A stretch of 64,000 bases of DNA from assembly GCA_016790635.1 (NCBI GenBank), contig JAEUOR010000013.1, forward strand, positions 124,001 to 188,000. Direction: 5' to 3'. Positions 1-64,000 of the stretch are shown here, piece after piece. The notes below the pieces were generated by a model. That model was not told where the DNA came from. It did no database searches and saw nothing but the letters and a program-made list of their open reading frames with translations. Position 1 is the first letter of the stretch. Each line of letters begins with the position of its first letter. The position numbers and the translations under genes are program-made. The DNA is from Burkholderiales bacterium. GTDB taxonomy: Bacteria; Pseudomonadota; Gammaproteobacteria; Burkholderiales; JAEUOS01.

Positions 1-1
1 C

Positions 2-862
2 GGCATGTTCTCCGCCTACTACACGCGCTCCAACGTCGCCAGCGGCTCTGCAGCCGGCGTGGCCATCACCGGCGGCGGTACCTTCGCGGGCCTGCAGTAC
101 ACCCAGTACTTCGCTCCGCGCGGTGACTATCGCGACTATGTGACCCTGGGCTGGGACGACAAGCAGTTCGACAACTCGGTCAAGGTTGCAGGGCGCGCCT
201 TCGGCACCTGCGACCGCATCGCCAGCCGGCCGCTGACGGCGACCTATCTGGGCCGCTACGAGGGCGCGGCGGCGACGCTGTCGTTCAACATCGACTGGGT
301 GCAGAACCTGCCCGGGGGATCGAACAACTCGCAGTCGGCCTACGACCGCTGCAATCCTCCGGCCGACGCCTCCAGGAATCTCTCCGCGGACTGGATGGCC
401 TGGCGCTTCGCCGCCGAAACGATCTGGCGTGTGCACGGCGATTGGTCGCTGTCAGGCCGCGTGCGGGCCCAGCACGCGGGCCAGTCGTTGATCGCCGGTG
501 AGAAGTTCGGTGCCGGCGGCGCCAGCTCGGTACGCGCCTTGCCGGAACGCGCGCTGATCGGCGACACCGGCCACACCGCGAGTGTCGAGGTGTGGACGCC
601 GCCGCTCTGGGAGGGCCTGCGCGTGCTGGGCTTCTACGACCAGGGTCGTGTGCGCACGCGTGAGCCGGCACCTGGTGCGACCGCGATCGAGTCGGTGGGC
701 AGCGTCGGTTTCGGACTGCGCTGGCAGTACAAGGCGCAGTTAGCAGTCGCGCTCGACTATGGCGTGGTCATCCTGGGCCATGCGCCGAGCAATGCCGCTT
801 CGGCACCGCAAAACACGCGCGGCCGCGACCGCATGCATGTCAACTTGACGCTGCGCTTCTAG
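2..862 (+). CDS. TpsB/ShlB-FhaC-type outer-membrane transporter, C-terminal part (5' end outside window)
   Basis: This is the C-terminal beta-barrel part of a two-partner-secretion transporter (TpsB, Omp85 superfamily), which would export a large TpsA protein across the outer membrane. The frame is open to the window edge, so the POTRA domains and the true start lie outside. The visible 285 residues have alternating hydrophobic strands and end in LTLRF; a terminal Phe is the usual outer-membrane assembly signal. A GGASSVRALPER stretch (about residues 171-182 of the visible part) matches the conserved loop-6 VRGF/Y motif of this family, with Ala in place of the usual Gly. The gene converges on rpoH with 38 nt between stop codons. 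The assignment rests on the loop-6 motif and the barrel pattern; a relative of the same superfamily is possible. Confidence 0.7.
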   Translation, partial: GMFSAYYTRSNVASGSAAGVAITGGGTFAGLQYTQYFAPRGDYRDYVTLGWDDKQFDNSVKVAGRAFGTCDRIASRPLTATYLGRYEGAAATLSFNIDWVQNLPGGSNNSQSAYDRCNPPADASRNLSADWMAWRFAAETIWRVHGDWSLSGRVRAQHAGQSLIAGEKFGAGGASSVRALPERALIGDTGHTASVEVWTPPLWEGLRVLGFYDQGRVRTREPAPGATAIESVGSVGFGLRWQYKAQLAVALDYGVVILGHAPSNAASAPQNTRGRDRMHVNLTLRF

Positions 863-900
863 CGCGCGGCCCGAAGGCGCCACACGCTCCGGAGCGAGGC

Positions 901-1782
901 TCAGGCCAGTCCGGCCATCGCCTGCTTCATCTTCTTGAGCGCCTTGACCTCGATCTGGCGGATGCGCTCCGCCGAGACGCCGAATTCGGCGGCCAGGTCG
1001 TGCAGGGTCAGTTGATTCTCGCCCTCGCGCAGCCAGCGGCTCTCGACGATGCGGCGACTGCGCTCGTCCAGTTCGGCAAGAGCGTCCTTGAGGGCAGCCC
1101 CACGCCGCACTTCGAGCTGGTCGCGCTCGAGGATGACTGACGGCTCGGCGGCAGGGTCCGCCAGATAGGCGATCGGCGCGAACGACTCGTCGTCGCGGTC
1201 GGCCGGCCCTTCGAGGGCCATGTCGCCGCCGGCGAAGCGCGTCTCCATCTCGCGCACCTCGTCGGCCTTGACGTTGAGTTCGGCAGCAAGCGCGTCGACC
1301 TCCTCGCCGGTGAAGGCGGCGCTGCCCTGTTTGTGGCTGCGCAGGTTGAAAAACAGCTTGCGTTGCGCCTTGGTGGTCGCGATCTTGACCAGGCGCCAGT
1401 TGCGCAGCACATATTCGTGGATCTCGGCCTTGATCCAGTGCATCGCGAAGGACACCAGGCGCACGCCGCGCTCGGGGTCGAAACGCTTGACCGCCTTCAT
1501 GAGGCCGATGTTGCCTTCCTGGATCAGGTCGGCGTGTGGCAGTCCGTAACCCAGGTAGCCGCGTGCGACCGACACCACGAGGCGCAAATGCGAAAGCACC
1601 AGCTTTCCGGCTGCCTGCAAGTCCTCGCGTTCGCGATAGTCGCGTGCGTAGCGCGACTCCTCGTCGGCAGACAGCACAGGGAAACGATTGACCGCGGAAA
1701 TATAGGCCTCGATCGAGCCTACGACAGAGGGCACGGGCATCGCCCAGGGATTGGTCGCCTTGAGAGCCAGAGCAGTAGTCAT
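901..1782 (-). CDS. rpoH: RNA polymerase heat-shock sigma factor sigma-32 (RpoH)
   Basis: This is the alternative sigma factor that directs RNA polymerase to heat-shock promoters. The 293-residue protein has the normal RpoH length. Region 2 is at about residues 53-125 and includes ADLIQEGNIGLMKAVKRFD. The RpoH-specific box QRKLFFNLRSH is at 140-150. A region 4.2 helix-turn-helix, AAEFGVSAERIRQIE, lies near the C-terminus. The ATG start is supported by a GGAGG ribosome site about 8 nt upstream. The gene stands alone. A perfect CIRCE element 82 bp upstream of the start points to HrcA repression in addition to the usual sigma-32 controls, so the two heat-shock circuits appear wired together. Confidence 0.97.
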   Translation of the reverse strand: MTTALALKATNPWAMPVPSVVGSIEAYISAVNRFPVLSADEESRYARDYREREDLQAAGKLVLSHLRLVVSVARGYLGYGLPHADLIQEGNIGLMKAVKRFDPERGVRLVSFAMHWIKAEIHEYVLRNWRLVKIATTKAQRKLFFNLRSHKQGSAAFTGEEVDALAAELNVKADEVREMETRFAGGDMALEGPADRDDESFAPIAYLADPAAEPSVILERDQLEVRRGAALKDALAELDERSRRIVESRWLREGENQLTLHDLAAEFGVSAERIRQIEVKALKKMKQAMAGLA

Positions 1783-1863
1783 GACGGGTTCCTCCAGAGA
1801 TACACCGGTGCATGGGTCGCAAAGTCCGCATTGCCGCGACGCAATACCTCCGATGGGTTCATT

Positions 1864-1890
1864 TTAGCACTCTCAATCTTTGAGTGCTAA
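1864..1890. promoter_or_regulatory. CIRCE element (HrcA operator) upstream of rpoH
   Basis: The sequence is a perfect TTAGCACTC-N9-GAGTGCTAA inverted repeat, which is the canonical CIRCE operator bound by the heat-shock repressor HrcA. On the rpoH strand the right arm runs into TAAAAT (1866-1861), a plausible -10 hexamer, so HrcA binding would block the promoter. HrcA itself is not in this window. Confidence 0.93.
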
Positions 1891-2076
1891 TCCGGCGAGA
1901 GGTTCCCGGCGGACGCTCGTTGCGCCCGGGACATGATTTTTCATACAGCCCAAACGTCACAAATTACCTTAAGTTAATAATCATAAGTCTTTGAAAAATA
2001 TATACATACGATTTTCGCAATCCTCTGGGATCTTCTTATAAGTCCTTGTCTTCATTGGAAAAAGAGGATTTTGGGC

Positions 2077-2105
2077 TTGCTTTCACTGGTTTCATGCCCT
2101 AAAGT
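2077..2105 (+). promoter_or_regulatory. Probable promoter of the mraZ-ftsZ (dcw) operon
   Basis: A TTGCTT hexamer (2077-2082) and a TAAAGT hexamer (2100-2105) are separated by exactly 17 nt, about 110 nt upstream of the mraZ start. The surrounding 1930-2110 stretch is markedly AT-rich compared with the genes on either side, as expected of a promoter region. The -10 hexamer overlaps the first MraZ-type repeat. I saw no other clear element between the CIRCE site and this promoter. Confidence 0.5.
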
Positions 2106-2129
2106 GGTAGATAGTAGGAAATTGTGGAG
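2104..2129 (+). promoter_or_regulatory. MraZ operator: three GTGG-type direct repeats with 10-bp period
   Basis: GTGGT (2104), GTAGG (2114) and GTGGA (2124) recur with an exact 10-bp period. This is the architecture reported for MraZ sites (tandem TGGG-like pentamers separated by 5 bp). They overlap and follow the -10 element, so MraZ bound here would repress its own operon. Confidence 0.6.
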
Positions 2130-2217
2130 AATTCTCCCATTTTCCTCAAGCTTCGCAGTCTCGGCGGGGGAGTTCATCGAACCCTGCAGGACCACACCAA
2201 AGGGAAGAGGGCAAGTC

Positions 2218-2646
2218 GTGTTTCAAGGGGGCGCCAAACTCAGCCTCGACGCCAAGGGCCGCATGATGGTCCCGGCGCGCTATCGTGACGCCCTCGCCGC
2301 GCAGTGCAATGGACAGCTCACGCTGACCAAAAATCCCGCTGGTTGCCTGCTCATGTATCCGCGCCCGACCTGGCTGGCGCTGCGTGAGCGCATCGCCGCG
2401 CTCCCGATCGACGCAATGGAATGGCGTCGCATCCTCTTGGGCTACGCTGCTGATGTCGAACTCGACGGGGCCGGGCGCCTGTTGATCGCTCCCGAGTTGC
2501 GTGAGGCTGCAAGGCTGGAGCGCGATGTGCAGCTGGTATCGGTGGGCACGCACTTCGAGATCTGGGATGCCGCGTTGCGCGCCGAGCGCGAGAGCGCGGT
2601 CGATCCGAATCAGCCGCCGCCTTCGCTGGCCGGCTTCGCGATGTGA
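2218..2646 (+). CDS. mraZ: Transcriptional regulator MraZ
   Basis: MraZ is a DNA-binding regulator encoded at the head of the division and cell-wall cluster and typically represses that cluster. The 142-residue protein has the two SpoVT/AbrB-like repeats of the family: the first with [15 protein letters not shown] (about residues 9-23), the second with [16 protein letters not shown] (about 80-95). The frame is open further upstream, but I chose the GTG at 2218 because it gives the conserved N-terminus [14 protein letters not shown] and is preceded by an AAGAGG ribosome site. The stop is 13 nt before rsmH. Three 10-bp-spaced GTGG repeats upstream fit autoregulation. Confidence 0.95.
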
Positions 2647-2659
2647 TCGGCACGATGCG

Positions 2660-3601
2660 ATGCACACCGGCAAGCATGTCACGGTCCTCCTCGAGGAGGC
2701 AGTCGAGGCGCTCGTCACTCGACGCGCCGGTACCTATGTGGACTGCACGTTCGGACGCGGAGGCCATAGCGCACTGATCCTCCAACGGACCGCCGCCGAT
2801 GCCCGACTGATCGCGCTCGATCGCGACCCGCAGGCATTCGCCGCGGCGCAGGCGATCTGCGATGCGCGCTTTCGCTGCGTGCATGCGCCGTTTGCCCGCC
2901 TGGGAGAGGTGCTCGATGGACTTGGTGTGGGGCAGGTGGATGGGGTGTTGATGGATCTGGGCGTGTCGTCGCCGCAGATCGACGATGCGAAGCGGGGTTT
3001 CTCGTTTCGCTTGGACGGTCCGCTGGACATGCGCATGGATACGACCACAGGCGAGAGTGCGGCGGATTTCCTGCGCCGCGCGGGAGCCGACGAGATCGGG
3101 GAGGTGTTGAAAAGCCATGGGGAAGAACGGTTTGCTTTTCAGATTGCACAGGCGATTGTTGCTCGCCGCGCAGCGCGGCCACTCGCTACCACTGCCGAGC
3201 TTGCCGGCCTCGTTGCGGACGTCGTCGGCGCGCGCGGGCGGCGGCGCGACCCGGGGCAGGACCCGGCCACCCGCACCTTTCAGGCTATACGGATTCACGT
3301 CAATCAGGAGCTTGCGCAATTGCAGGCAGGATTGAAAGCAGGATTTGCCCGGCTTGCGGTGGGCGGCCGCCTGGTCGCCCTGAGCTTCCATTCGCTCGAG
3401 GATCGCCTCGTCAAGCACGCCATGCGAGCACTCGCCCGGCCGGCTGAACCGCCCATGGGCGTACCGCTCAAGGCAGACCAGTTGCCTGTGCCGGCCTGGC
3501 GCCTCATCGGCCGCGCGATCCGCCCCGGCGCAGCCGAGGTCAAGGCCAATCCGCGCGCGCGCAGCGCGGTCATGCGCGTCATTGAAAGGGTCGCCGCTTG
3601 A
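2660..3601 (+). CDS. rsmH: 16S rRNA (cytosine(1402)-N(4))-methyltransferase RsmH (MraW)
   Basis: RsmH transfers a methyl group from S-adenosylmethionine to N4 of C1402 in 16S rRNA. The protein has 313 residues, the typical length. The SAM-binding motif [12 protein letters not shown] is at residues 26-37, followed by [11 protein letters not shown]. The family-specific [12 protein letters not shown] and LDMRMD segments lie in the central region. The ATG at 2660 gives the conserved start [14 protein letters not shown]; a nearer ATG at 2655 is out of frame. The stop overlaps the TTG start of ftsL by 4 nt, which suggests translational coupling. Confidence 0.97.
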
Positions 3602-3873
3602 CGCGCACCAACCTCGCCCTTTTGGCGGCGCTCTTCGTCTGCGCGCTCGCCCTGGTGACCTCGACGCACCAGTCGCGTCGCCTGTTCACCGAACTCGAGC
3701 GCGCGCAGGACCTGCAAAAGAAGATCGAGGTCGAATGGGGCCAGTTGCAGCTCGAGCAATCGACCTGGGCCAAGCACGCGCTGGTCGAATCCATCGCGCG
3801 TCGCCAGTTGGCCATGCGCGCCCCGGATGCGCGGCGCCTGCAGTTCGTCACCCCGCCCGAGGCGCGCAAGTGA
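3598..3873 (+). CDS. ftsL: Cell division protein FtsL
   Basis: FtsL is a small bitopic membrane protein of the divisome. With FtsQ and FtsB it forms the complex that activates FtsW-FtsI septal synthesis. The 91 residues contain one transmembrane helix at about 5-22 and then a heptad-like coiled coil at about 28-60, the FtsL pattern; sequence similarity in this family is low, so position in the dcw cluster is the main support. The start is a TTG inside the rsmH stop (TTGA). The stop overlaps the GTG start of ftsI. Confidence 0.92.
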
Positions 3874-5600
3874 ATTCCTCCAAGAGCCCGGTGCTTCTGC
3901 TGCGCCTGCCGCTGTGGCGCTCGCGCATGATGCTGGTGCTGGTGTGTGCGGGCTTCGCCGGGCTGATCGCGCGCGCGGTGTACCTGCAGGCCTTCAACAA
4001 CGACTTCCTGCAGCAAAAGGGCGAGTCGCGCTACAGCCGCGTCATCGAGATCAGCGCCAGTCGCGGCCGCATCACCGACCGGCACGGCGAAATCCTCGCG
4101 TCGTCGACACCGGTCAAGTCGGTGTGGGCGATTCCCGACGATGTCAAGGCCTCGCGCGAGGAGCGCCGCGAGCTGGCGCGTCATCTGTCGATGCCATTCG
4201 AGGAACTCGAGGCGCGCCTGGCCGATTCCGATCGCGAGTTCGTCTATCTCAAGCGCCAGTTGCCGCCGGAAGTTGCCGATCGCATCGCGGCGATGAAGAT
4301 CCCCGGGCTCTACCAGCAACGCGAATACCGGCGCTACTACCCGGCCGGCGAGGTCACGGCGCACGTGCTGGGTTTCACCGGCGTCGACGAGACCGGCCAG
4401 GAGGGGATCGAACTGGCGTTCCAGGACGAGCTCTCGGGGCGCGCCGGCAGCCGGCGCGTCATCAAGGACCGGCGCGGCAACATCATCGAGGACGTGGCGG
4501 CCCTGCGCACGCCCCGCGACGGGCGCGACATCGCCCTCTCGCTGGACAGCAAGATCCAGTACATCGCCTATCGCGAACTCAAGGCCGCGGTCGAGGAACA
4601 CCGCGCCAAGGCCGGTGGCATCGTCGTGCTCGACGCGGTCAGCGGCGAGGTGCTGGCCCTGGCCAACCTGCCGGTCTACAACCCCAACAATCGGGCCGGC
4701 CTGTCGGGGGCGCAGCTGCGCAACCGCGTCCTCACCGACAGCTTCGAGCCGGGCTCGACCATGAAGCCCTTCACCGCCGCCCTGGCGCTGGAGCTCGGGC
4801 GCGTCACCCCGGCGACGGTGATCCAGACCGCGCCGGGCAAGCTCTCCATCGGTGCGGCCACCATCAGCGATGCCCATCCGCACGGCGCGCTCACGGTCGC
4901 GGAAGTGATCCAGAAGTCCTCGAATGTCGGCACGGCCAAGATGGCGCTGGGGATCGAACGCCAGGACATGTGGGAGATGTTCAACCGGGTCGGCTTCGGA
5001 CAGGTGCCGCGCGTCACCTTCCCGGGCGCCGTCGCCGGGCGCCTGCGGCCGGCCAAGACCTGGCGGCCCATCGAGCAGGCGACCATGTCCTACGGTTACG
5101 GCCTGTCCGCTTCGCTCCTGCAGATCGCTGCCGCGTACAGCATCTTCGCGCGCGACGGCGACTTCATCACGCCGACCTTCATCAAGTCGACCAAGCCAGC
5201 CTTCGGTACGCCGGTGCTGCACCCCGATGTCGCGCTCGAGATGCGCCGCATGCTCGAGCTGGCGACCGGCCCGGGCGGCACCGCGCCGCGCGCGCGCACC
5301 ATCGGCTACCGGGTCGCCGGCAAGACCGGCACCGCGCACAAGCAGGAAGGCGGCGGCTACGCGGAGACCAAGTACCGCTCCTCGTTCGTGGGCTTCGCGC
5401 CGGTTTCCTCACCGCGCCTCATCATCGCGGTCATGCTCGATGAGCCCGGTGCCGGCAGGCACTATGGCGGCGATGTGGCGGCGCCGGTGTTCTCGGCGGT
5501 GGCCGGCGGCGCGCTGCGCGTCCTGGGTGTCGCGCCGGATGCCCCGATGAAGCCCATCGCGATGCCCAGCGAGGCGCAATTGGTCAAGGAGAGCACCTGA
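3870..5600 (+). CDS. ftsI: Septal peptidoglycan transpeptidase FtsI (PBP3)
   Basis: FtsI is the class B penicillin-binding protein that crosslinks septal peptidoglycan with FtsW. The 576-residue protein has a short cytoplasmic N-terminus, one membrane anchor at about residues 20-38, the PBP dimerisation domain, and the transpeptidase domain. All three active-site motifs are present: S296-T-M-K299, S350-S-N352 and K485-T-G487. The reading frame extends upstream, but the GTG at 3870 overlaps the ftsL stop (GTGA) and gives the normal length, so I take that start. The gene is followed by murE after 12 nt. Confidence 0.97.
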   Translation: MNSSKSPVLLLRLPLWRSRMMLVLVCAGFAGLIARAVYLQAFNNDFLQQKGESRYSRVIEISASRGRITDRHGEILASSTPVKSVWAIPDDVKASREERRELARHLSMPFEELEARLADSDREFVYLKRQLPPEVADRIAAMKIPGLYQQREYRRYYPAGEVTAHVLGFTGVDETGQEGIELAFQDELSGRAGSRRVIKDRRGNIIEDVAALRTPRDGRDIALSLDSKIQYIAYRELKAAVEEHRAKAGGIVVLDAVSGEVLALANLPVYNPNNRAGLSGAQLRNRVLTDSFEPGSTMKPFTAALALELGRVTPATVIQTAPGKLSIGAATISDAHPHGALTVAEVIQKSSNVGTAKMALGIERQDMWEMFNRVGFGQVPRVTFPGAVAGRLRPAKTWRPIEQATMSYGYGLSASLLQIAAAYSIFARDGDFITPTFIKSTKPAFGTPVLHPDVALEMRRMLELATGPGGTAPRARTIGYRVAGKTGTAHKQEGGGYAETKYRSSFVGFAPVSSPRLIIAVMLDEPGAGRHYGGDVAAPVFSAVAGGALRVLGVAPDAPMKPIAMPSEAQLVKEST

Positions 5601-5612
5601 TGCGGAGGGTGC

Positions 5613-7118
5613 GTGGATGCCGCTAAGGTGCTTGCCGTGCTGAGCGCCGCGGGAGCGCGATTGCGCGGGGCGTGCGCGGATTCGCGCCACGTGAGCCCCG
5701 GAGACCTGTTCCTGGCCTACCCGGGCCACGGCGCACGCGACGACGGCCGCGCCTACATCCCGGCCGCGCTCGAACGCGGTGCCGCGGCGGTGGTGTGGGA
5801 AAAGGCCGGCTTCGACTGGAAGAACGAATGGCGCGTGCCCAATCTGGGGCTGGACGGCGTGCGCGCCCTGGCCGGGCCGCTGGCCGCGCGCATCCACGGC
5901 GAACCATCGCACGACCTGGCCATGATCGGTGTGACCGGTACCAACGGCAAGACCTCGGTGGTGCAATGGGTCGCGCAAGCGCTCGCCGCCTGCAACGTTC
6001 CCTGCGGGAGCATCGGCACCCTGGGCGCGCGCTTCGGCGCAATCGACGAGGTAGTGGCCAACACCACTCCCGATGCGACCGTCCTGCAGCGCACCCTGGC
6101 CCGCATGCGCGGCGCCGGCGCCGGAGCTTGCGCGATGGAAGTCTCCTCCATCGGCCTGGATCAGGAGCGCGTCGCAGGCGTCGCTTTCGACTGCGCGGTC
6201 TTCACCAACCTGTCGCGCGACCACCTCGACTACCACGCCGATATGGGCGCCTACGAGTCCGCCAAGGCGCGACTGTTCGAAATGCCGGGCCTGACCCACG
6301 CCGTGGTCAACATCGACGACGCGGCCGGGGTGCGCCTGATGGCGCGCATGCCTGCCGGCGTTGCGCGCATCGCCTGCACCATCGGCGGCGCCGAACCCAT
6401 CCATGCATTGGTCGAGGACGAGGGACGCCTGATCGCCCGCGACATCGTCTTCGAAGCCGACGGCGCGCGTTTTCTCCTGGACGGCAGCTTCGGTCGCGTG
6501 CAGGTGCGTTCGCCCGTGTGGGGCGAGTTCAACATCGCCAACCTGCTCTGCGTCGCCGGTGTGCTGCTCTCGCGCGGCATCGCGCTGCCCGATGTGGCCG
6601 CCGCGCTGGAACAACTCACCGCGGTGCCGGGGCGCATGAACACGCTGGGCGGCGCGAGTGAGCCGCTGGTGGTGATCGACTACGCGCACACGCCCGATGC
6701 GCTGGTCAAGGTGCTCGAGGCCTTGCGACCCTTGGCGCGCGCGCGCGGCGGGCGCCTGACCGCGGTCTTCGGCTGCGGCGGTGACCGCGACCCCGGCAAG
6801 CGCCCCGCGATGGGCGCAGCCGCGGCGCGCCTGGCCGACCAGGTGATCCTCACCAGCGACAACCCGCGCGGCGAGGCGCCCGAGGACATCGTCGCCCAGA
6901 TCGCGGCCGGGGCGGCGGCGCGCGTGCCTGCCATCGAACTCGACCGCGCTCGCGCCATCGGCACGGCCCTCATGGCTGCCGCGGGCGAAGACGTGATCCT
7001 GATCGCCGGCAAGGGCCACGAGACTACCCAGGAGGTACGCGGCATCAAGTCGCCATTTTCCGACCATGACGTCGCCAGGAGTGCGCTGGAAGATCGCAGG
7101 CACGGAGGTGCGACATGA
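5613..7118 (+). CDS. murE: UDP-N-acetylmuramoyl-L-alanyl-D-glutamate--2,6-diaminopimelate ligase MurE
   Basis: MurE adds meso-diaminopimelate to UDP-MurNAc-L-Ala-D-Glu in the cytoplasm, using ATP. The 501-residue protein has the Mur-ligase ATP site GTNGKTS at residues 109-115. The substrate-selecting motif D416-N-P-R419 marks meso-DAP rather than lysine as the third residue, as expected in Gram-negative walls. The start is a GTG. The stop overlaps the ATG of murF by 4 nt (ATGA), continuing the tightly coupled operon. Confidence 0.97.
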   Translation: MDAAKVLAVLSAAGARLRGACADSRHVSPGDLFLAYPGHGARDDGRAYIPAALERGAAAVVWEKAGFDWKNEWRVPNLGLDGVRALAGPLAARIHGEPSHDLAMIGVTGTNGKTSVVQWVAQALAACNVPCGSIGTLGARFGAIDEVVANTTPDATVLQRTLARMRGAGAGACAMEVSSIGLDQERVAGVAFDCAVFTNLSRDHLDYHADMGAYESAKARLFEMPGLTHAVVNIDDAAGVRLMARMPAGVARIACTIGGAEPIHALVEDEGRLIARDIVFEADGARFLLDGSFGRVQVRSPVWGEFNIANLLCVAGVLLSRGIALPDVAAALEQLTAVPGRMNTLGGASEPLVVIDYAHTPDALVKVLEALRPLARARGGRLTAVFGCGGDRDPGKRPAMGAAAARLADQVILTSDNPRGEAPEDIVAQIAAGAAARVPAIELDRARAIGTALMAAAGEDVILIAGKGHETTQEVRGIKSPFSDHDVARSALEDRRHGGAT

Positions 7119-8467
7119 TGCGATTGAACGAGGCCGCGCGCATGCTTGGCGCAGCCGAACCCGGCGAGGACGCGGCGGTGCTGCGGGTGGCCAGCGACAG
7201 CCGCAGCCTGGCGGCCGGTGACCTGTTCGTTGCCCTGAAGGGCGAGAATTTCGACGGGCACGACTACGCGCGCGCCGCGATCGAAGGCGGCGCGGCCGGG
7301 GTGCTGGTGGCGCGCGACCTGGGACTGCCGCGCCAGATCGTGGTGACCGACACGCTCGCGGCCTTGGGTGAACTGGGCCGCCTGTGGCGCGCGCGCTTCA
7401 GCCTGCCGCTCATCGCCGTGACCGGCAGCAACGGCAAGACCACGGTCACGCAGATGCTGCGCTCCATCCTCGTGGCGCACGCGGGCGAAGCGGCCTTCGC
7501 GACCGAGGGGAACTTCAACAACGCCATCGGCGTGCCGCTCACGCTCCTGCGCCTCAGGGCGCACCACAGCATCGGCGTGGTCGAGCTGGGAATGAACCAG
7601 AAGGGCGAGATCGACCATCTGGCGCGCATGGCCGCGCCGACCGTCGCACTGGTCAACAACGCGCAGCGTGAACACCAGGAGTTCCTGCACTCGGTCGAGG
7701 AGACCGCGCGCGAGAACGGCGCGGTGTTCGCGCACTTGGGCACCGCGGGCACCGCGGTGATCAACGCCGACGACGCCTGCGCCGGCCTGTGGCGCGCCCT
7801 GGCGCGCGGGCGCGAAGTGCTCGACTTCGGTCTTGCAACCGCCGCCGAGGTGACCGCGAAATTCGACCTGGCGCTCTATGGCAGCCACCTGGAACTCATG
7901 ACACCCGCCGGCAACGTCGAAGTCGCGCTGCGCATCGCCGGGCGGCACAACGTGGCCAACGCCTGCGCGGCGGCAGCCTGCGCGATCGGTGCGGGGGTGC
8001 CGCTGGCTGCCATCGCCGCCGGCCTGGCGGCCTTCACTCCCTATCGCGGTCGCATGCAGAAAAAGGTCGCGCCTTCCGGCGCGGTCGTCATCGACGACAG
8101 CTACAACGCCAACCCGGATTCGGTGCGGGCCGCCATTGACGTGCTCGGCGCCATCGGCGGGATCCGCGTGCTGGTGTTGGGCCGCATGGGGGAAGTCGGG
8201 CATGAAGGCCCGGCGTTTCACCGCGAGGTCGGCGCCTACGCGCGCGAGCGCGGCATCGATCGCCTGCTGGCCTTGGGCGAGGACACCGCGCCGGCCGTCG
8301 AGGGCTTCGGCGCCGGCGCGATGCGTTTCGGCGACATCGCCGAGGTCGGCGCGGCGGCGCGCGAGCTGGCGCGCCCCGGGGCGACGCTCCTCATCAAGGG
8401 CTCGCGTTCGGCGCGCATGGAACGCGTGGTCGAGATGCTGACCGGCGAAGCCGCGGCGGCGCACTAG
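7115..8467 (+). CDS. murF: UDP-N-acetylmuramoyl-tripeptide--D-alanyl-D-alanine ligase MurF
   Basis: MurF attaches the D-Ala-D-Ala dipeptide to the UDP-MurNAc tripeptide, the last cytoplasmic ligation of the stem peptide. The 450-residue protein has the ATP motif VTGSNGKTT at residues 102-110. Further Mur-ligase signatures include [17 protein letters not shown], which is typical of MurF, and [10 protein letters not shown] in the C-terminal half. The ATG lies within the murE stop and has a GGAGG site upstream. mraY follows after 14 nt. Confidence 0.97.
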
Positions 8468-8481
8468 GGAGCGCGACAGAC

Positions 8482-9651
8482 ATGCTCCTCGAAATCGCCC
8501 AGTGGCTTGCGCGCGACATCCGCGCCTTCAGCGTCTTCAACTACATCACCCTGCGCGCGGTGCTGGCCACGCTCACCGCACTGGCGATCGCCCTCATCGC
8601 CGGTCCGGCGGTGATCCGTCGTCTGACCGCCTACAAGATCGGCCAGTCGGTGCGCGACGACGGTCCGCAGTCGCACCTGGTCAAGGCCGGCACGCCGACC
8701 ATGGGCGGCGCGCTGGTCCTGATCGCGATCGCGATCGCCACCCTGCTGTGGGCCGACCTCACCAACCGCTTCGTCTGGATCGTGCTGGTGGTGACCCTGG
8801 GCTTCGGCGCCATCGGCTGGGTCGACGACTGGCGCAAGGTGGTGCACCGCAATCCCAAGGGCCTGTCGGCGCGCGAGAAGTACTTCTGGCAGTCGGTGGT
8901 GGGCGTGGTGGCCGCGGTCTACCTGGCCTTTGCCGTCTCTGCGCCCAATGCCGACAAGATCATCGAACTGGTGATGCGCTGGGTCGCCAGCGGCTTCACC
9001 ATGGAATTGCCGCAGAAGGCCAACCTGATCGTGCCCTTCTTCAAGGAAATCTCGTACCCGCTCGGCGTGTTCGGCTTCATTGCGCTCACCTATTTCGTGA
9101 TCGTCGGCACCTCCAACGCGGTCAACCTGACCGACGGCCTCGACGGCCTGGCGATCATGCCGGCGGTGATGGTCGGCGGCGCGCTCGGGCTGTTCGCCTA
9201 CGTGACCGGGAACGCCGTCTACGCCAAGTACCTCCTGATCCCCTACATCCCGGGAGCGGGCGAACTGATCGTCTTCTGCGGCGCCCTGGCCGGCGCCGGA
9301 CTGGGCTTTCTCTGGTTCAACGCCTATCCGGCGCAGGTGTTCATGGGTGATGTCGGCGCGCTTGCCATCGGCGGCGCGCTCGGCACCGTCGCGGTGATCG
9401 TGCGCCAGGAAATCGTGCTGGCCATCATGGGCGGGGTGTTCGTCGTGGAGACCCTCTCGGTGGCACTGCAGGTCGCGTACTTCAAGTACACGCGCGCTCG
9501 GTACGGCGAGGGGCGGCGCATCCTGCTGATGGCGCCCCTGCATCACCATTTCGAGCACAAGGGCTGGAAGGAGACCCAGGTCGTCGTGCGCTTCTGGATC
9601 ATCACCATGATGCTGGTGCTGTTCGGCCTGGCAACCCTCAAGCTGCGATGA
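8482..9651 (+). CDS. mraY: Phospho-N-acetylmuramoyl-pentapeptide transferase MraY
   Basis: MraY is the integral membrane enzyme that transfers phospho-MurNAc-pentapeptide to undecaprenyl phosphate, giving lipid I. The 389 residues contain about ten hydrophobic segments. Conserved loops include VDDWRK (about 114-119), the aspartate-rich [10 protein letters not shown] and the histidine-rich PLHHHFE near the C-terminus, all diagnostic for MraY. The length is slightly above the usual 360. The stop overlaps the murD ATG by 4 nt. Confidence 0.97.
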
Positions 9652-11237
9652 CCCGCCTGGACTATCACGGCATGCGCGTGCTCATCCTCGGCCTGGGCGA
9701 GTCGGGGTTGTCCATGGCGCGCCACTTGGCCCCGCGCGGGGCAGTGCTGTCGTTCGCCGATTCGCGGCCAGCGCCGCCCGGCGCCGGCGAAGTCGCGGCG
9801 ATCGCTCCGGGCGCAACGGTGCATCTGGGCCCGTTTGCCGATGCCATGTTCGACGGCATCGATCGCGTCGCGATCTCGCCTGGCGTGCCGCTGTACGGCC
9901 CGCAGACCGACCCCGCGGTGGCGCGCGCGCGCGCGCGCGGCCTCTTCTTCGACGGCGACATCGAACTCTTCGCCCAGGCGTTGGCGACCGAGAATGCCGA
10001 GAACGGGTACGCACCCAGGATCATCGCGATCACCGGCACCAACGGCAAGACGACCGTGACCTCGCTCCTCGCACACCTGGGCCAGGCGTCCGGGGTCGCG
10101 ACCTGCGCGGCCGGCAACATCGGTCCGGCGGTGCTGGACGCCTGGCGCGATGCCAAGTCGGCACAGGCCGGCGGCGGTGCGCTGCCCGCGCTCTGGGTGC
10201 TGGAACTGTCGAGCTTCCAGCTCGAAACCACCGCCAGCCTCAAATGCGACGCTGCAGCCGTGCTCAATCTGAGCGAGGATCACCTGGATCGTCACGGCGA
10301 CATGGAGGCCTATGCGCGCGCCAAGGCGCGCATCTTCGATGGCGCGGCCGTGCAGGTACTCAATCGCGACGACGCGCGCGTGATGGCAATGAAGAAGCCT
10401 TTCGTCCCCAAGCGGCGCCGCGACGTCGCGCCGCTGGTGGCGACCTTCGGCGCGGGGGCGCCGGCCGGCCCGCATGACTTCGGACTGGTGCGCGAAAGCC
10501 GGCCCGGCGGGCTGACCTGGCTGGCCGTCGGCGGCGACGATGAGGTTGCGCCGCAGCGCCTGATGCCGGTGGACGCGTTGCGTCTGTCCGGCGCGCACAA
10601 CGCGATCAATGTCCTGGCCGCGCTCGCGCTGGCCAGCCTGGCACGGCTGCCGCGCGCACCGTTGCTCAAGGCGTTGCCGCGCTACGGCGGACTGCCGCAT
10701 CGCGTGCAGCGTATTGCCGAGCTCGACGGCGTGGCCTGGATCGACGACAGCAAGGGCACCAACGTCGGTGCGACGCAGGCCGCGCTTTTGGGCTTGGGGG
10801 CGGATTTGGCGCCCGGTCGACGCATCGTCTTGATCGCCGGGGGTGAAGGCAAGGGGCAGGACTTCGCGCCTCTGGCTGCTGCGGTCGCGCGCCACGCGCG
10901 CGCCGTACTCCTGATCGGCCGCGATGCGGGCCGGCTGCGGGCGGCGCTTGCCGGCAGCGCTGTCGCGCTGGAGGATTGCGCCGATCTCGGGCAGGCCGTG
11001 AGACGCGCAGCGCAACTCGCGCGGCCGGGCGACTGCGTCCTCTTGTCCCCGGCCTGCGCGAGTTTCGACATGTTCCGCGACTATGCGCATCGCGCCCAGG
11101 TGTTCGCCGAAGCGGTGCGCTCACTGGCGCGCCCGGCGACGCCGGCCTCGGTGCCGCCGATGGCTTCCGGGGCACTTGGCGCACCGCCGCGCGCCGCAAT
11201 GGCCGCGGCCGCGGCTTTCGGGGGGTGCGATGCCTGA
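9648..11237 (+). CDS. murD: UDP-N-acetylmuramoyl-L-alanine--D-glutamate ligase MurD
   Basis: MurD adds D-glutamate to UDP-MurNAc-L-Ala. The protein has the N-terminal nucleotide-fold motif [15 protein letters not shown] (about 13-27), the ATP motif GTNGKTT at 130-136, and the C-terminal signature [10 protein letters not shown] followed by HRAQVF. At 529 residues it is longer than E. coli MurD (438). The surplus includes a central insertion after [11 protein letters not shown] and an Ala/Pro-rich tail of about 45 residues. The last 8 nt overlap the ftsW start. Confidence 0.96.
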
Positions 11238-12438
11238 GGCGCTCGTCGGTTCGCCCATGCGTGCCCTGCGCGGCACCTCGGGCGCTGCGCGGGTGGGCGC
11301 ACCGGCGCGCATGGCCGATTTCGACCAGGGTGTCTTCTGGGTCGGGGTGCTGCTGCTCGCCATCGGATTGGTGATGGTCTATTCGGCGTCGATCGCCTTC
11401 GCCGAAGGTTCCAAGTTCACCGGCTATCGCTCCTACTATTTCCTGCTGCGCCATGCGATCTCGCTGGCGGCCGGCGCGCTCGCCGCGGTGCTGGCGTTTC
11501 GCGTGCCCCTCGATACGTGGCAACGCTTCGCCCTGCCGCTTTTTCTGGTGGGCGTGGTCCTCCTGGTACTGGTACTGATCCCTGGCATCGGCCGCCAGGT
11601 CAACGGCGCGCGCCGCTGGATCTCGCTGGCCGGCCTCAACATGCAGCCCTCGGAGCTGGTGAAGCTCTTCGCCGTGCTCTACACCGCCGACTACACCGTG
11701 CGCAAGGCGGCCGTCATGCACTCGTTCAAGCAGGGCTTCCTGCCCATGGCGATGGCGATGGTCTTCGTCGGCTGGCTGCTCCTGCGCCAGCCGGACATGG
11801 GCGCCTTCGTCGTGATCGTCGCCATCGCCATGGGGATCCTGTTCCTGGGCGGCATGAACGCGCGGCTCTTCTTCGGCCTGCTCCTGGTGCTCCTGGCCAG
11901 CTTCGCACTGCTGATCGCCTTCTCCGACTATCGGCGCCAGCGCATCATCGGCTTCATGGATCCGTGGAGCGACGCGTTCGGTCGCGGCTACCAGCTCTCG
12001 CACGCGCTGATCGCGTTCGGCCGCGGCGAGTGGTTCGGCGTCGGCTTGGGCGGCAGTGTCGAGAAGCTCTTTTACCTGCCCGAGGCGCACACCGACTTCC
12101 TCCTGGCCGTCATCGCCGAAGAGCTCGGGCTCGTCGGCGTGGTGATCATCGTCCTGATGTTCTTCTGGCTGGTGCGGCGCGCGATCGTCATCGGCAGGCA
12201 GGCGCTGGCGCTGGAGCGCACTTTCGCCGCTCTGGTCGCGCAGGGCATCGGGCTGTGGCTGGGCATTCAGACACTCATCAACATGGGCGTCAACATGGGC
12301 GTGTTGCCGACCAAGGGACTGACCTTGCCGCTGATGAGTTTTGGCGGGTCGGGCATCGTCATGAATTGCGTGGCGCTGGCTGTCCTCCTGCGGGTTGATT
12401 ATGAAAATCGCAGGTTGATGCGGGGGCTCAAGTCTTGA
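11230..12438 (+). CDS. ftsW: Septal peptidoglycan glycosyltransferase FtsW
   Basis: FtsW is the SEDS-family glycan polymerase that works with FtsI at the septum. The 402 residues have about ten membrane segments and SEDS hallmarks such as [38 protein letters not shown] and the C-terminal [10 protein letters not shown]. The frame continues upstream, but the ATG at 11230 gives the normal FtsW length with a short cytoplasmic N-terminus of about 40 residues. It overlaps the murD end by 8 nt. The stop overlaps the TTG start of murG. Confidence 0.96.
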
Positions 12439-13556
12439 TCAACCAGGACACCCGCACTCGCGCCGCGCAGGAGATCAACACCATCGCGCGCCTGCCGGTG
12501 GTGATCGTCATGGCCGGCGGCACCGGCGGCCACGTGTTCCCCGCGCTGGAAGTGGCACGGCGCGTCGCCGATGCCGGCTTTCGCGTGGTCTGGATCGGCA
12601 GCCGTGCGGGGCTGGAGGCCGATCTCGTGCCGCGCCACGGCTTCGAGATGGCCTGGATCAGCTTTTCCGGCGTGCGCGGCAAGGGACTTGTGACCAAGTT
12701 CCTGTTGCCGCTGCGCTTGCTCATCGCATTCGCGCAGTCGCTCATGGTCCTGGCCCGGCATCGCAAGGCGACCGTGATCGGATTCGGCGGCTACATCACC
12801 TTTCCCGGCGGCATGATGGCCGTGCTGCTGGGGCGTGGCCTGCTGCTGCACGAGCAGAACGCGATCGCCGGTCTCTCGAACCGGGTGCTGGCGCGACTGG
12901 CGGATCGTGTCATGACCGCCTTCCCCGACACGCTGCCCAACGCGCAGTGGGTGGGCAATCCGGTGCGCGCCGAAATCACCGCGCTGGCACCGCCGGCTGA
13001 ACGCTATGCGGGCCGCATCGGGCCCCTGCGCGTGCTGGTGTTGGGCGGCAGCCTCGGTGCGCAGGCGCTCAACCGGCTGCTGCCGGCTGCCTGCGCGCTG
13101 CTAGGCCCTGCGGTGCGCCCGGTGTTGCGCCACCAGTCCGGGCGCGACCACCTGGAGGAACTGACCGCGGCGTACGCCGCCAGCGGTGTCGAGGCGGAGT
13201 GCCAGAGCTTCATCGACGACATGGCCGCAGCGTATGGCGAGGCCGACCTGGTCGTCTGTCGGGCCGGCGCCATGACCGTGGCGGAGGTCGCCTGTGCCGG
13301 GGTGGCCGCGCTCTTCGTGCCCTATCCGCACGCGGTCGATGACCACCAGAGTGCAAACGCAGCGTTCCTGGCGCGTCACGGAGCGGCCATGCTGGTGCAG
13401 CAGGCCGAGCTTGACGAGCGGCGCCTGGCGGCGATCTTCGAGAAGACTTCGCGTGCGGACTGCCTGGCGATGGCCACCAAGGCGCGCGCCTATGCCAAAC
13501 CGGAAGCGGCAGCCGAAGTGGCGCGCGCCACCATCGCGCTGGCGGGGCGCACATGA
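12435..13556 (+). CDS. murG: UDP-N-acetylglucosamine--undecaprenyl-pyrophosphoryl-MurNAc-pentapeptide transferase MurG
   Basis: MurG adds GlcNAc to lipid I to make lipid II at the inner face of the membrane. The glycine-rich motif [13 protein letters not shown] is at about residues 26-38, and the UDP-binding half contains [13 protein letters not shown] and [12 protein letters not shown]. The TTG at 12435 overlaps the ftsW stop (TTGA) and gives 373 residues with about 25 extra N-terminal residues. A later GTG close to the glycine motif could instead be the start, giving about the E. coli length. Confidence 0.95.
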
Positions 13557-14941
13557 AACACAAGATCAAGCACATCCACTTCGTGGGTATCGGCGGATCG
13601 GGCATGTCGGGCATCGCCGAAGTGCTCATCACCCTGGGCTACAAGGTGAGCGGCTCGGACCTCTCCTCCAACGCGGCGACCGCGCGCCTGGCTGGCCTGG
13701 GCGCGATGATCGCGCTGGGCCACGATGCGGCACACGTCGCCCATGCCGACGTGGTGGTGGTCTCGACCGCGGTCGATGCTTCCAACCCCGAGGTGATGGC
13801 GGCGCGCGCGCGGCGCATCCCGGTGGTGCCGCGCGCACTGATGCTGGCCGAATTGATGCGCTTGAAGCAGGGCATCGCGGTGGCCGGCACGCACGGCAAG
13901 ACCACCACCACCAGCCTGACGGCGAGCGTGCTTGCCGAGGGCGGGCTCGACCCGACCTTCGTCATCGGCGGCCGCCTCAACTCGGCAGATGCCAACGCGC
14001 GACTGGGGCAGGGCGAATTCATCGTCGTCGAGGCCGACGAGTCCGATGCCTCGTTCCTCAACCTGCAGCCCGTGATCGCGGTGGTCACCAACATCGACGC
14101 CGACCACATGGAGACCTACGGGCACGACTTTGCGCGACTCAAGCAGGCCTTCGTCGACTTCACCCAGCGCTTGCCCTTCTACGGCAACGCCATCCTGTGC
14201 GCCGACGACGCGGCAGTGCGGCAGATCATGCCCATGATCAGCAAGCCGGTGACCACCTACGGCCTGGCCGAGGACGCGCAGGTGCGCGCGCTGGCCGTCG
14301 TGGCCGACGCCGGCCGCATGCGCTTCACGGCACGCCGCGAAGGCCGCGCGGACCTGGAGATCGTGCTCAACCTGCCCGGCGTGCACAACGTGCAGAACGC
14401 GCTGGCGGCTGTCGCGGTCGCCAGCGAGATCGGCGTGGCCGACGCGGCCATCGTCGCGGCGCTGGCGCAGTTCAAGGGCGTCGGGCGGCGCTTCCAGCGT
14501 CACGGCGAGGTCGCCGCCGCCGGCGGCGGCAGTTTCACCCTGATCGACGACTACGGCCACCACCCGGCCGAGATGGCGGCCACCCTGGCGGCGGCGCGCG
14601 GCGCCTTTCCCGGGCGGCGCCTGGTGCTGGCGTTCCAGCCGCATCGTTACACGCGCACGCGCGACTGCTTCGAGGACTTCGTGCGCGTCCTCTCGGGGGT
14701 CGACGCGCTGCTGCTGGCCGAGGTCTATCCGGCCGGCGAGGCGCCGATCGTCGCCGCCGATGGCCGCGCCCTGGCGCGCGCGGTGCGCGTGGCGGGGCGT
14801 GTCGAGCCGGTGTTCGTGGGCGAGATCGGCGCCATGCCCGACGCACTGCGCGAGTGCGCGCGCGACGGCGACGTGGTCATCACCATGGGCGCCGGATCGG
14901 TGGGCGGGGTGCCGCGCGCGCTCACGGGAGCGGCGGCATGA
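13553..14941 (+). CDS. murC: UDP-N-acetylmuramate--L-alanine ligase MurC
   Basis: MurC starts the stem peptide by ligating L-alanine to UDP-MurNAc. The 462-residue protein has the N-terminal nucleotide-binding motif [15 protein letters not shown] (11-25), the ATP motif GTHGKTTT (112-119), and the conserved [10 protein letters not shown] and FQPHRYTRT segments in the C-terminal half, all diagnostic for MurC. The ATG lies in the murG stop (ATGA), and the murC stop lies in the ddl start in the same way. Confidence 0.97.
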
Positions 14942-15858
14942 ACGCCTTCGGCCGTGTCGCGGTGCTCATGGGCGGTGCCTCGGCCGAGCGCGAGATATCG
15001 CTCATGAGCGGCAACGGCGTGCTCTCGGCGCTGCGTGAACGCGGCATCGATGCCCACGCCTTCGATCCGGCGGAGCGCGACCTGGCCGAGTTGCGAAAGG
15101 ACGGTTTTGCGCGCTGCTTCATCGCGCTGCACGGTCGCGGCGGCGAGGACGGTACGCTGCAAGGTGCGCTGGCGATGCTGGGACTGCCGTACACCGGCTC
15201 CGGGGTCATGGGCTCGGCCATCGGCATGGACAAGTGGCGCACCAAGATGATCTGGGCCTCGGCGGGCATTCCCACGCCGCGCTGGCGCATTCTCGAATCC
15301 GGCGAGGACTGGGGTGCAGTGGCGGCCGACCTGGGCCTGCCCCTGATCGTCAAGCCGGCCAACGAAGGCTCGACCCTCGGACTGACCAAGGTCACGCAGG
15401 TCGATCAGCTGCCGGCGGCCTACGAGCTCGCCGCGCGCAAGTATCGCGATATCGCGCTGGCCGAGGAATTCATCGCCGGCGCGGAATACACCGCAAGCAT
15501 TCTCGGTGACAGCGCGCTGCCGCTGATCCGTATCGAGGCGCCGCAGGGCAACTACGACTATCAGAACAAGTACTTCAGCGACGACACACGCTACCTCTGC
15601 CCCTGCGGCCTGCCTGCGGACGAGGAGGCGCGCCTCCAGGCACTGGCGCTGAAGGCGTTTCGCCTGCCGGGCTGCCGCGGCTGGGGGCGCATCGACATGA
15701 TGCGTCGGCCGGATGGGCAAGTGTTCCTGCTCGAGGTCAACACCTCGCCGGGAATGACGTCCCACAGCCTGGTGCCCATGGCGGCGCGCCAGGCCGGCAT
15801 GTCCTATGCGGACCTGTGCGTGACCATCCTAGCGCAGACCCTGGAGGCGCCGCAGTGA
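14938..15858 (+). CDS. ddl: D-alanine--D-alanine ligase
   Basis: Ddl makes the D-Ala-D-Ala dipeptide used by MurF. The 306-residue protein, the DdlB-type length, starts with [19 protein letters not shown]. It has the ATP-grasp regions [11 protein letters not shown] and [10 protein letters not shown], with [12 protein letters not shown] carrying the metal-binding Glu/Asn near the C-terminus. A much longer open frame runs upstream through murC in another frame; I use the ATG at 14938 because it overlaps the murC stop and gives the right N-terminus. The stop overlaps the GTG of ftsQ. Confidence 0.96.
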
Positions 15859-16703
15859 GTTTCTGGCACGATGTCCTCCTCCTCAACCGCGTCACGCGCG
15901 CCTGCGTGATGCTGGCCTTGGTCGTGCTGGCCGCGGCCGGGCTGCGCGCCGCCGCCGGACTGCCGGCCTTTGCGATCAAGAGCGTGGTGGTGCTGCCCCA
16001 GCCAGGCACGTCGCTGGACCATGTCAGCGCCGCGCCGCTGGCGCGCACGGTCCTGCCGCGCTTGTCCGGCACGCTCTTCACCGTCGACCTGAGCGCGGCG
16101 CGCGCCGCTTTCGAGTCGCAGCCCTGGGTGCGCACGGTCAGCGTGCGCCGCGCCTGGCCGGACCGCCTCCTGGTGACGCTCGAGGAACATCGCGCGCTGG
16201 CGCGCTGGAACGACGACGCGGGCAATCGCTTCGTGAGCGTGCTGGGCGAGGCCTTCGATGCGCCCGGCGAGGCCGATCTGGGCGCGCGCCTGCCCTTGCT
16301 GCTGGGCCCTGAAGGCGCCGCGGCCGACATGGCGCGGCGCTATACGCAGGTGCGCGAGCGCCTGGCCCTGGTGGGCAAGGAGGTCAGGGTGCTGTCGCTG
16401 TCGGCGCGCCAGGCCTGGAGCGTGCGCGTCGCCGATGGCCTGGTCCTGGAACTGGGGCGCGAGCAACCGGGGTCGAGCGTGCTGTCGCGGCTGGACCGCT
16501 TCGTCGCCAACTACGCCGCGACCGTTGGCGCGCTTTCGGCGCGCATCGAGGTCGTCGACCTGCGCTACCCGAACGGTTTTGCGCTGCGCGTGCCGGCCTT
16601 GCGCGCAGCGGCCCAGGCCGAGTCAGGCGCGGCGCGCGGCGCCCGGCCTGCGGCAGGACCACGACAACGTGCGGCGGCGAGCAAGCCGCGCCGGCGCGAA
16701 TAG
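15855..16703 (+). CDS. ftsQ: Cell division protein FtsQ
   Basis: FtsQ is a bitopic inner-membrane divisome protein that recruits FtsL and FtsB. The 282-residue protein has a short cytoplasmic N-terminus, one membrane helix at about residues 15-37, then a periplasmic POTRA domain (about 40-115, with [21 protein letters not shown]-like core) and the FtsQ beta domain. The last 40 residues are Ala/Arg-rich and look disordered. The start is a GTG inside the ddl stop (GTGA). ftsA follows after 23 nt. Confidence 0.94.
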
Positions 16704-16726
16704 ACAAGGCAGGAGACGAGGGACCC

Positions 16727-17965
16727 ATGGGCAAGAACCGGGATGCGAAGGACCTGATCGTCGGACTCGACATCGGCACCTCCAAAGTGGTGGTCATCGT
16801 CGCCGAGGTGACGCCGGAGAACCGCATGCAGATCATCGGCACCGGCAGCCACGCCAGCGAGGGCCTGAAGAAGGGCGTGGTGGTCAACATCGAGAAGACC
16901 GTCGAGTCGATCCAGCGCGCGCTCGAGGAGGCCGAGTTGATGGCCGACTGCAAGATCACGCGCGCCTACACCGGCATCGCCGGCAGTCACATCAAGAGCT
17001 TCAATTCGCACGGCATGGTCGCGATCAAGGACCGCGAGGTGGCGCAGATCGACATCGACCGCGTCATCGAGACCGCGCGCGCGGTCAATATCCCCACCGA
17101 GCAGCAGATCCTGCACATCCTCAACCAGGAATTCATCATCGACGGCCAGGAGGACGTGCGCGAACCGCTGGGGATGAGCGGCATGCGCCTGGAGGTCAAG
17201 GTGCACATCGTCACCGGCGCGGTCTCGGCGGCGCAGAACATCGTCAAGTGCGTGCGCCGCTGCGGCCTGGAGGTGAATGACCTGATCCTGCAGCCGCTGG
17301 CCTCCAGCCTGGCCGTGCTGTCGGACGACGAGAAAGAGCTCGGCGTCGCGCTGATCGACATCGGCGGTGGCACCACCGACGTGGCGGTCTTCACCGGCGG
17401 CGCGATACGCCACACCGCGGTGATCCCGATCGCCGGCGACCAGATCACCAACGATATCGCCATGGCCTTGCGCACTCCGACCGGCGAGGCCGAGGAAATC
17501 AAGATCCGTCACGGCGTCGCGCTGCAGCGCCTGGCCGGGGAAGACGAGATGATCGATGTTCCCGGCATCGGCGAGCGCGGCCCGCGCAGCATGTCGCGCC
17601 AGGCGCTGGCTGCCGTCATCGAGCCGCGCGTGCAGGAATTGTTCGAGCTGGTGCAGAAGTCGCTGCGCGAGTCGGGCTTCGAGGAACTGCTGTCCTCGGG
17701 CATCGTCCTGACCGGCGGCTCGGCCGCGCTGCCCGGCATGGTCGAGCTGGGCGAGCAGATGTTCTCGATGCCGGTGCGCATCGGCTCGCCGCACTACGAG
17801 GGGAGCCTGGCCGACGTGGTGCGCGGGCCGCGCTTTGCCACCGCGCTGGGATTGTTGCAGGAAGGGTTGATGCAGCGCACGCACCAGGGGCGCATCGCCG
17901 AGAAGAGCGGTTCGATCCGCAACATCGCGGGGCGCATGAAGACCTGGTTTCAGGGGAATTTTTAG
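16727..17965 (+). CDS. ftsA: Cell division protein FtsA
   Basis: FtsA is the actin-like ATPase that tethers FtsZ to the inner membrane. The 412-residue protein has the phosphate-1 motif VGLDIGTSK (12-20), the phosphate-2 motif LIDIGGGTTDVAVF and the adenosine motif VLTGGSAALPGM. The C-terminal GRMKTWFQGNF is an amphipathic membrane-targeting helix typical of FtsA. An AGGAGACGAGG ribosome site precedes the ATG. Unlike the rest of the cluster, the gap to ftsZ is long (about 260 nt) and structured. Confidence 0.97.
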   Translation: MGKNRDAKDLIVGLDIGTSKVVVIVAEVTPENRMQIIGTGSHASEGLKKGVVVNIEKTVESIQRALEEAELMADCKITRAYTGIAGSHIKSFNSHGMVAIKDREVAQIDIDRVIETARAVNIPTEQQILHILNQEFIIDGQEDVREPLGMSGMRLEVKVHIVTGAVSAAQNIVKCVRRCGLEVNDLILQPLASSLAVLSDDEKELGVALIDIGGGTTDVAVFTGGAIRHTAVIPIAGDQITNDIAMALRTPTGEAEEIKIRHGVALQRLAGEDEMIDVPGIGERGPRSMSRQALAAVIEPRVQELFELVQKSLRESGFEELLSSGIVLTGGSAALPGMVELGEQMFSMPVRIGSPHYEGSLADVVRGPRFATALGLLQEGLMQRTHQGRIAEKSGSIRNIAGRMKTWFQGNF

Positions 17966-17974
17966 GAGCGGGCA

Positions 17975-18024
17975 AAAGTACAAACCTATTTTTGGTCGGG
18001 CGCGCGAAAGTGCAAACCTACTTT
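17975..18024 (+). repeat. Two-copy 18-bp direct repeat between ftsA and ftsZ
   Basis: Two copies of an 18-nt sequence (AAAGTACAAACCTATTTT at 17975-17992 and AAAGTGCAAACCTACTTT at 18007-18024) differ at two positions and are 32 nt apart. The second copy forms the loop and half of a hairpin. Only two copies are present, so this is not a CRISPR array. Confidence 0.75.
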
Positions 18025-18075
18025 CGCGCGAATCAATCAGTCGCGAATCGCCGGCAGAGCCGGACGATTCGCGAC
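18001..18075. repeat. Two consecutive hairpins in the ftsA-ftsZ gap
   Basis: Hairpin 1 has a perfect 10-bp stem (18001-18010 with 18021-18030, CGCGCGAAAG paired with CTTTCGCGCG) and a 10-nt loop. Hairpin 2 has a perfect 11-bp outer stem (18040-18050 with 18065-18075, GTCGCGAATCG paired with CGATTCGCGAC) and an inner CCGGC/GCCGG stem. Neither is followed by a T tract, so an attenuator, processing site, mRNA-stability element or protein site is more likely than a simple terminator. Confidence 0.75.
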
Positions 18076-18228
18076 CGGAATGGCTACGGAAGGGTGGGTG
18101 TGTTCGTAGGGGAGGGCTGGGGATTGGGGGTTATCGGCTCGGGCGCAGGCAGCATGCCCAGACAGCCGGCAGCCCCGAATTTCTAGACCTCGAAGATCGT
18201 TGAACTTTCAATCAAGGAGATGGTGAAC

Positions 18229-19431
18229 ATGGGTAACACGTTCGAGGTGTTGGAGACCGAGACCAACGGCACGGTCATCAAGGTCATCGGTGTCGGGGGC
18301 GCGGGCGGCAACGCGATCGCCCACATGATCCGGCGCGAGGTCGGCGGCGTGGAGTTCATCGCCGCCAACACCGATGCGCAGGTGCTGACGCGCACCGGGG
18401 CCGGCACGCAGATCCAGCTGGGCGGCACCGGGCTGGGCGCCGGCGGGCGGCCGGAGCGCGGGCGCGAGTTCGCACTCACCGAACGCGAGCGCATCGTCGA
18501 GGCACTGGAAGGCGCGCACATGGTGTTCATCACCGCCGGCATGGGCGGTGGCACCGGCACCGGCGCCGCGCCGGTGGTGGCCGAGATCGCCAAGGAGATG
18601 GGCATCCTCACCGTCGGCGTGGTGACCAAGCCCTTCCTCTTCGAGGGCGGGCGGCGCATGCGCTCTGCCGAGGCCGGCATCCAGGAACTGGCGCAGCATG
18701 TCGACTCGCTGATCGTGATCCTGAACGAGAAGCTGATGGAGGTGCTGGGCGAGGACGTCGAGATGGGTGACGCCTTCGCCGCGGCTGACGACGTGCTGCA
18801 CAACGCGGTGGCCGGCATCTCGGAAATCATCAACCAGCCGGGCCTGATCAACGTCGACTTCGAGGACGTCAAGACCGTGATGGCCGAGATGGGCATGGCC
18901 ATGATGGGCTCGGCCTGGGCCGAGGGCATGGACCGCGCGCGCATCGCCGCCGAGCAGGCCGTGGCCAGCCCGCTGCTCGAGGGTGTGGACCTGACCGGCG
19001 CGCGCGGCGTGCTGGTCAACATCACCGCATCCAAGTCGCTCAAGATGAAGGAGTACCGCGAGGTCATGGAGACCATCAAGGCCTTCGCCGACCCCGACGC
19101 GCACGTCATCTGCGGCGCGGTCTTCGACGACTCCATCGGCGACAAGCTGCGCGTGACGGTGGTCGCCACCGGCCTCGGACGCGCCATGGCCAAGCGCGGC
19201 GACAAGCCGCAACTGGTGCCGCAGACGGTGCTGCGCACCGGCACCGACAATGCGCCCATCGCGGTGGCCACGCCATTCGACCAGGCGCCGGCGGTGGACT
19301 ACGGCGCGCTGGAGACGCCGGCGGTGTTTCGCTCCGGGCGTGCCGACCGGCGCGCGCAGGTCGAGGCGCTGGCGAACGCCGGGATGGACAAGTACGAAAT
19401 CCCGGCGTTCTTGAGGAAGCAGGCCGACTAA
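18229..19431 (+). CDS. ftsZ: Cell division GTPase FtsZ
   Basis: FtsZ is the tubulin-like GTPase that forms the division ring. The 400-residue protein has the nucleotide-binding GVGGAGGNA (21-29) and the tubulin signature GGGTGTG (106-112), with the T7-loop region around NVDFEDVKTVMAEMG. The C-terminal peptide DKYEIPAFLRKQ is the FtsA/ZipA-binding tail. The frame also has an ATG at 18220, but that directly abuts the AAGGAG ribosome site; the ATG at 18229 is 9 nt away and is preferred. An independent promoter within the long upstream gap is possible. Confidence 0.97.
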   Translation: MGNTFEVLETETNGTVIKVIGVGGAGGNAIAHMIRREVGGVEFIAANTDAQVLTRTGAGTQIQLGGTGLGAGGRPERGREFALTERERIVEALEGAHMVFITAGMGGGTGTGAAPVVAEIAKEMGILTVGVVTKPFLFEGGRRMRSAEAGIQELAQHVDSLIVILNEKLMEVLGEDVEMGDAFAAADDVLHNAVAGISEIINQPGLINVDFEDVKTVMAEMGMAMMGSAWAEGMDRARIAAEQAVASPLLEGVDLTGARGVLVNITASKSLKMKEYREVMETIKAFADPDAHVICGAVFDDSIGDKLRVTVVATGLGRAMAKRGDKPQLVPQTVLRTGTDNAPIAVATPFDQAPAVDYGALETPAVFRSGRADRRAQVEALANAGMDKYEIPAFLRKQAD

Positions 19432-19448
19432 GGCAGCCGCGCAGCAAG

Positions 19449-19482
19449 CGCCGACGCCGCCTCAAGGGCGGCGTCGGCGTTT
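19449..19482 (+). terminator. Rho-independent terminator after ftsZ
   Basis: A perfect 13-bp GC-rich stem (19449-19461 with 19467-19479) and a 5-nt loop are followed by TTT, 18 nt after the ftsZ stop. This closes the dcw operon. lpxC, which often follows ftsZ in Proteobacteria, is not here. Confidence 0.85.
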
Positions 19483-19540
19483 GGTCAATCCCTCATCGAC
19501 CTCGAGGCTCTTCCCAGGTCGTCACGCGAGTCGCTTGATC

Positions 19541-21427
19541 TCAATAGCCGATCAATTTCGGCAGCCCCAGGCTCAACCACGGCCAGTAGGTCACCAGCAC
19601 CAGCACCGCGGTGAGCGCGCAAAAAAACGGCAGAACTTCGCGGTAGACCGCGTTGATGCGCACCTGCGCAATGCTCGCGGTGGCGAACACCAGCACGCCT
19701 AACGGCGGCGTGAGCGCGCCCAGTACCAGGTTCATGACCATGATGACGCCCAGGTGCACCGGATCGATGCCGGCCTTGACCGCAAGGGGCAACAGGATCG
19801 GCACCAGGATCACCAGAGAGGCCAGGAACTCCATGGCCAGGCCGACCACCAGCAGGAATCCGTTCAGCAGTAGCAGGAAGATCCACTTGTTCTGCGCCAG
19901 CGCGCCCATCTGCTCGGCGATCTTTTGTGGAATCCGTTCGATGCCCAGCGCCCAGCCGAATGGCGCCGCGGCGGCGACCACGGCGATGATGATGACGGTG
20001 TCGACAAAGCCCTCCTTGAGGATGCCCGGTGCTTCGCGCCAACGGAACTGCCGGTAGGCAAGCTTGCCGATCACGAGCGCATAGACGACCGCCATCGCGC
20101 CAGCCTCGGAAGCCGTGAAGGCACCCGCGCGCATGCCGCCGATGATGAGGATCGGTACCAGGAGGGCCGGTACCGCCGCCCACAGCGCCTGGCCGCGTTC
20201 GGCCAGCGTGGCTGGGCGCGAAGCCGGCTCGAAATTGCGCCGCACCGCCTGCCAGCGCACCACCGCCATCAAGGCGAGTGCCATCAGGAGTCCAGGGACG
20301 ATACCGGCGGTAAAGAGCGCCCCGACGGACACCGAGCCTAGCGCGGCGTAGACGATCATGCCGATCGACGGCGGGATCAGGTTGTCCATCGTCGAGGCGG
20401 AACTTGTCACTGCCGCCGCGAAGGGCTTGGGGTAACCACGCTTTTCCATCTCCGGCACCAGGGCCTTGGCGGTACCGACAGCCACTGCCAGCGACGACCC
20501 CGACAGTCCACCCATGACGACGTTGGTGACGACATTGACCTGCGCCAGTCCGCCGCGCATGTGCCCGACCAAGGCCGCTGCAAAGCGCACCAGGTAGGCA
20601 GTGATGCCGCTGGAATTCATGACGTGCGCAGCCAGGATGAAAAACGGGATCGACAGCAACACAAAGGAGTTGACGGAGGACGCCAGCGATTGCGAGATCG
20701 GCAGAAGCATCAGCGGCCCCTGGTTGGCGAATGCCAGGTAGGTGCCGACGATCATGCAAAAGGCGATCGGCGCGTCCAGGAACATGAGGCCCAGCGCGGC
20801 GATGTGCAGGGACCAGCCAACGCTCCATTGATGCGAGACCCAGGGCTCGCCGGACAACAAGGCCTTGTAGAAGAGCGCGCCCAGCGCTGCTGCGCACAAG
20901 CCTGCCCACCAGCGCTCCGCCCCCAGCGGACGGCGTGTCAGGACGAACAACAAGGTGAGCGCGCCGCCGCAGGGCACCGCCATGTACAGCCAGCGGCTCG
21001 GCCACTCGAGCGCCCCCGACACACCGGTGACCTGTGTCGCGAAGGACCAGCCGTGCAGCAGCATGGCGATCGCCGCGGCCGCCGTCACGGTCTCGGCGAG
21101 CAGGTCCAGTGCCAGGCGCCGCGGCCCCGAGGTGATGGCGCTGAACAATTCCATGCGCATGTGCCGCCCGCGTCCCGCGACGACCGCGGTGCCGAGGAAT
21201 ACCGACCATACGAAGCAAAAACGCGCGACCTCCTCCGACCAGAAAAGCGCGTTGTTCAGCACGTAGCGAAAGAACACCTGCACCACGGTCAGGGCCACCG
21301 TGGTGGCGAAGAGTGCGATGCACAGCCACTCCAGCGCAGTGGTGATGTGGCGAATCGGCAGGGTGGGGATGCGCACGAAGGATGATTGCAGTGAATCGGC
21401 GTCACCGACATGCGATTGGCACATCAC
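19541..21427 (-). CDS. TRAP transporter fused permease (DctQM)
   Basis: This is the membrane part of a tripartite ATP-independent periplasmic transporter, a sodium- or proton-driven importer of carboxylate-type substrates. The small DctQ and large DctM subunits are fused in one 628-residue chain. The DctQ part is at about residues 25-180, with the conserved WSEEVARFCFVWSVFLG segment. The DctM part is at about 200-625, with SGSSLAVAVGTAKALVPEM, IPPSIGMIVYA and PPLGVLVFATASIA. There are about sixteen hydrophobic segments. It is divergent from the binding-protein gene at 21541 and shares its promoter region. No clear ribosome site precedes the chosen ATG, so the start could lie slightly downstream. 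Confidence 0.93.
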   Translation of the reverse strand: MMCQSHVGDADSLQSSFVRIPTLPIRHITTALEWLCIALFATTVALTVVQVFFRYVLNNALFWSEEVARFCFVWSVFLGTAVVAGRGRHMRMELFSAITSGPRRLALDLLAETVTAAAAIAMLLHGWSFATQVTGVSGALEWPSRWLYMAVPCGGALTLLFVLTRRPLGAERWWAGLCAAALGALFYKALLSGEPWVSHQWSVGWSLHIAALGLMFLDAPIAFCMIVGTYLAFANQGPLMLLPISQSLASSVNSFVLLSIPFFILAAHVMNSSGITAYLVRFAAALVGHMRGGLAQVNVVTNVVMGGLSGSSLAVAVGTAKALVPEMEKRGYPKPFAAAVTSSASTMDNLIPPSIGMIVYAALGSVSVGALFTAGIVPGLLMALALMAVVRWQAVRRNFEPASRPATLAERGQALWAAVPALLVPILIIGGMRAGAFTASEAGAMAVVYALVIGKLAYRQFRWREAPGILKEGFVDTVIIIAVVAAAAPFGWALGIERIPQKIAEQMGALAQNKWIFLLLLNGFLLVVGLAMEFLASLVILVPILLPLAVKAGIDPVHLGVIMVMNLVLGALTPPLGVLVFATASIAQVRINAVYREVLPFFCALTAVLVLVTYWPWLSLGLPKLIGY

Positions 21428-21442
21428 TTGAGACGCGACTTC

Positions 21443-21478
21443 GGTTATGTTAACTTAAAGTATTAACCCGATGGTTAA
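21443..21478. promoter_or_regulatory. Operator-like inverted repeat between divergent TRAP genes
   Basis: The AT-rich 113-nt gap contains TTAACC-CGAT-GGTTAA (21463-21478), a perfect 6+4+6 inverted repeat, and a third half-site GGTTA at 21443. The position between the divergent permease and binding-protein genes suggests a regulator site controlling both. Confidence 0.45.
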
Positions 21479-21540
21479 AAGCCATGACGTCGGCTTGGTC
21501 CATGGCGGTCGAGCGCCTTCCCTTACAGAGGAGATAACCC

Positions 21541-22575
21541 ATGACATCTGCTATTACCCAAGTCCCGGTCGGCGCCACGCGTCGCCGCATCATCAAGGCC
21601 GGCGTCGCGGTTGCCGGCCTGCCTTACTTGAGCAATGCGCGCGGCCAGCAAAGGTTTCCGTTTCGCATGGCGCACACCGAGGCGATCGGATCGCCGCTCA
21701 CCGAGTCGATCGAAAAATGGTGTGGCATGTTGAAAAGCGCCAGCGGCGGGCGGATCGATGCCCAGCACTTCCCGGCAAGCCAGCTCGGCAGCTACACCCA
21801 GTTGATCGAACAAAGCCGGCTGGGCACCGTGCAATCGACCACCGGCGGACCTGACACCGAGGAATCGATGGCGCCCGAGGTGGCCGTCACCGGTGGTGCG
21901 CCGGGTTTCATCTACAAGGATGAAACGCACGTCGACAAGGTCTTGCAGGGGCCGATCGGGACCGAGATTTCCGACATCGTGCGCAAGAAGACGGGCATTG
22001 AATTCGTTGCCTACGGAGAAGTCGGCTTCCGTCACCTCCTCTCGAAGCGCCAGGTCACCAACCTCGACCAATTGAAAGGCACCAAGATCCGCGTGCCCGA
22101 GATCAAGGTGTGGGTGGATTTCTGGCGCCGCCTGGGCGCCAATCCCACGCCGCTGCCCTACGCCGAGCAGTACAGCGCGCTGGCCTCCGGGGTCATCGAC
22201 GCTCTGGAAGCGGACTTCTTCTCGATCCGCGGTTTCAAATGGTACGAACAGGCCAAGTTCCTCAACCTGTCGTATCACTGGTTCCTGCCCAAGGCGATTC
22301 GCGTCAACGCCAAGTGGCTGGATGGACTGCCGGCGGACTTGCAGGCGGTGGTGCGCAATACCGCCAAGGAGGCCTTCGCCGAGCAGCGCCGCAACAACCG
22401 CGCCAAGGCCGACGAAGCGCTGGGCGAACTGCAAAAGTTCGGCGTCAACGTGCATCGCGCCTCCGCGGAGGAGACCGGCAGGTGGTTCGCCGCCACGCGC
22501 CCGCTGTTCGACGAGTTCAGCACACGGAGTGCCGACACCAAGGCCATGGTGGGGCGGATTCTCGCCTTGCGCTGA
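21541..22575 (+). CDS. TRAP transporter substrate-binding protein (DctP family)
   Basis: This is the periplasmic receptor of the TRAP system whose fused permease is divergently encoded. The 344-residue protein starts with a twin-arginine-like signal (RRRIIKAGVAVAGLPYL at about residues 15-31), then shows the DctP fold, with GTKIRVPEIKVWVDFWRRLGA-like signature around residues 180-200 that includes the usual substrate-carboxylate Arg. A GAGGAG ribosome site precedes the ATG. A Tat-type signal is less usual for DctP proteins than a Sec signal. The substrate is unknown. Confidence 0.92.
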   Translation: MTSAITQVPVGATRRRIIKAGVAVAGLPYLSNARGQQRFPFRMAHTEAIGSPLTESIEKWCGMLKSASGGRIDAQHFPASQLGSYTQLIEQSRLGTVQSTTGGPDTEESMAPEVAVTGGAPGFIYKDETHVDKVLQGPIGTEISDIVRKKTGIEFVAYGEVGFRHLLSKRQVTNLDQLKGTKIRVPEIKVWVDFWRRLGANPTPLPYAEQYSALASGVIDALEADFFSIRGFKWYEQAKFLNLSYHWFLPKAIRVNAKWLDGLPADLQAVVRNTAKEAFAEQRRNNRAKADEALGELQKFGVNVHRASAEETGRWFAATRPLFDEFSTRSADTKAMVGRILALR

Positions 22576-22606
22576 CTCGCAGCGGCGCTTGGTGCGCGAG
22601 GGCGGC

Positions 22607-23518
22607 GTGAAGGGTTTTGCTTTCGGGCAGGAGTCCATCGCGTTGCCCGCCGGTGCGTTCGCCGGTGCGCGGCGGCGCCTGCTGCGTCATGACGGGCGCA
22701 CCCTGCTGGGCGTGACTGCAGGGGCGTACCGGCCGTACCTGTTCCCGGTCTACACCCCGGACGGCGTGCTGGTCACCAGCGAAGGTCCGGCCGACCATCC
22801 GCACCACCATTCGATCTGGGTTGGCGCCGACCACGTGCATCTGGACATGCCCGCGCCCGGCGGGCGGACCGAGACCTACGCGTACAACTGCTACGTGAAC
22901 GATGTGTTCCAGGGCCGCGCGCCGGGGCATGTGATCGAGACGGGCATCGAAGGCGCCACGCGCGGCGCGGCTTACGTGCTGGAACAGAAGATCGAGTGGC
23001 GCGGCCCGGTCGAATGGGCGGCCCCGCAGGGGCGACTGCTGCTCGAAGAAAAGCGCACGACCTTGGCGACGCCACATGTCGACCATATCGCGATCGATGT
23101 CCGTTGCGAGATCACCGCCGGCCCGTGGAATATCGCGATCGGGCCCACGCGCCACGCCTGGTTCAACTTCCGCACCGCCGCCTCGATGTGCGTGGACGAA
23201 GGCGGCATGCTGCAGGACGACCATGGCCACCGCGGCGACGCCGCGGGGATCGACGAACACGCGGCCTGGGTGGCCTCAAGCGGCCCGGTCGGCGGTGGTC
23301 GTCGCGCCGGCCTGGCGATGCGGCCTATGCCGACCGGCAGCGCGGCCCACCCCTGGTGGTGGTTCGTGAGCGATTGGGGCGTGGTGACGGCCAGCCCCTG
23401 CCGCGACCGCGCGCTCGCACTCGCCAACGGCGCTACGACGTCGCTGGCGGCGCGCTTCGTGGTGTTCGACGGCGATGCGGATCCGGGCAACATTGCAGCC
23501 TGGCTGGGTGCGCCATGA
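22607..23518 (+). CDS. DUF6807 (PmoA-like) family protein
   Basis: The 303-residue protein resembles the DUF6807 family, named in databases after a supposed methane oxygenase PmoA but in fact a beta-rich soluble family of uncertain function often found near sugar or carboxylate catabolism genes. The signature ADHPHHHSIWVG lies at about residues 60-71, and PTRHAWFNFR and HPWWWFVSDWGVVTASPC follow. No signal peptide is visible. I chose the GTG at 22607 because GAGG lies 5 nt upstream; the GTG at 22592 is an alternative. The gene follows the TRAP receptor after 31 nt and is probably co-transcribed. Confidence 0.7.
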   Translation: MKGFAFGQESIALPAGAFAGARRRLLRHDGRTLLGVTAGAYRPYLFPVYTPDGVLVTSEGPADHPHHHSIWVGADHVHLDMPAPGGRTETYAYNCYVNDVFQGRAPGHVIETGIEGATRGAAYVLEQKIEWRGPVEWAAPQGRLLLEEKRTTLATPHVDHIAIDVRCEITAGPWNIAIGPTRHAWFNFRTAASMCVDEGGMLQDDHGHRGDAAGIDEHAAWVASSGPVGGGRRAGLAMRPMPTGSAAHPWWWFVSDWGVVTASPCRDRALALANGATTSLAARFVVFDGDADPGNIAAWLGAP

Positions 23519-23609
23519 TCCGGACCCACAGGTCGGAACGCGACCAAATCGTGGCCATCGTGCCCCTCAGGCGTGCCGATATCCCGGGCGCCAGCTTCCG
23601 GAGTTCTCC

Positions 23610-24398
23610 ATGAAGATCGCCCGCTACCAGATCGAAGGCCGGATCCTCCACGGCGTGTTGCACGACGACGGCACGCTGGAGCGCCTGGCCGGTGATCCTT
23701 TCACCTCGCTTGCCGTTTCCGGTGAACGCGACCGGCTGGAGGCGGTGCGCCTTTTGGCGCCGGTCGAGCGGCCGCGCGTGTTCGGCGCCGGCCTCAACTA
23801 TGCCGCGCACGCGGCCGAATCCGGACAGCCGGTGCCGCCGATTCCCATGCTTTTCATGAAGCCGGACAGCGCGGTGATCGGGCCGGAGGAACCGATCGTC
23901 TATCCGCTCGAGGCCGGACGTGTCGACTACGAGTGCGAACTCACGGTCGTCATCGGCAAGACCGCGCGGCGAGTGTCCGAGGCCGATGCGCTCGACCACG
24001 TGTTCGGCTACACCTGCGGCAACGATGTCAGCCAGCGGCCGATCCAGTTCGCCGAAATGAAGCTGGGCACGCTCTTGATCGGCAAGGCCTTCGACAGTTT
24101 TTGTCCGCTCGGTCCCGTGATCGTGACCGATATCGACCCGGGCGATTTGCGCATCCGCACGCGACTGAACGGCAAGACCGTGCAGGACAGCCGCACTTCA
24201 GACCTGATCTATTCCGTGCCCAAGCTGGTGTCGTACCTGAGCCAGGCGATCACGCTTAGGCCCGGCGATGTGATCCTCACTGGCACGCCGGCCGGCATCG
24301 GCCCGATGCTGCCGGGCGACGTGGTCGAGATCGACATCGAGGGCATCGGCGAACTGAAAAACCCGGTGGTGGCCGAGGCGCAGTCCGCCCAGCGGTGA
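23610..24398 (+). CDS. Fumarylacetoacetate hydrolase (FAH) family protein
   Basis: FAH-family enzymes are cytoplasmic metal-dependent hydrolases or decarboxylases and isomerases of 2-oxo acids in aromatic and sugar-acid catabolism. The 262-residue protein has the conserved GLNYAAHAAE, the metal-ligand region VDYECELTVVIGKTARRV and FGYTCGNDVSQRPIQ, and ends with LTGTPAGIGPMLPGDVVEIDIEGIG. The ATG at 23610 gives the usual N-terminus. It follows the DUF6807 gene by 91 nt, in what looks like a catabolic operon served by the TRAP importer. Confidence 0.93.
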   Translation: MKIARYQIEGRILHGVLHDDGTLERLAGDPFTSLAVSGERDRLEAVRLLAPVERPRVFGAGLNYAAHAAESGQPVPPIPMLFMKPDSAVIGPEEPIVYPLEAGRVDYECELTVVIGKTARRVSEADALDHVFGYTCGNDVSQRPIQFAEMKLGTLLIGKAFDSFCPLGPVIVTDIDPGDLRIRTRLNGKTVQDSRTSDLIYSVPKLVSYLSQAITLRPGDVILTGTPAGIGPMLPGDVVEIDIEGIGELKNPVVAEAQSAQR

Positions 24399-24516
24399 GC
24401 GGTGCCCAATCAAGACGCATGGGCGCGATGGCCCGATGGCATCGACGCCACTTGCCGGCCCGTAACCTGCCGCCACCGGTGCGGATCGAAATGACCAGAC
24501 ACTCCGGAGGACGACC

Positions 24517-24894
24517 ATGAACGCCCGCACCCTGCCCAAGACGTCCAGCCACGTTGCACATAACGCCCAGGTCCCCGCCGAGTCCCTGACCAGCGTCGAG
24601 GGCCGCGCCGGCATCGGCCAGGTCTCGGTCAAGCCGCTCCTGGTCGGCGAAGAGGCGCTGCTCATCGAGATCGTGCAGGCCAAGGGCGTGCGGGTTCCCG
24701 AACACCGCCACGACGACCACGAGTCGGTGATCTACCTGGTGCGCGGGCGCATGCGCCTTAACATCGACGGGCAGGTATCCGAGGTCGGCCCGGGCGACGC
24801 GTGGATACATCGCCGCGGCGTGCCGCATTTCAGCGAGGCGCTGGAGGAATGCCTCACCATCGAGGTGAAGACGCCGCCGCGCAAGACCTGGTGA
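24517..24894 (+). CDS. Cupin-domain protein
   Basis: This is a single-domain cupin of 125 residues. Cupin motif 1, HRHDDHESVIYLVRGRMRL, lies at about residues 67-85 and includes His/His/Glu metal ligands. Motif 2, PGDAWIHRRGVPHF, follows. It is preceded by a good CCGGAGGA ribosome site. Proteins of this size act as small metal-dependent isomerases, sugar-binding proteins or hydrolases; the sequence does not decide which. It lies between the FAH gene and the PPC-domain gene. Confidence 0.85.
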   Translation: MNARTLPKTSSHVAHNAQVPAESLTSVEGRAGIGQVSVKPLLVGEEALLIEIVQAKGVRVPEHRHDDHESVIYLVRGRMRLNIDGQVSEVGPGDAWIHRRGVPHFSEALEECLTIEVKTPPRKTW

Positions 24895-24955
24895 ACCTCA
24901 CGGGTGGATATTGCGTACACTCGGATCGGGCGCGAAATCCATCAAAGGGCAAAAG

Positions 24956-25357
24956 ATGTCGACAGTCCACATGCTGCAGATCACCCAGGGGCAGGACGTG
25001 ACGAAAGCCCTCTACGCCTATCTTGCGGACAAGCGATGGAAGGGCGTAGTGATCCTGGGCGGCATCGGCTCTATCACCAGTCTGACCGTCGCCAATCCGG
25101 TCGATCACGGCCCGCCACCGACCATCGGCGTCAAGAAGCTCGATGAACCACTCGAAGTCGTGGGTTTCACCGGTGAACTGTTCGCGAAGGGAGTCGAGCC
25201 CGGGAACATGCCGGGATTTGCGAAGGACAATCCAACCAACTACGTGATTCACATCCACATCAGCGTATCCCACAGCGATGGGACGATGACCGGCGGCGGT
25301 TATCGCGAAGCCACCGTCATGCGCGGATTGAATCTCTACATGATGGAGTTGACCTGA
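24956..25357 (+). CDS. PPC/DUF296-domain protein
   Basis: The 133-residue protein matches the PCC/DUF296 (PPC) fold of small trimeric proteins. In plants this domain is part of AT-hook DNA-binding proteins; the bacterial single-domain forms are of uncertain role. Visible signatures are the GxGS-type stretch LGGIGSITSLTVAN, the LEVVGFTGEL segment, and VIHIHISVSHSDGTMTGGGY near the C-terminus with its conserved His pair. The ATG at 24956 was chosen over an upstream one because it gives the compact domain and has AAAGGGCAAAAG before it. It precedes a Bug receptor gene. Confidence 0.8.
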   Translation: MSTVHMLQITQGQDVTKALYAYLADKRWKGVVILGGIGSITSLTVANPVDHGPPPTIGVKKLDEPLEVVGFTGELFAKGVEPGNMPGFAKDNPTNYVIHIHISVSHSDGTMTGGGYREATVMRGLNLYMMELT

Positions 25358-25427
25358 CGCCGCGCATCGACACCACAGCGCTTGCGACGAAAGCGTCGAC
25401 GCCGATATCGCTGGAGACGAGGAAGAG

Positions 25428-26435
25428 ATGAAGACGATTCGATTCGGGGGCCTCGTGAAACGCATGGGATCAGCCGCGCTGGCTGTCGCGCTCGTCTTGG
25501 TGGCCGGCGCATCCGCCGCCGTTGCGCAGCAGGCCTATCCTTCGCGTCAGATCACCGTCGTGGTGCCGCAACCGGCGGGCGGGCCGGCTGACAGCGTGGC
25601 GCGCCTGTTCGCCGGCAAGCTGCGCGAAGTGCTGAACGCGCCCATCGTCGTCGAGAATCGCGCGGGTGCGTCGGGCATGATCGGTGCGGCCCATGTAGCT
25701 GCCGCGGCGCCGGATGGCTACACGCTTTACGTCAACGCATCGATCCACGCCATCAATCCGCTCCTGTATCGCGAGCGTATGAAGTTCGATTCGGTCAAGG
25801 ACTTCACGGCCATCAGCCTGATTGCGCAGGGCGAACTGGTGTTCACCGTCAATCCGCAAGTCCCGGCGACGACGATTGCGGAATTCATCGCCCGAGCCAA
25901 GGCTGCGCCGGCGCAGATCAGCTTCGCCAACACGGGCGTCGGTTCCGGCGGCCATATCGCGACGGTGCAGTTTTTTCACGAGGCACGCCTGGAAAACATC
26001 CCTCTTGTCCCTTACAAGGGCACGGCGCCCGCGGTGCAGGATGTCGTCGGTGGTCAGGTCTCGGCTGTGGTGGTACCGACCATCACGGCGGTGCCCCTGG
26101 TCAAGGCTGGCCGCTTGCGCGCTCTTGCCGTCACCGGCCGTGAACGCAGCAAGCTGCTACCTGAGGTGCCGACCATGATCGAGGTCGGCATGAAGAATTT
26201 TGAGTTCAACACCTGGTACGGGTTCTGGGGCCCGGCCCGGCTTCCACCGGCCGTCCTGAAGACGCTCGAGTCGGCGGCGGCAAAGGTCATGGACATGCCC
26301 GAGGTCAAGGCGACCCTTCTGCAGGCAGGGTTCGAGTCTTCCTTCAGGAATTCCGTCGACTTTGCCGCCTTTATCGAGAACGATATGGCGCGCAACCGCA
26401 AGGTGATCGATGCGGCACGGATGACAGCGGACTAG
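25428..26435 (+). CDS. Bug/TctC-family periplasmic solute-binding protein
   Basis: Bug proteins are periplasmic receptors related to TctC of tripartite tricarboxylate transporters, and typically bind carboxylates. The 335-residue protein has a long signal peptide (about residues 1-34, cleavage near AVAQQ), then YPSRQITVVVPQPAGGPADSVAR, VVENRAGASGMIGA and APDGYTLYVN, the standard N-terminal landmarks. GAGGAAG precedes the ATG. No tctA or tctB genes are nearby, so it is an orphan receptor in this window. It ends 47 nt from a convergent VOC gene. Confidence 0.94.
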   Translation: MKTIRFGGLVKRMGSAALAVALVLVAGASAAVAQQAYPSRQITVVVPQPAGGPADSVARLFAGKLREVLNAPIVVENRAGASGMIGAAHVAAAAPDGYTLYVNASIHAINPLLYRERMKFDSVKDFTAISLIAQGELVFTVNPQVPATTIAEFIARAKAAPAQISFANTGVGSGGHIATVQFFHEARLENIPLVPYKGTAPAVQDVVGGQVSAVVVPTITAVPLVKAGRLRALAVTGRERSKLLPEVPTMIEVGMKNFEFNTWYGFWGPARLPPAVLKTLESAAAKVMDMPEVKATLLQAGFESSFRNSVDFAAFIENDMARNRKVIDAARMTAD

Positions 26436-26482
26436 GTTTTTGCGGCGGTTGGAACCCGCCTCGCGCCGGCAGTTCCGTGTCG

Positions 26483-27319
26483 TCACCCGAGTATCAGCGC
26501 CACCCCGTGCGCCTGATCCGCATCGATGGCCAGCGCGCCATCGGCCAGCCGGCGCGGCTTGAAGCCGCCGCGTTTGAGCACCGCCGCTGCGCTTGTGCGG
26601 CTGGCCACGCGCAGGAATAGGGCGGCCAGCTGCGGCGCAGCGCGTGACGGCAGGTTCACGCCGGCTAGGCGATTGCCCAAGCGCGCCGCGTCGCTGACTG
26701 CGATGGGCGCGCCACCAGTTGCGATGAGCTTGCCTTCAGGTATCGACGTCGGTTGTTCGGCCAGGACCTGAGCATAGGCGCCCGCAGTCGCGGCCACGTC
26801 GTCGGCCACGACTGCCACCGCGGCGATGGCCGTCACGCCCAGCGCGTGACGCGTGGCTTCGGGCAGCCACACCACGTCGCGGTCGAAATGCTGGCAGGCG
26901 AAGGTGCGGCAACCGGGGGTGGCGCTCTCGGGCAGTTGCACGACGCGAAAGCGCGCGTCGCGCGCGCCGCCGGGCAACTCGACCGGGCGCGAGAAGTCCA
27001 CCGGCGCGTCGGCCGCGATGCCGTCTGCCGTCAGTCCGGCGTGCAAGGCATGCGCGTCGCCGGTAGCGAACGCGATCGCGCCCAGGCCCTCGGCGCGGGA
27101 GAGAAAGTCGCTGAAGTAGGCCATCACCGGGTGCGGCTTGGGCACGGCCAGGAGTTCGATGTAGTCACTGCCGAACATCAGGCAATGATTCTGCGAGCCC
27201 AGGGTGTGGTAACCGCGCGGGGTGAGCGTGAAGCCCAGGCGCGTGTAGGTGTCAGCGGCGCGGTCCAGGTCGCGCACCAGGATGACGACGTGATCGATGC
27301 CCGAGATGCTGTTGCGCAT
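26483..27319 (-). CDS. VOC (glyoxalase-like) family protein
   Basis: The 278-residue protein belongs to the vicinal-oxygen-chelate fold, in the larger glyoxalase-like (Glyoxalase_3) type. It starts with GIDHVVILVRDLDRAADTYTRLGF, the first beta-alpha-beta-beta-beta module with a potential metal His at position 10. A second, more diverged module starts near AIAAVAVVADDVAATAGAYAQVL. The first base lies 18 nt after the ABC permease stop, so it is the last gene of that operon. The substrate is not evident. Confidence 0.88.
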   Translation of the reverse strand: MRNSISGIDHVVILVRDLDRAADTYTRLGFTLTPRGYHTLGSQNHCLMFGSDYIELLAVPKPHPVMAYFSDFLSRAEGLGAIAFATGDAHALHAGLTADGIAADAPVDFSRPVELPGGARDARFRVVQLPESATPGCRTFACQHFDRDVVWLPEATRHALGVTAIAAVAVVADDVAATAGAYAQVLAEQPTSIPEGKLIATGGAPIAVSDAARLGNRLAGVNLPSRAAPQLAALFLRVASRTSAAAVLKRGGFKPRRLADGALAIDADQAHGVALILG

Positions 27320-27337
27320 GCGTGTCCTTCGATGGGG

Positions 27338-28240
27338 TTATTCGCGAAACCGTTCCGGCGTGCCGCCCTTGCGCAACGCCGGCAGCGCCAGCGTGACGAG
27401 CACGAAAATGCCTGTGGCGAGCTTGAGGTCGGCGGGCTTGAGGCCGGCGGCCAGGCCCAGGGACACCAACTGGTAATACACCACCGAGCCCAGCACAGGC
27501 GCGATCAGTTGGCGCGGGACACTGCCGCGGCCGATCAGGGTTTCGCCGATGATCAGGGCGGCCAGGCCGGTGATGAGGACGCCGAATCCCATCTGCACGT
27601 CAGCGAAGCCCTGCATCTGCACCACTACCGCGCCGGCGAACGCCGAGAGTGCGTTGGCCAGTGCGAGGCCCGCGATCACCCAGGCCCAGGGGTGGATGGC
27701 CAGCGCCGGCGCCAGTTCGGGGTTGGCGCCGACCGCGCGCAGGCTCAGGCCCGCCTCGGTTGCCAAAAACCAGGCCAGCGCCGCCAGCACCACGGCCATG
27801 ACCAGCGCGACGGCAATGAGCTGGTGGCCGACGTTGACGTGCAGGGTCGGCGAGATCATCGAAAGCAGGGTCTCATTGGACAGCAGCGCGACGTTCGCCT
27901 TGCCGAGCACGCGCAGGTTGACGCTGTAGAGGATGGTCATGACCAGGATTCCGGCCAGGAGCGAATTGATGGACAGGCGCAGGTGGATCAACGCGGTGGA
28001 AGCGCCGGCCAGCGCGCCGCCGGCGATCGCGGCGAGCGTTGCGGGCAGCGGGTGCACGCCAGCGACCAATAGCGCGCCGCAAATGCAGCCGCCGAACGGG
28101 AAGCTGCCTTCGCAGGTGAGATCGGGGAACGACAGCAGGCGGAACGGGATCATCACGCACAGGGCGATGAACGCGTACAGGATGCCCTGCACCAGCGTGA
28201 CGGGAACCAGGCCCTGGAAGGAGGCCAGCATGGCGCTCAC
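27338..28240 (-). CDS. ABC transporter permease
   Basis: This is the inner-membrane permease of an ABC importer of the class with ABC_sub_bind (TrpX/DUF534-like) receptors. The 300-residue protein has about eight hydrophobic segments and the conserved FPDLTCEGSFPFGGCI near residue 40, typical of these permeases. The GTG at 28240 overlaps the ATPase stop (GTGA); an ATG three codons downstream is the alternative start. The frame extends further upstream over the ATPase gene, but that part is a shadow. Confidence 0.93.
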   Translation of the reverse strand: MSAMLASFQGLVPVTLVQGILYAFIALCVMIPFRLLSFPDLTCEGSFPFGGCICGALLVAGVHPLPATLAAIAGGALAGASTALIHLRLSINSLLAGILVMTILYSVNLRVLGKANVALLSNETLLSMISPTLHVNVGHQLIAVALVMAVVLAALAWFLATEAGLSLRAVGANPELAPALAIHPWAWVIAGLALANALSAFAGAVVVQMQGFADVQMGFGVLITGLAALIIGETLIGRGSVPRQLIAPVLGSVVYYQLVSLGLAAGLKPADLKLATGIFVLVTLALPALRKGGTPERFRE

Positions 28241-29034
28241 GGCGTCGCTCCGCGTGCGGCAAGCAGCATCTTGTCGTCGGCCAGGCGAAAGCGCTCGATC
28301 AGCGTCTCGACCGTGAGGGCGCGCTTGGCCTCGCCCGCCAGGTCGAGCCGGATCGCCCCGGCGTCCATCATCAGCACCCGGTCGCCGAAGGCGATGGCGT
28401 GCTGCATGTTGTGCGTGACCATGAGGGTGGTGATGCACGCGCTCTGCGCGGCGCGCAGGGTCGCGTCCATGACGCGCTCGGCGGTGCGCGGGTCCAGCGC
28501 GGCGCAATGCTCGTCCAGCAGCAGCAGTCGTGGCGGGTCCAGCACCGCCATGGCAAGTGCCAGCACCTGGCGCTGTCCTCCGGAGAGCAGGCCCACCCGG
28601 GAGGCAAGGCGTTCCTCCAGCCCCAGCCCGACGAAGGCCAGCGCCTCGGCGTAGCGCGCGCGACGCCGTGCGGTCAAGGCCGGGGCCAGGCCGCGACCGT
28701 GGCTGCGCATCTCGGCCAGGGCCAGGTTTTCCTCTACCGTGAGCGCCGGCAGGGTGCCGCGCATCGGGTCCTGCATGACCCGGGCGATGCGCCGGGCGCG
28801 CCGATGTTCCGGCCAGGCGGTGCAATCCTCGCCGTCGATGGCGATGCGGCCCGCGTGCGGCGCGACCACGCCGGAGACTGCGTTCAAGAGCGTCGACTTG
28901 CCGGCGCCGTTGGAGCCGATGACGATCGAAAACTGGCCTTCCGGCACCGTGAGCGTCACCGAGTCCAGCGCGACACGTTCGTCAGCTCCGCCGCGATGAA
29001 ACGCGACCGAGACCTGGTCCAGCGACAGCGACAC
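28237..29034 (-). CDS. ABC transporter ATP-binding protein
   Basis: This is the cytoplasmic ATPase of the same importer. The 265-residue protein has Walker A GSNGAGKST (about residues 39-47), the signature LSGGQRQVLALAM, Walker B LLLLDEHCAALDP, and the switch His in VTHNMQHA. It lies between the receptor (12 nt gap) and the permease (4-nt overlap), so all three are translated from one message. Confidence 0.95.
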   Translation of the reverse strand: MSLSLDQVSVAFHRGGADERVALDSVTLTVPEGQFSIVIGSNGAGKSTLLNAVSGVVAPHAGRIAIDGEDCTAWPEHRRARRIARVMQDPMRGTLPALTVEENLALAEMRSHGRGLAPALTARRRARYAEALAFVGLGLEERLASRVGLLSGGQRQVLALAMAVLDPPRLLLLDEHCAALDPRTAERVMDATLRAAQSACITTLMVTHNMQHAIAFGDRVLMMDAGAIRLDLAGEAKRALTVETLIERFRLADDKMLLAARGATP

Positions 29035-29046
29035 GCGGGCTTTGGT

Positions 29047-30003
29047 TCAGTCGATCACGCTCGCGGCCAGCGCCGCCGGTACTTCGACTTTCCATTGCGC
29101 GGCCTGCTTGCGGCTGATGACGATCGAAAAGTCGGCGGGGGCGGGGCGGTGCGGCGCGATGGCCGCTGGTTTTTCGCCCTTCAGGATGCGCGCGGCGATG
29201 CGCCCGGCATTGGCGCCCATGCGCTCGTAGGACAGCGCGTGCGCGGCCAGGAAGGTGTGATTGCGCACCGGCGTATCAAGCGTGTTGATGGCCGGGATGC
29301 CGACGCGTTGCGCGGTCGCGGCGATCACCGGCAGGCTCGTCTGCAAGAGGTTGGACTGGATCACGAAGAGTGCGTCGGCGCGCCCCTGCAGGGACTGCAG
29401 GCGCTGCGGGATGTCGTTGGCGGTGTCGATGCCGACCTCCGCGATCTCGAAGCCGAATTTGGGGGCGATGGCGCGCATCTCGGCCATGTTGGTCTTGTCG
29501 TTGTCCTCGGCCGGGTTGTAGGGCACGCCCAGGCGCTTGGCGTTGGGCAGCAGTTGGCGCACGAAGGCGAGCGAGGCGTTGAAGTCCGGATACAGCGTGG
29601 CGCCGGTGTGGGTGGCCGAGCCGGCCTGCCAGGACGGCACGATCTGCGCCACCACCGGGTCGACCACCGACATGAAGACGATCGGGATCGACTTGTCGGT
29701 GACCACCCGGATCGACGACTGGGCCACTGGCGTGGTCACGGCGACGATCAGCGCGGGTTTCTTGGACTGCGCATTGGTCAGGAGCTGCGGAATCAGCGTG
29801 CGGTCGAAGTTGATGTGCTGGTCGTCGAAAGCGATGTCGCGGCCCTCGCTGAAGCCCTGTCGAAGCACCTCGGCCTTGAAGCCGTTGACCGCCGCGCGCA
29901 GCGCCGGGTGTTCGCCGAAATTGGCGATAGCGATGAGGCGGGGTTGCGCGGCGGCTGCCGCACTCACGAGGGTGAGGACTAATCCGACCAGTAGTTTCCG
30001 CAT
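29047..30003 (-). CDS. ABC transporter substrate-binding protein (ABC_sub_bind/TrpX-like family)
   Basis: This is the periplasmic receptor of the ABC importer. The 318-residue protein has a Sec signal peptide (MRKLLVGLVLTLVSAAAAAQ), then PRLIAIANFGEHPALRAAVNGF and repeated Rossmann-like segments such as PALIVAVTTPVAQSS and IPIVFMSVVDPV, the landmarks of PF04392-type receptors. I chose the ATG at 30003 over one further upstream because it begins the signal peptide and has GGGGAG before it. Some family members bind tryptophan or other aromatic amino acids; the substrate here is undetermined. Confidence 0.93.
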   Translation of the reverse strand: MRKLLVGLVLTLVSAAAAAQPRLIAIANFGEHPALRAAVNGFKAEVLRQGFSEGRDIAFDDQHINFDRTLIPQLLTNAQSKKPALIVAVTTPVAQSSIRVVTDKSIPIVFMSVVDPVVAQIVPSWQAGSATHTGATLYPDFNASLAFVRQLLPNAKRLGVPYNPAEDNDKTNMAEMRAIAPKFGFEIAEVGIDTANDIPQRLQSLQGRADALFVIQSNLLQTSLPVIAATAQRVGIPAINTLDTPVRNHTFLAAHALSYERMGANAGRIAARILKGEKPAAIAPHRPAPADFSIVISRKQAAQWKVEVPAALAASVID

Positions 30004-30088
30004 GCTTGCTCCCCTGGGATACGCTGTTGTGACCGGGGAGTGTACGACGAGTGGCGGCGCGCCGATCACGCCCATATACTGGCGAGCC

Positions 30089-31045
30089 ATGCCGTCGTCA
30101 GTGCCTTCCCCGGCGCGCCCCGCCAGCCGCCTGATGCGCTATGCGCCTTTTCTCGGCATGGGGCCCGATTTCGTGGCCATGCCGCTGAAGGTCGCTGCGG
30201 CGAAGCGCATCGAGCGCGGGTTTCTGGGCGTCTCGGCGATACTGGTGCTCATCATGGGCGCCTGGCTTGCCCCGTACTGGGCGTTCCGGATCGCACTCAT
30301 CGTGGGCGGCTTTTATCTCGCCCTCTGTGCGGCGCTGGTGGGCGGCATGAAGACGGCCGATGGTGACAAGCCGGCCGGTGCCTGGAGCCTGCTTGCCTAT
30401 GTCGGCATCCTGTTCGCGATCGGCTCGGTCTTGTGGAATCACTGGCTGACGCGGCAGGAGGTGCTCTACTGGCGCTATACGATGACGCGTCCGGCGGAAC
30501 TGGCGGACATCCAGTTCGATTTCGCGGCCGCACCGGTGCGATTCAACGAACCGATCGCCAAGAAGCTCTTCGAGGGCATGGCGCTGCGCTGCATGCTCTA
30601 CACACCGGACGAGGCGCAGATCACCCTGGGCGCCAACGGCTGCTACCTGTGGACGCGCACTTTCAACGGCCGCCCCGGGCGAATGACCGACTTCATATTC
30701 GATCGCGACACCCTGGTGGCGGTGCGGGTCGCGCTGCCTTTTTGGAGCAACGCAGGCACGCATGCGGCGTTGGTCGAAAGGTACGGGCCGCCCGCGAAGC
30801 CGCTGAACCTGGGCGAAGCGCTGGCGGCACTGGGCTACGGCTCGCGAGCGCTGGTCCCGCTGCTGCGACCCAGCATCAGCGCGTGGTACCTGCCGACCGG
30901 CGTACTCATGATGGACGAGCGTTTCGCCTGGGCGTATCCCCACGGGCTGGTTTATTGGATCTCGAGGGACACCTATTGCAGCCCGGCCTCGCCGGTGCGC
31001 CACGGCAAGTCGCGCGACCCGTACTGCGCACAGGCTTCGAAGTAG
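30089..31045 (+). CDS. Hypothetical membrane protein
   Basis: I do not recognise this 318-residue protein. It has about three membrane helices in the first half (around residues 45-62, 67-87 and 100-118) and then a soluble domain of about 190 residues starting near TRPAELADIQFDF. The soluble part contains four Cys residues, two near the C-terminus (DTYCSPAS and DPYCAQAS). The ATG at 30089 is used; there is no strong ribosome site, and an ATG at 30134 could also serve. It is divergent from the ABC receptor gene and converges with the candidate selenoprotein gene. Confidence 0.7.
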   Translation: MPSSVPSPARPASRLMRYAPFLGMGPDFVAMPLKVAAAKRIERGFLGVSAILVLIMGAWLAPYWAFRIALIVGGFYLALCAALVGGMKTADGDKPAGAWSLLAYVGILFAIGSVLWNHWLTRQEVLYWRYTMTRPAELADIQFDFAAAPVRFNEPIAKKLFEGMALRCMLYTPDEAQITLGANGCYLWTRTFNGRPGRMTDFIFDRDTLVAVRVALPFWSNAGTHAALVERYGPPAKPLNLGEALAALGYGSRALVPLLRPSISAWYLPTGVLMMDERFAWAYPHGLVYWISRDTYCSPASPVRHGKSRDPYCAQASK

Positions 31046-31055
31046 GCGCCAGCGC

Positions 31056-32156
31056 CTACGGCCGCCACGGCTCGCTGTAGTTCTCCGCCCCGCTCGCGCG
31101 AATGTCGCTGAGCCAGTCGCCCGCGTAGGGCCAGTCCTCGGGACGGTCCGGGTGCGGGCCTTGCCAGAAGCGCGCCAAGGGGCTATCGCCGACCTTCTCC
31201 AACGACCACGCCTGGCGGCGGAAGGTCCAGCTTTCCGGCACCAGGCGATGCGCCTCGCGAAAGTGCGGGATCGCGGCTGCGTGCTTGCCCTCGATCTCGA
31301 GTTGCGCGGCGAGCGCGAAGTGGGCGTGGCCCAGGGCATGGTCGGCATCGCGTGGGCGCGAGCGCGCGACCACTTCATCTGGCGCGAGCGCGAAACGGCT
31401 TGCCGCACCCTTCTCTACCCAGTCGTGCAGCGCGGCGTGGTAACCGGCCGCGTCCTTCCTGATCTTGGCGGCCTCGGCCATGATGTCCTTGAAGCGCTGG
31501 GGCATCTCTGCGGGCATGCTGAATCCGGGCGGACTCGCGGCGTCGCGCGGCGGGGCGGGCGCTGCTTCGGCCGGGCGCACGATCACGCCGTGCTCGTCGA
31601 TCCACACGCTGCTGGGGATGTTGATGACGCCGAAGAGGTCGGCCAGCACGTGGTGCCGGTCAATGAGGGAGGGATGCTCCGGCTTGGCTGCCTCGATGAA
31701 GGCGCGGCAGCCGTCGTTGCCCAGCGTGTCCAGTCCGACGGCGACCAGTTCGAAACCCTTGGGCGCATATTTGTTGCGCAGTGCCTGCCACACGGGCAGG
31801 TCGCGGGAGCAGCCTCAGTAGGGCGCCCAGGCGAAGAGCAGCACCTTCTTGCCGCGCAGGGACGACAGATGGAAGGTCCGGCCTTGGAGGTCAGGCAGGC
31901 TCATTTCCGGTGCCTGGGCCGTGGCGAGCGCGCGAGCGCCGATGGCGGCCGGCCCGAGCGCCCACAAGCCCTCGCCCTTGGCCTCGACCAGCGGCATGCC
32001 CATGTCGGCCGCCACCGCAGTAACGTCGACCGGATCACCGGCAGGCCGCGATAGCGGGATACAGACCTCGCCCTGGCAGACACCCTCGGGCTTGAGTTGC
32101 CAGCCGGTGCCGGCTTCGAACTCGCGTCTGGAAATCTTGAGTGAGCGCAGCAGCAT
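31056..32156 (-). CDS. Candidate selenoprotein: redoxin/TlpA-like thiol-disulfide protein with in-frame UGA (Sec114)
   Basis: The frame is open over 366 codons except for a single UGA at codon 114 (31817-31815). Before it lie an N-terminal module with KPEGVCQGEVCIPL (Cys27, Cys32) and the start of a thioredoxin fold (LPDLQGRTFHLSSLRGKKVLLFAWAPY). After it the same frame continues GCSRDLPVWQALRNKY and VAVGLDTLG, the active-site helix and next strand of a TlpA/AhpC-like domain, then IPSSVWIDEHGVIV, which carries the expected cis-Pro region. A TPR-like helical tail (about residues 265-320) ends the protein. The UGA thus sits where these proteins carry the redox Cys. A SECIS-like stem-loop starts 14 nt downstream. 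The start has GAGGA upstream. If UGA is read as stop, the product is a 113-residue fragment. A nonsense mutation of a TGC Cys codon is the main alternative. Confidence 0.7.
31784..31800 (-). promoter_or_regulatory. Putative bacterial SECIS element
   Basis: On the coding strand the stem CCTGCC (31800-31795) pairs perfectly with GGCAGG (31789-31784) around the 5-nt loop CGTGT. The stem begins 14 nt and the loop 20 nt after the UGA. A G is the second loop base. This fits the known bacterial SECIS layout: a hairpin just downstream of the UGA with a G early in a small apical loop. Confidence 0.6.
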
Positions 32157-32221
32157 GTCGGGTCCTCAGTCTGGTGGATTGCAGGCGGTCAGAGCGCGGC
32201 GGGGTGCCGAGCCTACGCCGG

Positions 32222-32965
32222 CTACGACGTGCTCGCGGGCGCGACATTGACCCCGCGCACCTGGTACTTCGCGATCAGATTGCCGACGAGCTCCTTCTTG
32301 ATGTCCTCGACGAAGCCACGCAGGTAGGCCGCGCCGACCTGCCGCGCGATCGGCGTGCCGATGGCCTGCTGCACGGCAGTGAACTGGCCTTTCAGGATGC
32401 GCGAGCCGGGCAGCCTGGCCTGGTCGGCCACCAATCGCGGTCCGAGCCCGGCCAATGCATCGAGCTTCGCGGCGACAAACAGGTCATAGGAGCCGTCTAT
32501 TCCGACGGCGCGTTCCAGCGTCGCGTGTTTCAGAGTGCGCCTCAGGTACATGTCGTAGGCGGCCTTGTCGGCCACCGCGATGCGCACGCCCGGGCGGTCG
32601 ACTTCCTCGATGCTCGCAATCGGCGAGCCCGCCGGGACAAGGTAGCTGGCGGGAATTTCCAGGTAGGCCGCGGTGAAGGCGATCTCGGCGGCGCGCAGCG
32701 GGTCGGCGCCGATGAGGCCCACATCCCACTCGTCCTTGGACGCCGCCGCGGCAAGGTCGCCGGGCAGTGCGTAGGGGACGAAAGTCACCGGCACGCCCAA
32801 CCGACGCGCCAGTTCGCGGCCCACGTCCGGCGCGACGCCGGTCGCCTCGCCTCCGGGCGGGTTGCTGCTGATGAGAAGGAAGTTGGCGAGGTTGAGCGCC
32901 ACGCGCAGGCGGCCGGAAGGGGCCAGGTCGGCGCGGACGGGTGTGATGTCGACGGATGCGGGCAT
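32222..32965 (-). CDS. Solute-binding protein family 3 (SBP_bac_3) without signal peptide
   Basis: The 247-residue protein has the amino-acid-receptor fold: LRVALNLANFLL at the start, APDVGRELARRLGVPVTFV, and WDVGLIGADPLRAAEIAFTAAYLEIPASYLV in the middle. Receptors of this family normally have a Sec signal, but here the N-terminus is charged and not hydrophobic, so export is doubtful. It may act as a cytoplasmic ligand sensor or be mis-started, although no signal sequence is visible upstream in frame. It is 65 nt upstream of the candidate selenoprotein gene on the same strand and is divergent from the GntR gene. Confidence 0.82.
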   Translation of the reverse strand: MPASVDITPVRADLAPSGRLRVALNLANFLLISSNPPGGEATGVAPDVGRELARRLGVPVTFVPYALPGDLAAAASKDEWDVGLIGADPLRAAEIAFTAAYLEIPASYLVPAGSPIASIEEVDRPGVRIAVADKAAYDMYLRRTLKHATLERAVGIDGSYDLFVAAKLDALAGLGPRLVADQARLPGSRILKGQFTAVQQAIGTPIARQVGAAYLRGFVEDIKKELVGNLIAKYQVRGVNVAPASTS

Positions 32966-33005
32966 GGTGGTTTCAGGGCAGTCGAGTTGGGGCTTGAAAA
33001 TATTT

Positions 33006-33019
33006 TAACGCATACGTTA
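33006..33019. promoter_or_regulatory. Palindromic operator candidate upstream of gntR-type gene
   Basis: TAACG-CATA-CGTTA is a perfect 5+4+5 inverted repeat in an AT-rich patch between the divergent SBP and GntR genes, about 70 nt before the preferred GntR start. GntR/FadR regulators usually bind short palindromes like this and control their own divergent promoters. Confidence 0.45.
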
Positions 33020-33089
33020 TGATATGCAAACTGCTGCCCTCGGGACGCGTTCCTGCGATCCTGCGCGGGTGGTGACAAGGACGGACGCG

Positions 33090-33785
33090 ATGGGGGAAGC
33101 GCTGCGCAAGGTCGATGACGAGCCGGCACCGCCGCGCCTGGTCGAGACCGCGTATCGCGAGATAAAGCGTCGCATCCTGCGCAACCGCTATCCCGGCGGC
33201 TTCCAGATCCTCGAGGATGCGCTCGCGCAGGAGCTCGCGATGAGCCGCACGCCGCTCAAGGAGGCGCTGGTGCGGCTGGAACAGGAGGGCTTGATCGAGA
33301 TCCTGCCGCGGCGCGGGGTGCGCGTGCTGCCACTGGATTCCGATGACGTCGCCGATATCTTCGAGGTGCTTTCCTCGCTCGAGATGCTGGCCGTGCGGCG
33401 CCTGGCCTCGCGCACCGACAATGCCGGCGAAGTCGCGCGCCTGCGCGAACGGGTCGACCAGATGAAGGCCGCGCTGGAGGCCGATGATCTGGACGCCTGG
33501 GTCACCGCCGACGAGGCCTTTCACCGCGAACTGGTCGATGCCTCGGGAAACAAGCGCCTGGCTGCCGCGGCGCGCACGCTCCTGGATCAGTCGCAGCGCT
33601 TTCGCATGTTCACCCTGCGCCTGCGCGAAAAGCCGTTGCGCTCGACCCGCAACCACGAGGCCCTGGTGGTCGCGCTCAAGCGCGGCGATGTCGCGCGCGC
33701 CGAGGAGGTGCATGCCGGGCACCGCGCCAGTTGGCACGACACCATGCGCGAACTCATGAAAAAGTTCGCGATCCACCATGTCTGA
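33090..33785 (+). CDS. GntR/FadR-family transcriptional regulator
   Basis: This is a 231-residue GntR regulator. The winged helix is at about residues 18-82 (AYREIKRRILRNRYPGG, then QELAMSRTPLKEALVRLEQEGLI). The helical FCD effector domain is at about 88-205, with the metal-ligand type Asp/His pattern in DEAFHRELVDASGN and TRNHEALVVALKRGD. The ATG at 33090 follows an AAGGAC ribosome site; an ATG at 33024 in the same frame would overlap the probable operator, so I reject it. It heads a run of RraA, Bug, RraA, RidA and Bug genes that it may control in response to their substrate. Confidence 0.9.
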   Translation: MGEALRKVDDEPAPPRLVETAYREIKRRILRNRYPGGFQILEDALAQELAMSRTPLKEALVRLEQEGLIEILPRRGVRVLPLDSDDVADIFEVLSSLEMLAVRRLASRTDNAGEVARLRERVDQMKAALEADDLDAWVTADEAFHRELVDASGNKRLAAAARTLLDQSQRFRMFTLRLREKPLRSTRNHEALVVALKRGDVARAEEVHAGHRASWHDTMRELMKKFAIHHV

Positions 33786-33810
33786 TTCCCCGCTTCTATA
33801 AGGACCGGCC

Positions 33811-34488
33811 ATGAACATGCAGCAGGCCATGCAGGGCCTTTCGACCTGCGACATCTCGGACGCCTGCGACGCGCTCGACATCACCGCCGTCACCTCCGGC
33901 GCGATCAAGGGTGTGCACGCCGGCTGCACGCCGATTTGCGGGCCCGTCTCGACCTGCCGCATGTCGGCCAAAGGCAGGATCGAGATCGTCATCGGTACCA
34001 TCGGCCCCCTGCTCGCCGCGGAGCCGGGCGGAATTTTTCTGGTCGATGCCGGCGGCAACATGGAGCTCAACACCATCGGTTCGCTGGTTGCGGTGGTCGC
34101 GGTGCAATCGCGCATGGCCGGCGCCATCGTCGACGGCTGCGTGCGCGACGTGCAGGGCATGCAAGAGCTTGGCTTTCCGGTCTACGCGCGCGGCACGGTG
34201 GTGCCTTCGGTGCGCGGGCGCATGGCTATCGAATCGGTCGGCGAGCCGGTGTCGTTTGCCGGGGCCGAGGTGCGCCAGGGTTGGATCGCCGCGGCGGATG
34301 CCAACGGGGTCATCGTCTTCCCGCCTGAGCGCGTGCGCGAGATTTTCGCTTTTGCCTGGCGCGCGGTCGCGCTGGAGAAGGCGATCTTCCGGCAGATCCG
34401 CGAAGGCGGCGATGCGATCGCCCTGCACAAGGCGATGAAGTACGACCTTTCGATGAAGGAACAACTGACCGATCCGGGAGTGAAATGA
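33811..34488 (+). CDS. RraA-like / 4-hydroxy-4-methyl-2-oxoglutarate aldolase family protein
   Basis: The 225-residue protein has the RraA fold. GAIVDGCVRDVQGMQELGFPVYARG at about residues 110-134 holds the conserved Arg and Asp of the active site, and VDAGGNMELNTIGSL precedes it. Enzymes of this fold are divalent-metal aldolases or decarboxylases for 4-carboxy-4-hydroxy-2-oxoadipate-like substrates in aromatic catabolism; the name RraA comes from a homologue that inhibits RNase E. The catabolic neighbourhood favours the enzyme role. Its stop overlaps the start of the Bug gene. Confidence 0.9.
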   Translation: MNMQQAMQGLSTCDISDACDALDITAVTSGAIKGVHAGCTPICGPVSTCRMSAKGRIEIVIGTIGPLLAAEPGGIFLVDAGGNMELNTIGSLVAVVAVQSRMAGAIVDGCVRDVQGMQELGFPVYARGTVVPSVRGRMAIESVGEPVSFAGAEVRQGWIAAADANGVIVFPPERVREIFAFAWRAVALEKAIFRQIREGGDAIALHKAMKYDLSMKEQLTDPGVK

Positions 34489-35456
34489 TGAGAACCCTCG
34501 CAAGCCTCGCACTGTTCCTGGCCGCCTGGGCCGCCGCCCTGCCTGCGGCTGCGCAGACCTGGCCGGCCAGGCCGGTCCGCATCGTCGTGCCGGTGGCCAC
34601 CGGCGGCATCGCCGACTATTACTCGCGCTTCATCGGCGCCAAGCTCACTGAAACCTTCGGGCAGGGCGTGGTGGCCGAGAACCGTCCCGGCGGCGGCGGC
34701 AACATCGGTGCCGATATCGTCGCCAAGGCGCCGCCGGACGGCCATACCCTCCTCATGGGCTTCATCGGCCCCAATGCGGTCAACCAGTTCCTGTTCGAGA
34801 AGATGCCATTCGACTCGAACAAGGACTTCGCGCCCGTGGCCATGGTCATCGAGGCCGAGGGCCTGCTCGCGGTGCATCCCTCGCTGCCGGTCAAGACCGT
34901 GGCCGAGCTCATCGCCTACGCGCGCGCCAATCCGGGCAAGCTCTCGTACGTCTCGGGCGGCGTCGGCACCGCCAGCCACCTGGCCGGCGAGATGTTCAAG
35001 TCCATGACCCGCACCTTCATCGTCCACATCCCGTATCGCGGCAACGCGCCGGCGGTGACCGACCTGATCGGCGGACAGGCGCACCTGGCCTTTGCCACCC
35101 TGCCGACCATCATCCCGCATGTGCGTGCCGGCAAGTTGCGCGGCGTCGCGGTCATCGGCACGCAACGCTCGGCGGCCGCTCCGCAGTTGCCGACGATCGC
35201 GGAATCCGGCGTGCCTGGCTTCGCGGTCAACAACTGGATCGGCCTGTTCGCACCGGCGGGCACGCCGCCGGACATCGTGCGCCGCTTGAACACCGAGGTC
35301 ATGCGCATCATGCAGCTGCCCGAGGTGGCGCGGCGCATGGAAGTCGAGGGCGAGCGCCACACGCCCAATACGCCCGAGCAGTTTGCCCAGTTCGTCCGCG
35401 ACGATGCGGCCAAGTGGGCCAAGGTCGTCAAGGCCGCCGGCCTCAAGGCCGAGTGA
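34485..35456 (+). CDS. Bug/TctC-family periplasmic solute-binding protein
   Basis: This 323-residue periplasmic receptor has a signal peptide ending near ALPAAAQ (about residue 24). WPARPVRIVVPVATGGIADYYSR, VAENRPGGGGNIGADIVAKAPPDG and YRGNAPAVTDLIGGQ are the standard Bug landmarks. The ATG overlaps the stop of the RraA-like gene (ATGATGA), so uptake and catabolism are co-translated. It is followed by a second RraA-like gene. Confidence 0.95.
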   Translation: MMRTLASLALFLAAWAAALPAAAQTWPARPVRIVVPVATGGIADYYSRFIGAKLTETFGQGVVAENRPGGGGNIGADIVAKAPPDGHTLLMGFIGPNAVNQFLFEKMPFDSNKDFAPVAMVIEAEGLLAVHPSLPVKTVAELIAYARANPGKLSYVSGGVGTASHLAGEMFKSMTRTFIVHIPYRGNAPAVTDLIGGQAHLAFATLPTIIPHVRAGKLRGVAVIGTQRSAAAPQLPTIAESGVPGFAVNNWIGLFAPAGTPPDIVRRLNTEVMRIMQLPEVARRMEVEGERHTPNTPEQFAQFVRDDAAKWAKVVKAAGLKAE

Positions 35457-35512
35457 ATCCGCGCCGCATGGCGCTGTTGTCCAGACCACTATTTTTCCCC
35501 CAAGGAGAAGCA

Positions 35513-36202
35513 ATGAGCAGCACGCCCGACATGAAACAGATGATTGCCGAGTACCGCATGCTTTCCACCGCCAACGTCTCCGACGGCCTGGACCGCCTGG
35601 GCATCAACGGCGCGCCGCACGGCATCGGCCCGCTGTGGGATGCCTGCCCCAAGATCGTCGGCCCTGCCGCGACCCTGAAGCTGGTCCCCGTGGGTCAGGC
35701 GACCGAATCACCGGTGCTGGGGACCCTCGAAGCCATCAAGATCGGCCGCGCCGGCGACGTGCTCGTCATCGACCAGGCCGGGCGCATGGACGTGAACAGC
35801 TATGGCGGCGTCGCCGGGTTCACGACGCGCCATCTGGGGCTGGTGGGCTGCGTGATGGATGGCGTGACGCGCGACATCGACGAGTTCAAGCAATTGAACC
35901 TTCCGGTCTACGGCAAGGGCTTCATCCAGCAGTCGATCCGCAACCGCTGCGCCTGCGCCGGCTACGGCATCCCGGTGCAGCTGGGCGGTGTGACGGTCAA
36001 TCCCGGCGACCTCATCATGGCCGACGAGAACGGCATCTGCGTCGTGCCCAAGGGCAAGATGGCGGAGGTGCTCGAGTTCGCCCGGCTCTTCAAGAACATC
36101 GAGGACAGCGTGATCGAAGCCGTGCGCTCGGGCACCGACCCGGTGCTGGCCCACGACCGTGTGCGCTACGACATGATGACTGCCGCCGGCCACAAGGCCT
36201 GA
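35513..36202 (+). CDS. Second RraA-like / aldolase family protein
   Basis: The 229-residue protein is another member of the RraA/aldolase fold, clearly different in sequence from the one at 33811. It shows STANVSDGLDRLG near the N-terminus, DQAGRMDVNSYGG and GCVMDGVTRDIDEFKQLNLPVYGKG (the active-site Arg/Asp loop). CAAGGAGAAG precedes the ATG at 35513. Two RraA-like enzymes in one operon around one receptor suggest successive or paired steps on related substrates. Confidence 0.9.
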   Translation: MSSTPDMKQMIAEYRMLSTANVSDGLDRLGINGAPHGIGPLWDACPKIVGPAATLKLVPVGQATESPVLGTLEAIKIGRAGDVLVIDQAGRMDVNSYGGVAGFTTRHLGLVGCVMDGVTRDIDEFKQLNLPVYGKGFIQQSIRNRCACAGYGIPVQLGGVTVNPGDLIMADENGICVVPKGKMAEVLEFARLFKNIEDSVIEAVRSGTDPVLAHDRVRYDMMTAAGHKA

Positions 36203-36213
36203 AGGGAGCGGTC

Positions 36214-36612
36214 ATGGCGATCACCCGCGGCAACCCGCCTGGAATGAAGAACGTACGCGCAAGCGTCTACAACCACTACGTGCGCGTCGACAACCCGAAG
36301 AGCCTGATCTTCGTCTCCGGCCAGCTTGCGCGCGACGAGCAAGGCCAGCAGGTCGGCCGCGGCAGCATGCTCGAGCAGTCCCGGCAGTGCATTCGCAATA
36401 TTGAAAAATGCCTGGCGGCGGCCGGCGGGAGTCTGGCCGACATCGTCATGACGACCGTCTACACGACCGACCTGCGCGAGTTTCGCGACATCGTCGCCGC
36501 GCGCGAGGAGTTCTTCAAGGACCGCCTGCCGACTTCGACCATGGTCGAGGTGAACCACCTGGCCGAGCCGGGTTTGATGGTCGAGATACAGGTGATGGCG
36601 GCGCTGACCTGA
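36214..36612 (+). CDS. RidA (YjgF/YER057c) family protein
   Basis: RidA proteins are small trimeric deaminases of enamine/imine intermediates. The 132-residue protein has LIFVSGQLARDEQG, the central MLEQSRQCIRNIEKCLAAAGGSLADIV and VYTTDLREF segments, and a C-terminal STMVEVNHLAEPGLMVEIQVMA. The family's usual active-site Arg in the C-terminal R-x-x-V motif is not obvious here (STMVEV), so the activity may differ from typical RidA. GAAGGGAG precedes the ATG, 11 nt after the second RraA-like gene. Confidence 0.9.
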   Translation: MAITRGNPPGMKNVRASVYNHYVRVDNPKSLIFVSGQLARDEQGQQVGRGSMLEQSRQCIRNIEKCLAAAGGSLADIVMTTVYTTDLREFRDIVAAREEFFKDRLPTSTMVEVNHLAEPGLMVEIQVMAALT

Positions 36613-36693
36613 GGATCGCGCGGCGACGGTGCACGCGGGGGCCGCGAGGCGCGCCGTATACTTCCCCGGTCGTTCACAACAAGAGGGGAGACC

Positions 36694-37680
36694 ATGATCC
36701 AGCACCAATTCACCGCGCTGGCACGCCTGCTGGCGATCGCTGCGGCGTGCCTCGCGGCTGCGGGCCCGGCGCGCGCCGCCTGGCCCTCCGACCAACCGAT
36801 CAACCTCATCATCGCCTACGCGCCCGGCGGCGGCACCGACATCGTCGCGCGCAATCTCGTTCCCTACATCGAGCGCTATCTGGGCGACGGCGCCAAGATC
36901 AATGTCGTCAATCGCCCGGGCGCGGGCGGCGCGATCGGCTTTGCCGCGTTGGCGCAGGCCAACCCGGATGGCTACACCATCGGCTTCATCAACACCCCGC
37001 CGATCATCACGACGCCCATCGAGCGCCAGGTGGCCTGGACGCTCGCCAGCTACGACTACCTGGGCAACATTGTCGACGATCCCGGCACCTTCTGCGTGCA
37101 CAACGACAGCCCGTGGAAGACCCTGGCCGACCTGCAGGCGCACGCGCGCGCCAACCCCAAGTCAGTGACCGTCGGTACCACCGGCGTCGGTTCGGACGAT
37201 CATCTCGCGATGCTGCTCTTCGAGCGCGCCGCCGGCGTATCCATGACCCACGTGCCCTTCAAGGGCAGCGCCGACACGCGCACTGCCATCATCGGCAAGC
37301 ACATCGGCGTGGCAGCCATCAACGTTGGCGAGGCGTTGCAATATCAGAAGGGCGGCTCGCCGATCCGCTGCCTGGGGCAGATGACGGCCAGGCGCATGAG
37401 CATGGCGCCGGACTGGCCGACCTTCCGCGAGCAGGGTTTCAACTTCGAGATGGCGTCCCTGCGCGGCATGGCCGCTCCGCGCGGCTTGGCGCCTGCAATC
37501 CGCGAGCGCCTGGTGCGCGCGATCGAGCGCGCCGCCGCCGACCCGGCCTTTCGCGACGCGGCAGAAAAGGCCTTTGCGCCGGTGCGCTACCTGGGCCCGG
37601 CCGCCTATGAAGCAGAGCTGCGCGCCGGCGAGACCGTCTTTCGCGCGCTGTGGAAAGAGCTGCCATGGACCGACAAGTGA
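36694..37680 (+). CDS. Bug/TctC-family periplasmic solute-binding protein
   Basis: The 328-residue receptor has a signal peptide (cleavage near PARAAW, about residue 29), then PINLIIAYAPGGGTDIVARN, VVNRPGAGGAIGF and NPDGYTIGFIN. The core carries THVPFKGSADTRTAIIGKHIG. It is the second Bug gene of the GntR-RraA cluster and, like the others in this window, has no TctAB membrane partners nearby. The end lies 19 nt from the convergent tumA gene. Confidence 0.94.
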   Translation: MIQHQFTALARLLAIAAACLAAAGPARAAWPSDQPINLIIAYAPGGGTDIVARNLVPYIERYLGDGAKINVVNRPGAGGAIGFAALAQANPDGYTIGFINTPPIITTPIERQVAWTLASYDYLGNIVDDPGTFCVHNDSPWKTLADLQAHARANPKSVTVGTTGVGSDDHLAMLLFERAAGVSMTHVPFKGSADTRTAIIGKHIGVAAINVGEALQYQKGGSPIRCLGQMTARRMSMAPDWPTFREQGFNFEMASLRGMAAPRGLAPAIRERLVRAIERAAADPAFRDAAEKAFAPVRYLGPAAYEAELRAGETVFRALWKELPWTDK

Positions 37681-37699
37681 GTTGTAACCGCGCAGTGGC

Positions 37700-38068
37700 T
37701 CAGGCTGCGAGCGCTTCGGGCGCACTCAAACGCATGTCGATGTGCACGGACTCGAAAGGACAGATCACGCCACCGCCCTCGGCGCGCTCGACGAGACCAA
37801 GTTCAGCTAACGCCTCGACATCGTCGTGAACCCGCCGCACGTCGCGGCCGACGCGACGTGCGAGTTCGCGGATCGACATCGGCCCCTGGCCTTGGAGGGT
37901 GTGGACGACGCTCCAGCGTCGCTCGGTAAGGCGCCCGAAAAAACTGCCGGCACTTTCGAAATTGAGCACCTCGCCACGATAAGTGCGTGAGGCGGCGCGC
38001 TTTCCTGTCGCACGCAATGCGCCGCGCCAGTCCGGGTTCAAGGTGATCGTCAGGTTGCGTCTGGTCAT
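37700..38068 (-). CDS. tumA: Antitoxin TumA-like HTH protein (HVO_A0114 family)
   Basis: The 122-residue protein has a winged-helix domain in its second half: SVVHTLQGQGPMSIRELARRV, RDVRRVHDDVEALAELGLVE and a wing. This matches the HVO_A0114-type DNA-binding proteins that act as antitoxin and repressor next to TumE toxins. The ATG overlaps the tumE stop (ATGA), so the order is toxin first. The name rests on family resemblance and the pair arrangement, not on a search. Confidence 0.78.
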   Translation of the reverse strand: MTRRNLTITLNPDWRGALRATGKRAASRTYRGEVLNFESAGSFFGRLTERRWSVVHTLQGQGPMSIRELARRVGRDVRRVHDDVEALAELGLVERAEGGGVICPFESVHIDMRLSAPEALAA

Positions 38069-38352
38069 TTTCCGCCTCTTGCCATTTCGACCGCCGAGAT
38101 GAAGTCCTCGATCAGCCGATACACCGAAACAAACTCATACGGGCGCTCGCGGCCGCGAATGTGGCAGTGGTCGCCCTTGCCGCGTTCGTTGTCGAATCCC
38201 ACCAGCCGCACGCCGTCTTTTGCATAGACAGCACGGTACTTGTAGTCGTGCCTGCTCGGCGCCACCGGCAGCGGAACCCGCCAGATCACCAGTTCGATGA
38301 CGCCGCCGTCCGGCGTCACGTCCTTGAACCGGGTGATAAGCTCGGCATCCAT
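38065..38352 (-). CDS. tumE: Toxin of TumE type (DUF6516)
   Basis: The 95-residue protein matches the TumE/DUF6516 toxin family: small, basic, with RHDYKYRAVYAKDGVRLVGFDN, then GKGDHCHIRG and the C-terminal VYRLIEDFISAVE. The open frame runs far upstream over the deacylase, but only from the ATG at 38352 does it have this shape. A TTGACA-N17-TAAAGT promoter ends 7 nt before the ATG and no ribosome site is visible, so the transcript is probably leaderless. tumA overlaps by 4 nt. Confidence 0.8.
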   Translation of the reverse strand: MDAELITRFKDVTPDGGVIELVIWRVPLPVAPSRHDYKYRAVYAKDGVRLVGFDNERGKGDHCHIRGRERPYEFVSVYRLIEDFISAVEMARGGK

Positions 38353-38359
38353 CGGTTCG

Positions 38360-38388
38360 ACTTTAGCGCGAAGCAGAAATGTTGTCAA
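38360..38388 (-). promoter_or_regulatory. Promoter of tumE-tumA (leaderless)
   Basis: On the minus strand TTGACA (38388-38383) and TAAAGT (38365-38360) are 17 nt apart, close to the sigma-70 consensus. The expected transcription start, about 7 nt downstream, falls at the tumE ATG. The -35 region lies inside the inverted repeat TGTTG-N10-CAACA (38380-38399), a candidate site for autorepression by TumA. Confidence 0.6.
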
Positions 38389-38460
38389 ACATGTCAACAC
38401 ACGAAAAAGGTGGGGCGAGAGGTTCACCGCCCTGTTGGCTCTCAACAAGGGACTGATCTC

Positions 38461-40119
38461 ATGTACGACCTCCTGATCCAGGGCGGCACTGTCGTCGACG
38501 GCACCGGCGCCGCGCGCCGCACCGCAGACGTGGCCGTGAAAGAGGGCCGCATCGCCGAAGTTGGCCGCATCACGGCCGATGCAAAGCGCAAGGTGAACGC
38601 CGACGGCCTCATCGTCGCGCCCGGCTGGGTGGACATCCACACCCACTACGACGGCCAGGCCAGCTGGGACCCGCAGATGACGCCCTCGTCGTGGCACGGC
38701 GTGACCACGGCGGTCATGGGCAATTGCGGCGTCGGCTTCGCGCCTGCAAAAAAGCATCAGCGCCAATGGATGCTCGAATTGATGGAAGGCGTGGAGGACA
38801 TCCCCGGCGCCGTGCTCGAAGAAGGCGTGAAGTGGGAGTGGGAGACCTTCCCCGAATACATGCAGGCGATGGCGAGGATCCCGCGCGCCATCGACCTGGC
38901 CGCGCAGATCCCGCACGCCGCGGTGCGCGTCTATGTCATGGGGGAGCGCGGCGCCAACCGCGAACCAGCGACCCAGGACGACATGCAGAAAATGGCAGCA
39001 ATCGTCAAGGAGGCCATCCTGGCGGGTGCCCTTGGCTTCACCACCTCGCGCACCTTTGTGCACAAGACTTCCAAAGGCCAGCAGGCGCCTACCTTCGACG
39101 TCGCCGCCGAAGAGCTCATCACCATCGCCCGCGCCGTCGGCGAGACCGGCCGCGGCGTGCTGCAGATGATCTCCGACTTCGAGGACATCGACGCCGAATT
39201 CGAGATCATGCGCCAGTGCGCCAAGGTCTCCGGTCGCCCGCTCTCCTTCACGCTGTTGCAGCGTGACCACCAGCCGACCAAGTGGCGCGAAGTCCTCGAC
39301 CGTGTCGACATCGCACGCGCCGAGGGCCTGGACATCAAGGCCCAGGTCGCCTGCCGCCCCATCGGCATGGTGCACGGACTCGAGTGTTCGATGCACCCCT
39401 TCTTTCTCACACCCACTTACCAGGCCATGTCCGGCCTGCCGCTGGCCGAGCGCGTCAAGCGCATGCAGGAAGCGACCGTGCGCGCCCAGATCATCGCCGA
39501 GAGCCAGCGCCCGCCCGAGAACTGGCGCCTGGCCAGCATCACGCGCGACTTCCACAAGTACTACCCGCTGGCCCGCGACCACGCAGACTACGAACCCCAC
39601 CCTGACACCAGCGTTGCCGCCGTTGCCAAACGCACCGGCCGCAGCCCGGAAGACTTGGTCTACGACCTGCTGCTGGAGGACGAGGGCAAGAAGAAGTTCT
39701 ACTTTCCCCTCTACAACTACGCCGGCGGCGACCTCGAAGTCGTGCGCCAGATGATGACCCACCCCGCCAGCCTCATGGGCCTGGGCGACGCCGGCGCCCA
39801 CCTGGGCTACATCTGCGACGCCAGCTACCCCACCTACCTCATTACCCACTGGGCCCGCGACCGCACCCGCGGCCCGAAGCTCCCGCTGGAGCAACTGGTG
39901 CACATGCAAACCATGCGCAACGCCCGCGGCGTGGGCCTCAACGACCGCGGCGCGCTACTGCCCGGCCAGAAGGCGGACATCAACTTGATCGACTTCGAGA
40001 AACTCAGCGTTTCGGCGCCGCAGATGCGTTACGACCTGCCGGCGGGAGGGAGGAGGTTGGTGCAGACGGCGGGGGGGTATAAGTGGACGTTCGTGAGCGG
40101 GGAGAAATTGGCTCATTAG
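38461..40119 (+). CDS. N-acyl-D-amino-acid deacylase / D-aminoacylase family amidohydrolase
   Basis: This is a metal-dependent amidohydrolase of 552 residues, of the type that removes acyl groups from N-acyl-D-amino acids or related amides. It opens with the typical composite domain DLLIQGGTVVDGTGAARRTADVAVKEGRI, then GWVDIHTHYDGQ (metal His pair near residues 60-62). GNCGVGFAPAK supplies the conserved Cys, and MGLGDAGAHLGYICDAS supplies the catalytic-site Asp. The C-terminus contains LLPGQKADINLIDF. The ATG at 38461 follows AAGGGACTGA. The gene marks the left edge of the low-GC accessory island. Confidence 0.92.
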   Translation: MYDLLIQGGTVVDGTGAARRTADVAVKEGRIAEVGRITADAKRKVNADGLIVAPGWVDIHTHYDGQASWDPQMTPSSWHGVTTAVMGNCGVGFAPAKKHQRQWMLELMEGVEDIPGAVLEEGVKWEWETFPEYMQAMARIPRAIDLAAQIPHAAVRVYVMGERGANREPATQDDMQKMAAIVKEAILAGALGFTTSRTFVHKTSKGQQAPTFDVAAEELITIARAVGETGRGVLQMISDFEDIDAEFEIMRQCAKVSGRPLSFTLLQRDHQPTKWREVLDRVDIARAEGLDIKAQVACRPIGMVHGLECSMHPFFLTPTYQAMSGLPLAERVKRMQEATVRAQIIAESQRPPENWRLASITRDFHKYYPLARDHADYEPHPDTSVAAVAKRTGRSPEDLVYDLLLEDEGKKKFYFPLYNYAGGDLEVVRQMMTHPASLMGLGDAGAHLGYICDASYPTYLITHWARDRTRGPKLPLEQLVHMQTMRNARGVGLNDRGALLPGQKADINLIDFEKLSVSAPQMRYDLPAGGRRLVQTAGGYKWTFVSGEKLAH

Positions 40120-40175
40120 TCAATCTCAAAATGCCTTCGAGGTAGTTTCATGTAATGAACTCCTATTCTATTGCC

Positions 40176-40988
40176 TCACGGCTGCGCCAGCTTCTTGTCC
40201 AATGCAATACACAGTGGCCTAAAGTCAATTGTATTTGTTGAAAGCAAAGTGTGTGATGGTGGACACATACCAACAAAGTATGCGTCTCCGAGCGACCGGC
40301 AGAGTCGTTTATTGAAGTTTTTTTGACCTGAATGTTGAAGAAGTTTGAGCGCCTTCCTTCGTTGCTTCGTTTCTCGCTTTTCCTCAAGCTCTCTAGATGT
40401 CTTCGAAGGGTGCAACGCCTCGCACATTTTTGAGAGTGCCGCCTGATCATCGTACAAGTAGCCTGCTGCGGAACAACGAACGGTTGGCGTGCAATTGAAA
40501 GAATCGTTTGGCCCTCTCAACTCCCCACTGACTCCAGCCTTTAGTGGACCAACCACGAAACACGCGAGTGGTTGGACGATCGATACGCCATTTAACGTAC
40601 GAGCATTTTTCCAAACCCTTGCTGTTGTGAGTGCAATATCATCCGCAATCTCGCCCTTAAGGCTTGTGCGATTCATTTCTGGATTTTGTTGTATCGCCCT
40701 GCTCAATGCACTTCCTAGCATTCTGGCACGCGCTTCTTTCTTGCGTCCCTCAAAGGGTGATGCGCTAAGCAAATTTAGTAAGGCTTCGCCGATGTCTTTT
40801 GCGGCCAGGATTCGGTTGTGAGCTTCACAAGCGATTCGGATATAGCCTGCAAGCAACTCGCGAATTGCATATGCTGGAGTCGAGGATGGTTGAAAATTCG
40901 CGATTGCGTTTCGCGCAAGCCGTCTCCGGACCTCATCTTCGCTCGTGGCATTGATGAGAATGGTTGTATCCAGAAAGCTCGCGGGCAT
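40176..40988 (-). CDS. PIN-like domain protein, last gene of a low-GC three-gene cassette
   Basis: The 270-residue protein starts with FLDTTILINAT, the first PIN-nuclease motif with Asp7. It ends with SLGDAYFVGMCPPSHTLLSTNTIDFRPL, resembling the C-terminal PIN core (Asp235 and Asp255). The middle is long, Lys/Arg-rich and unlike small VapC toxins, so this is a large, diverged PIN protein. Codon and base use are much lower in GC than the chromosome. It begins 20 nt after the preceding cassette gene. A toxin or effector nuclease role is inference. Confidence 0.65.
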   Translation of the reverse strand: MPASFLDTTILINATSEDEVRRRLARNAIANFQPSSTPAYAIRELLAGYIRIACEAHNRILAAKDIGEALLNLLSASPFEGRKKEARARMLGSALSRAIQQNPEMNRTSLKGEIADDIALTTARVWKNARTLNGVSIVQPLACFVVGPLKAGVSGELRGPNDSFNCTPTVRCSAAGYLYDDQAALSKMCEALHPSKTSRELEEKRETKQRRKALKLLQHSGQKNFNKRLCRSLGDAYFVGMCPPSHTLLSTNTIDFRPLCIALDKKLAQP

Positions 40989-41008
40989 TTGAAAATTCGC
41001 ACCAAACC

Positions 41009-41668
41009 TTAAGCAAATAAGCCCAATTGCTTAGCAGTATCAGCTGGTATTTCGTCAAGAAGTGCTTTTAGTACTTCGTTCGACACGGGGTGCGACCCAA
41101 CAAGACCTTCTCGAATCAATCGCTCCGACAGATCTGCTATTTCATCGAGATCAAGAAATGGCTTTGTTGACAGAAACGCGAGGCTTGTTGCCAATTCATT
41201 GAGAGCACTCCTAGAAATCTCTGTTGGCGACGCAAAAAGGACGGCGCGCCTAATGAACGCGAGAATTGTTCTGAATTCTTTGTGGGCTTGACTAATTTCA
41301 TACGCTTTTGCGATGGTTACGGATACGCAACTTAAACGTGTGCCCACTTCTTCAAAGTTTGCAGAGGAAAACGCATCCAAAGCGACTTCAATGTCTTGTC
41401 TCGCGAGGGAAAGCAATTTTAGGCTTTGGCCGATTTCCTCATTCTCATCGAACGCATGAGGATAAAGAATTTCGCTCGGCTCGGTAGACGATGAACCGGA
41501 CTTTGTGCCTGGGGCATCGAGGCGCGATGGAGGTTCGCTACTGCGTATTTCGATTTTCGTCGGCTTAAAGTCGGTTGGTAAGTGAGAAGAGGGGGCGCCT
41601 AGGATTCGTACCGCATGCGAATGCGAAACATGGTCGCTTTCGGCGTTTGGAGTGTGTTTGCTTGTCAC
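41009..41668 (-). CDS. Unknown protein, middle gene of low-GC cassette
   Basis: I do not recognise this 219-residue protein. The first 75 residues are Ser/Pro/Thr-rich and probably disordered. The remainder is mostly alpha-helical (EEIGQSLKLLSLARQDIEVALDAF and following), without enzyme motifs. The GTG at 41668 overlaps the stop of the preceding gene (GTGA), which decides the start; an ATG further upstream would sit inside that gene. Tight coupling to the first gene and a 20-nt gap to the PIN-like gene argue for a functional unit. Confidence 0.65.
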   Translation of the reverse strand: MTSKHTPNAESDHVSHSHAVRILGAPSSHLPTDFKPTKIEIRSSEPPSRLDAPGTKSGSSSTEPSEILYPHAFDENEEIGQSLKLLSLARQDIEVALDAFSSANFEEVGTRLSCVSVTIAKAYEISQAHKEFRTILAFIRRAVLFASPTEISRSALNELATSLAFLSTKPFLDLDEIADLSERLIREGLVGSHPVSNEVLKALLDEIPADTAKQLGLFA

Positions 41669-42372
41669 GATCCCTCCGAGAGAAGCTTGCGAGTGTCCCG
41701 GCGATAAACATGAAGGACCCCCTTTAGCCATTCATCCATTCGGACCTTTTCTGCGTTGACTGAACCAAGCAGGCCGCGATCAAAGTCTATAAACGCCCGG
41801 CATTTGGTTCGAATGATTGGTTCGCCAACGAAATCAGGATCAAGTTCTGCCTTGAATTCAACTTTTTCCGCGCGCAAGCGTATAAAAGAGAATGCATTCT
41901 CATCTTCAAATCGACAAGAAAGGTCAAACGTATTTTTCTCTGAATCAATTGGTTGCTCAAAAACTCTTCCACTGGGCCATTTGACAAGACCCGTTGCGAA
42001 TAACTCGGCGTTTGCTTCACGGAGAGTTTTGAACTCTTTGGTGTACACGAGTCTTGTGCTTAGCCGGGAAAGCGATTCGAATTGGAGAGTTTTGCGCCAA
42101 ATAATGTAACTCTCCGCAAGCCGTTCGATATTCGATTGTTCGAGAGATTTTTCCCCTGACAATGCGATCACGCACTGCGAAAGTCCGGTTCGTATTTGAA
42201 CTCCAGGCCCTCGCAGTACCTGTTGGTCTGGCTTCGCTTCTTGCAATTCAAGGTTGGTCCATATTCTGCACATTGCGTCCGCAATTTCCCCTGCGCAATC
42301 CCAAAGCAAGTAGCTTGTGGGGAACTGAATTTGAACGACGGCTGAATGAATGCGGTACTGATCAATGTTCAT
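41665..42372 (-). CDS. Unknown protein, first gene of low-GC cassette (TIGR04255-like?)
   Basis: The 235-residue protein has no recognised catalytic motif. Its layout of a strand-like N-terminus (HSAVVQIQFPTS), central LSTRLVYTKEFKTL and strand-rich second half recalls the sporadically distributed TIGR04255 family, but the similarity is weak and unconfirmed. It is low-GC like its partners and overlaps the next gene by 4 nt. It starts next to the isochorismatase remnant, so its promoter must lie within or beyond that degraded sequence. Confidence 0.6.
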   Translation of the reverse strand: MNIDQYRIHSAVVQIQFPTSYLLWDCAGEIADAMCRIWTNLELQEAKPDQQVLRGPGVQIRTGLSQCVIALSGEKSLEQSNIERLAESYIIWRKTLQFESLSRLSTRLVYTKEFKTLREANAELFATGLVKWPSGRVFEQPIDSEKNTFDLSCRFEDENAFSFIRLRAEKVEFKAELDPDFVGEPIIRTKCRAFIDFDRGLLGSVNAEKVRMDEWLKGVLHVYRRDTRKLLSEGS

Positions 42373-42551
42373 TTCTCTTCCTCAGGGCGTGAGGCAATTG
42401 CCATTCCGTAGCTTTCATGCATCTTGGGCCGTACTAGCAAATGCCGCGATGCGGACGAAGAAGCAACCCAGCCTAGCAGATATTCGATGCAATTCTCGAG
42501 ACTTCCCGGCATTTGCGCCGCACGAGCATTCTTTGCCAACACCGAGTTCTT

Positions 42552-42707
42552 CGCCAGCGCATCACCATATCGCACTGTAGACTCCACGCCCCAGTCGGTT
42601 GCGAATCCGCCTACCACGATGATACGGATGTCCTTGGCGCGCATATGGTGGTGGAAAGGGGTGTGGAAGTAAAGTGAGGATTGCCGCTTCTTGAGCACCA
42701 GGTGTGT
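42552..42707 (-). pseudogene. Isochorismatase-like gene fragment
   Basis: On the minus strand the frame reads LVLKKRQSSLYFHTPF, then IRIIVVGGFATDWGVESTVRYGDAL, closely matching the intact isochorismatase-like protein at 51066-51725 (LVLKKQQPSLFFNTPF, GFATDIGVEFTARHGNAL). Both the N-terminal and C-terminal parts are missing. The open frame extends over 42369-42731 but the flanks are unrelated. This is a remnant, not a functional enzyme. Confidence 0.8.
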
Positions 42708-42776
42708 ACAGTGACAGTATTCGCCTGACACCCGCCTCTGGCGGGTGAATCGTTTTTGACGGTCAGCGCATAAGCA

Positions 42777-43073
42777 TCAGGCTGCCAGCTTCATCGTATC
42801 AGCCGAGGCCGCCGGCCTGGCTTTCGGGATACCCCGCTTGAACATCGCTAGGGGCGTCCGGCCCTCCATCAAACGGCCCTGGTGCGGCCGTTTTTCGTTA
42901 TAGGTCACCAGGAAGGCGTCGAAGTCCTTCTGCATCTCCTCGACCGACTCGTACCACTTCGCGCGCTCGGCAATGCGGAAATGCTCATCCAAAAGTGTCC
43001 GGTGCAGCAGCTCGATGAAGTCGTTGGACTGCGGCCGGCGCACCTTCGTCGTCCGGTGCTCGATTCCTTCCGG
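42777..43073 (-). mobile_element. IS481-family transposase, C-terminal remnant
   Basis: The minus frame encodes GIEHRTTKVRRPQSNDFIELL, then HRTLLDEHFRIAERAKWYESVEEMQKDFDAF and NEKRPHQGR, the end of the DDE integrase core (with the QSN...E region) of IS481-type transposases. A stop occurs at 43076-43074, where homology ends, so the 5' two thirds are lost. No inverted repeats could be assigned. It marks the right edge of the low-GC island. Confidence 0.85.
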
Positions 43074-43226
43074 CTACAGGAAGAGTTCATGGGCGTGGTG
43101 GTCGAGGTCAGTCCCGCCATCGGCTGCAAGCCATTTCTGTGGCTGACCATCGAAGATGCGCCTGACCTACCCGCACGTACCAAGGGATTCGAGTAGACTT
43201 ATTTTCGCGGTTTTGTGGAGACAAGC
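43074..43226 (+). other. Gap with an unidentified C-terminal remnant
   Basis: A plus-strand frame ending at 43196 reads EEFMGVVVEVSPAIGCKPF and on to KGFE before its stop. It has a plausible protein-like composition but no start of its own, because upstream it enters the transposase remnant. It may be the tail of a gene truncated by the IS insertion. I cannot name the family. Confidence 0.3.
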
Positions 43227-43883
43227 ATGAACGGTATTGGAGAGACCTGCCTTTGTCATCGGGTTTTTGCGCCTCTTGCTACTTGGGTGATGTGTGTCCT
43301 AGTGAGCCTGAGCGCGATGTCTGCCGGTGCTGCAGTGGTCGAGACAAATTCGACTTGGCGGGCGACCCAGTTTGCTCCTCTCGCAGGGTGGAACGTGGAC
43401 GTGGTGTTCGACACCAGCTCTGCTGCAGGTTGGAACGACGCCGTTGAGCTTTCCTCTGCAGTGTTGGATGGCAACCTAGTGCCGGTGATTTGGCAGAGTG
43501 GTACTGGTCACGGCGGCCCCGCTCAAGTTTGGTTGAGACATGTCTTTACCCTGCCATCAGACCCATTCTCCGGACTGCTCGACCTGTCGGTAGACGATGA
43601 CGCGCAGGTATATATCAATGGCCATTTGGTGCTCGATGACCAGTCAGGGAACAACGAGACGTTCTTAAATTTGGACGTTGGTGCATTCTTGGTTGCTGGA
43701 AGCAACCTGATTGCTATCGCGGCCCAGGACTCCGGAGGAGGGCAAGGTATTTTCGCGAGATTGGAGGTAGGCCGCCGAGCGGTATCGGAGCCTAATAGTC
43801 TGTCGCTGCTCGCCGTGGCGATGTTGCTATTGCTGTGGCCGCTTGTTCGATTAAATTCCGCGCCTAGAATTCTCCGATTGTAG
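43227..43883 (+). CDS. Exported protein with PEP-CTERM-like sorting tail
   Basis: The 218-residue protein has a signal peptide (hydrophobic stretch about residues 17-35, cleavage near SAGAA) and a beta-rich body with VDDDAQVYINGHLVLDDQSG, resembling a galactose-binding-like sandwich. It ends with SEPNSLSLLAVAMLLLLWPLVR, then Arg/Leu residues. That tail (E-P motif, hydrophobic helix, basic end) resembles exosortase PEP-CTERM signals. The ATG at 43227 has GGAG 6 nt upstream. No exosortase gene is in the window. Confidence 0.7.
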   Translation: MNGIGETCLCHRVFAPLATWVMCVLVSLSAMSAGAAVVETNSTWRATQFAPLAGWNVDVVFDTSSAAGWNDAVELSSAVLDGNLVPVIWQSGTGHGGPAQVWLRHVFTLPSDPFSGLLDLSVDDDAQVYINGHLVLDDQSGNNETFLNLDVGAFLVAGSNLIAIAAQDSGGGQGIFARLEVGRRAVSEPNSLSLLAVAMLLLLWPLVRLNSAPRILRL

Positions 43884-43885
43884 GG

Positions 43886-43936
43886 GCCGGACGAATCGTT
43901 GCGATGGACTTGGCGATCGCGCACAGGTTCGCTGCC
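43886..43936 (+). pseudogene. vapC-like gene fragment
   Basis: About 50 nt match the intact vapC-type gene at 45585-45636 with roughly 80% identity by eye (IVAMDLAIAHRFAA against IVAVDLEVARRCAA). Both sides are unrelated. It is the scar of a second PIN-toxin gene. The rest of the 43884-43998 gap shows nothing else. Confidence 0.65.
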
Positions 43937-43998
43937 CCGAATGGAACCCTCAATGACTCAGGTCCGGCAATCAGGAAGGCGCGTCCACGCCAGGTTTC

Positions 43999-44415
43999 TC
44001 ACGCGACGTTGATCTCGATTTGCCGACCCAAGGCAGCCGCAGCGGCTTCGATCTGATCCATTCTCGATGCGTGGCGCAGGTCGAACAGGCGATCCACCTG
44101 CGGCATGTGCCAGCCGAGGCGACGTGCCAATTCGGCTTTCTTGATGCCTTGCTCGGTCATCGCCCGGTAGACGCCTAGTTTGGCGCACTCCAGGGCTGAA
44201 GGGCGCACGGTCCGCTGGCCGCGCTTGGGCTTGCTGGGTGCCGGTAGCGCCTTGCGCGCATCGACATAAAACGACAAGCCGGTCCCCAGCGCGTCCACCG
44301 CGTTGACCAGCGCCTCGCGTTCGTCGGCGCCGAAGGTGATCGCTTCGGGCACGTCGGCGAATGTCACCAACACGCTGCCCTCGTCCGGCGTCAGTGTCAC
44401 AGGGTAGTCAAACAT
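43999..44415 (-). CDS. hicB: HicB-family antitoxin
   Basis: The 138-residue protein has the HicB partial RNase-H-like domain at the N-terminus (YPVTLTPDEGSVLVTFADVPEAITFG, EALVNAVDAL). A Xre-type helix-turn-helix follows at about residues 80-130 (AMTEQGIKKAELARRLGWHMPQVDRLF). It neutralises HicA and represses the operon. AGGAAG precedes the ATG. The hicA frame lies 9 nt upstream and carries a nonsense codon, so this antitoxin may have no active partner. Confidence 0.9.
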   Translation of the reverse strand: MFDYPVTLTPDEGSVLVTFADVPEAITFGADEREALVNAVDALGTGLSFYVDARKALPAPSKPKRGQRTVRPSALECAKLGVYRAMTEQGIKKAELARRLGWHMPQVDRLFDLRHASRMDQIEAAAAALGRQIEINVA

Positions 44416-44424
44416 GTCGTCTTC

Positions 44425-44604
44425 CTATTTCAGACCCAGCTGTCGCTTGATCGCGGCGACCAGGCCTTTGCCCAACTCGTTCGTTCCATGCATCGGCAGG
44501 GATGACTGCCTGCCGCGGAGAAAAACCTTCAAATGCGAACCCTTGCCGGGTTGAAACGTGGCGCCCTGCTGCTCCAGCCACTATTTCATTTGCTTGGAGT
44601 TCAC
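44425..44604 (-). pseudogene. hicA: HicA toxin gene with in-frame amber codon
   Basis: The 60-codon frame directly upstream of hicB reads VNSKQMK, then TAG, then WLEQQGATFQPGKGSHLKVF and LPMHGTNELGKGLVAAIKRQLGLK. This is the HicA mRNA-interferase fold with its catalytic His in GKGSHLKV. The TAG at 44583-44581 (codon 8) is one base from AAG (Lys) and cuts off almost the whole protein. There is no good restart codon with a ribosome site after it. Most likely the toxin has been inactivated. Confidence 0.8.
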
Positions 44605-44713
44605 GCATCGATACTAAACAAAAGTGTTGTGTTTTCTAATGCTTCGTCGGCCGCGAGGGTGCGACGCGGTAAGACGGTTGGTGATTGGCGATTCGCGTGC
44701 CCGCGTGGCGGTG

Positions 44714-44752
44714 CGCGCCACTTAAAATGGCGCGATAATTTGCTTCGCGCCA
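44714..44752. promoter_or_regulatory. Triple alternating half-site operator upstream of the winged-helix/Phd gene
   Basis: CGCGCCA (44714-44720), TGGCGCG (44728-44734) and CGCGCCA (44746-44752) form two overlapping inverted repeats with 7-nt and 11-nt spacers, just before the ATG at 44767. GATAAT at 44734-44739 could be the -10 element. This looks like an autoregulatory operator for the winged-helix protein. Confidence 0.55.
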
Positions 44753-44766
44753 AAACAGGTTTCGCC

Positions 44767-45363
44767 ATGCCCAAACTACTCACATCGAAGGATCTCGATC
44801 TCGTTGCCGCAGCTGTCGCACGGGTGGCGGGAGGCGTCGGCATCAATGAACTTGCGCGCCAGCTCGCGTCGACGGTTTCGCGCCGCACCTTGCAGCGACG
44901 GCTTGCGGCGCTGGTTGAATCGGGCCGTCTGGTTGCTTCTGGCGCCGGGCGGGCGCTCCGTTACGCCGCCGTAACCGGCGGCGCCGCGCATCAGGTTCGT
45001 GAGCCGCCCGCAGCGGTGTACGGGCCCGGGGGCCGGCAGGCGATAGGTGCAGGCGGGCGGCTGGAGGCCTCCGGTCCAGGCCGGGGGCACCGATCCGCGA
45101 CTGATGTTGCGTCAACGAGTATGTCCAGCCAGGAGTTCGGCCAGGGCATCGCTCGCGCCAAGCGCGCGGCCCGGCGCGGGCCGGTCATCGTTCTGGACCG
45201 CGGCCGGCCCGCCTATGTGTTGCTGCAGCATTCGGCCTACTTGCGCCTGCTGGATAGGCCGCCTTCCATCCTCGAGATGCTGCATCTGCCGGGCGTGGAG
45301 GACATCGATTTCACGCCGCCACGCCTGGGGGACAAGCTCATCCGGCTGCCGGAATTTGGTTGA
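44767..45363 (+). CDS. Winged-helix domain joined in frame to a Phd/YefM-type antitoxin
   Basis: The 198-residue frame has two parts. Residues 1-70 form a winged helix (INELARQLASTVSRRTLQRRL, then AALVESGRLVASGAGRALRY) like that found in front of Fic-type proteins. After a Gly/Ala/Arg-rich linker, residues 119-198 resemble a Phd/YefM antitoxin (SSQEFGQGIARAKRAARRGP, then VIVLDRGRPAYVLLQHSAYLRLL). An ATG at 45121 could start the antitoxin alone. The stop overlaps the vapC start. It is either a genuine regulator-antitoxin fusion or a decayed wHTH gene running into an intact antitoxin. Confidence 0.7.
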   Translation: MPKLLTSKDLDLVAAAVARVAGGVGINELARQLASTVSRRTLQRRLAALVESGRLVASGAGRALRYAAVTGGAAHQVREPPAAVYGPGGRQAIGAGGRLEASGPGRGHRSATDVASTSMSSQEFGQGIARAKRAARRGPVIVLDRGRPAYVLLQHSAYLRLLDRPPSILEMLHLPGVEDIDFTPPRLGDKLIRLPEFG

Positions 45364-45776
45364 TGTTCCTGCTCGACACCAACGTCGTATCCGAATTGCG
45401 CCGCCTGGACAAGGCGCATTCCCGGGTGGCGCGGTGGGCGGAGTCGGTTGCCGCCGACGCTCTCTACATCTCCGTTGTCACGGTGCTTGAGCTTGACGTC
45501 GGCATTTTGTCGATGGAAAGGCGCGATCCGGCGACTGGCGGTCTCTTGCGCGCGTGGATGGAGACCCGGGTGTTGCCGAGCTTTGCCGGGCGCATCGTCG
45601 CGGTGGACTTGGAGGTCGCGCGCAGGTGCGCTGCCCTGCATGTGCCGGACCCGCGTCCGGAGCGTGATGCGCTGATCGCCGCGACCGCGCTGGTGAAAGG
45701 TCTGGTCGTGGTCACGCGCAACGATGGCGACTTTTCGCGTATCGCGGGGTTGCGTGTGGTCAATCCATGGTACTGA
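45363..45776 (+). CDS. vapC: VapC/FitB-family PIN-domain toxin
   Basis: This is a PIN-domain ribonuclease, toxin partner of the Phd-type antitoxin just upstream. The 137-residue protein has the full acidic set: FLLDTNVVSEL (Asp5), the Glu in TVLELDVG, ERDALIAATALVKGL and VVTRNDGDFSRI. It ends NPWY. The ATG overlaps the antitoxin stop (ATGA). It looks intact. Confidence 0.93.
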   Translation: MFLLDTNVVSELRRLDKAHSRVARWAESVAADALYISVVTVLELDVGILSMERRDPATGGLLRAWMETRVLPSFAGRIVAVDLEVARRCAALHVPDPRPERDALIAATALVKGLVVVTRNDGDFSRIAGLRVVNPWY

Positions 45777-45818
45777 CTGGAACGTATAGTTACTAATCAT
45801 TATTTTGATAATTGACTA

Positions 45819-45832
45819 TACAAAATATTGTA
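45819..45832. promoter_or_regulatory. Inverted repeat in AT-rich promoter of the AAA/DUF4143 gene
   Basis: TACAA-AATA-TTGTA is a perfect 5+4+5 inverted repeat 10 nt before the ATG at 45843, inside a short AT-rich patch containing TTGATA and TTGACT -35-like hexamers. It could be an autoregulatory site overlapping the promoter. Confidence 0.4.
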
Positions 45833-45842
45833 AACTGCCGCG

Positions 45843-47141
45843 ATGTCCCGATCCCTCCTGCCCAGGGGCGTCCTGCCGCGCTTCAGGCAGATGCTCGCAG
45901 CCGCGCCGGTGGTCGTGCTCGAAGGGCCGCGTGCGTCCGGAAAGACGGCCTTGGGCGAAATGCTCGAATCCGCCGGCCTTCTGGCCACGCGCGTCGACCT
46001 GGGCGATCCGACCCTGAAGGCCGCGGCAGCGGCGTCGCCCGCCTCGTTCATCGATAACCTGCGCGTCCCCGCGTTCATCGACGAAGCCCAGCTCGTGCCG
46101 GAACTGCCGCTGGCGATCAAGCGCCGCGTGGACCGCGAAGGCCGCGCGGGCATGTTTGTTCTGACCGGATCATCGCGCCTCGGGCGCGCCCAGCTCGGCG
46201 GTTCCGACCCATTGGCAGGACGCTCGCTGCGGCAACGTCTCTGGCCGATGACCCAGGGCGAATTGGCGGGCAATCCGGTGAATCTGGTGCCAACCCTGTT
46301 CGACCGCAAGCCACTGCCTGCCGCCCCCCCGGGCGCGCGCATCGGCAAGGCCGATCTGATCGCGCGCATCCGTCGCGGCGGGTTGCCGGGCATGGCCGGA
46401 GTCACGGGATCGGTCGAGCCTTTGCTGCGCGGCCAGTTGATGCAGGAATACGTGGAAGGCGTCCTGTTTCACGAAATCGGCAGGCGTCACGACCGCGCGG
46501 AGATGCTGCGCATGTTCCGGTATCTCGCCGCCAGCACGGCGCGAATCGCCAACTTGAGCGCGATCGGCAACGACCTCAAGGCCAGCCGCATCACCGTGGT
46601 CGAACGCCTCGCCTCCTTGGACGCGAGCTTTCTCCTGCATCAACTCGCCGGGCATCGTTCGTCCGAACATCGCACCTTGACGGCACATCCCAAGATTCAC
46701 GCCGTCGACTGCGGCCTTGCCGCATGGGCGGCCCGTCTCGACGACGACGCACCGCCCGCCGTGTTCGGCGCGCTCCTGGAAACCTTCGTGGTGGGCGAAC
46801 TGGCCGCGCAGGCGAGCTGGGCGTATCCCGGCGAAACCCTGCGTCATTGGCGCGACACCGCCCGCAAGCTTGAAGTCGATGCCATGATTCTCCATCCCGA
46901 CGGCAGCGCCATCGCGGTTGAGGTCAAGGCAGGCGAGGATGTTCGCCCCGACGACCTCAAGGGCTTGCGCACCTGTCTGGCAGCGACCGAAGCGAAGCGC
47001 GGTGTTGTCTTTTACAGCGGCGCGATGGTGTTGCAGTTCGAAGAAAACATCTGGGCGGTCCCCGTCACTTCACTGTGGACCGGGTTGATGGAGGAGCCGA
47101 GGCGTTCGACGAAACGGCGTGGCGTTGCCGCGCGCCTCTGA
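45843..47141 (+). CDS. ATP-binding protein, AAA_14 + DUF4143
   Basis: The 432-residue protein is a typical AAA_14/DUF4143 ATPase. Walker A is VLEGPRASGKTALGE at about residues 25-39 and Walker B is RVPAFIDEAQLVPEL near 75-88, with sensor LTGSSRL. The C-terminal DUF4143 (FGALLETFVVGELAAQ, then LEVDAMILHPDGSAIAVEVKAGE) looks like a nuclease-fold module with D and E-V-K residues. Such genes are common in variable regions and are suspected, but not shown, to act in defence or toxin-antitoxin systems. The last 77 nt overlap the convergent gene at 47065. Confidence 0.92.
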   Translation: MSRSLLPRGVLPRFRQMLAAAPVVVLEGPRASGKTALGEMLESAGLLATRVDLGDPTLKAAAAASPASFIDNLRVPAFIDEAQLVPELPLAIKRRVDREGRAGMFVLTGSSRLGRAQLGGSDPLAGRSLRQRLWPMTQGELAGNPVNLVPTLFDRKPLPAAPPGARIGKADLIARIRRGGLPGMAGVTGSVEPLLRGQLMQEYVEGVLFHEIGRRHDRAEMLRMFRYLAASTARIANLSAIGNDLKASRITVVERLASLDASFLLHQLAGHRSSEHRTLTAHPKIHAVDCGLAAWAARLDDDAPPAVFGALLETFVVGELAAQASWAYPGETLRHWRDTARKLEVDAMILHPDGSAIAVEVKAGEDVRPDDLKGLRTCLAATEAKRGVVFYSGAMVLQFEENIWAVPVTSLWTGLMEEPRRSTKRRGVAARL

Positions 47142-49431
47142 GCGCCCGCCAGACACGGGCCGGCGTCGCCGGCATGTCGATCTGCTCCGCGCCACCCTGG
47201 CGCAAGGCATCGCACACTGCATTCATCAATGCCGGCACGCCACCGGTGACGCCGGCTTCTCCTGCGCCCTTTGCACCCAGCGGATTGACGCTGGTCGGCA
47301 CCGGTGAATGCAGCGCGGTCACGCCGGGCGCGTCACCGGTCCAGCCGGCACGCGGCAGCGCGTAGTCGAGGTAGCCGCCGGTCAGGAGCTGGCCGTTCGC
47401 CTCGTCATAGGCGGCAACTTCGGAAAACACTTCGCCGAAGCCCTGCGCGAGCCCGCCGTGGACCTGGCCTTCGACGATCTGCCGGTTGACGACGTTGCCG
47501 ACGTCGTCGCAGGCGGTGTAGGCCGCGAGCGTGACTTCGCCGGTGACCGGGTCGATCTCGACTTCGGCGATATGGCAGCCGTTGGGGAAGGTGGCGCCGA
47601 AGCGGCCGCTGAAATCCGTGTCGAGCGGGTGGGGCGTTGCGCCGGCGTGTCGCGCGATCAGGTCGGCGAGCGCTACGCTTGTGCCGTCTGGTGCCCGGTA
47701 GGCGCCTTCGCGAAATGTCAGCTCTTCGGCTCGGACGCCGAGCAAGGTCGCCGCGGGTGTCCTGCCACGCTCGATCAAGGCTTCAGCGGCTTTCATGAGA
47801 ACGCTGCCCAGCGAGGCCAGCGAACGCGAGCCGGAGGTCAGGTTGCCTTCGAGCTGCGGCGCGGTTTCGGTGGAGGTGGCTAGGCGAATGCGCTCAACAG
47901 GCAGGCCGAGGACCGAGCCCACGATCTGGGCGAACGTGGTGGCGTGGCCTTGACCGTTGGACTGGGTGGCGGCGTGGATGAGGATGTCGCCGCTTGTCGT
48001 TACGCGCAGTTGCACGTTGTCCGCCGGCAGGAAGCCCGGGTTGGTCGCCTCGATGTAGCAGGCCATGCCGATGCCGCGCAGTCGGCCGCGCGTTTTCGCT
48101 TCTGCGCGCCGTGCGGCGAAGCCTGGCCAGTCGGCGGCATGCATTGCGCGCGTCTGTGCGGTTGCGAAGTCGCCGCAGTCGTAGGTCGTGTTGTTGGCGA
48201 GCTTGTAGGGGAAGGCCGTCGCGGGGATGAAGTTCTTCGCGCGCAGGGCTGCCGGGTCCATGCCGATCTCATGCGCGGCCGCGTCGACCAGGCGTTCGAT
48301 GGCGTAGGACATCAGCGGCCGCCCCGCGCCGCGGTAGGCGGCCGTCGGTACGGTGTTGGTGTAGGCCACCCGCATGCGCGCATGGGTGGCAGGGATGGCG
48401 TAGACGCCGGAAAGGCAGACGCTCGCGCCCAGGGTGTGGACGACCGGGCCGATCATGGTGGGGTAGGCGCCCAGGTTGCCGGTGAAGTCGAAGCGCATGC
48501 CGAGCATGCGGCCGTCCTCGTCCAGGCCAAGCTCGCCTTCGATGAGCGAGTCGCGGCCCTGCTCATCGGACAGGAAGGATTCCGAGCGGCTGCCCTGCCA
48601 CTTGACCGGCCGCCCGCAGTGCCGCGCGGCCAGGAGCACCGCCAGGTCTTCCGGATAGGCGTTGCTGCGCACGCCGAAACTGCCGCCCACGTCTTCGGCC
48701 AGCACGCGCACCTTGTCGACGGTCACGCCCAGGGTGCTCGCCAGCTGGCCGCGCATGTGGAAGGCGCCCTGTATGCAGGCGATGAGCGTATAGGTTCCCG
48801 AGCTCGCATCGAAGGCGCCCGCGCAGCTGCGCGGCTCCATGGGGCTCGCGACCACGCGAGGCAGGCGCATGCGCAGGCGCACGACCTTGTGGGCGCCGGC
48901 CAGGGCTGCGGCAGCAGCGTCCGGGGCACCGACGTCGATTTCGAAAGCGAGGTTGCCGGGGGCGGCGGCGTGCAGTCGTGGCGCGTCGGCGGCAAGGGCG
49001 GCCTGGGCTGCCACGACCGGCGGCAGGTCTTCGTAGGCGATCTCGACCAAGGCGGCGGCATCCTGCGCGGCGGCGCGCGACTCGGCCACCACGATGGCGA
49101 TGGCTTCACCCACGAAACGCACGGTGTCGCCGGCCAGCACGGGGCGTGGCGGGGCCATCAGGGACATGCCATTGCGGCCCTTCGCCGGCATGAAGTTCGG
49201 CAGCGAGCCGAAGCCGGCGGCCTTAGCATCACTGCCGGTGAGAACGGCCACGACGCCGGGCCGGGCCCGTGCCTGGCTCGCGTCCAGGCTCACGATGCGG
49301 GCATGCGCCCGGTCCGCGCGGACAAAGGCCGCGTGGGCCTGTCGCGGGAGCGTCCAGTCGTCGGCATAGCGGCCCCCGCCGGTCATCAGGCGCGCGTCCT
49401 CGAGGCGGCCGCGGCGCATCGCGTCGTTCAT
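47065..49431 (-). CDS. Xanthine dehydrogenase family molybdopterin-binding subunit
   Basis: This is the large, molybdenum-cofactor-carrying subunit of the xanthine oxidase family, which hydroxylates heterocycles, aldehydes or CO. The 788-residue protein has the N-terminal RLEDARLMTGGGRYADD, central EDVGGSFGVRSNAYPEDLAV, AYRGAGRPLMSYAIERLVD, QSNGQGHATTFAQI, and the catalytic-Glu motif GAKGAGEAG near residue 735. The FAD and iron-sulfur subunits are not next to it, which is unusual. It is the last gene of the operon with GMC oxidoreductase, isochorismatase-like protein and tryptophan dioxygenase; the start overlaps the GMC stop by 4 nt. Confidence 0.93.
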   Translation of the reverse strand: MNDAMRRGRLEDARLMTGGGRYADDWTLPRQAHAAFVRADRAHARIVSLDASQARARPGVVAVLTGSDAKAAGFGSLPNFMPAKGRNGMSLMAPPRPVLAGDTVRFVGEAIAIVVAESRAAAQDAAALVEIAYEDLPPVVAAQAALAADAPRLHAAAPGNLAFEIDVGAPDAAAAALAGAHKVVRLRMRLPRVVASPMEPRSCAGAFDASSGTYTLIACIQGAFHMRGQLASTLGVTVDKVRVLAEDVGGSFGVRSNAYPEDLAVLLAARHCGRPVKWQGSRSESFLSDEQGRDSLIEGELGLDEDGRMLGMRFDFTGNLGAYPTMIGPVVHTLGASVCLSGVYAIPATHARMRVAYTNTVPTAAYRGAGRPLMSYAIERLVDAAAHEIGMDPAALRAKNFIPATAFPYKLANNTTYDCGDFATAQTRAMHAADWPGFAARRAEAKTRGRLRGIGMACYIEATNPGFLPADNVQLRVTTSGDILIHAATQSNGQGHATTFAQIVGSVLGLPVERIRLATSTETAPQLEGNLTSGSRSLASLGSVLMKAAEALIERGRTPAATLLGVRAEELTFREGAYRAPDGTSVALADLIARHAGATPHPLDTDFSGRFGATFPNGCHIAEVEIDPVTGEVTLAAYTACDDVGNVVNRQIVEGQVHGGLAQGFGEVFSEVAAYDEANGQLLTGGYLDYALPRAGWTGDAPGVTALHSPVPTSVNPLGAKGAGEAGVTGGVPALMNAVCDALRQGGAEQIDMPATPARVWRALRGARQRHAVSSNASAPPSTRSTVK

Positions 49432-51056
49432 GCGTCCGCCCTGGCTGCAGCCAGCATCAGGTCGGCTGCTTTTTCGCCGATCATGATCGCCGCGGCGTTG
49501 GTGTTGGAAGCCGGGATGGTCGGCATGATCGAGGCGTCGGCGACACGCAGGCCCGGCACGCCGCGCACGCGCAGTTCCGCATCGACGACGGCCATCGGGT
49601 CGCTGCCCATCTTGCAGGTGCCCACCGGGTGGTAGGAAGGGAAGATGGTGGCGCGGATGTATTCGGTCATCGCGGCATCAGAGGCGATCTCCGGACCCGG
49701 GCGCAGTTCGCGCCGGGCGTATCGCGCCAGCGCCGGTTGCCGCGTGACGTTGCGGACGATCTTCATGGCCTTGAGGAAGGTCTGCAGGTCTTCGTCGGCG
49801 GTCAGGTAGTTGGTGCGGATCTCCGGCGGCGCGAGCGGGTCGGCGCTTCTGGCATGCACCGAGCCGCGCGAGGCCGGCTGCTGGTGCACCATGCCGATCG
49901 AGCAACCGGGGAACGGATCGAGCACCAGCTTCTTCGGGTTGCGCTCGTCGGGGCTGGAGAGGTGGTGCAGCTGCAGCTTGAGATCCGGCTGGGCGCGCAG
50001 CGGATCGGTCTTGGTGTAGGCGTGGGCCGTGGCGCCGGGCACGCTCATCAAGCCGTCGCGCTTCGCCAGCCAACGCAGGCCCATCCTGGCCTTTTCCCAG
50101 GCGCTGGGCATGATCTCGTTCAAGGTCTTGATGCCCTCGAGTTCCAGCATGAGGCGCGCCTGCAGGTGGTCGCGCAGGTTTTCGCCGACGCCGGGCAGGT
50201 GATGCCTGGTCTTGATGCCGAGGTTGCCCAGCCGCGCGCTGTCGCCGATCCCCGAGAGCTCGAGCAGCTGGGGCGACTGGATCGATCCGGCGGCCAGCGC
50301 CACTTCGCGCGCGGCCGTGGCGCTGCGAACCTGCCCGCCTTCATTCCATTCAACGCCGCAGACGCGTTGGCCGTCGAAGATGAGGCGCGTGACCTGCGCG
50401 CCGGTGACGAGGCGAAAATTGCCGCGCTTGCGGGCGGATCGGATGTAAGCCTCGCGAACGCTCCAGCGCAGCCCCCTGCGGGTCGACATCTGGATCAGCC
50501 CGCCGCCCAGGTAGTTTCCGCCGTTGGTGTCCGGGTTCTCGGCGATGCCTGCCTGGGCGCAGGCCTTGAGAAACGCGTCGCTGAGAGGGTCGCGCGGCCC
50601 GTATTCGGTGATGACGAGCGGCCCGTCGTGGCCGCGCACCGCCGGATCGCCCTGCGCATAGCTTTCCATGCGCTTGAAGACCGGCAGCAGGTCGGCATAG
50701 GCCCAGCCGGCGTTGCCCAGGGCGGCCCAGTGGTCGTACTCGGCCGGGTCGCCGCGCACCCAGAACATGCCGTTGATGTTGGCGGTGCCGCCGACGTTCT
50801 TGCCGCGCGGACAGAAGAGCGCGCGGCCGTTCACCCCCGGCGAGGGCTCGGTGTCGAAGCGCCACATGGCGCGACTCCCCACGACGATCTTGGCCACCCC
50901 GGTCGGGATGCGAATCCAAATCCAGGGGTCGTCGATGCCGGCTTCGACGAGCAGCACGCGATGCCGCGGGTTCTCGGACAGGCGACCAGCCAGAGCGCAA
51001 CCAGCCGAGCCGGCGCCCACCACGACGTAGTCGAACTTTTGTGCGCTGGAATCCAC
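49428..51056 (-). CDS. GMC-family FAD-dependent oxidoreductase
   Basis: This is a glucose-methanol-choline family flavoprotein of 542 residues. The ADP-binding GAGSAGCALAGRL is at about residues 14-26, with FCPRGKNVGGTANINGMFWVRG (the PS00623-type region) near 80-101, ALAAGSIQSPQLLELSGIG, and a C-terminal SYHPVGTCKMG containing the catalytic His. Members oxidise alcohols; the substrate is unknown. It is 9 nt downstream of the isochorismatase-like gene and overlaps the molybdenum subunit by 4 nt. Confidence 0.94.
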   Translation of the reverse strand: MDSSAQKFDYVVVGAGSAGCALAGRLSENPRHRVLLVEAGIDDPWIWIRIPTGVAKIVVGSRAMWRFDTEPSPGVNGRALFCPRGKNVGGTANINGMFWVRGDPAEYDHWAALGNAGWAYADLLPVFKRMESYAQGDPAVRGHDGPLVITEYGPRDPLSDAFLKACAQAGIAENPDTNGGNYLGGGLIQMSTRRGLRWSVREAYIRSARKRGNFRLVTGAQVTRLIFDGQRVCGVEWNEGGQVRSATAAREVALAAGSIQSPQLLELSGIGDSARLGNLGIKTRHHLPGVGENLRDHLQARLMLELEGIKTLNEIMPSAWEKARMGLRWLAKRDGLMSVPGATAHAYTKTDPLRAQPDLKLQLHHLSSPDERNPKKLVLDPFPGCSIGMVHQQPASRGSVHARSADPLAPPEIRTNYLTADEDLQTFLKAMKIVRNVTRQPALARYARRELRPGPEIASDAAMTEYIRATIFPSYHPVGTCKMGSDPMAVVDAELRVRGVPGLRVADASIMPTIPASNTNAAAIMIGEKAADLMLAAARADA

Positions 51057-51065
51057 GGCGAGGCC

Positions 51066-51725
51066 TCAGCTTGCGCGACCGGTGCTTGCCGCGCCGGCCC
51101 ATTCCGCGCGCACCTGGGCTGTGCTCGCGACATCGGCCCAGTCGCGCAAAAACGCGATCGAGCGTTCATGGTTTGCCTGCGCATAGGCCCCGCACGCGTC
51201 CTCGACGATCAGGGCGTGATAACCCAGCGCATTGCCGTGGCGGGCGGTGAACTCGACGCCGATGTCGGTGGCGAAGCCGCACAGGACGATGGTGCGGATG
51301 TTCTTGACGCGCAGGTGATGGTCGAACGGGGTGTTGAAGAAAAGCGAGGGTTGCTGCTTTTTCAGCACCAGGTGGTGCGGCGCCGGTTCAAAGCCGTCGA
51401 GCCACGCGACGTCCTCGCTGCCGGCCTGGAACATGGGCCGCAAGTCCTGCGGCCGCGTCACGCCCTGGCGGCGCATCATCCAGCGTAGCCACGGGCCGCT
51501 CATCTGGTCCAGGGGCGGGAAGTTGTGCTCGCTCCACGCCACCATCACGCCGGCGGCCTCCGCCGCGGCCAGCAGAGCCAGGGCATTGGTTCTCAGTTGC
51601 GCCAGGTTGCTGGCCTTGCCTGCCAGGCCCTTCTGGAAGTCCCACATCACCAGCGCCGTGCGGGCCGGGGCGATCAAGTCGGAGAAGGTTGTCGGCAGAT
51701 CGCGGAAATTGAGCGGGTCAGGCAT
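51066..51725 (-). CDS. Isochorismatase-like cysteine-hydrolase fold protein lacking the usual nucleophile
   Basis: The 219-residue protein has the isochorismatase fold: ALVMWDFQKGLAG with the first catalytic Asp, HHLVLKKQQPSLFFNTPF with the Lys, and LCGFATDIGVEFTARHGNALGY. In amidase-type members the last motif carries the Cys nucleophile (T-x-x-C-V); here it reads T-D-I-G-V, so Cys is replaced by Gly, as in the isochorismatase-like subset. The reaction is therefore probably not a Cys-dependent amidase. It lies 33 nt after tryptophan dioxygenase. Confidence 0.9.
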   Translation of the reverse strand: MPDPLNFRDLPTTFSDLIAPARTALVMWDFQKGLAGKASNLAQLRTNALALLAAAEAAGVMVAWSEHNFPPLDQMSGPWLRWMMRRQGVTRPQDLRPMFQAGSEDVAWLDGFEPAPHHLVLKKQQPSLFFNTPFDHHLRVKNIRTIVLCGFATDIGVEFTARHGNALGYHALIVEDACGAYAQANHERSIAFLRDWADVASTAQVRAEWAGAASTGRAS

Positions 51726-51758
51726 GGCAGGCAGGTTCCGGGTCGGGCGGAGGGGTTT

Positions 51759-52619
51759 TCAAAGGTGCGTCCTGAGACTCCAGATTTCCGGAAACAGCAC
51801 CACGTCCAGCATCTTGCGCAGGTAGGACACCCCGCCGGTACCACCGGTGCCGCGCTTGAAGCCGATGACGCGCTCCACAGTGGTCACATGGCGAAAGCGC
51901 CACAGGCGGAACGCATCCTCCAGGTCCATGAGTTCCTCTCCCAACTGGTAGAGGTCCCAGTGTCGGGCGGTGTCGCGGTAGACCGCGATCCACGCCGCCT
52001 CGACGGCATCGCTGGCTGCGTAGGGCAGGGTCCAGTCGCGCTCCAGGTGACTGTGCGGAATGGCGAGGCCGCGGCGCGACAGGAGTTTGAGGCTCTCGTC
52101 GTACAGCGACGGCGCGCGGTAGGCCGCGTCCACCTGCGCCAGGATGTCGGGCCGGTGCGCGTGCGGCTTCAACATCGCGGCGTTCTTGTTGCCCATGGCA
52201 AATTCGATGGAGCGGTACTGCCAGCTCTGGAACCCGGAGGACTGGCCCAGGTAGGGGCGGATGGCGCTGTATTCCGGCGGAGTCATGGTTGCCAGCACGT
52301 CCCAGGCGTGCACCATCTGCTCCATGATGCGCGAGACGCGTGCCAGCATCTTGAAGGCGCTGCCCAGTGCGTCGCTGCGCACGCTTTCGATCGCGGCCGA
52401 AAGCTCGTGCAGCATGAGCTTCATCCACAGTTCGGTCGTCTGGTGCTGGACGATGAAGAGCATCTCGTTGTGGTCGGGCGAGAGCGGCTTCTGTGCGGTG
52501 AGGATGCGGTCGAGCTGCAGGTAGTCGCCGTAGCTCATGCGGCCCTGGAAGTCGAGTTGTGCCGGTTCGCCCTTGATCACCTCCTCGGCGGATTTCGGCG
52601 CTGGGTCAGGGGTGCTCAT
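51759..52619 (-). CDS. kynA: Tryptophan 2,3-dioxygenase
   Basis: This is a heme enzyme that opens the indole ring of L-tryptophan to N-formylkynurenine, the first step of the kynurenine pathway. The 286-residue protein has the family landmarks [32 protein letters not shown] (with the distal-site His), [13 protein letters not shown], and [22 protein letters not shown] containing the proximal heme His. The start at 52619 gives the usual N-terminus; an ATG at 52655 is possible. No kynU or kynB is in the window; the downstream genes are unusual partners. Confidence 0.95.
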
Positions 52620-52716
52620 GGGGTCGTAAACCGGTGCTCGCCGCAGCTTGCGCATGTGCGCAAGTGGTCGGGTCTGGTCGGATTCGTCATCAGGGCGAGT
52701 GTAGGCCGTACCGCAC

Positions 52717-55152
52717 TCAGGCGGGTGCCGTCGTGCGGATGTGTCGCCGGCGCCGGCTCCAGTCGAGGCGCCAGGGGTCGGCGGCCCCCTGCGCGGCGCG
52801 GCTGGCGCATACCAGCACCACGAAATAGAACAGCATCGACAGTCGCGTCACGTCGATCAGCGTGTCGAACATGCCGACGACCATGAAACCGCCGATGGCC
52901 ACGGCCAGAAGTGGTGCATCGCCGCCTTTCCGCGCGGCGCGCCATGTCGCCAGCACGATCATCAGCAGAAAGGCGATGAGCCCCGCGCCACCCTGCTCGA
53001 AGAGCACGTGGATCAGGATGTTCTTGGCGTGATAGGCCAAGTGGTAGTGATCGCTGAAATAAAACCAGTCCGCCATGCCAGCCTCGAATCCGCCATTGGC
53101 GATCAAGGGGCGCCCGCTTGCGTCCAGCAACTGGAAGTCGTCGATGTCGACGCGCGCGCCCTGGGCATCGACGCCCAGCATGATGAAGTGCGGACGCGGC
53201 AGCGCGCCGCGCGCGTCAGCCTCGCCCTTGCGGTTGAGCGGCAGGTTGAAGCGCGTCCATTGCGCCGACTTGAGCCCCACCGCGGCGCCGGCGCAGGCCT
53301 GCGGGTAGAGCAGGTGCTTGGCGCACAGGTTGAGATACAGGGCCGCGGGCGGTCCGGCGTTGCGCGCACGAAACGACGCGAACCACACGCCCTGCGGTTG
53401 CGGCACGGCTTGTCCCAGGCGCAGCGTATCGCCATACCCGATCGCGTAGCGCGGCCCGATCAGGCGCAGGAAGCGGCCGTCGTCGTCCTCGCCGATCGCA
53501 AAGGTGCCCGGATACTCGCCGGCCAGGTTGCGCCAGTAGTAGACCTCCGGAAAGCGGCCCAGGCCCATGCCGAGACTCCTCGCGAGGACGGTGTCGTCGA
53601 TCATCGCCAGGCCGCTGCGAAAGTGGTGCATGCGCCCGCCTGAATCCGTGCCTATGCTGGCGATGCGCGCGCTCATGTAGTAGCTGCCTGCTACCGGAAT
53701 GGCCAGCGCGGCCGGCAGGATCAGCAACACCGCCGGCATCAGGTGCGCCGCATCGGCGCGCCACCAGGGGCGTCGGGCACGGCGGTTGAAGGCCGCGACG
53801 GCCCACGCGAAGACGCTGACTGTTCCGGCTGCGAGCACGGCGCGCGTGCCGTCCTCGCTCCAGTAGACTCCCACTGCGGGCGCCGCTACACCGGCGGCGA
53901 AAAAGAGCCCTGTCGCCATGCCGACGGGTGCGCGCCCGGTAAGGGCGCCCAGCGCATACGCGCCGACGATTCCCGCATAGGCAAGGTAAATGCCCTTGGG
54001 CACCACGAGCGAGGCCAGCGCCAGCGCTGCGGCCGGCAGCCCCCAGATGAGGAGTGCGCCGTGCGTCGCGCGCGTGCGCGGCGTTCCGCCGTGGTGAAAC
54101 CCGATCGCAAGTACACCCAGGGTCGCGGCCAGCGTGCGGTAGCCGCCGGCCGAGAAAGTCCATGCGCAAAGGACGATGGCCAGCGCGATCAGGGTCAGTG
54201 CGCCGGGCAGGGCCGACTTGCCGACGGACTTGATCTCACGCGCGCCGCCGCGCATGGCGAAGAGGCAAAGCAGCGGCACGACCAGAGCTGCGGCCACATA
54301 GGTGGTGCGCGTGAATGTGACCAAGATCGCGTACATTGCCACCGCGAAGAGGACCAGACCTGCGGCGCGCCAAGGCCAGGCCAGCGCCGGGCGCAGCAGA
54401 AAAAGACAAAACGGAAGCGCCAGCATCAGATAACCGTCGAGCGCGGCGCCGCCCACATGGGTGTCCGCGAACAGGCCGGTGACCCGGTAGTCGCTCGAGA
54501 AATTGGTGAGGCCGGGGAAGGCGATGCGTTCCCACAGCACTGACAGGCAGGCACCGGCAAGGCCGGCCAGCGTGCCGGCGATGAAGAGAGTGCCGGCGCG
54601 CGGCGCGTCGTGTTCGACCGCGCGCTGCCAGAGCGGCCAGAGGGCCAGCGCGAAGAGCGGCCCGGCAAGCAGGCGCAACGCGTTGACCGGGCTGTAGTAA
54701 GAGGCCGGCGCCGCTGCATCCGGCGGTGCCGCGTTGACCCATCCCAGCACCGCGCTGGCCCCCAGCGTAACCGCGAAGAGCAGGACCATGGTGGCGAAAG
54801 CCGGGTCAGGCGCGCCTGGCAGGACACGTGCGAAGGTCCGTCGTCCCAGCGCCGCGCGTGCGTAGCCCCCGGCCAGGACCGCGAGCACCAGAAGATCGTA
54901 TTCGCCGAAGAGGAGGAAGCCGGTGAACGGCCGCAGATCCAGCACTGGCACCAGTGCCGGCAACACGAATATCCAGGCGCGCGGCAAGACGAAAAAGATC
55001 AGGACCGCACCCGCGGCGGCGACCATCATCCAGCTCGCCGAGTGCATGCCGGCCAGCATGGCAAGAGCGCCTGCCGCCAGCGCCGCCAGCGCCGCTGCGC
55101 CCGCGCGTGCGAGCGAGCGGTAGGCGGTGGAGAACGACGCAGTCGCGCTCAT
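52717..55152 (-). CDS. O-antigen-ligase-like polytopic membrane protein with inserted beta domain
   Basis: The 811-residue protein has about a dozen or more membrane helices and the ligase/polymerase-like features of Wzy/WaaL proteins, such as [13 protein letters not shown] and a long extracytoplasmic loop. Around residues 590-740 there is a soluble, beta-rich insert ([20 protein letters not shown], then [23 protein letters not shown]) that looks like a carbohydrate-binding module. A final membrane section follows. The ATG at 55152 begins the first helix region; the frame further upstream is not protein-like. Its substrate, probably a surface glycan, is unknown. Confidence 0.8.
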
Positions 55153-55281
55153 GGCCCTTCGGAATCGGCGTGCGGTGACAAGATGCGAATCGTACTTGAA
55201 GGGCGCCGCGCAAGGTCTGTCGGCGGTCGGCACCACTGGCGGGCCTGGCGCGGCCGGGTGCTCACGTAAACTGCAAATGCC

Positions 55282-56865
55282 ATGACACCCTACGACTACA
55301 TCATCGTCGGCGCCGGCTCGGCCGGTTGCGTCCTCGCCAACCGCCTGACCGCCAGCGGCCGGCACCGCGTGTTGCTCCTGGAAGCCGGGCCGCGCGATAC
55401 CAATCCGTGGATTCATGTGCCGCTGGGCTACGGCAAGCTATTTGCCGAGAAGTCCGTCAACTGGAGCTACGAGTCCGAGCCCGAGCCGCATTGCGGCAAC
55501 CGCCGCATCTTCACGCCGCGCGGCAAGGTATTGGGCGGCTCGTCTTCGATCAACGGCCTGGTCTACATCCGCGGCCAGCACCAGGACTACGATGATTGGG
55601 GCGTGCCGGGCTGGGCATGGCAGGACATCTTTCCGTACTTCCTGAAATGCGAGGACCAGTCGCGCGGTGCCAGCGCATGGCACGGCGTGGGCGGTCCGCT
55701 GGCCGTGGGCGACCTGCCGGACCGGCACCCGATGTGCGACGCGTTCATCGACTCGGCACAGGCCATCGGCATCCCGCGCAACGACGATTTCAACGGCGCC
55801 ACGCAGGAAGGCGCAGGCTACTACCAGGCCAACATCCGCGCCGGCAAGCGCGCCTCGACCGCGGTGGCCTACCTGCGCGCGGCTGAAAAGCGCGCCAATC
55901 TTGCGCTCGAGGTCGAGGCCCTGGCGACCCGCGTGCTCTTCGAGGGAACGCGCGCGGTCGGTGTTGAATACCGGCGCGCAGGCGAGGTCAAGCGCGCATG
56001 GGGCAACGAGATCATCCTTTCCGGCGGGTCGTTCAACTCGCCGCAGTTGCTGCAACTCTCGGGCGTGGGTCCGGCGGGCCTGCTCGCGCAGCATGGCATT
56101 CCGGTGGTGGCTGATGTGGCGGACGTCGGCAACTGCCTGCAGGATCACCTGTATGCGCGCACCCTGTGGCGCTGCACCCGGCCCATCACATTGAACGACG
56201 ACATGATGAGCCGCTGGCGGCAGATGAAGATCGGGCTCAACTATCTGCTGCGCAAGCGTGGGCCGCTGACCGTGAGCGCGGGCTACGCGGCGGCCTTTGT
56301 GCGCACATTGCCCCACCTGACGCGCCCGGACGCGCAGTTCTATTTCATCAATTTCTCGGCTGCCAAGCGCGGCGGCATCCTGCACCCGTACTCCGGATTC
56401 AGCTGTTCGGTCTCGCAACTGCGCGCCGAGTCTCGCGGCCACGTGCGCATCCGCTCCGCCGACCCGACCGTGGCGCCGGCGATCCAGTACAACTACCTGG
56501 ATGCCGAGGAGGACCGGCGCGTGATGGTCGATGGACTCAAGCTCCTGCGCCGCCTGGTCAACACGCCGCCCTTCAAGGACTACGTCGCCGAGGAGAAGAC
56601 CCCGGGACCATCGGTGCAGAGCGACGACGAGTGGCTCGATTTCGTGCGCTCGTCGGCCGAGACCGTCTATCACCCCACCTCGACCTGCCGCATGGGCACC
56701 GACGCGGGCTCGGTGGTCGATGCGCAACTGCGTGTGCGAGGCCTGGCGGGCCTGCGCGTCATCGATGCCTCGATCATGCCGGCGGTGGTGTCGGGCAACA
56801 CCAACGCGGCCGTGGTGGCGATCGCGGAAAAAGGCGCCGACCTGGTGCTGGGCGGCGCTGCCTGA
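55282..56865 (+). CDS. GMC-family oxidoreductase (choline dehydrogenase-like)
   Basis: This is a second FAD-dependent GMC enzyme, 527 residues. YIIVGAGSAGCVLANRL at about residues 5-21 binds the FAD ADP moiety. FTPRGKVLGGSSSINGLVYIRG, LSGGSFNSPQLLQLSGVGP and the C-terminal VYHPTSTCRMG with the catalytic His complete the family set. It is shorter at the loops than the GMC enzyme at 49428 and clearly a separate subgroup. It is divergent from the membrane protein and convergent with the cupin gene. Confidence 0.95.
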   Translation: MTPYDYIIVGAGSAGCVLANRLTASGRHRVLLLEAGPRDTNPWIHVPLGYGKLFAEKSVNWSYESEPEPHCGNRRIFTPRGKVLGGSSSINGLVYIRGQHQDYDDWGVPGWAWQDIFPYFLKCEDQSRGASAWHGVGGPLAVGDLPDRHPMCDAFIDSAQAIGIPRNDDFNGATQEGAGYYQANIRAGKRASTAVAYLRAAEKRANLALEVEALATRVLFEGTRAVGVEYRRAGEVKRAWGNEIILSGGSFNSPQLLQLSGVGPAGLLAQHGIPVVADVADVGNCLQDHLYARTLWRCTRPITLNDDMMSRWRQMKIGLNYLLRKRGPLTVSAGYAAAFVRTLPHLTRPDAQFYFINFSAAKRGGILHPYSGFSCSVSQLRAESRGHVRIRSADPTVAPAIQYNYLDAEEDRRVMVDGLKLLRRLVNTPPFKDYVAEEKTPGPSVQSDDEWLDFVRSSAETVYHPTSTCRMGTDAGSVVDAQLRVRGLAGLRVIDASIMPAVVSGNTNAAVVAIAEKGADLVLGGAA

Positions 56866-56904
56866 CCGCCTGGAGGGTCGGCTGTCCGGGCGCGGCGCGC
56901 CCGG

Positions 56905-57450
56905 CTAACGCACTCCGTCCATGAGCACGAAGCAGATGCGCGCGGTCTTGCCCGAGCGATTCGCCCACGCATGGTTGGTGCCGCGCTGGATCAGCACGTC
57001 GCCGGCTTTCATGAGTTTTTCGTCGCGGTCCATGACCGACCAGATCTCGCCTTCGAGCACGATCGCATAGTCGACGGTCTCGGTGCGGTGCATGCCGGGG
57101 TGGGCGCCATCGCGCTTGTCGTGCTGGGCGTCGTGGAACATGCCGCCGAAGGTCGCGCTGATTTGCTGCCGGCGTACCGCCGGGTCGGGATGCTCCGGCG
57201 GAAAGTCGATGATGCGCAGGATCGTCCCGCCCCCCTTGGGCGGCAGGATGCCCTGGTGCGACTGGATCGTATCGGGCCCGTTGATCGGCACCGGCGAAAC
57301 TTCGGTCCGCCAGACGTTGACCGACCGGTAGCCTGGGCGGCCCTCGACGGTTCGCACCGCGCGGGCAGGCGCGTCCTCGACGTGGCTGGATCGACCCTGG
57401 TCATCGTCGGCGGAGACCAGTCGGCGGATCGGCGGCAGCTCTGAACTCAT
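56905..57450 (-). CDS. Cupin-domain protein
   Basis: The 181-residue protein has one cupin domain in its second half: MHRTETVDYAIVLEGEIWSVMD (motif 1, with His and Glu metal ligands), then KAGDVLIQRGTNHAWANRSGK (motif 2, with His). The N-terminal half precedes it with IQSHQGILPPKGGGTILR. The ATG at 57450 follows AAGGAGGA, so the longer frame upstream is not needed. It resembles the small gentisate- or oxalate-type cupins without being assignable. Confidence 0.9.
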   Translation of the reverse strand: MSSELPPIRRLVSADDDQGRSSHVEDAPARAVRTVEGRPGYRSVNVWRTEVSPVPINGPDTIQSHQGILPPKGGGTILRIIDFPPEHPDPAVRRQQISATFGGMFHDAQHDKRDGAHPGMHRTETVDYAIVLEGEIWSVMDRDEKLMKAGDVLIQRGTNHAWANRSGKTARICFVLMDGVR

Positions 57451-57565
57451 GTGTCCTCCTTGGCAATTGGCGGCAAGATGATACTCCGCGCGCGGCCGCA
57501 CGCGCGCTAGAATCGCCGCAATTTATCGCTTGCTAACGCGGCGCGAACGCGCCGCCGCCCCTGCC

Positions 57566-58816
57566 ATGAATGCACGCAGCACCCCGGCCGCAGCGCTTGC
57601 CGAACAACCCGGCGAATGGGTCGCGCGCGCGCGCGCGCTGGTCCCCCTGCTGGATGCCGCTGGGCCGCGCATCGACAGTGCACGCGCGCTGCCTGCGGAT
57701 GTGCAGGACGCGTTGTTCGATTCGCGCCTGTTCCGCCTGTTGCTGCCGGCAAGCCTGGACGGCATCGAGACCGACTTCGTGACCTTCTTCCGCGTCATCA
57801 GCACCCTGGCCGAAGGCGATGCCAGCGCGGCCTGGTGCGTGGCGCAGAGCTGCGGCGGGTCGATGTCGGCGGCCTACATGGCGCCGCAGGCCGCGCACGA
57901 GGTCTTTGCCGCGCCGCGCGCCAACCTGGCCTGGGGGTTCGCGCAAGCCGGTTGCACCGCACGCGAAGTGCCCGGCGGCTGGCAGGTCAGCGGCACCTGG
58001 GGCTTCGGCAGCGGCAGCCGCCACGCCACCTGGCTGGGCGGGCATTGCCAGGTGCAGGACGCCGCAGGGCGGCCGCGCAAGGATGCGCAAGGGCGCGCAC
58101 TCGAACGCACCATGCTCATGCGCCGCGAGACCGTGAACATCGTCGATGGCGAATGGAACGTGATCGGACTGCGCGGCACGGGCAGCGATACCTATGCGGT
58201 CAAGGACATGTTCGTGCCGGCCGAATACGCGATACCGCCGCGCGCCATCGGCCGCGACCTGCAGTTGCCGGCCGACGCAGTGGCCGAGCCCGAGCCTGAG
58301 CGGCGCGAGACCGGCACGCTGTACCGCTTTGCCTCGACGGTCGCCTTCCAGAGCGGCTTTTCCGCTGTCGCACTGGGTGTCGCGCGCGGCACCCTGGATG
58401 CGCTCATCAACCTGGCGCAGAGCAAGGCGCCATCGCCCACCGGCATGCGCCTGGCCGAAAATGTGCTGGTGCAGGTGCGCGTTGCGCAGGCGGAGGCGCG
58501 GTTGCGCTCGGCACATGCCTGGATCATCGGCATCCTGGAAGCGATGTGGGAAGAGTGTGCGCGCACCGGCCGGCACTCGTTCGAGCATCGCGTGCAGATC
58601 CGCCTGGCCAGCACCTGGGCCATGCAGGAAGCGCGCCGCGTCGTCGAAGATGCCTATGCCGAGGCGGGCGCCACGGCGATCTTTGCCGCCAATCCGTTCG
58701 AACGGCGCATGCGCGACATGCAAGCCGTCGCGCAACAGGTGCAGGCGCAGACCGTGCATCTGCAGAGCGCCGGCCAGCACTATCTGGGCATCGCGCCCAG
58801 CACGCGGTTCCTGTAG
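57566..58816 (+). CDS. Acyl-CoA-dehydrogenase-fold flavoprotein (type-2, monooxygenase-like)
   Basis: The 416-residue protein has the acyl-CoA dehydrogenase fold in the HsaA/HpaB/DszC-like branch, which acts as flavin-dependent monooxygenases working with a reductase. Visible are PRIDSARALPADVQDALFDSRLFRLLLP, EGDASAAWCVAQSCGGSM, the beta-domain GGWQVSGTWGFGSGSRHATW and C-terminal QSAGQHYLGIAPSTRF. The typical acyl-CoA Glu base motif is not seen, supporting monooxygenase-like chemistry. An upstream TTG is possible, but the ATG at 57566 gives the standard length. Confidence 0.85.
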   Translation: MNARSTPAAALAEQPGEWVARARALVPLLDAAGPRIDSARALPADVQDALFDSRLFRLLLPASLDGIETDFVTFFRVISTLAEGDASAAWCVAQSCGGSMSAAYMAPQAAHEVFAAPRANLAWGFAQAGCTAREVPGGWQVSGTWGFGSGSRHATWLGGHCQVQDAAGRPRKDAQGRALERTMLMRRETVNIVDGEWNVIGLRGTGSDTYAVKDMFVPAEYAIPPRAIGRDLQLPADAVAEPEPERRETGTLYRFASTVAFQSGFSAVALGVARGTLDALINLAQSKAPSPTGMRLAENVLVQVRVAQAEARLRSAHAWIIGILEAMWEECARTGRHSFEHRVQIRLASTWAMQEARRVVEDAYAEAGATAIFAANPFERRMRDMQAVAQQVQAQTVHLQSAGQHYLGIAPSTRFL

Positions 58817-58865
58817 GGACTCGCGATGCGCGCGCCGCGGAAGCCGGCGCGCCGCGCGCGGTGCG

Positions 58866-59831
58866 TCACTCCGCCTTGATGTTGCCCTCGCGGACCACCT
58901 TGCCCCATTTGGCGACCTCTGCCCTGACGTAGTCGGCGAAGGCGCGTTGCGTGCCGCCTACCGGGTCGAAGGCCATGCTGCCCAGGCGTTCGCGCATGTC
59001 GGGCGCCCCCAGCATCTGGTTGACCGCTTCGTTGAGGCGCTGGATGACCGGTGCGGGCGTGCCGGTCGGGGCGAAAAGGGCGATCCAGGTGTCGTCGTTG
59101 ACACCGGGGAAGCCCGCCTCGGCAAAGGTCGGCACGTCGGGCAGGGCGGCGACCCGCGCGGCACTCGAGACGGCCACACCGCGCAGCTTGCCGGCCTTCA
59201 CATGCGGCAGCGGTGCGGAGAGCGCGCCCGAACCGACTAAGGGTTCGCCGCCCATCACCGCGGTCATGGCCGGGCCGGCGCCGCGAAAATGGATCGCCGT
59301 CACGTCGAGTTTGTGACTGACATTGAAAAAGTTCTCCGCCGTCAGGTGCGGGGTCGTGCCGCTGCCGGGCGAGGCAAAGGCGAGTTTCTGGGTGCGCGCC
59401 AGCGCCAGGAGATCGGTGAGGGTCCTGGCAGCCACCGAGGGGTTGACGTAAATGAGGTTGGGCTGGCGTGCGATCACCGCCACGGGAACGAGCTCGCGCT
59501 CGGCATCGAAACCCGGGTTGGGCGAAAGCGTGACGTTGACCGCATAGGCGGTCGTGGTCACCAGCAGCGTGTAGCCGTCGGGCGCGGACTTGGCGACCGC
59601 CTGCGCTCCGACATTGCCGCCCGCGCCCGCGCGATTGTCGATGACCACCGGCTGGCCGAGGATTTCGGAAAGCTTCTGCCCGGTGGGACGGCCGATCAGG
59701 TCGGCCGGGCCGGCCGGCGCGAAGGGAATGATGATGCGTATCGGCCGGGAGGGCCAGGGTTGGGCCAGCGTCGTGATCGGCGCCATCGTGGCCAATGCCA
59801 GCATGATCGCGGCAGCCTTGAGGATTTGCAT
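58866..59831 (-). CDS. Bug/TctC-family periplasmic solute-binding protein
   Basis: The 321-residue receptor has a signal peptide (cleavage near TLAQPW, about residue 24), then WPSRPIRIIIPFAPAGPADLIGR, VIDNRAGAGGNVGAQAVAKSAPDGYTLLV and the Bug core with FRGAGPAMTAVMGG. It is the last gene in a minus-strand run with TauD-like, isopropylmalate-dehydrogenase-like and enoyl-CoA hydratase genes, and is the fourth orphan Bug protein in the window. Confidence 0.95.
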   Translation of the reverse strand: MQILKAAAIMLALATMAPITTLAQPWPSRPIRIIIPFAPAGPADLIGRPTGQKLSEILGQPVVIDNRAGAGGNVGAQAVAKSAPDGYTLLVTTTAYAVNVTLSPNPGFDAERELVPVAVIARQPNLIYVNPSVAARTLTDLLALARTQKLAFASPGSGTTPHLTAENFFNVSHKLDVTAIHFRGAGPAMTAVMGGEPLVGSGALSAPLPHVKAGKLRGVAVSSAARVAALPDVPTFAEAGFPGVNDDTWIALFAPTGTPAPVIQRLNEAVNQMLGAPDMRERLGSMAFDPVGGTQRAFADYVRAEVAKWGKVVREGNIKAE

Positions 59832-59905
59832 GTCAGTGTCTTTCGGTGTTGGTCCTGCATCTGGACAGGCGTCGCCCTGTTGTACTGGCCAGGCGTCTGC
59901 GCACT

Positions 59906-60784
59906 TTACGCGGCCTGCGCTGCCGGTTCGATATCCAGGGTGGTGGTGCGGCGCAGCTCGCGTCGGTACATCGAGTCATCGAAAGGGCGTGCGCGATGCA
60001 TGGTGGCGCGGTTGTCCCAGATGACGAAATCGCCCGCGCGCCAGGCGTGTCGATGGACGAATTCAGGGCGGGTGGCGTGCTCCATGAGGTCGCGCAGCAG
60101 GAGGCGCCCCTCGGGCAAGCGCCAGCCGACGATGGCAGCCGCATGCGAGGCCAGGTACAGGCTGCGCCGGCCGCTTCCCGGCAGCGTGCGCACCAGCGGA
60201 TGCACCGCACCCTTGAGCAACTCCTTTTCCGCTGCGCTGAACTCGAAGCCCAGCACCTCGCGCGAGTACGCGATCGAGTGATGCACGGTCAGGCCCTCGA
60301 GCGAGGCCCACGTATCCGCGTCGAGGGCATCGTAGGCGGCGCGCATGTCTGCGAACTCGGTGTCCGCTGCGACCGGCGGGATGACGCGTGCCGAGAGCAT
60401 CGAATAGCGCCCGGGCGGGTCGACAAAGGATGCGTCGGTATGCCATAGCCGGTTGGCCAGTCCGGTGGCGCGCCTGCGGTCGTCCGGCGCGAGCAACTTG
60501 CCGTCGTCGCCGACATTCGAGATGTCCGAGAGCGCCTCGTTGCCGAAGCGGTTCTTCGTCACCACCGAGGTCGAGGTGCGGGCGTGCAGCTTGCCGTCGA
60601 AGCGCTCGGCGAAATCGAGTTGCTCCTGGTTGGTGAACGGCTGGTTGCGGAATACCAGCACCGCGTAGCGGTCCATGCCGGCGCGGATTTCCTCCAGCGT
60701 ATCGCGGTCGTGCACGGCGCGCAGGTCGATGGCCGACACCTCGCCGACGAAGTGATGGTGCAGTTGGTGGAAGGAAAGCATCAT
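59906..60784 (-). CDS. TauD/TfdA-family Fe(II)/2-oxoglutarate-dependent dioxygenase
   Basis: The 292-residue enzyme has the non-heme iron facial triad. LWHTDASF gives the His-x-Asp pair near residue 115, and the distal His is in RATMHRARPF, with the 2-oxoglutarate-binding Arg in RRELRRTTT. YAVLVFRNQPFTNQEQLDFAERF is a typical TauD N-terminal segment. Such enzymes hydroxylate and cleave sulfonates, aryloxyacids and related compounds. The start is one of two adjacent ATG codons (60784, 60781) preceded by GTGAGGG. Confidence 0.93.
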   Translation of the reverse strand: MMLSFHQLHHHFVGEVSAIDLRAVHDRDTLEEIRAGMDRYAVLVFRNQPFTNQEQLDFAERFDGKLHARTSTSVVTKNRFGNEALSDISNVGDDGKLLAPDDRRRATGLANRLWHTDASFVDPPGRYSMLSARVIPPVAADTEFADMRAAYDALDADTWASLEGLTVHHSIAYSREVLGFEFSAAEKELLKGAVHPLVRTLPGSGRRSLYLASHAAAIVGWRLPEGRLLLRDLMEHATRPEFVHRHAWRAGDFVIWDNRATMHRARPFDDSMYRRELRRTTTLDIEPAAQAA

Positions 60785-60894
60785 GACCCTCACCGGGAGA
60801 GCAAGGCGGCAGAGCGCGCCCCGCGCGGCATGTTACCGCGATGCGGGTAGGGCGCGAGGTCTTGCGGTACTGCCTGGCGCCATGGGCTACGCAC

Positions 60895-61959
60895 TCACAA
60901 AGCCGCCAGCACTGCCGCGCCCATGGCGGCCGTACCCACGAGCGTCGTGCCCGGGGTATGGATGTCGGCCGTGCGCAGCCCTCGCGCCAGCACTTCGCGC
61001 ACCGCCGCCTCGATGCGCGTCGCGCCGGCCTCGTCATCGGCAGACAGGCGCAGCAGCATCGCAGAGGACAGGATGGCCCCGAGCGGATTGGCAATGTCGC
61101 GCCCGGCGATATCGGGCGCCGAGCCGTGCACCGGCTCGTAGAGGCCGCGACGTCCCTCGCCCAAGGACGCCGAGGGCAGCATGCCGATCGAGCCGGTCAG
61201 CATCGCGGCCTCATCGGACAGGATGTCGCCGAACATGTTGCCGGTGACGATGACGTCGAAGTCGGTCGGCCGGCGCAGCAGGTGCATGGCGGCCGCATCG
61301 ACGAACAGGTGGGTCAGCGCCACGTCCGGGTACTCGCGGCCGACCTCGGTGACGACCTCGCGCCAGAGCTTCATCACTTCCAGCACGTTGGCCTTGTCGA
61401 CCGAGCAGAGTTTCCTGGTTCGCTTGCGCGCCAGGCGAAAGCCGGCGTGCGCGATGCGGCGGATCTCGGACTCGCTGTAGCGCATGGTGTTGACGCCGAT
61501 GCGTTCGCCGCCGGCGTCGACGCTGACGCCGCGCGGCTCGCCGAAGTAGGCGTCGCCATTGAGTTCGCGCAGGATCATGAGGTCCAGGCCACGCACGATC
61601 TCGGGCTTCAGGGACGACGCGTCGATCAATTCCGGGTACAGCACCGCGGGCCGGTAATTGGCGAAGAGCCCCAGGCGCTTTCTCAGGCGCAGGAGGCCGG
61701 CGCCCGGGCGCCGGGCCGCCGGCAACAGGGTGTCGCCGGCAATGCCGGCGGCGCCGAAGAGGATGGCGTCGCTTTGCTCGGCCAGGTGCGCGGTGGCTTC
61801 GGGCAGCGGGTCGCCGGCGGCGGCGATCCCCGCTCCGCCGATCGGCGCTTCGGTCAACACGAATTCGTGTCCACGGGTGGCCGCAGCGACGAGCACCGCA
61901 GCAGCCGGGCGCGCGACTTCCGGGCCGATGCCGTCGCCGGGGAGGACCAGGACTTTCAA
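60895..61959 (-). CDS. 3-isopropylmalate dehydrogenase family protein
   Basis: The 354-residue protein closely follows the LeuB pattern: [13 protein letters not shown] at the start, [52 protein letters not shown], and [19 protein letters not shown]. It oxidatively decarboxylates 3-isopropylmalate or a similar 2-hydroxyacid with NAD. The TTG start overlaps the stop of the enoyl-CoA hydratase gene (TTGA). Its place among degradation genes rather than leuCD suggests a catabolic paralogue; true leuB cannot be excluded. Confidence 0.9.
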
Positions 61960-62756
61960 TTCGAACCAGCCGGCCGATACCAGGACGCTTCGCGCTTTTC
62001 GTGGAACGACGCGAGGCCCTCGGCAGCCTCGTCGGATTGCCGGCCGGCCGCGTGCTCGGCGACGATCGCCGCGAAATGGCCGCGATGGACCTCTGCCCAT
62101 GCCTGGCGTAGCACGCCGGCCTTGGTGATCGCATTGGCGCGCGGCGCGTTCTTGAGCAGCGCCTCCACCACACGCGCGCCCGCAGCTTCGAGTTCGGCAG
62201 CGGGCACAACCTCGTGCACCAGGCCGATGCGACGCGCCTCCTCGGCTCCAAAGCGCTCGCCGGTCTGCGCGTAGCGCCGCAGTTGCCGCACGCCGATGGC
62301 GTCGGCAAGCTGGGGAAAGATGATGGTCGCCGCCATGCCCCAGCGCGTCTCGCTGATCGCGAACATGGCGTTGTCGGCGGCGATCACCACGTCGCAGGCA
62401 GCGGCGATGCCGGTGCCGCCGCCGAAGCAGCCGCCCTGGATCAGCGCAACCGTGGGGATCGGCAAGGTGTTCAACTCCCACACGGCGCGCGCGGTGCGTT
62501 CGGAGGCGTCCTGGTTGGCGCCCGCACCCTGCCTGCGCACGTCATCCAGCCAGCCGAGGTCGGCGCCGGCCTGGAAGTGGCGGCCGTTGCCGGCGAGCAC
62601 CACGACGCGCGCGGCGGGTGTGGCGCGCACCTGCGCGCAGCCGGCGATGAGCGCGTCGATCATCGCGCCGTTGTAGGCGTTGTTCACCGCGGGGCGGTTC
62701 AAGGTGACGCGCACGATGCCGCGGGCGTCGGTGTCGATCAGAACCGGGCGTGTCAT
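61956..62756 (-). CDS. Enoyl-CoA hydratase/isomerase family protein
   Basis: The 266-residue crotonase-fold enzyme has [43 protein letters not shown] (first oxyanion-hole region), and [26 protein letters not shown] (second), followed by [12 protein letters not shown]. The usual Glu acid/base positions are not unambiguous, so hydratase versus isomerase is open. It starts 8 nt after the MBL hydrolase gene and overlaps the next gene by 4 nt, in a beta-oxidation-like operon. Confidence 0.94.
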
Positions 62757-62764
62757 TTCTTCGC

Positions 62765-63577
62765 CTATAGATTGCCGACATCGAGAGGCGTGAGCGGCGC
62801 CTCGTGCAGCAGGACAATTTCGCTGTCACCCTCACGCCATGCCGGGTAGCGCGTGCGCACCAGCGGGTCGTGGCCCGGCACCAGGTGGTCGGGTGTCTCG
62901 GCCAGCTTCAAGAGCTTGCGGTAACCGTCGAGCATGTGGCCGACGTGAAAGATGATCGGAAATGGCGATTCACGGTGCAGGTTGGCGTAGTAGTGGGCTG
63001 CGTCGGAGGCCAGCACGACCCAGCCGCGCCTGGTATGCACGCGCACCGCCTGCAGGCCCGCAGTGTGGCCGCCGATGTAGATCAACTCAATACCCGGGGC
63101 GAAGGGCGCGTCGCCGTCGTGGAACTCGACGCGCTTCTCATAAACCCCGCGCACGATGTTGACGACATCATCCACGTCGTAGGCATGACGCATCACGTCG
63201 TACTGCATGTAGCGCCCGGTGGCGTAGTGCATCTCCTTTTCCTGCAGGTGCAGCCGCGCGTTGGGCAGCAGATGCACGTTGCCGGCGTGGTCGTAGTGCA
63301 GGTGGGTGATGATCACGTCCCTGACATCGCCGGCGGCGATGCCCAGGCGGCCGGTGGCATCGAGCGGCGAACAAAGGTAGTCGCGCTTGCGCCGCTGCGA
63401 GGCCTCCGCCGAAAAACCGGTATCGACCAGCACGGTGCGCTCTGGGTTGCGGATCACCCAGACGAAATAGTCGAGCGCAAGCGGCGCGTCGTGCGGGTCG
63501 TAGGCCATGAAGGCCTCCTGCCGGCGCCGCGCGAGGGTCGCGTAGCGCAGGGCGTAGACCTCGTAGACCGGGAGCAT
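62765..63577 (-). CDS. Metallo-beta-lactamase-fold hydrolase (AHL-lactonase-like family)
   Basis: The 270-residue MBL-fold protein has the zinc motif ITHLHYDHAGN, the downstream IGGHTAGLQAVRV His, and LASDAAHYYANL with the bridging Asp. The closest general type is the N-acyl-homoserine lactonase group, but this family also includes other esterases and lactonases; in this operon a thioester or lactone of a catabolic intermediate is as likely. The start at 63577 opens with LPVYEVYALRYATL; a frame further upstream is a shadow of the acyl-CoA dehydrogenase. Confidence 0.9.
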   Translation of the reverse strand: MLPVYEVYALRYATLARRRQEAFMAYDPHDAPLALDYFVWVIRNPERTVLVDTGFSAEASQRRKRDYLCSPLDATGRLGIAAGDVRDVIITHLHYDHAGNVHLLPNARLHLQEKEMHYATGRYMQYDVMRHAYDVDDVVNIVRGVYEKRVEFHDGDAPFAPGIELIYIGGHTAGLQAVRVHTRRGWVVLASDAAHYYANLHRESPFPIIFHVGHMLDGYRKLLKLAETPDHLVPGHDPLVRTRYPAWREGDSEIVLLHEAPLTPLDVGNL

Positions 63578-63594
63578 GGGAGCAGGTCTCCGCG

Positions 63595-64000
63595 TCAGGC
63601 CTTGTTCAACCCCAGCGACCGCGCGATCACTTCCTTCATGATCTCGTTGGTGCCGCCATAGATGCGCTGTACCCGCGCGTCTGTGTAGGCCTTGGCGATC
63701 GGGTACTCCATCATGAAGCCGTAGCCGCCGTGCAGCTGCAGGCACTCGTCGATGATCTTGTTCTCGATGTCGGAGGCCCACATCTTGGCCATGCTGGCGG
63801 TCGCGGTATCGAGCTTGTCGGCCAGGAGCAGTTCCATGCAGCGGTCGACGAAGACGCGGCCGATCTGGCATTGCGTGACCAGTTCGGCCAGCTTGAAGCG
63901 GGTGTTCTGGAACGAGGACACCGGGGTGCCGAAGGCCTTGCGGTTGTTGACGTAGTCGATGGTCCACTTGATCGCGGCTTCGGTCTTGGCCATCGCGCCG
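63595..64000 (-). CDS. Acyl-CoA dehydrogenase, C-terminal part (5' end outside window)
   Basis: This is the C-terminal helical domain of an FAD-dependent acyl-CoA dehydrogenase that oxidises acyl-CoA to the enoyl-CoA. Visible landmarks are YVNNRKAFGTPVSSFQNTRFKLAEL, QLHGGYGFMMEYPIAKAYTDAR and RIYGGTNEIMKEVIARSLGL, the last with the FAD/substrate-site Tyr-Gly-Gly-Thr-x-Glu. The gene continues beyond the right edge. It is the first visible gene of the operon that continues with the MBL hydrolase and enoyl-CoA hydratase. Confidence 0.95.
   Translation of the reverse strand, partial: GAMAKTEAAIKWTIDYVNNRKAFGTPVSSFQNTRFKLAELVTQCQIGRVFVDRCMELLLADKLDTATASMAKMWASDIENKIIDECLQLHGGYGFMMEYPIAKAYTDARVQRIYGGTNEIMKEVIARSLGLNKA

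Follow-up and report, generated by a model that had tools for sequence, protein, structure and literature searches.

A ResA-like gene of the WAxxUGC family in a Burkholderiales bacterium, with an in-frame UGA that is very probably read as selenocysteine

Results

Does the UGA that interrupts a redoxin-like frame in this Burkholderiales contig end translation, or is it read as selenocysteine (Sec)? The frame lies within the 64,000-nucleotide stretch that we analyzed (the window), on the minus strand, a strand that the first-pass annotation had left unstated. It runs from an ATG at 32156-32154 to a TAG at 31058-31056 and comprises 366 codons; as that annotation had claimed, a single UGA, codon 114 (31815..31817, minus strand), stands in it. 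A Shine-Dalgarno-like GAGG (32164..32167, minus strand), read from the sequence, is located 7 nt 5' of the ATG and may serve as the ribosome binding site. Under table 11, the gene falls into two open reading frames of 113 aa (32156..31815) and 245 aa (31793..31056), which is the split by gene callers that had been predicted. When TGA was translated as Sec, a coding sequence at 31056..32156 (minus strand) was obtained that specifies 366 residues, and the motif at the redox site reads WAPY-UGA-GC (WAPYUGC), with the codon for Cys116, which pairs with Sec114 within U-G-C, at 31809..31811 (minus strand). A gene for a family 3 solute-binding protein (window 32222-32965, minus strand), without an obvious hydrophobic leader, precedes the selenoprotein gene on the same strand and ends 65 bp before it. 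A conserved operon was considered and rejected, since neighbors are kept only inside the acidobacterial group and none convincingly across groups. Searches of plasmids gave no full-length match to the gene and searches of viral contigs gave no match, and plasmid and viral origins were likewise rejected.

The read-through protein belongs to a family that is already known and named. It matched NCBIfam model NF041054 (WAxxUGC_long, "ResA-like WAxxUGC motif-containing protein") with 487.4 bits against a curated cutoff of 300, and the match extended over residues 1-364 and positions 1-352 of the 354 in the model, so that both flanks of the UGA form one protein, as had been proposed. It has the WAxxUGC motif of the family, with UGA as the codon for U; we found no difference from the family and regard the gene as a new member. 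A UGC-containing Prx-like selenoprotein family of 46 sequences was described in a 2008 GOS ocean survey (PMC2398784), and a "UGC-containing TlpA disulfide reductase family protein" is listed in a 2026 review (PMC13188914). Both combine an AhpC/TSA or TlpA-type domain with U-G-C, as does the window protein, and are likely the same as NF041054, a match made by tabulated domain and motif alone. Within the order, 4 of 399 genomes carry the gene above the NF041054 cutoff and three more have matches at 281-295 bits; in the tree, moreover, a Reyranella sequence was grouped beside the betaproteobacterial ones. Because carriers are so few and because of this placement, loss or transfer of the gene is likely. 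Related short TlpA-like genes with a WASWUxxC motif were seen in other genomes of the order (L054, L057, L059, L074, and L075), each of them bearing selA. Another related protein that is shorter than the window protein (L053:1501-2244, minus strand) has WSSWUSC and clear TPR repeats and is perhaps intermediate between the short and long forms.

The predicted structure places the UGA at the active site of a thioredoxin fold. Pfam assigned the region from about residue 80 to residue 194 to AhpC-TSA and Redoxin, and the full-length model had a pLDDT of 87. The redoxin core (residues about 77-195; 31572..31928, minus strand) has a ResA/TlpA-like thioredoxin fold by Pfam and by Foldseek and VIA comparison with ResA: VIA gave a Z score of 16.7 against ResA 1st9 (rmsd 2.6, 136 residues aligned), and the core was also similar to 3gl3 (Z 17.9, rmsd 2.2, 139 residues aligned). 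In a profile alignment, Sec114 corresponds to the N-terminal Cys of ResA, which bears out the earlier placement of the UGA at the N-terminal redox Cys of TlpA/AhpC-like proteins; Cys116 falls at the position of the second Cys, the CxxC being shortened by a one-residue deletion. The window protein therefore shares the ResA-type fold with the ResA/TlpA oxidoreductases but has U-G-C (U-x-C), one residue shorter, in place of their C-x-x-C active site; unlike them, it also has an extra N-terminal domain and a helical C-terminal part and no apparent membrane anchor. Inspection of residues 1-40 by eye revealed no hydrophobic N terminus. With no apparent signal peptide, the protein is probably located in the cytoplasm.

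The N-terminal domain (residues 1-71; 31944..32156, minus strand) was modeled confidently on its own (pLDDT 93) and contains invariant Gly18, Lys22, Gly25, Cys27, Cys32, and Pro34. No credible Pfam family was found for the window copy of this domain, and a search of the PDB gave no Foldseek match below an E value of 0.001 and a VIA Z score of at most 2.6, which does not by itself make it a new fold. The helical C-terminal part (31077..31499, minus strand) is defined by helices of the model and contains one TPR-like repeat (residues about 271-312), seen as a weak Pfam TPR_2 match and as similarity to TPR repeats in the PDB.

We then asked what homologues carry at codon 114. In an alignment of 22 homologues from proteobacteria and acidobacteria, including the window's own, the codon is TGA in 21 (20 of 21 when the window gene is excluded), across the two phyla, and TGC in one, L037; Cys116 is invariant in all 22. 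The UGA is thus paired with Cys in L037, and this Cys homologue also scores above the NF041054 cutoff. Of the 21 genomes with TGA, 18 have selA above cutoff; none was found in G411, the genome of the Cys homologue. Within the order, six of the seven gene carriers have selA; the exception, G103, has its copy of the gene on a 4.4-kb contig. Among the TGA genomes outside the order set, the figure is 12 of 14, and in the other two selA is split in two frames (G407) or is a weak partial match (G401). selA was also present in all nine genomes of the order chosen for short TlpA-like UGA matches compared with 15 of 32 others, a contrast that is an indication only, as the 32 comparison genomes were picked by hand.

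Selection on the half of the gene downstream of the UGA was assessed with the four nearest homologues (L025, L046, L047, and L048), which come from the order and from a betaproteobacterial metagenome-assembled genome. Amino acid identity to these was 72-75% before the UGA and 82-85% after it, and dN/dS downstream of the UGA was 0.10-0.21. These values indicate that purifying selection persists downstream of the UGA, and the comparison of synonymous with nonsynonymous change that had been suggested thus came out in favor of the selenoprotein interpretation, the downstream half being conserved at least as well as the upstream half. While a lone stop in an open frame resembles a fresh nonsense mutation, a Cys gene turned into a pseudogene by a nonsense mutation, or given its TGA by a sequencing error, is extremely improbable in view of the TGA at the same codon in 20 other genomes of two phyla and the purifying selection downstream of it.

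The genome also contains the machinery for Sec insertion, for which the first-pass annotation had advised a search: selA, selB, selD, and tRNA-Sec are all present. The tRNA-Sec gene (C18:280779-280869) scored 75.5 bits, above cutoff, and ARAGORN gave the anticodon as TCA. selB and selA adjoin it on contig C18, and selD is on C37. The assembly is fragmented (90% complete, 5.6% contamination), and the binning of selA, selB, and selD with the gene's contig rests on composition and on a genome of the same genus, G137, which has both the selenoprotein gene and selA. Tetranucleotide profiles of C4, of the sel region on C18, and of the selD region on C37 correlated at 0.87 to 0.96, like the other contigs of the genome. 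We therefore assign the Sec machinery to the gene's own organism with small doubt. Two different tmRNA genes were noted in the assembly, on C18 and C37 (L001 and L002). The end of C37 that carries the second tmRNA fits the composition less well (0.80 to 0.90) and is possibly a mobile element or contamination.

A putative SECIS hairpin, CCUGCC-CGUGU-GGCAGG, is located at 31784..31800 (minus strand), with its apical loop 20 nt 3' of the UGA. The bacterial SECIS model calls for a loop of 3-9 nt, a stem of 4-16 bp, a G in loop positions 1-2, and a spacing of 16-37 nt from the UGA (PMC13188914); the loop CGUGU (5 nt), the 6-bp stem, the G, and the 20-nt spacing all lie within these limits. The hairpin is located in codons +3 to +10, the segment of highest synonymous codon conservation in the gene (observed minus expected identity of 0.42 versus 0.07 elsewhere). 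The 6-bp stem can form in nearly all UGA homologues, and it is not kept in the Cys homologue, where four of the six pairs form, no more than expected. Random synonymous codons, which reflect only the amino acids and the codon bias, gave 5.2 of 6 pairs on average in the window gene, and the hairpin taken singly is therefore not significant. When related sequences were pooled, 124 of 126 pairs were formed compared with 109.7 (standard deviation, 3.4) expected, an excess inflated by relatedness. The folding energy of the hairpin in the window gene was ordinary relative to shuffled sequences and gave no signal.

Discussion

We consider it highly probable that this member of NF041054 genuinely encodes a selenoprotein and that its UGA 114 is decoded as Sec by SelB and tRNA-Sec, helped by the downstream hairpin; the comparative evidence supports the first-pass interpretation of the locus as a selenoprotein gene. 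UGA can always terminate translation if Sec-tRNA is scarce. A regulated switch could therefore be imagined in which Sec is inserted but low selenium leaves only the 113-residue fragment, with a role of its own. Most of the redoxin domain, however, is missing from the upstream part, which in the nearer homologues is also less conserved than the remainder, and we regard such a switch as very unlikely. Similarly improbable is a UGA that acts as a real stop and leaves a functional piece of 113 or 245 residues, or that is read as another residue. The standard reading does yield two open reading frames, but a stop here would sever the fold at its active site, the two halves show the conservation of a single protein, and the Cys homologue is a single uninterrupted chain; moreover, the presence of Sec machinery in the genome argues against both termination and another residue.

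Returning to Sec as the residue at position 114, we can outline how the protein may work. What the sequence itself shows is the gene with its conservation, the Sec machinery, a predicted fold, and how the active site aligns; that Sec is actually inserted, and what the substrate, the partner, and the role of Cys27/Cys32 are, we infer. SelB and tRNA-Sec would insert Sec at codon 114, aided by the hairpin just 3' of it, and Sec114 would be the attacking residue within the ResA-like thioredoxin fold. Reduction of a peroxide or a disulfide would then leave a Sec114-Cys116 selenenylsulfide, to be reduced in turn by thioredoxin, by glutathione, or by the conserved N-terminal Cys27/Cys32 pair. The product is most likely a cytoplasmic thiol oxidoreductase or peroxidase that depends on Sec and forms such a selenenylsulfide, and the odds lean modestly toward a disulfide or peroxide as what it reduces. 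A more tentative proposal, which we hold to be rather unlikely as a whole, is that the long family constitutes a distinct cytoplasmic enzyme in which the N-terminal C-x4-C domain relays electrons to the U-G-C center, or binds metal for it, and in which the C-terminal helices form a docking surface.

One point of the first-pass annotation did not fit this genome. It had contrasted the candidate with formate dehydrogenase, selenoproteins other than that enzyme being uncommon in this group of bacteria. The matches to the formate dehydrogenase alpha subunit in the genome contain no in-frame stop, and in two of the three best, including the best one, Cys occupies the usual Sec site (L102, RLCHASS; L104, RICHSTT); the site of the third is unreadable by the motif used. 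An AhpC-TSA scan of the genome instead gave three TGA-bearing matches, the window gene and two further redoxins. One of these is a peroxiredoxin with UGA at FAFTGGU (L112, C74:121795-122175, minus strand), for which the nearest NCBIfam model is PrxU, below cutoff. The other, with the motif GHWUPYC, lies on C18 (L086:8250-8720, plus strand; C18:280249-280719) and has only weak matches to NCBIfam peroxiredoxins. It points toward the tRNA-Sec gene and ends ~60 bases short of it; tRNA-Sec is on the opposite strand, and selB and selA lie beyond it.

The locus confirms that genes of this kind are real and yet are split under ordinary gene calling. Each of the three UGA genes found encodes a redoxin, and the readable formate dehydrogenases have Cys, so that redox proteins may be what keeps Sec in this organism.
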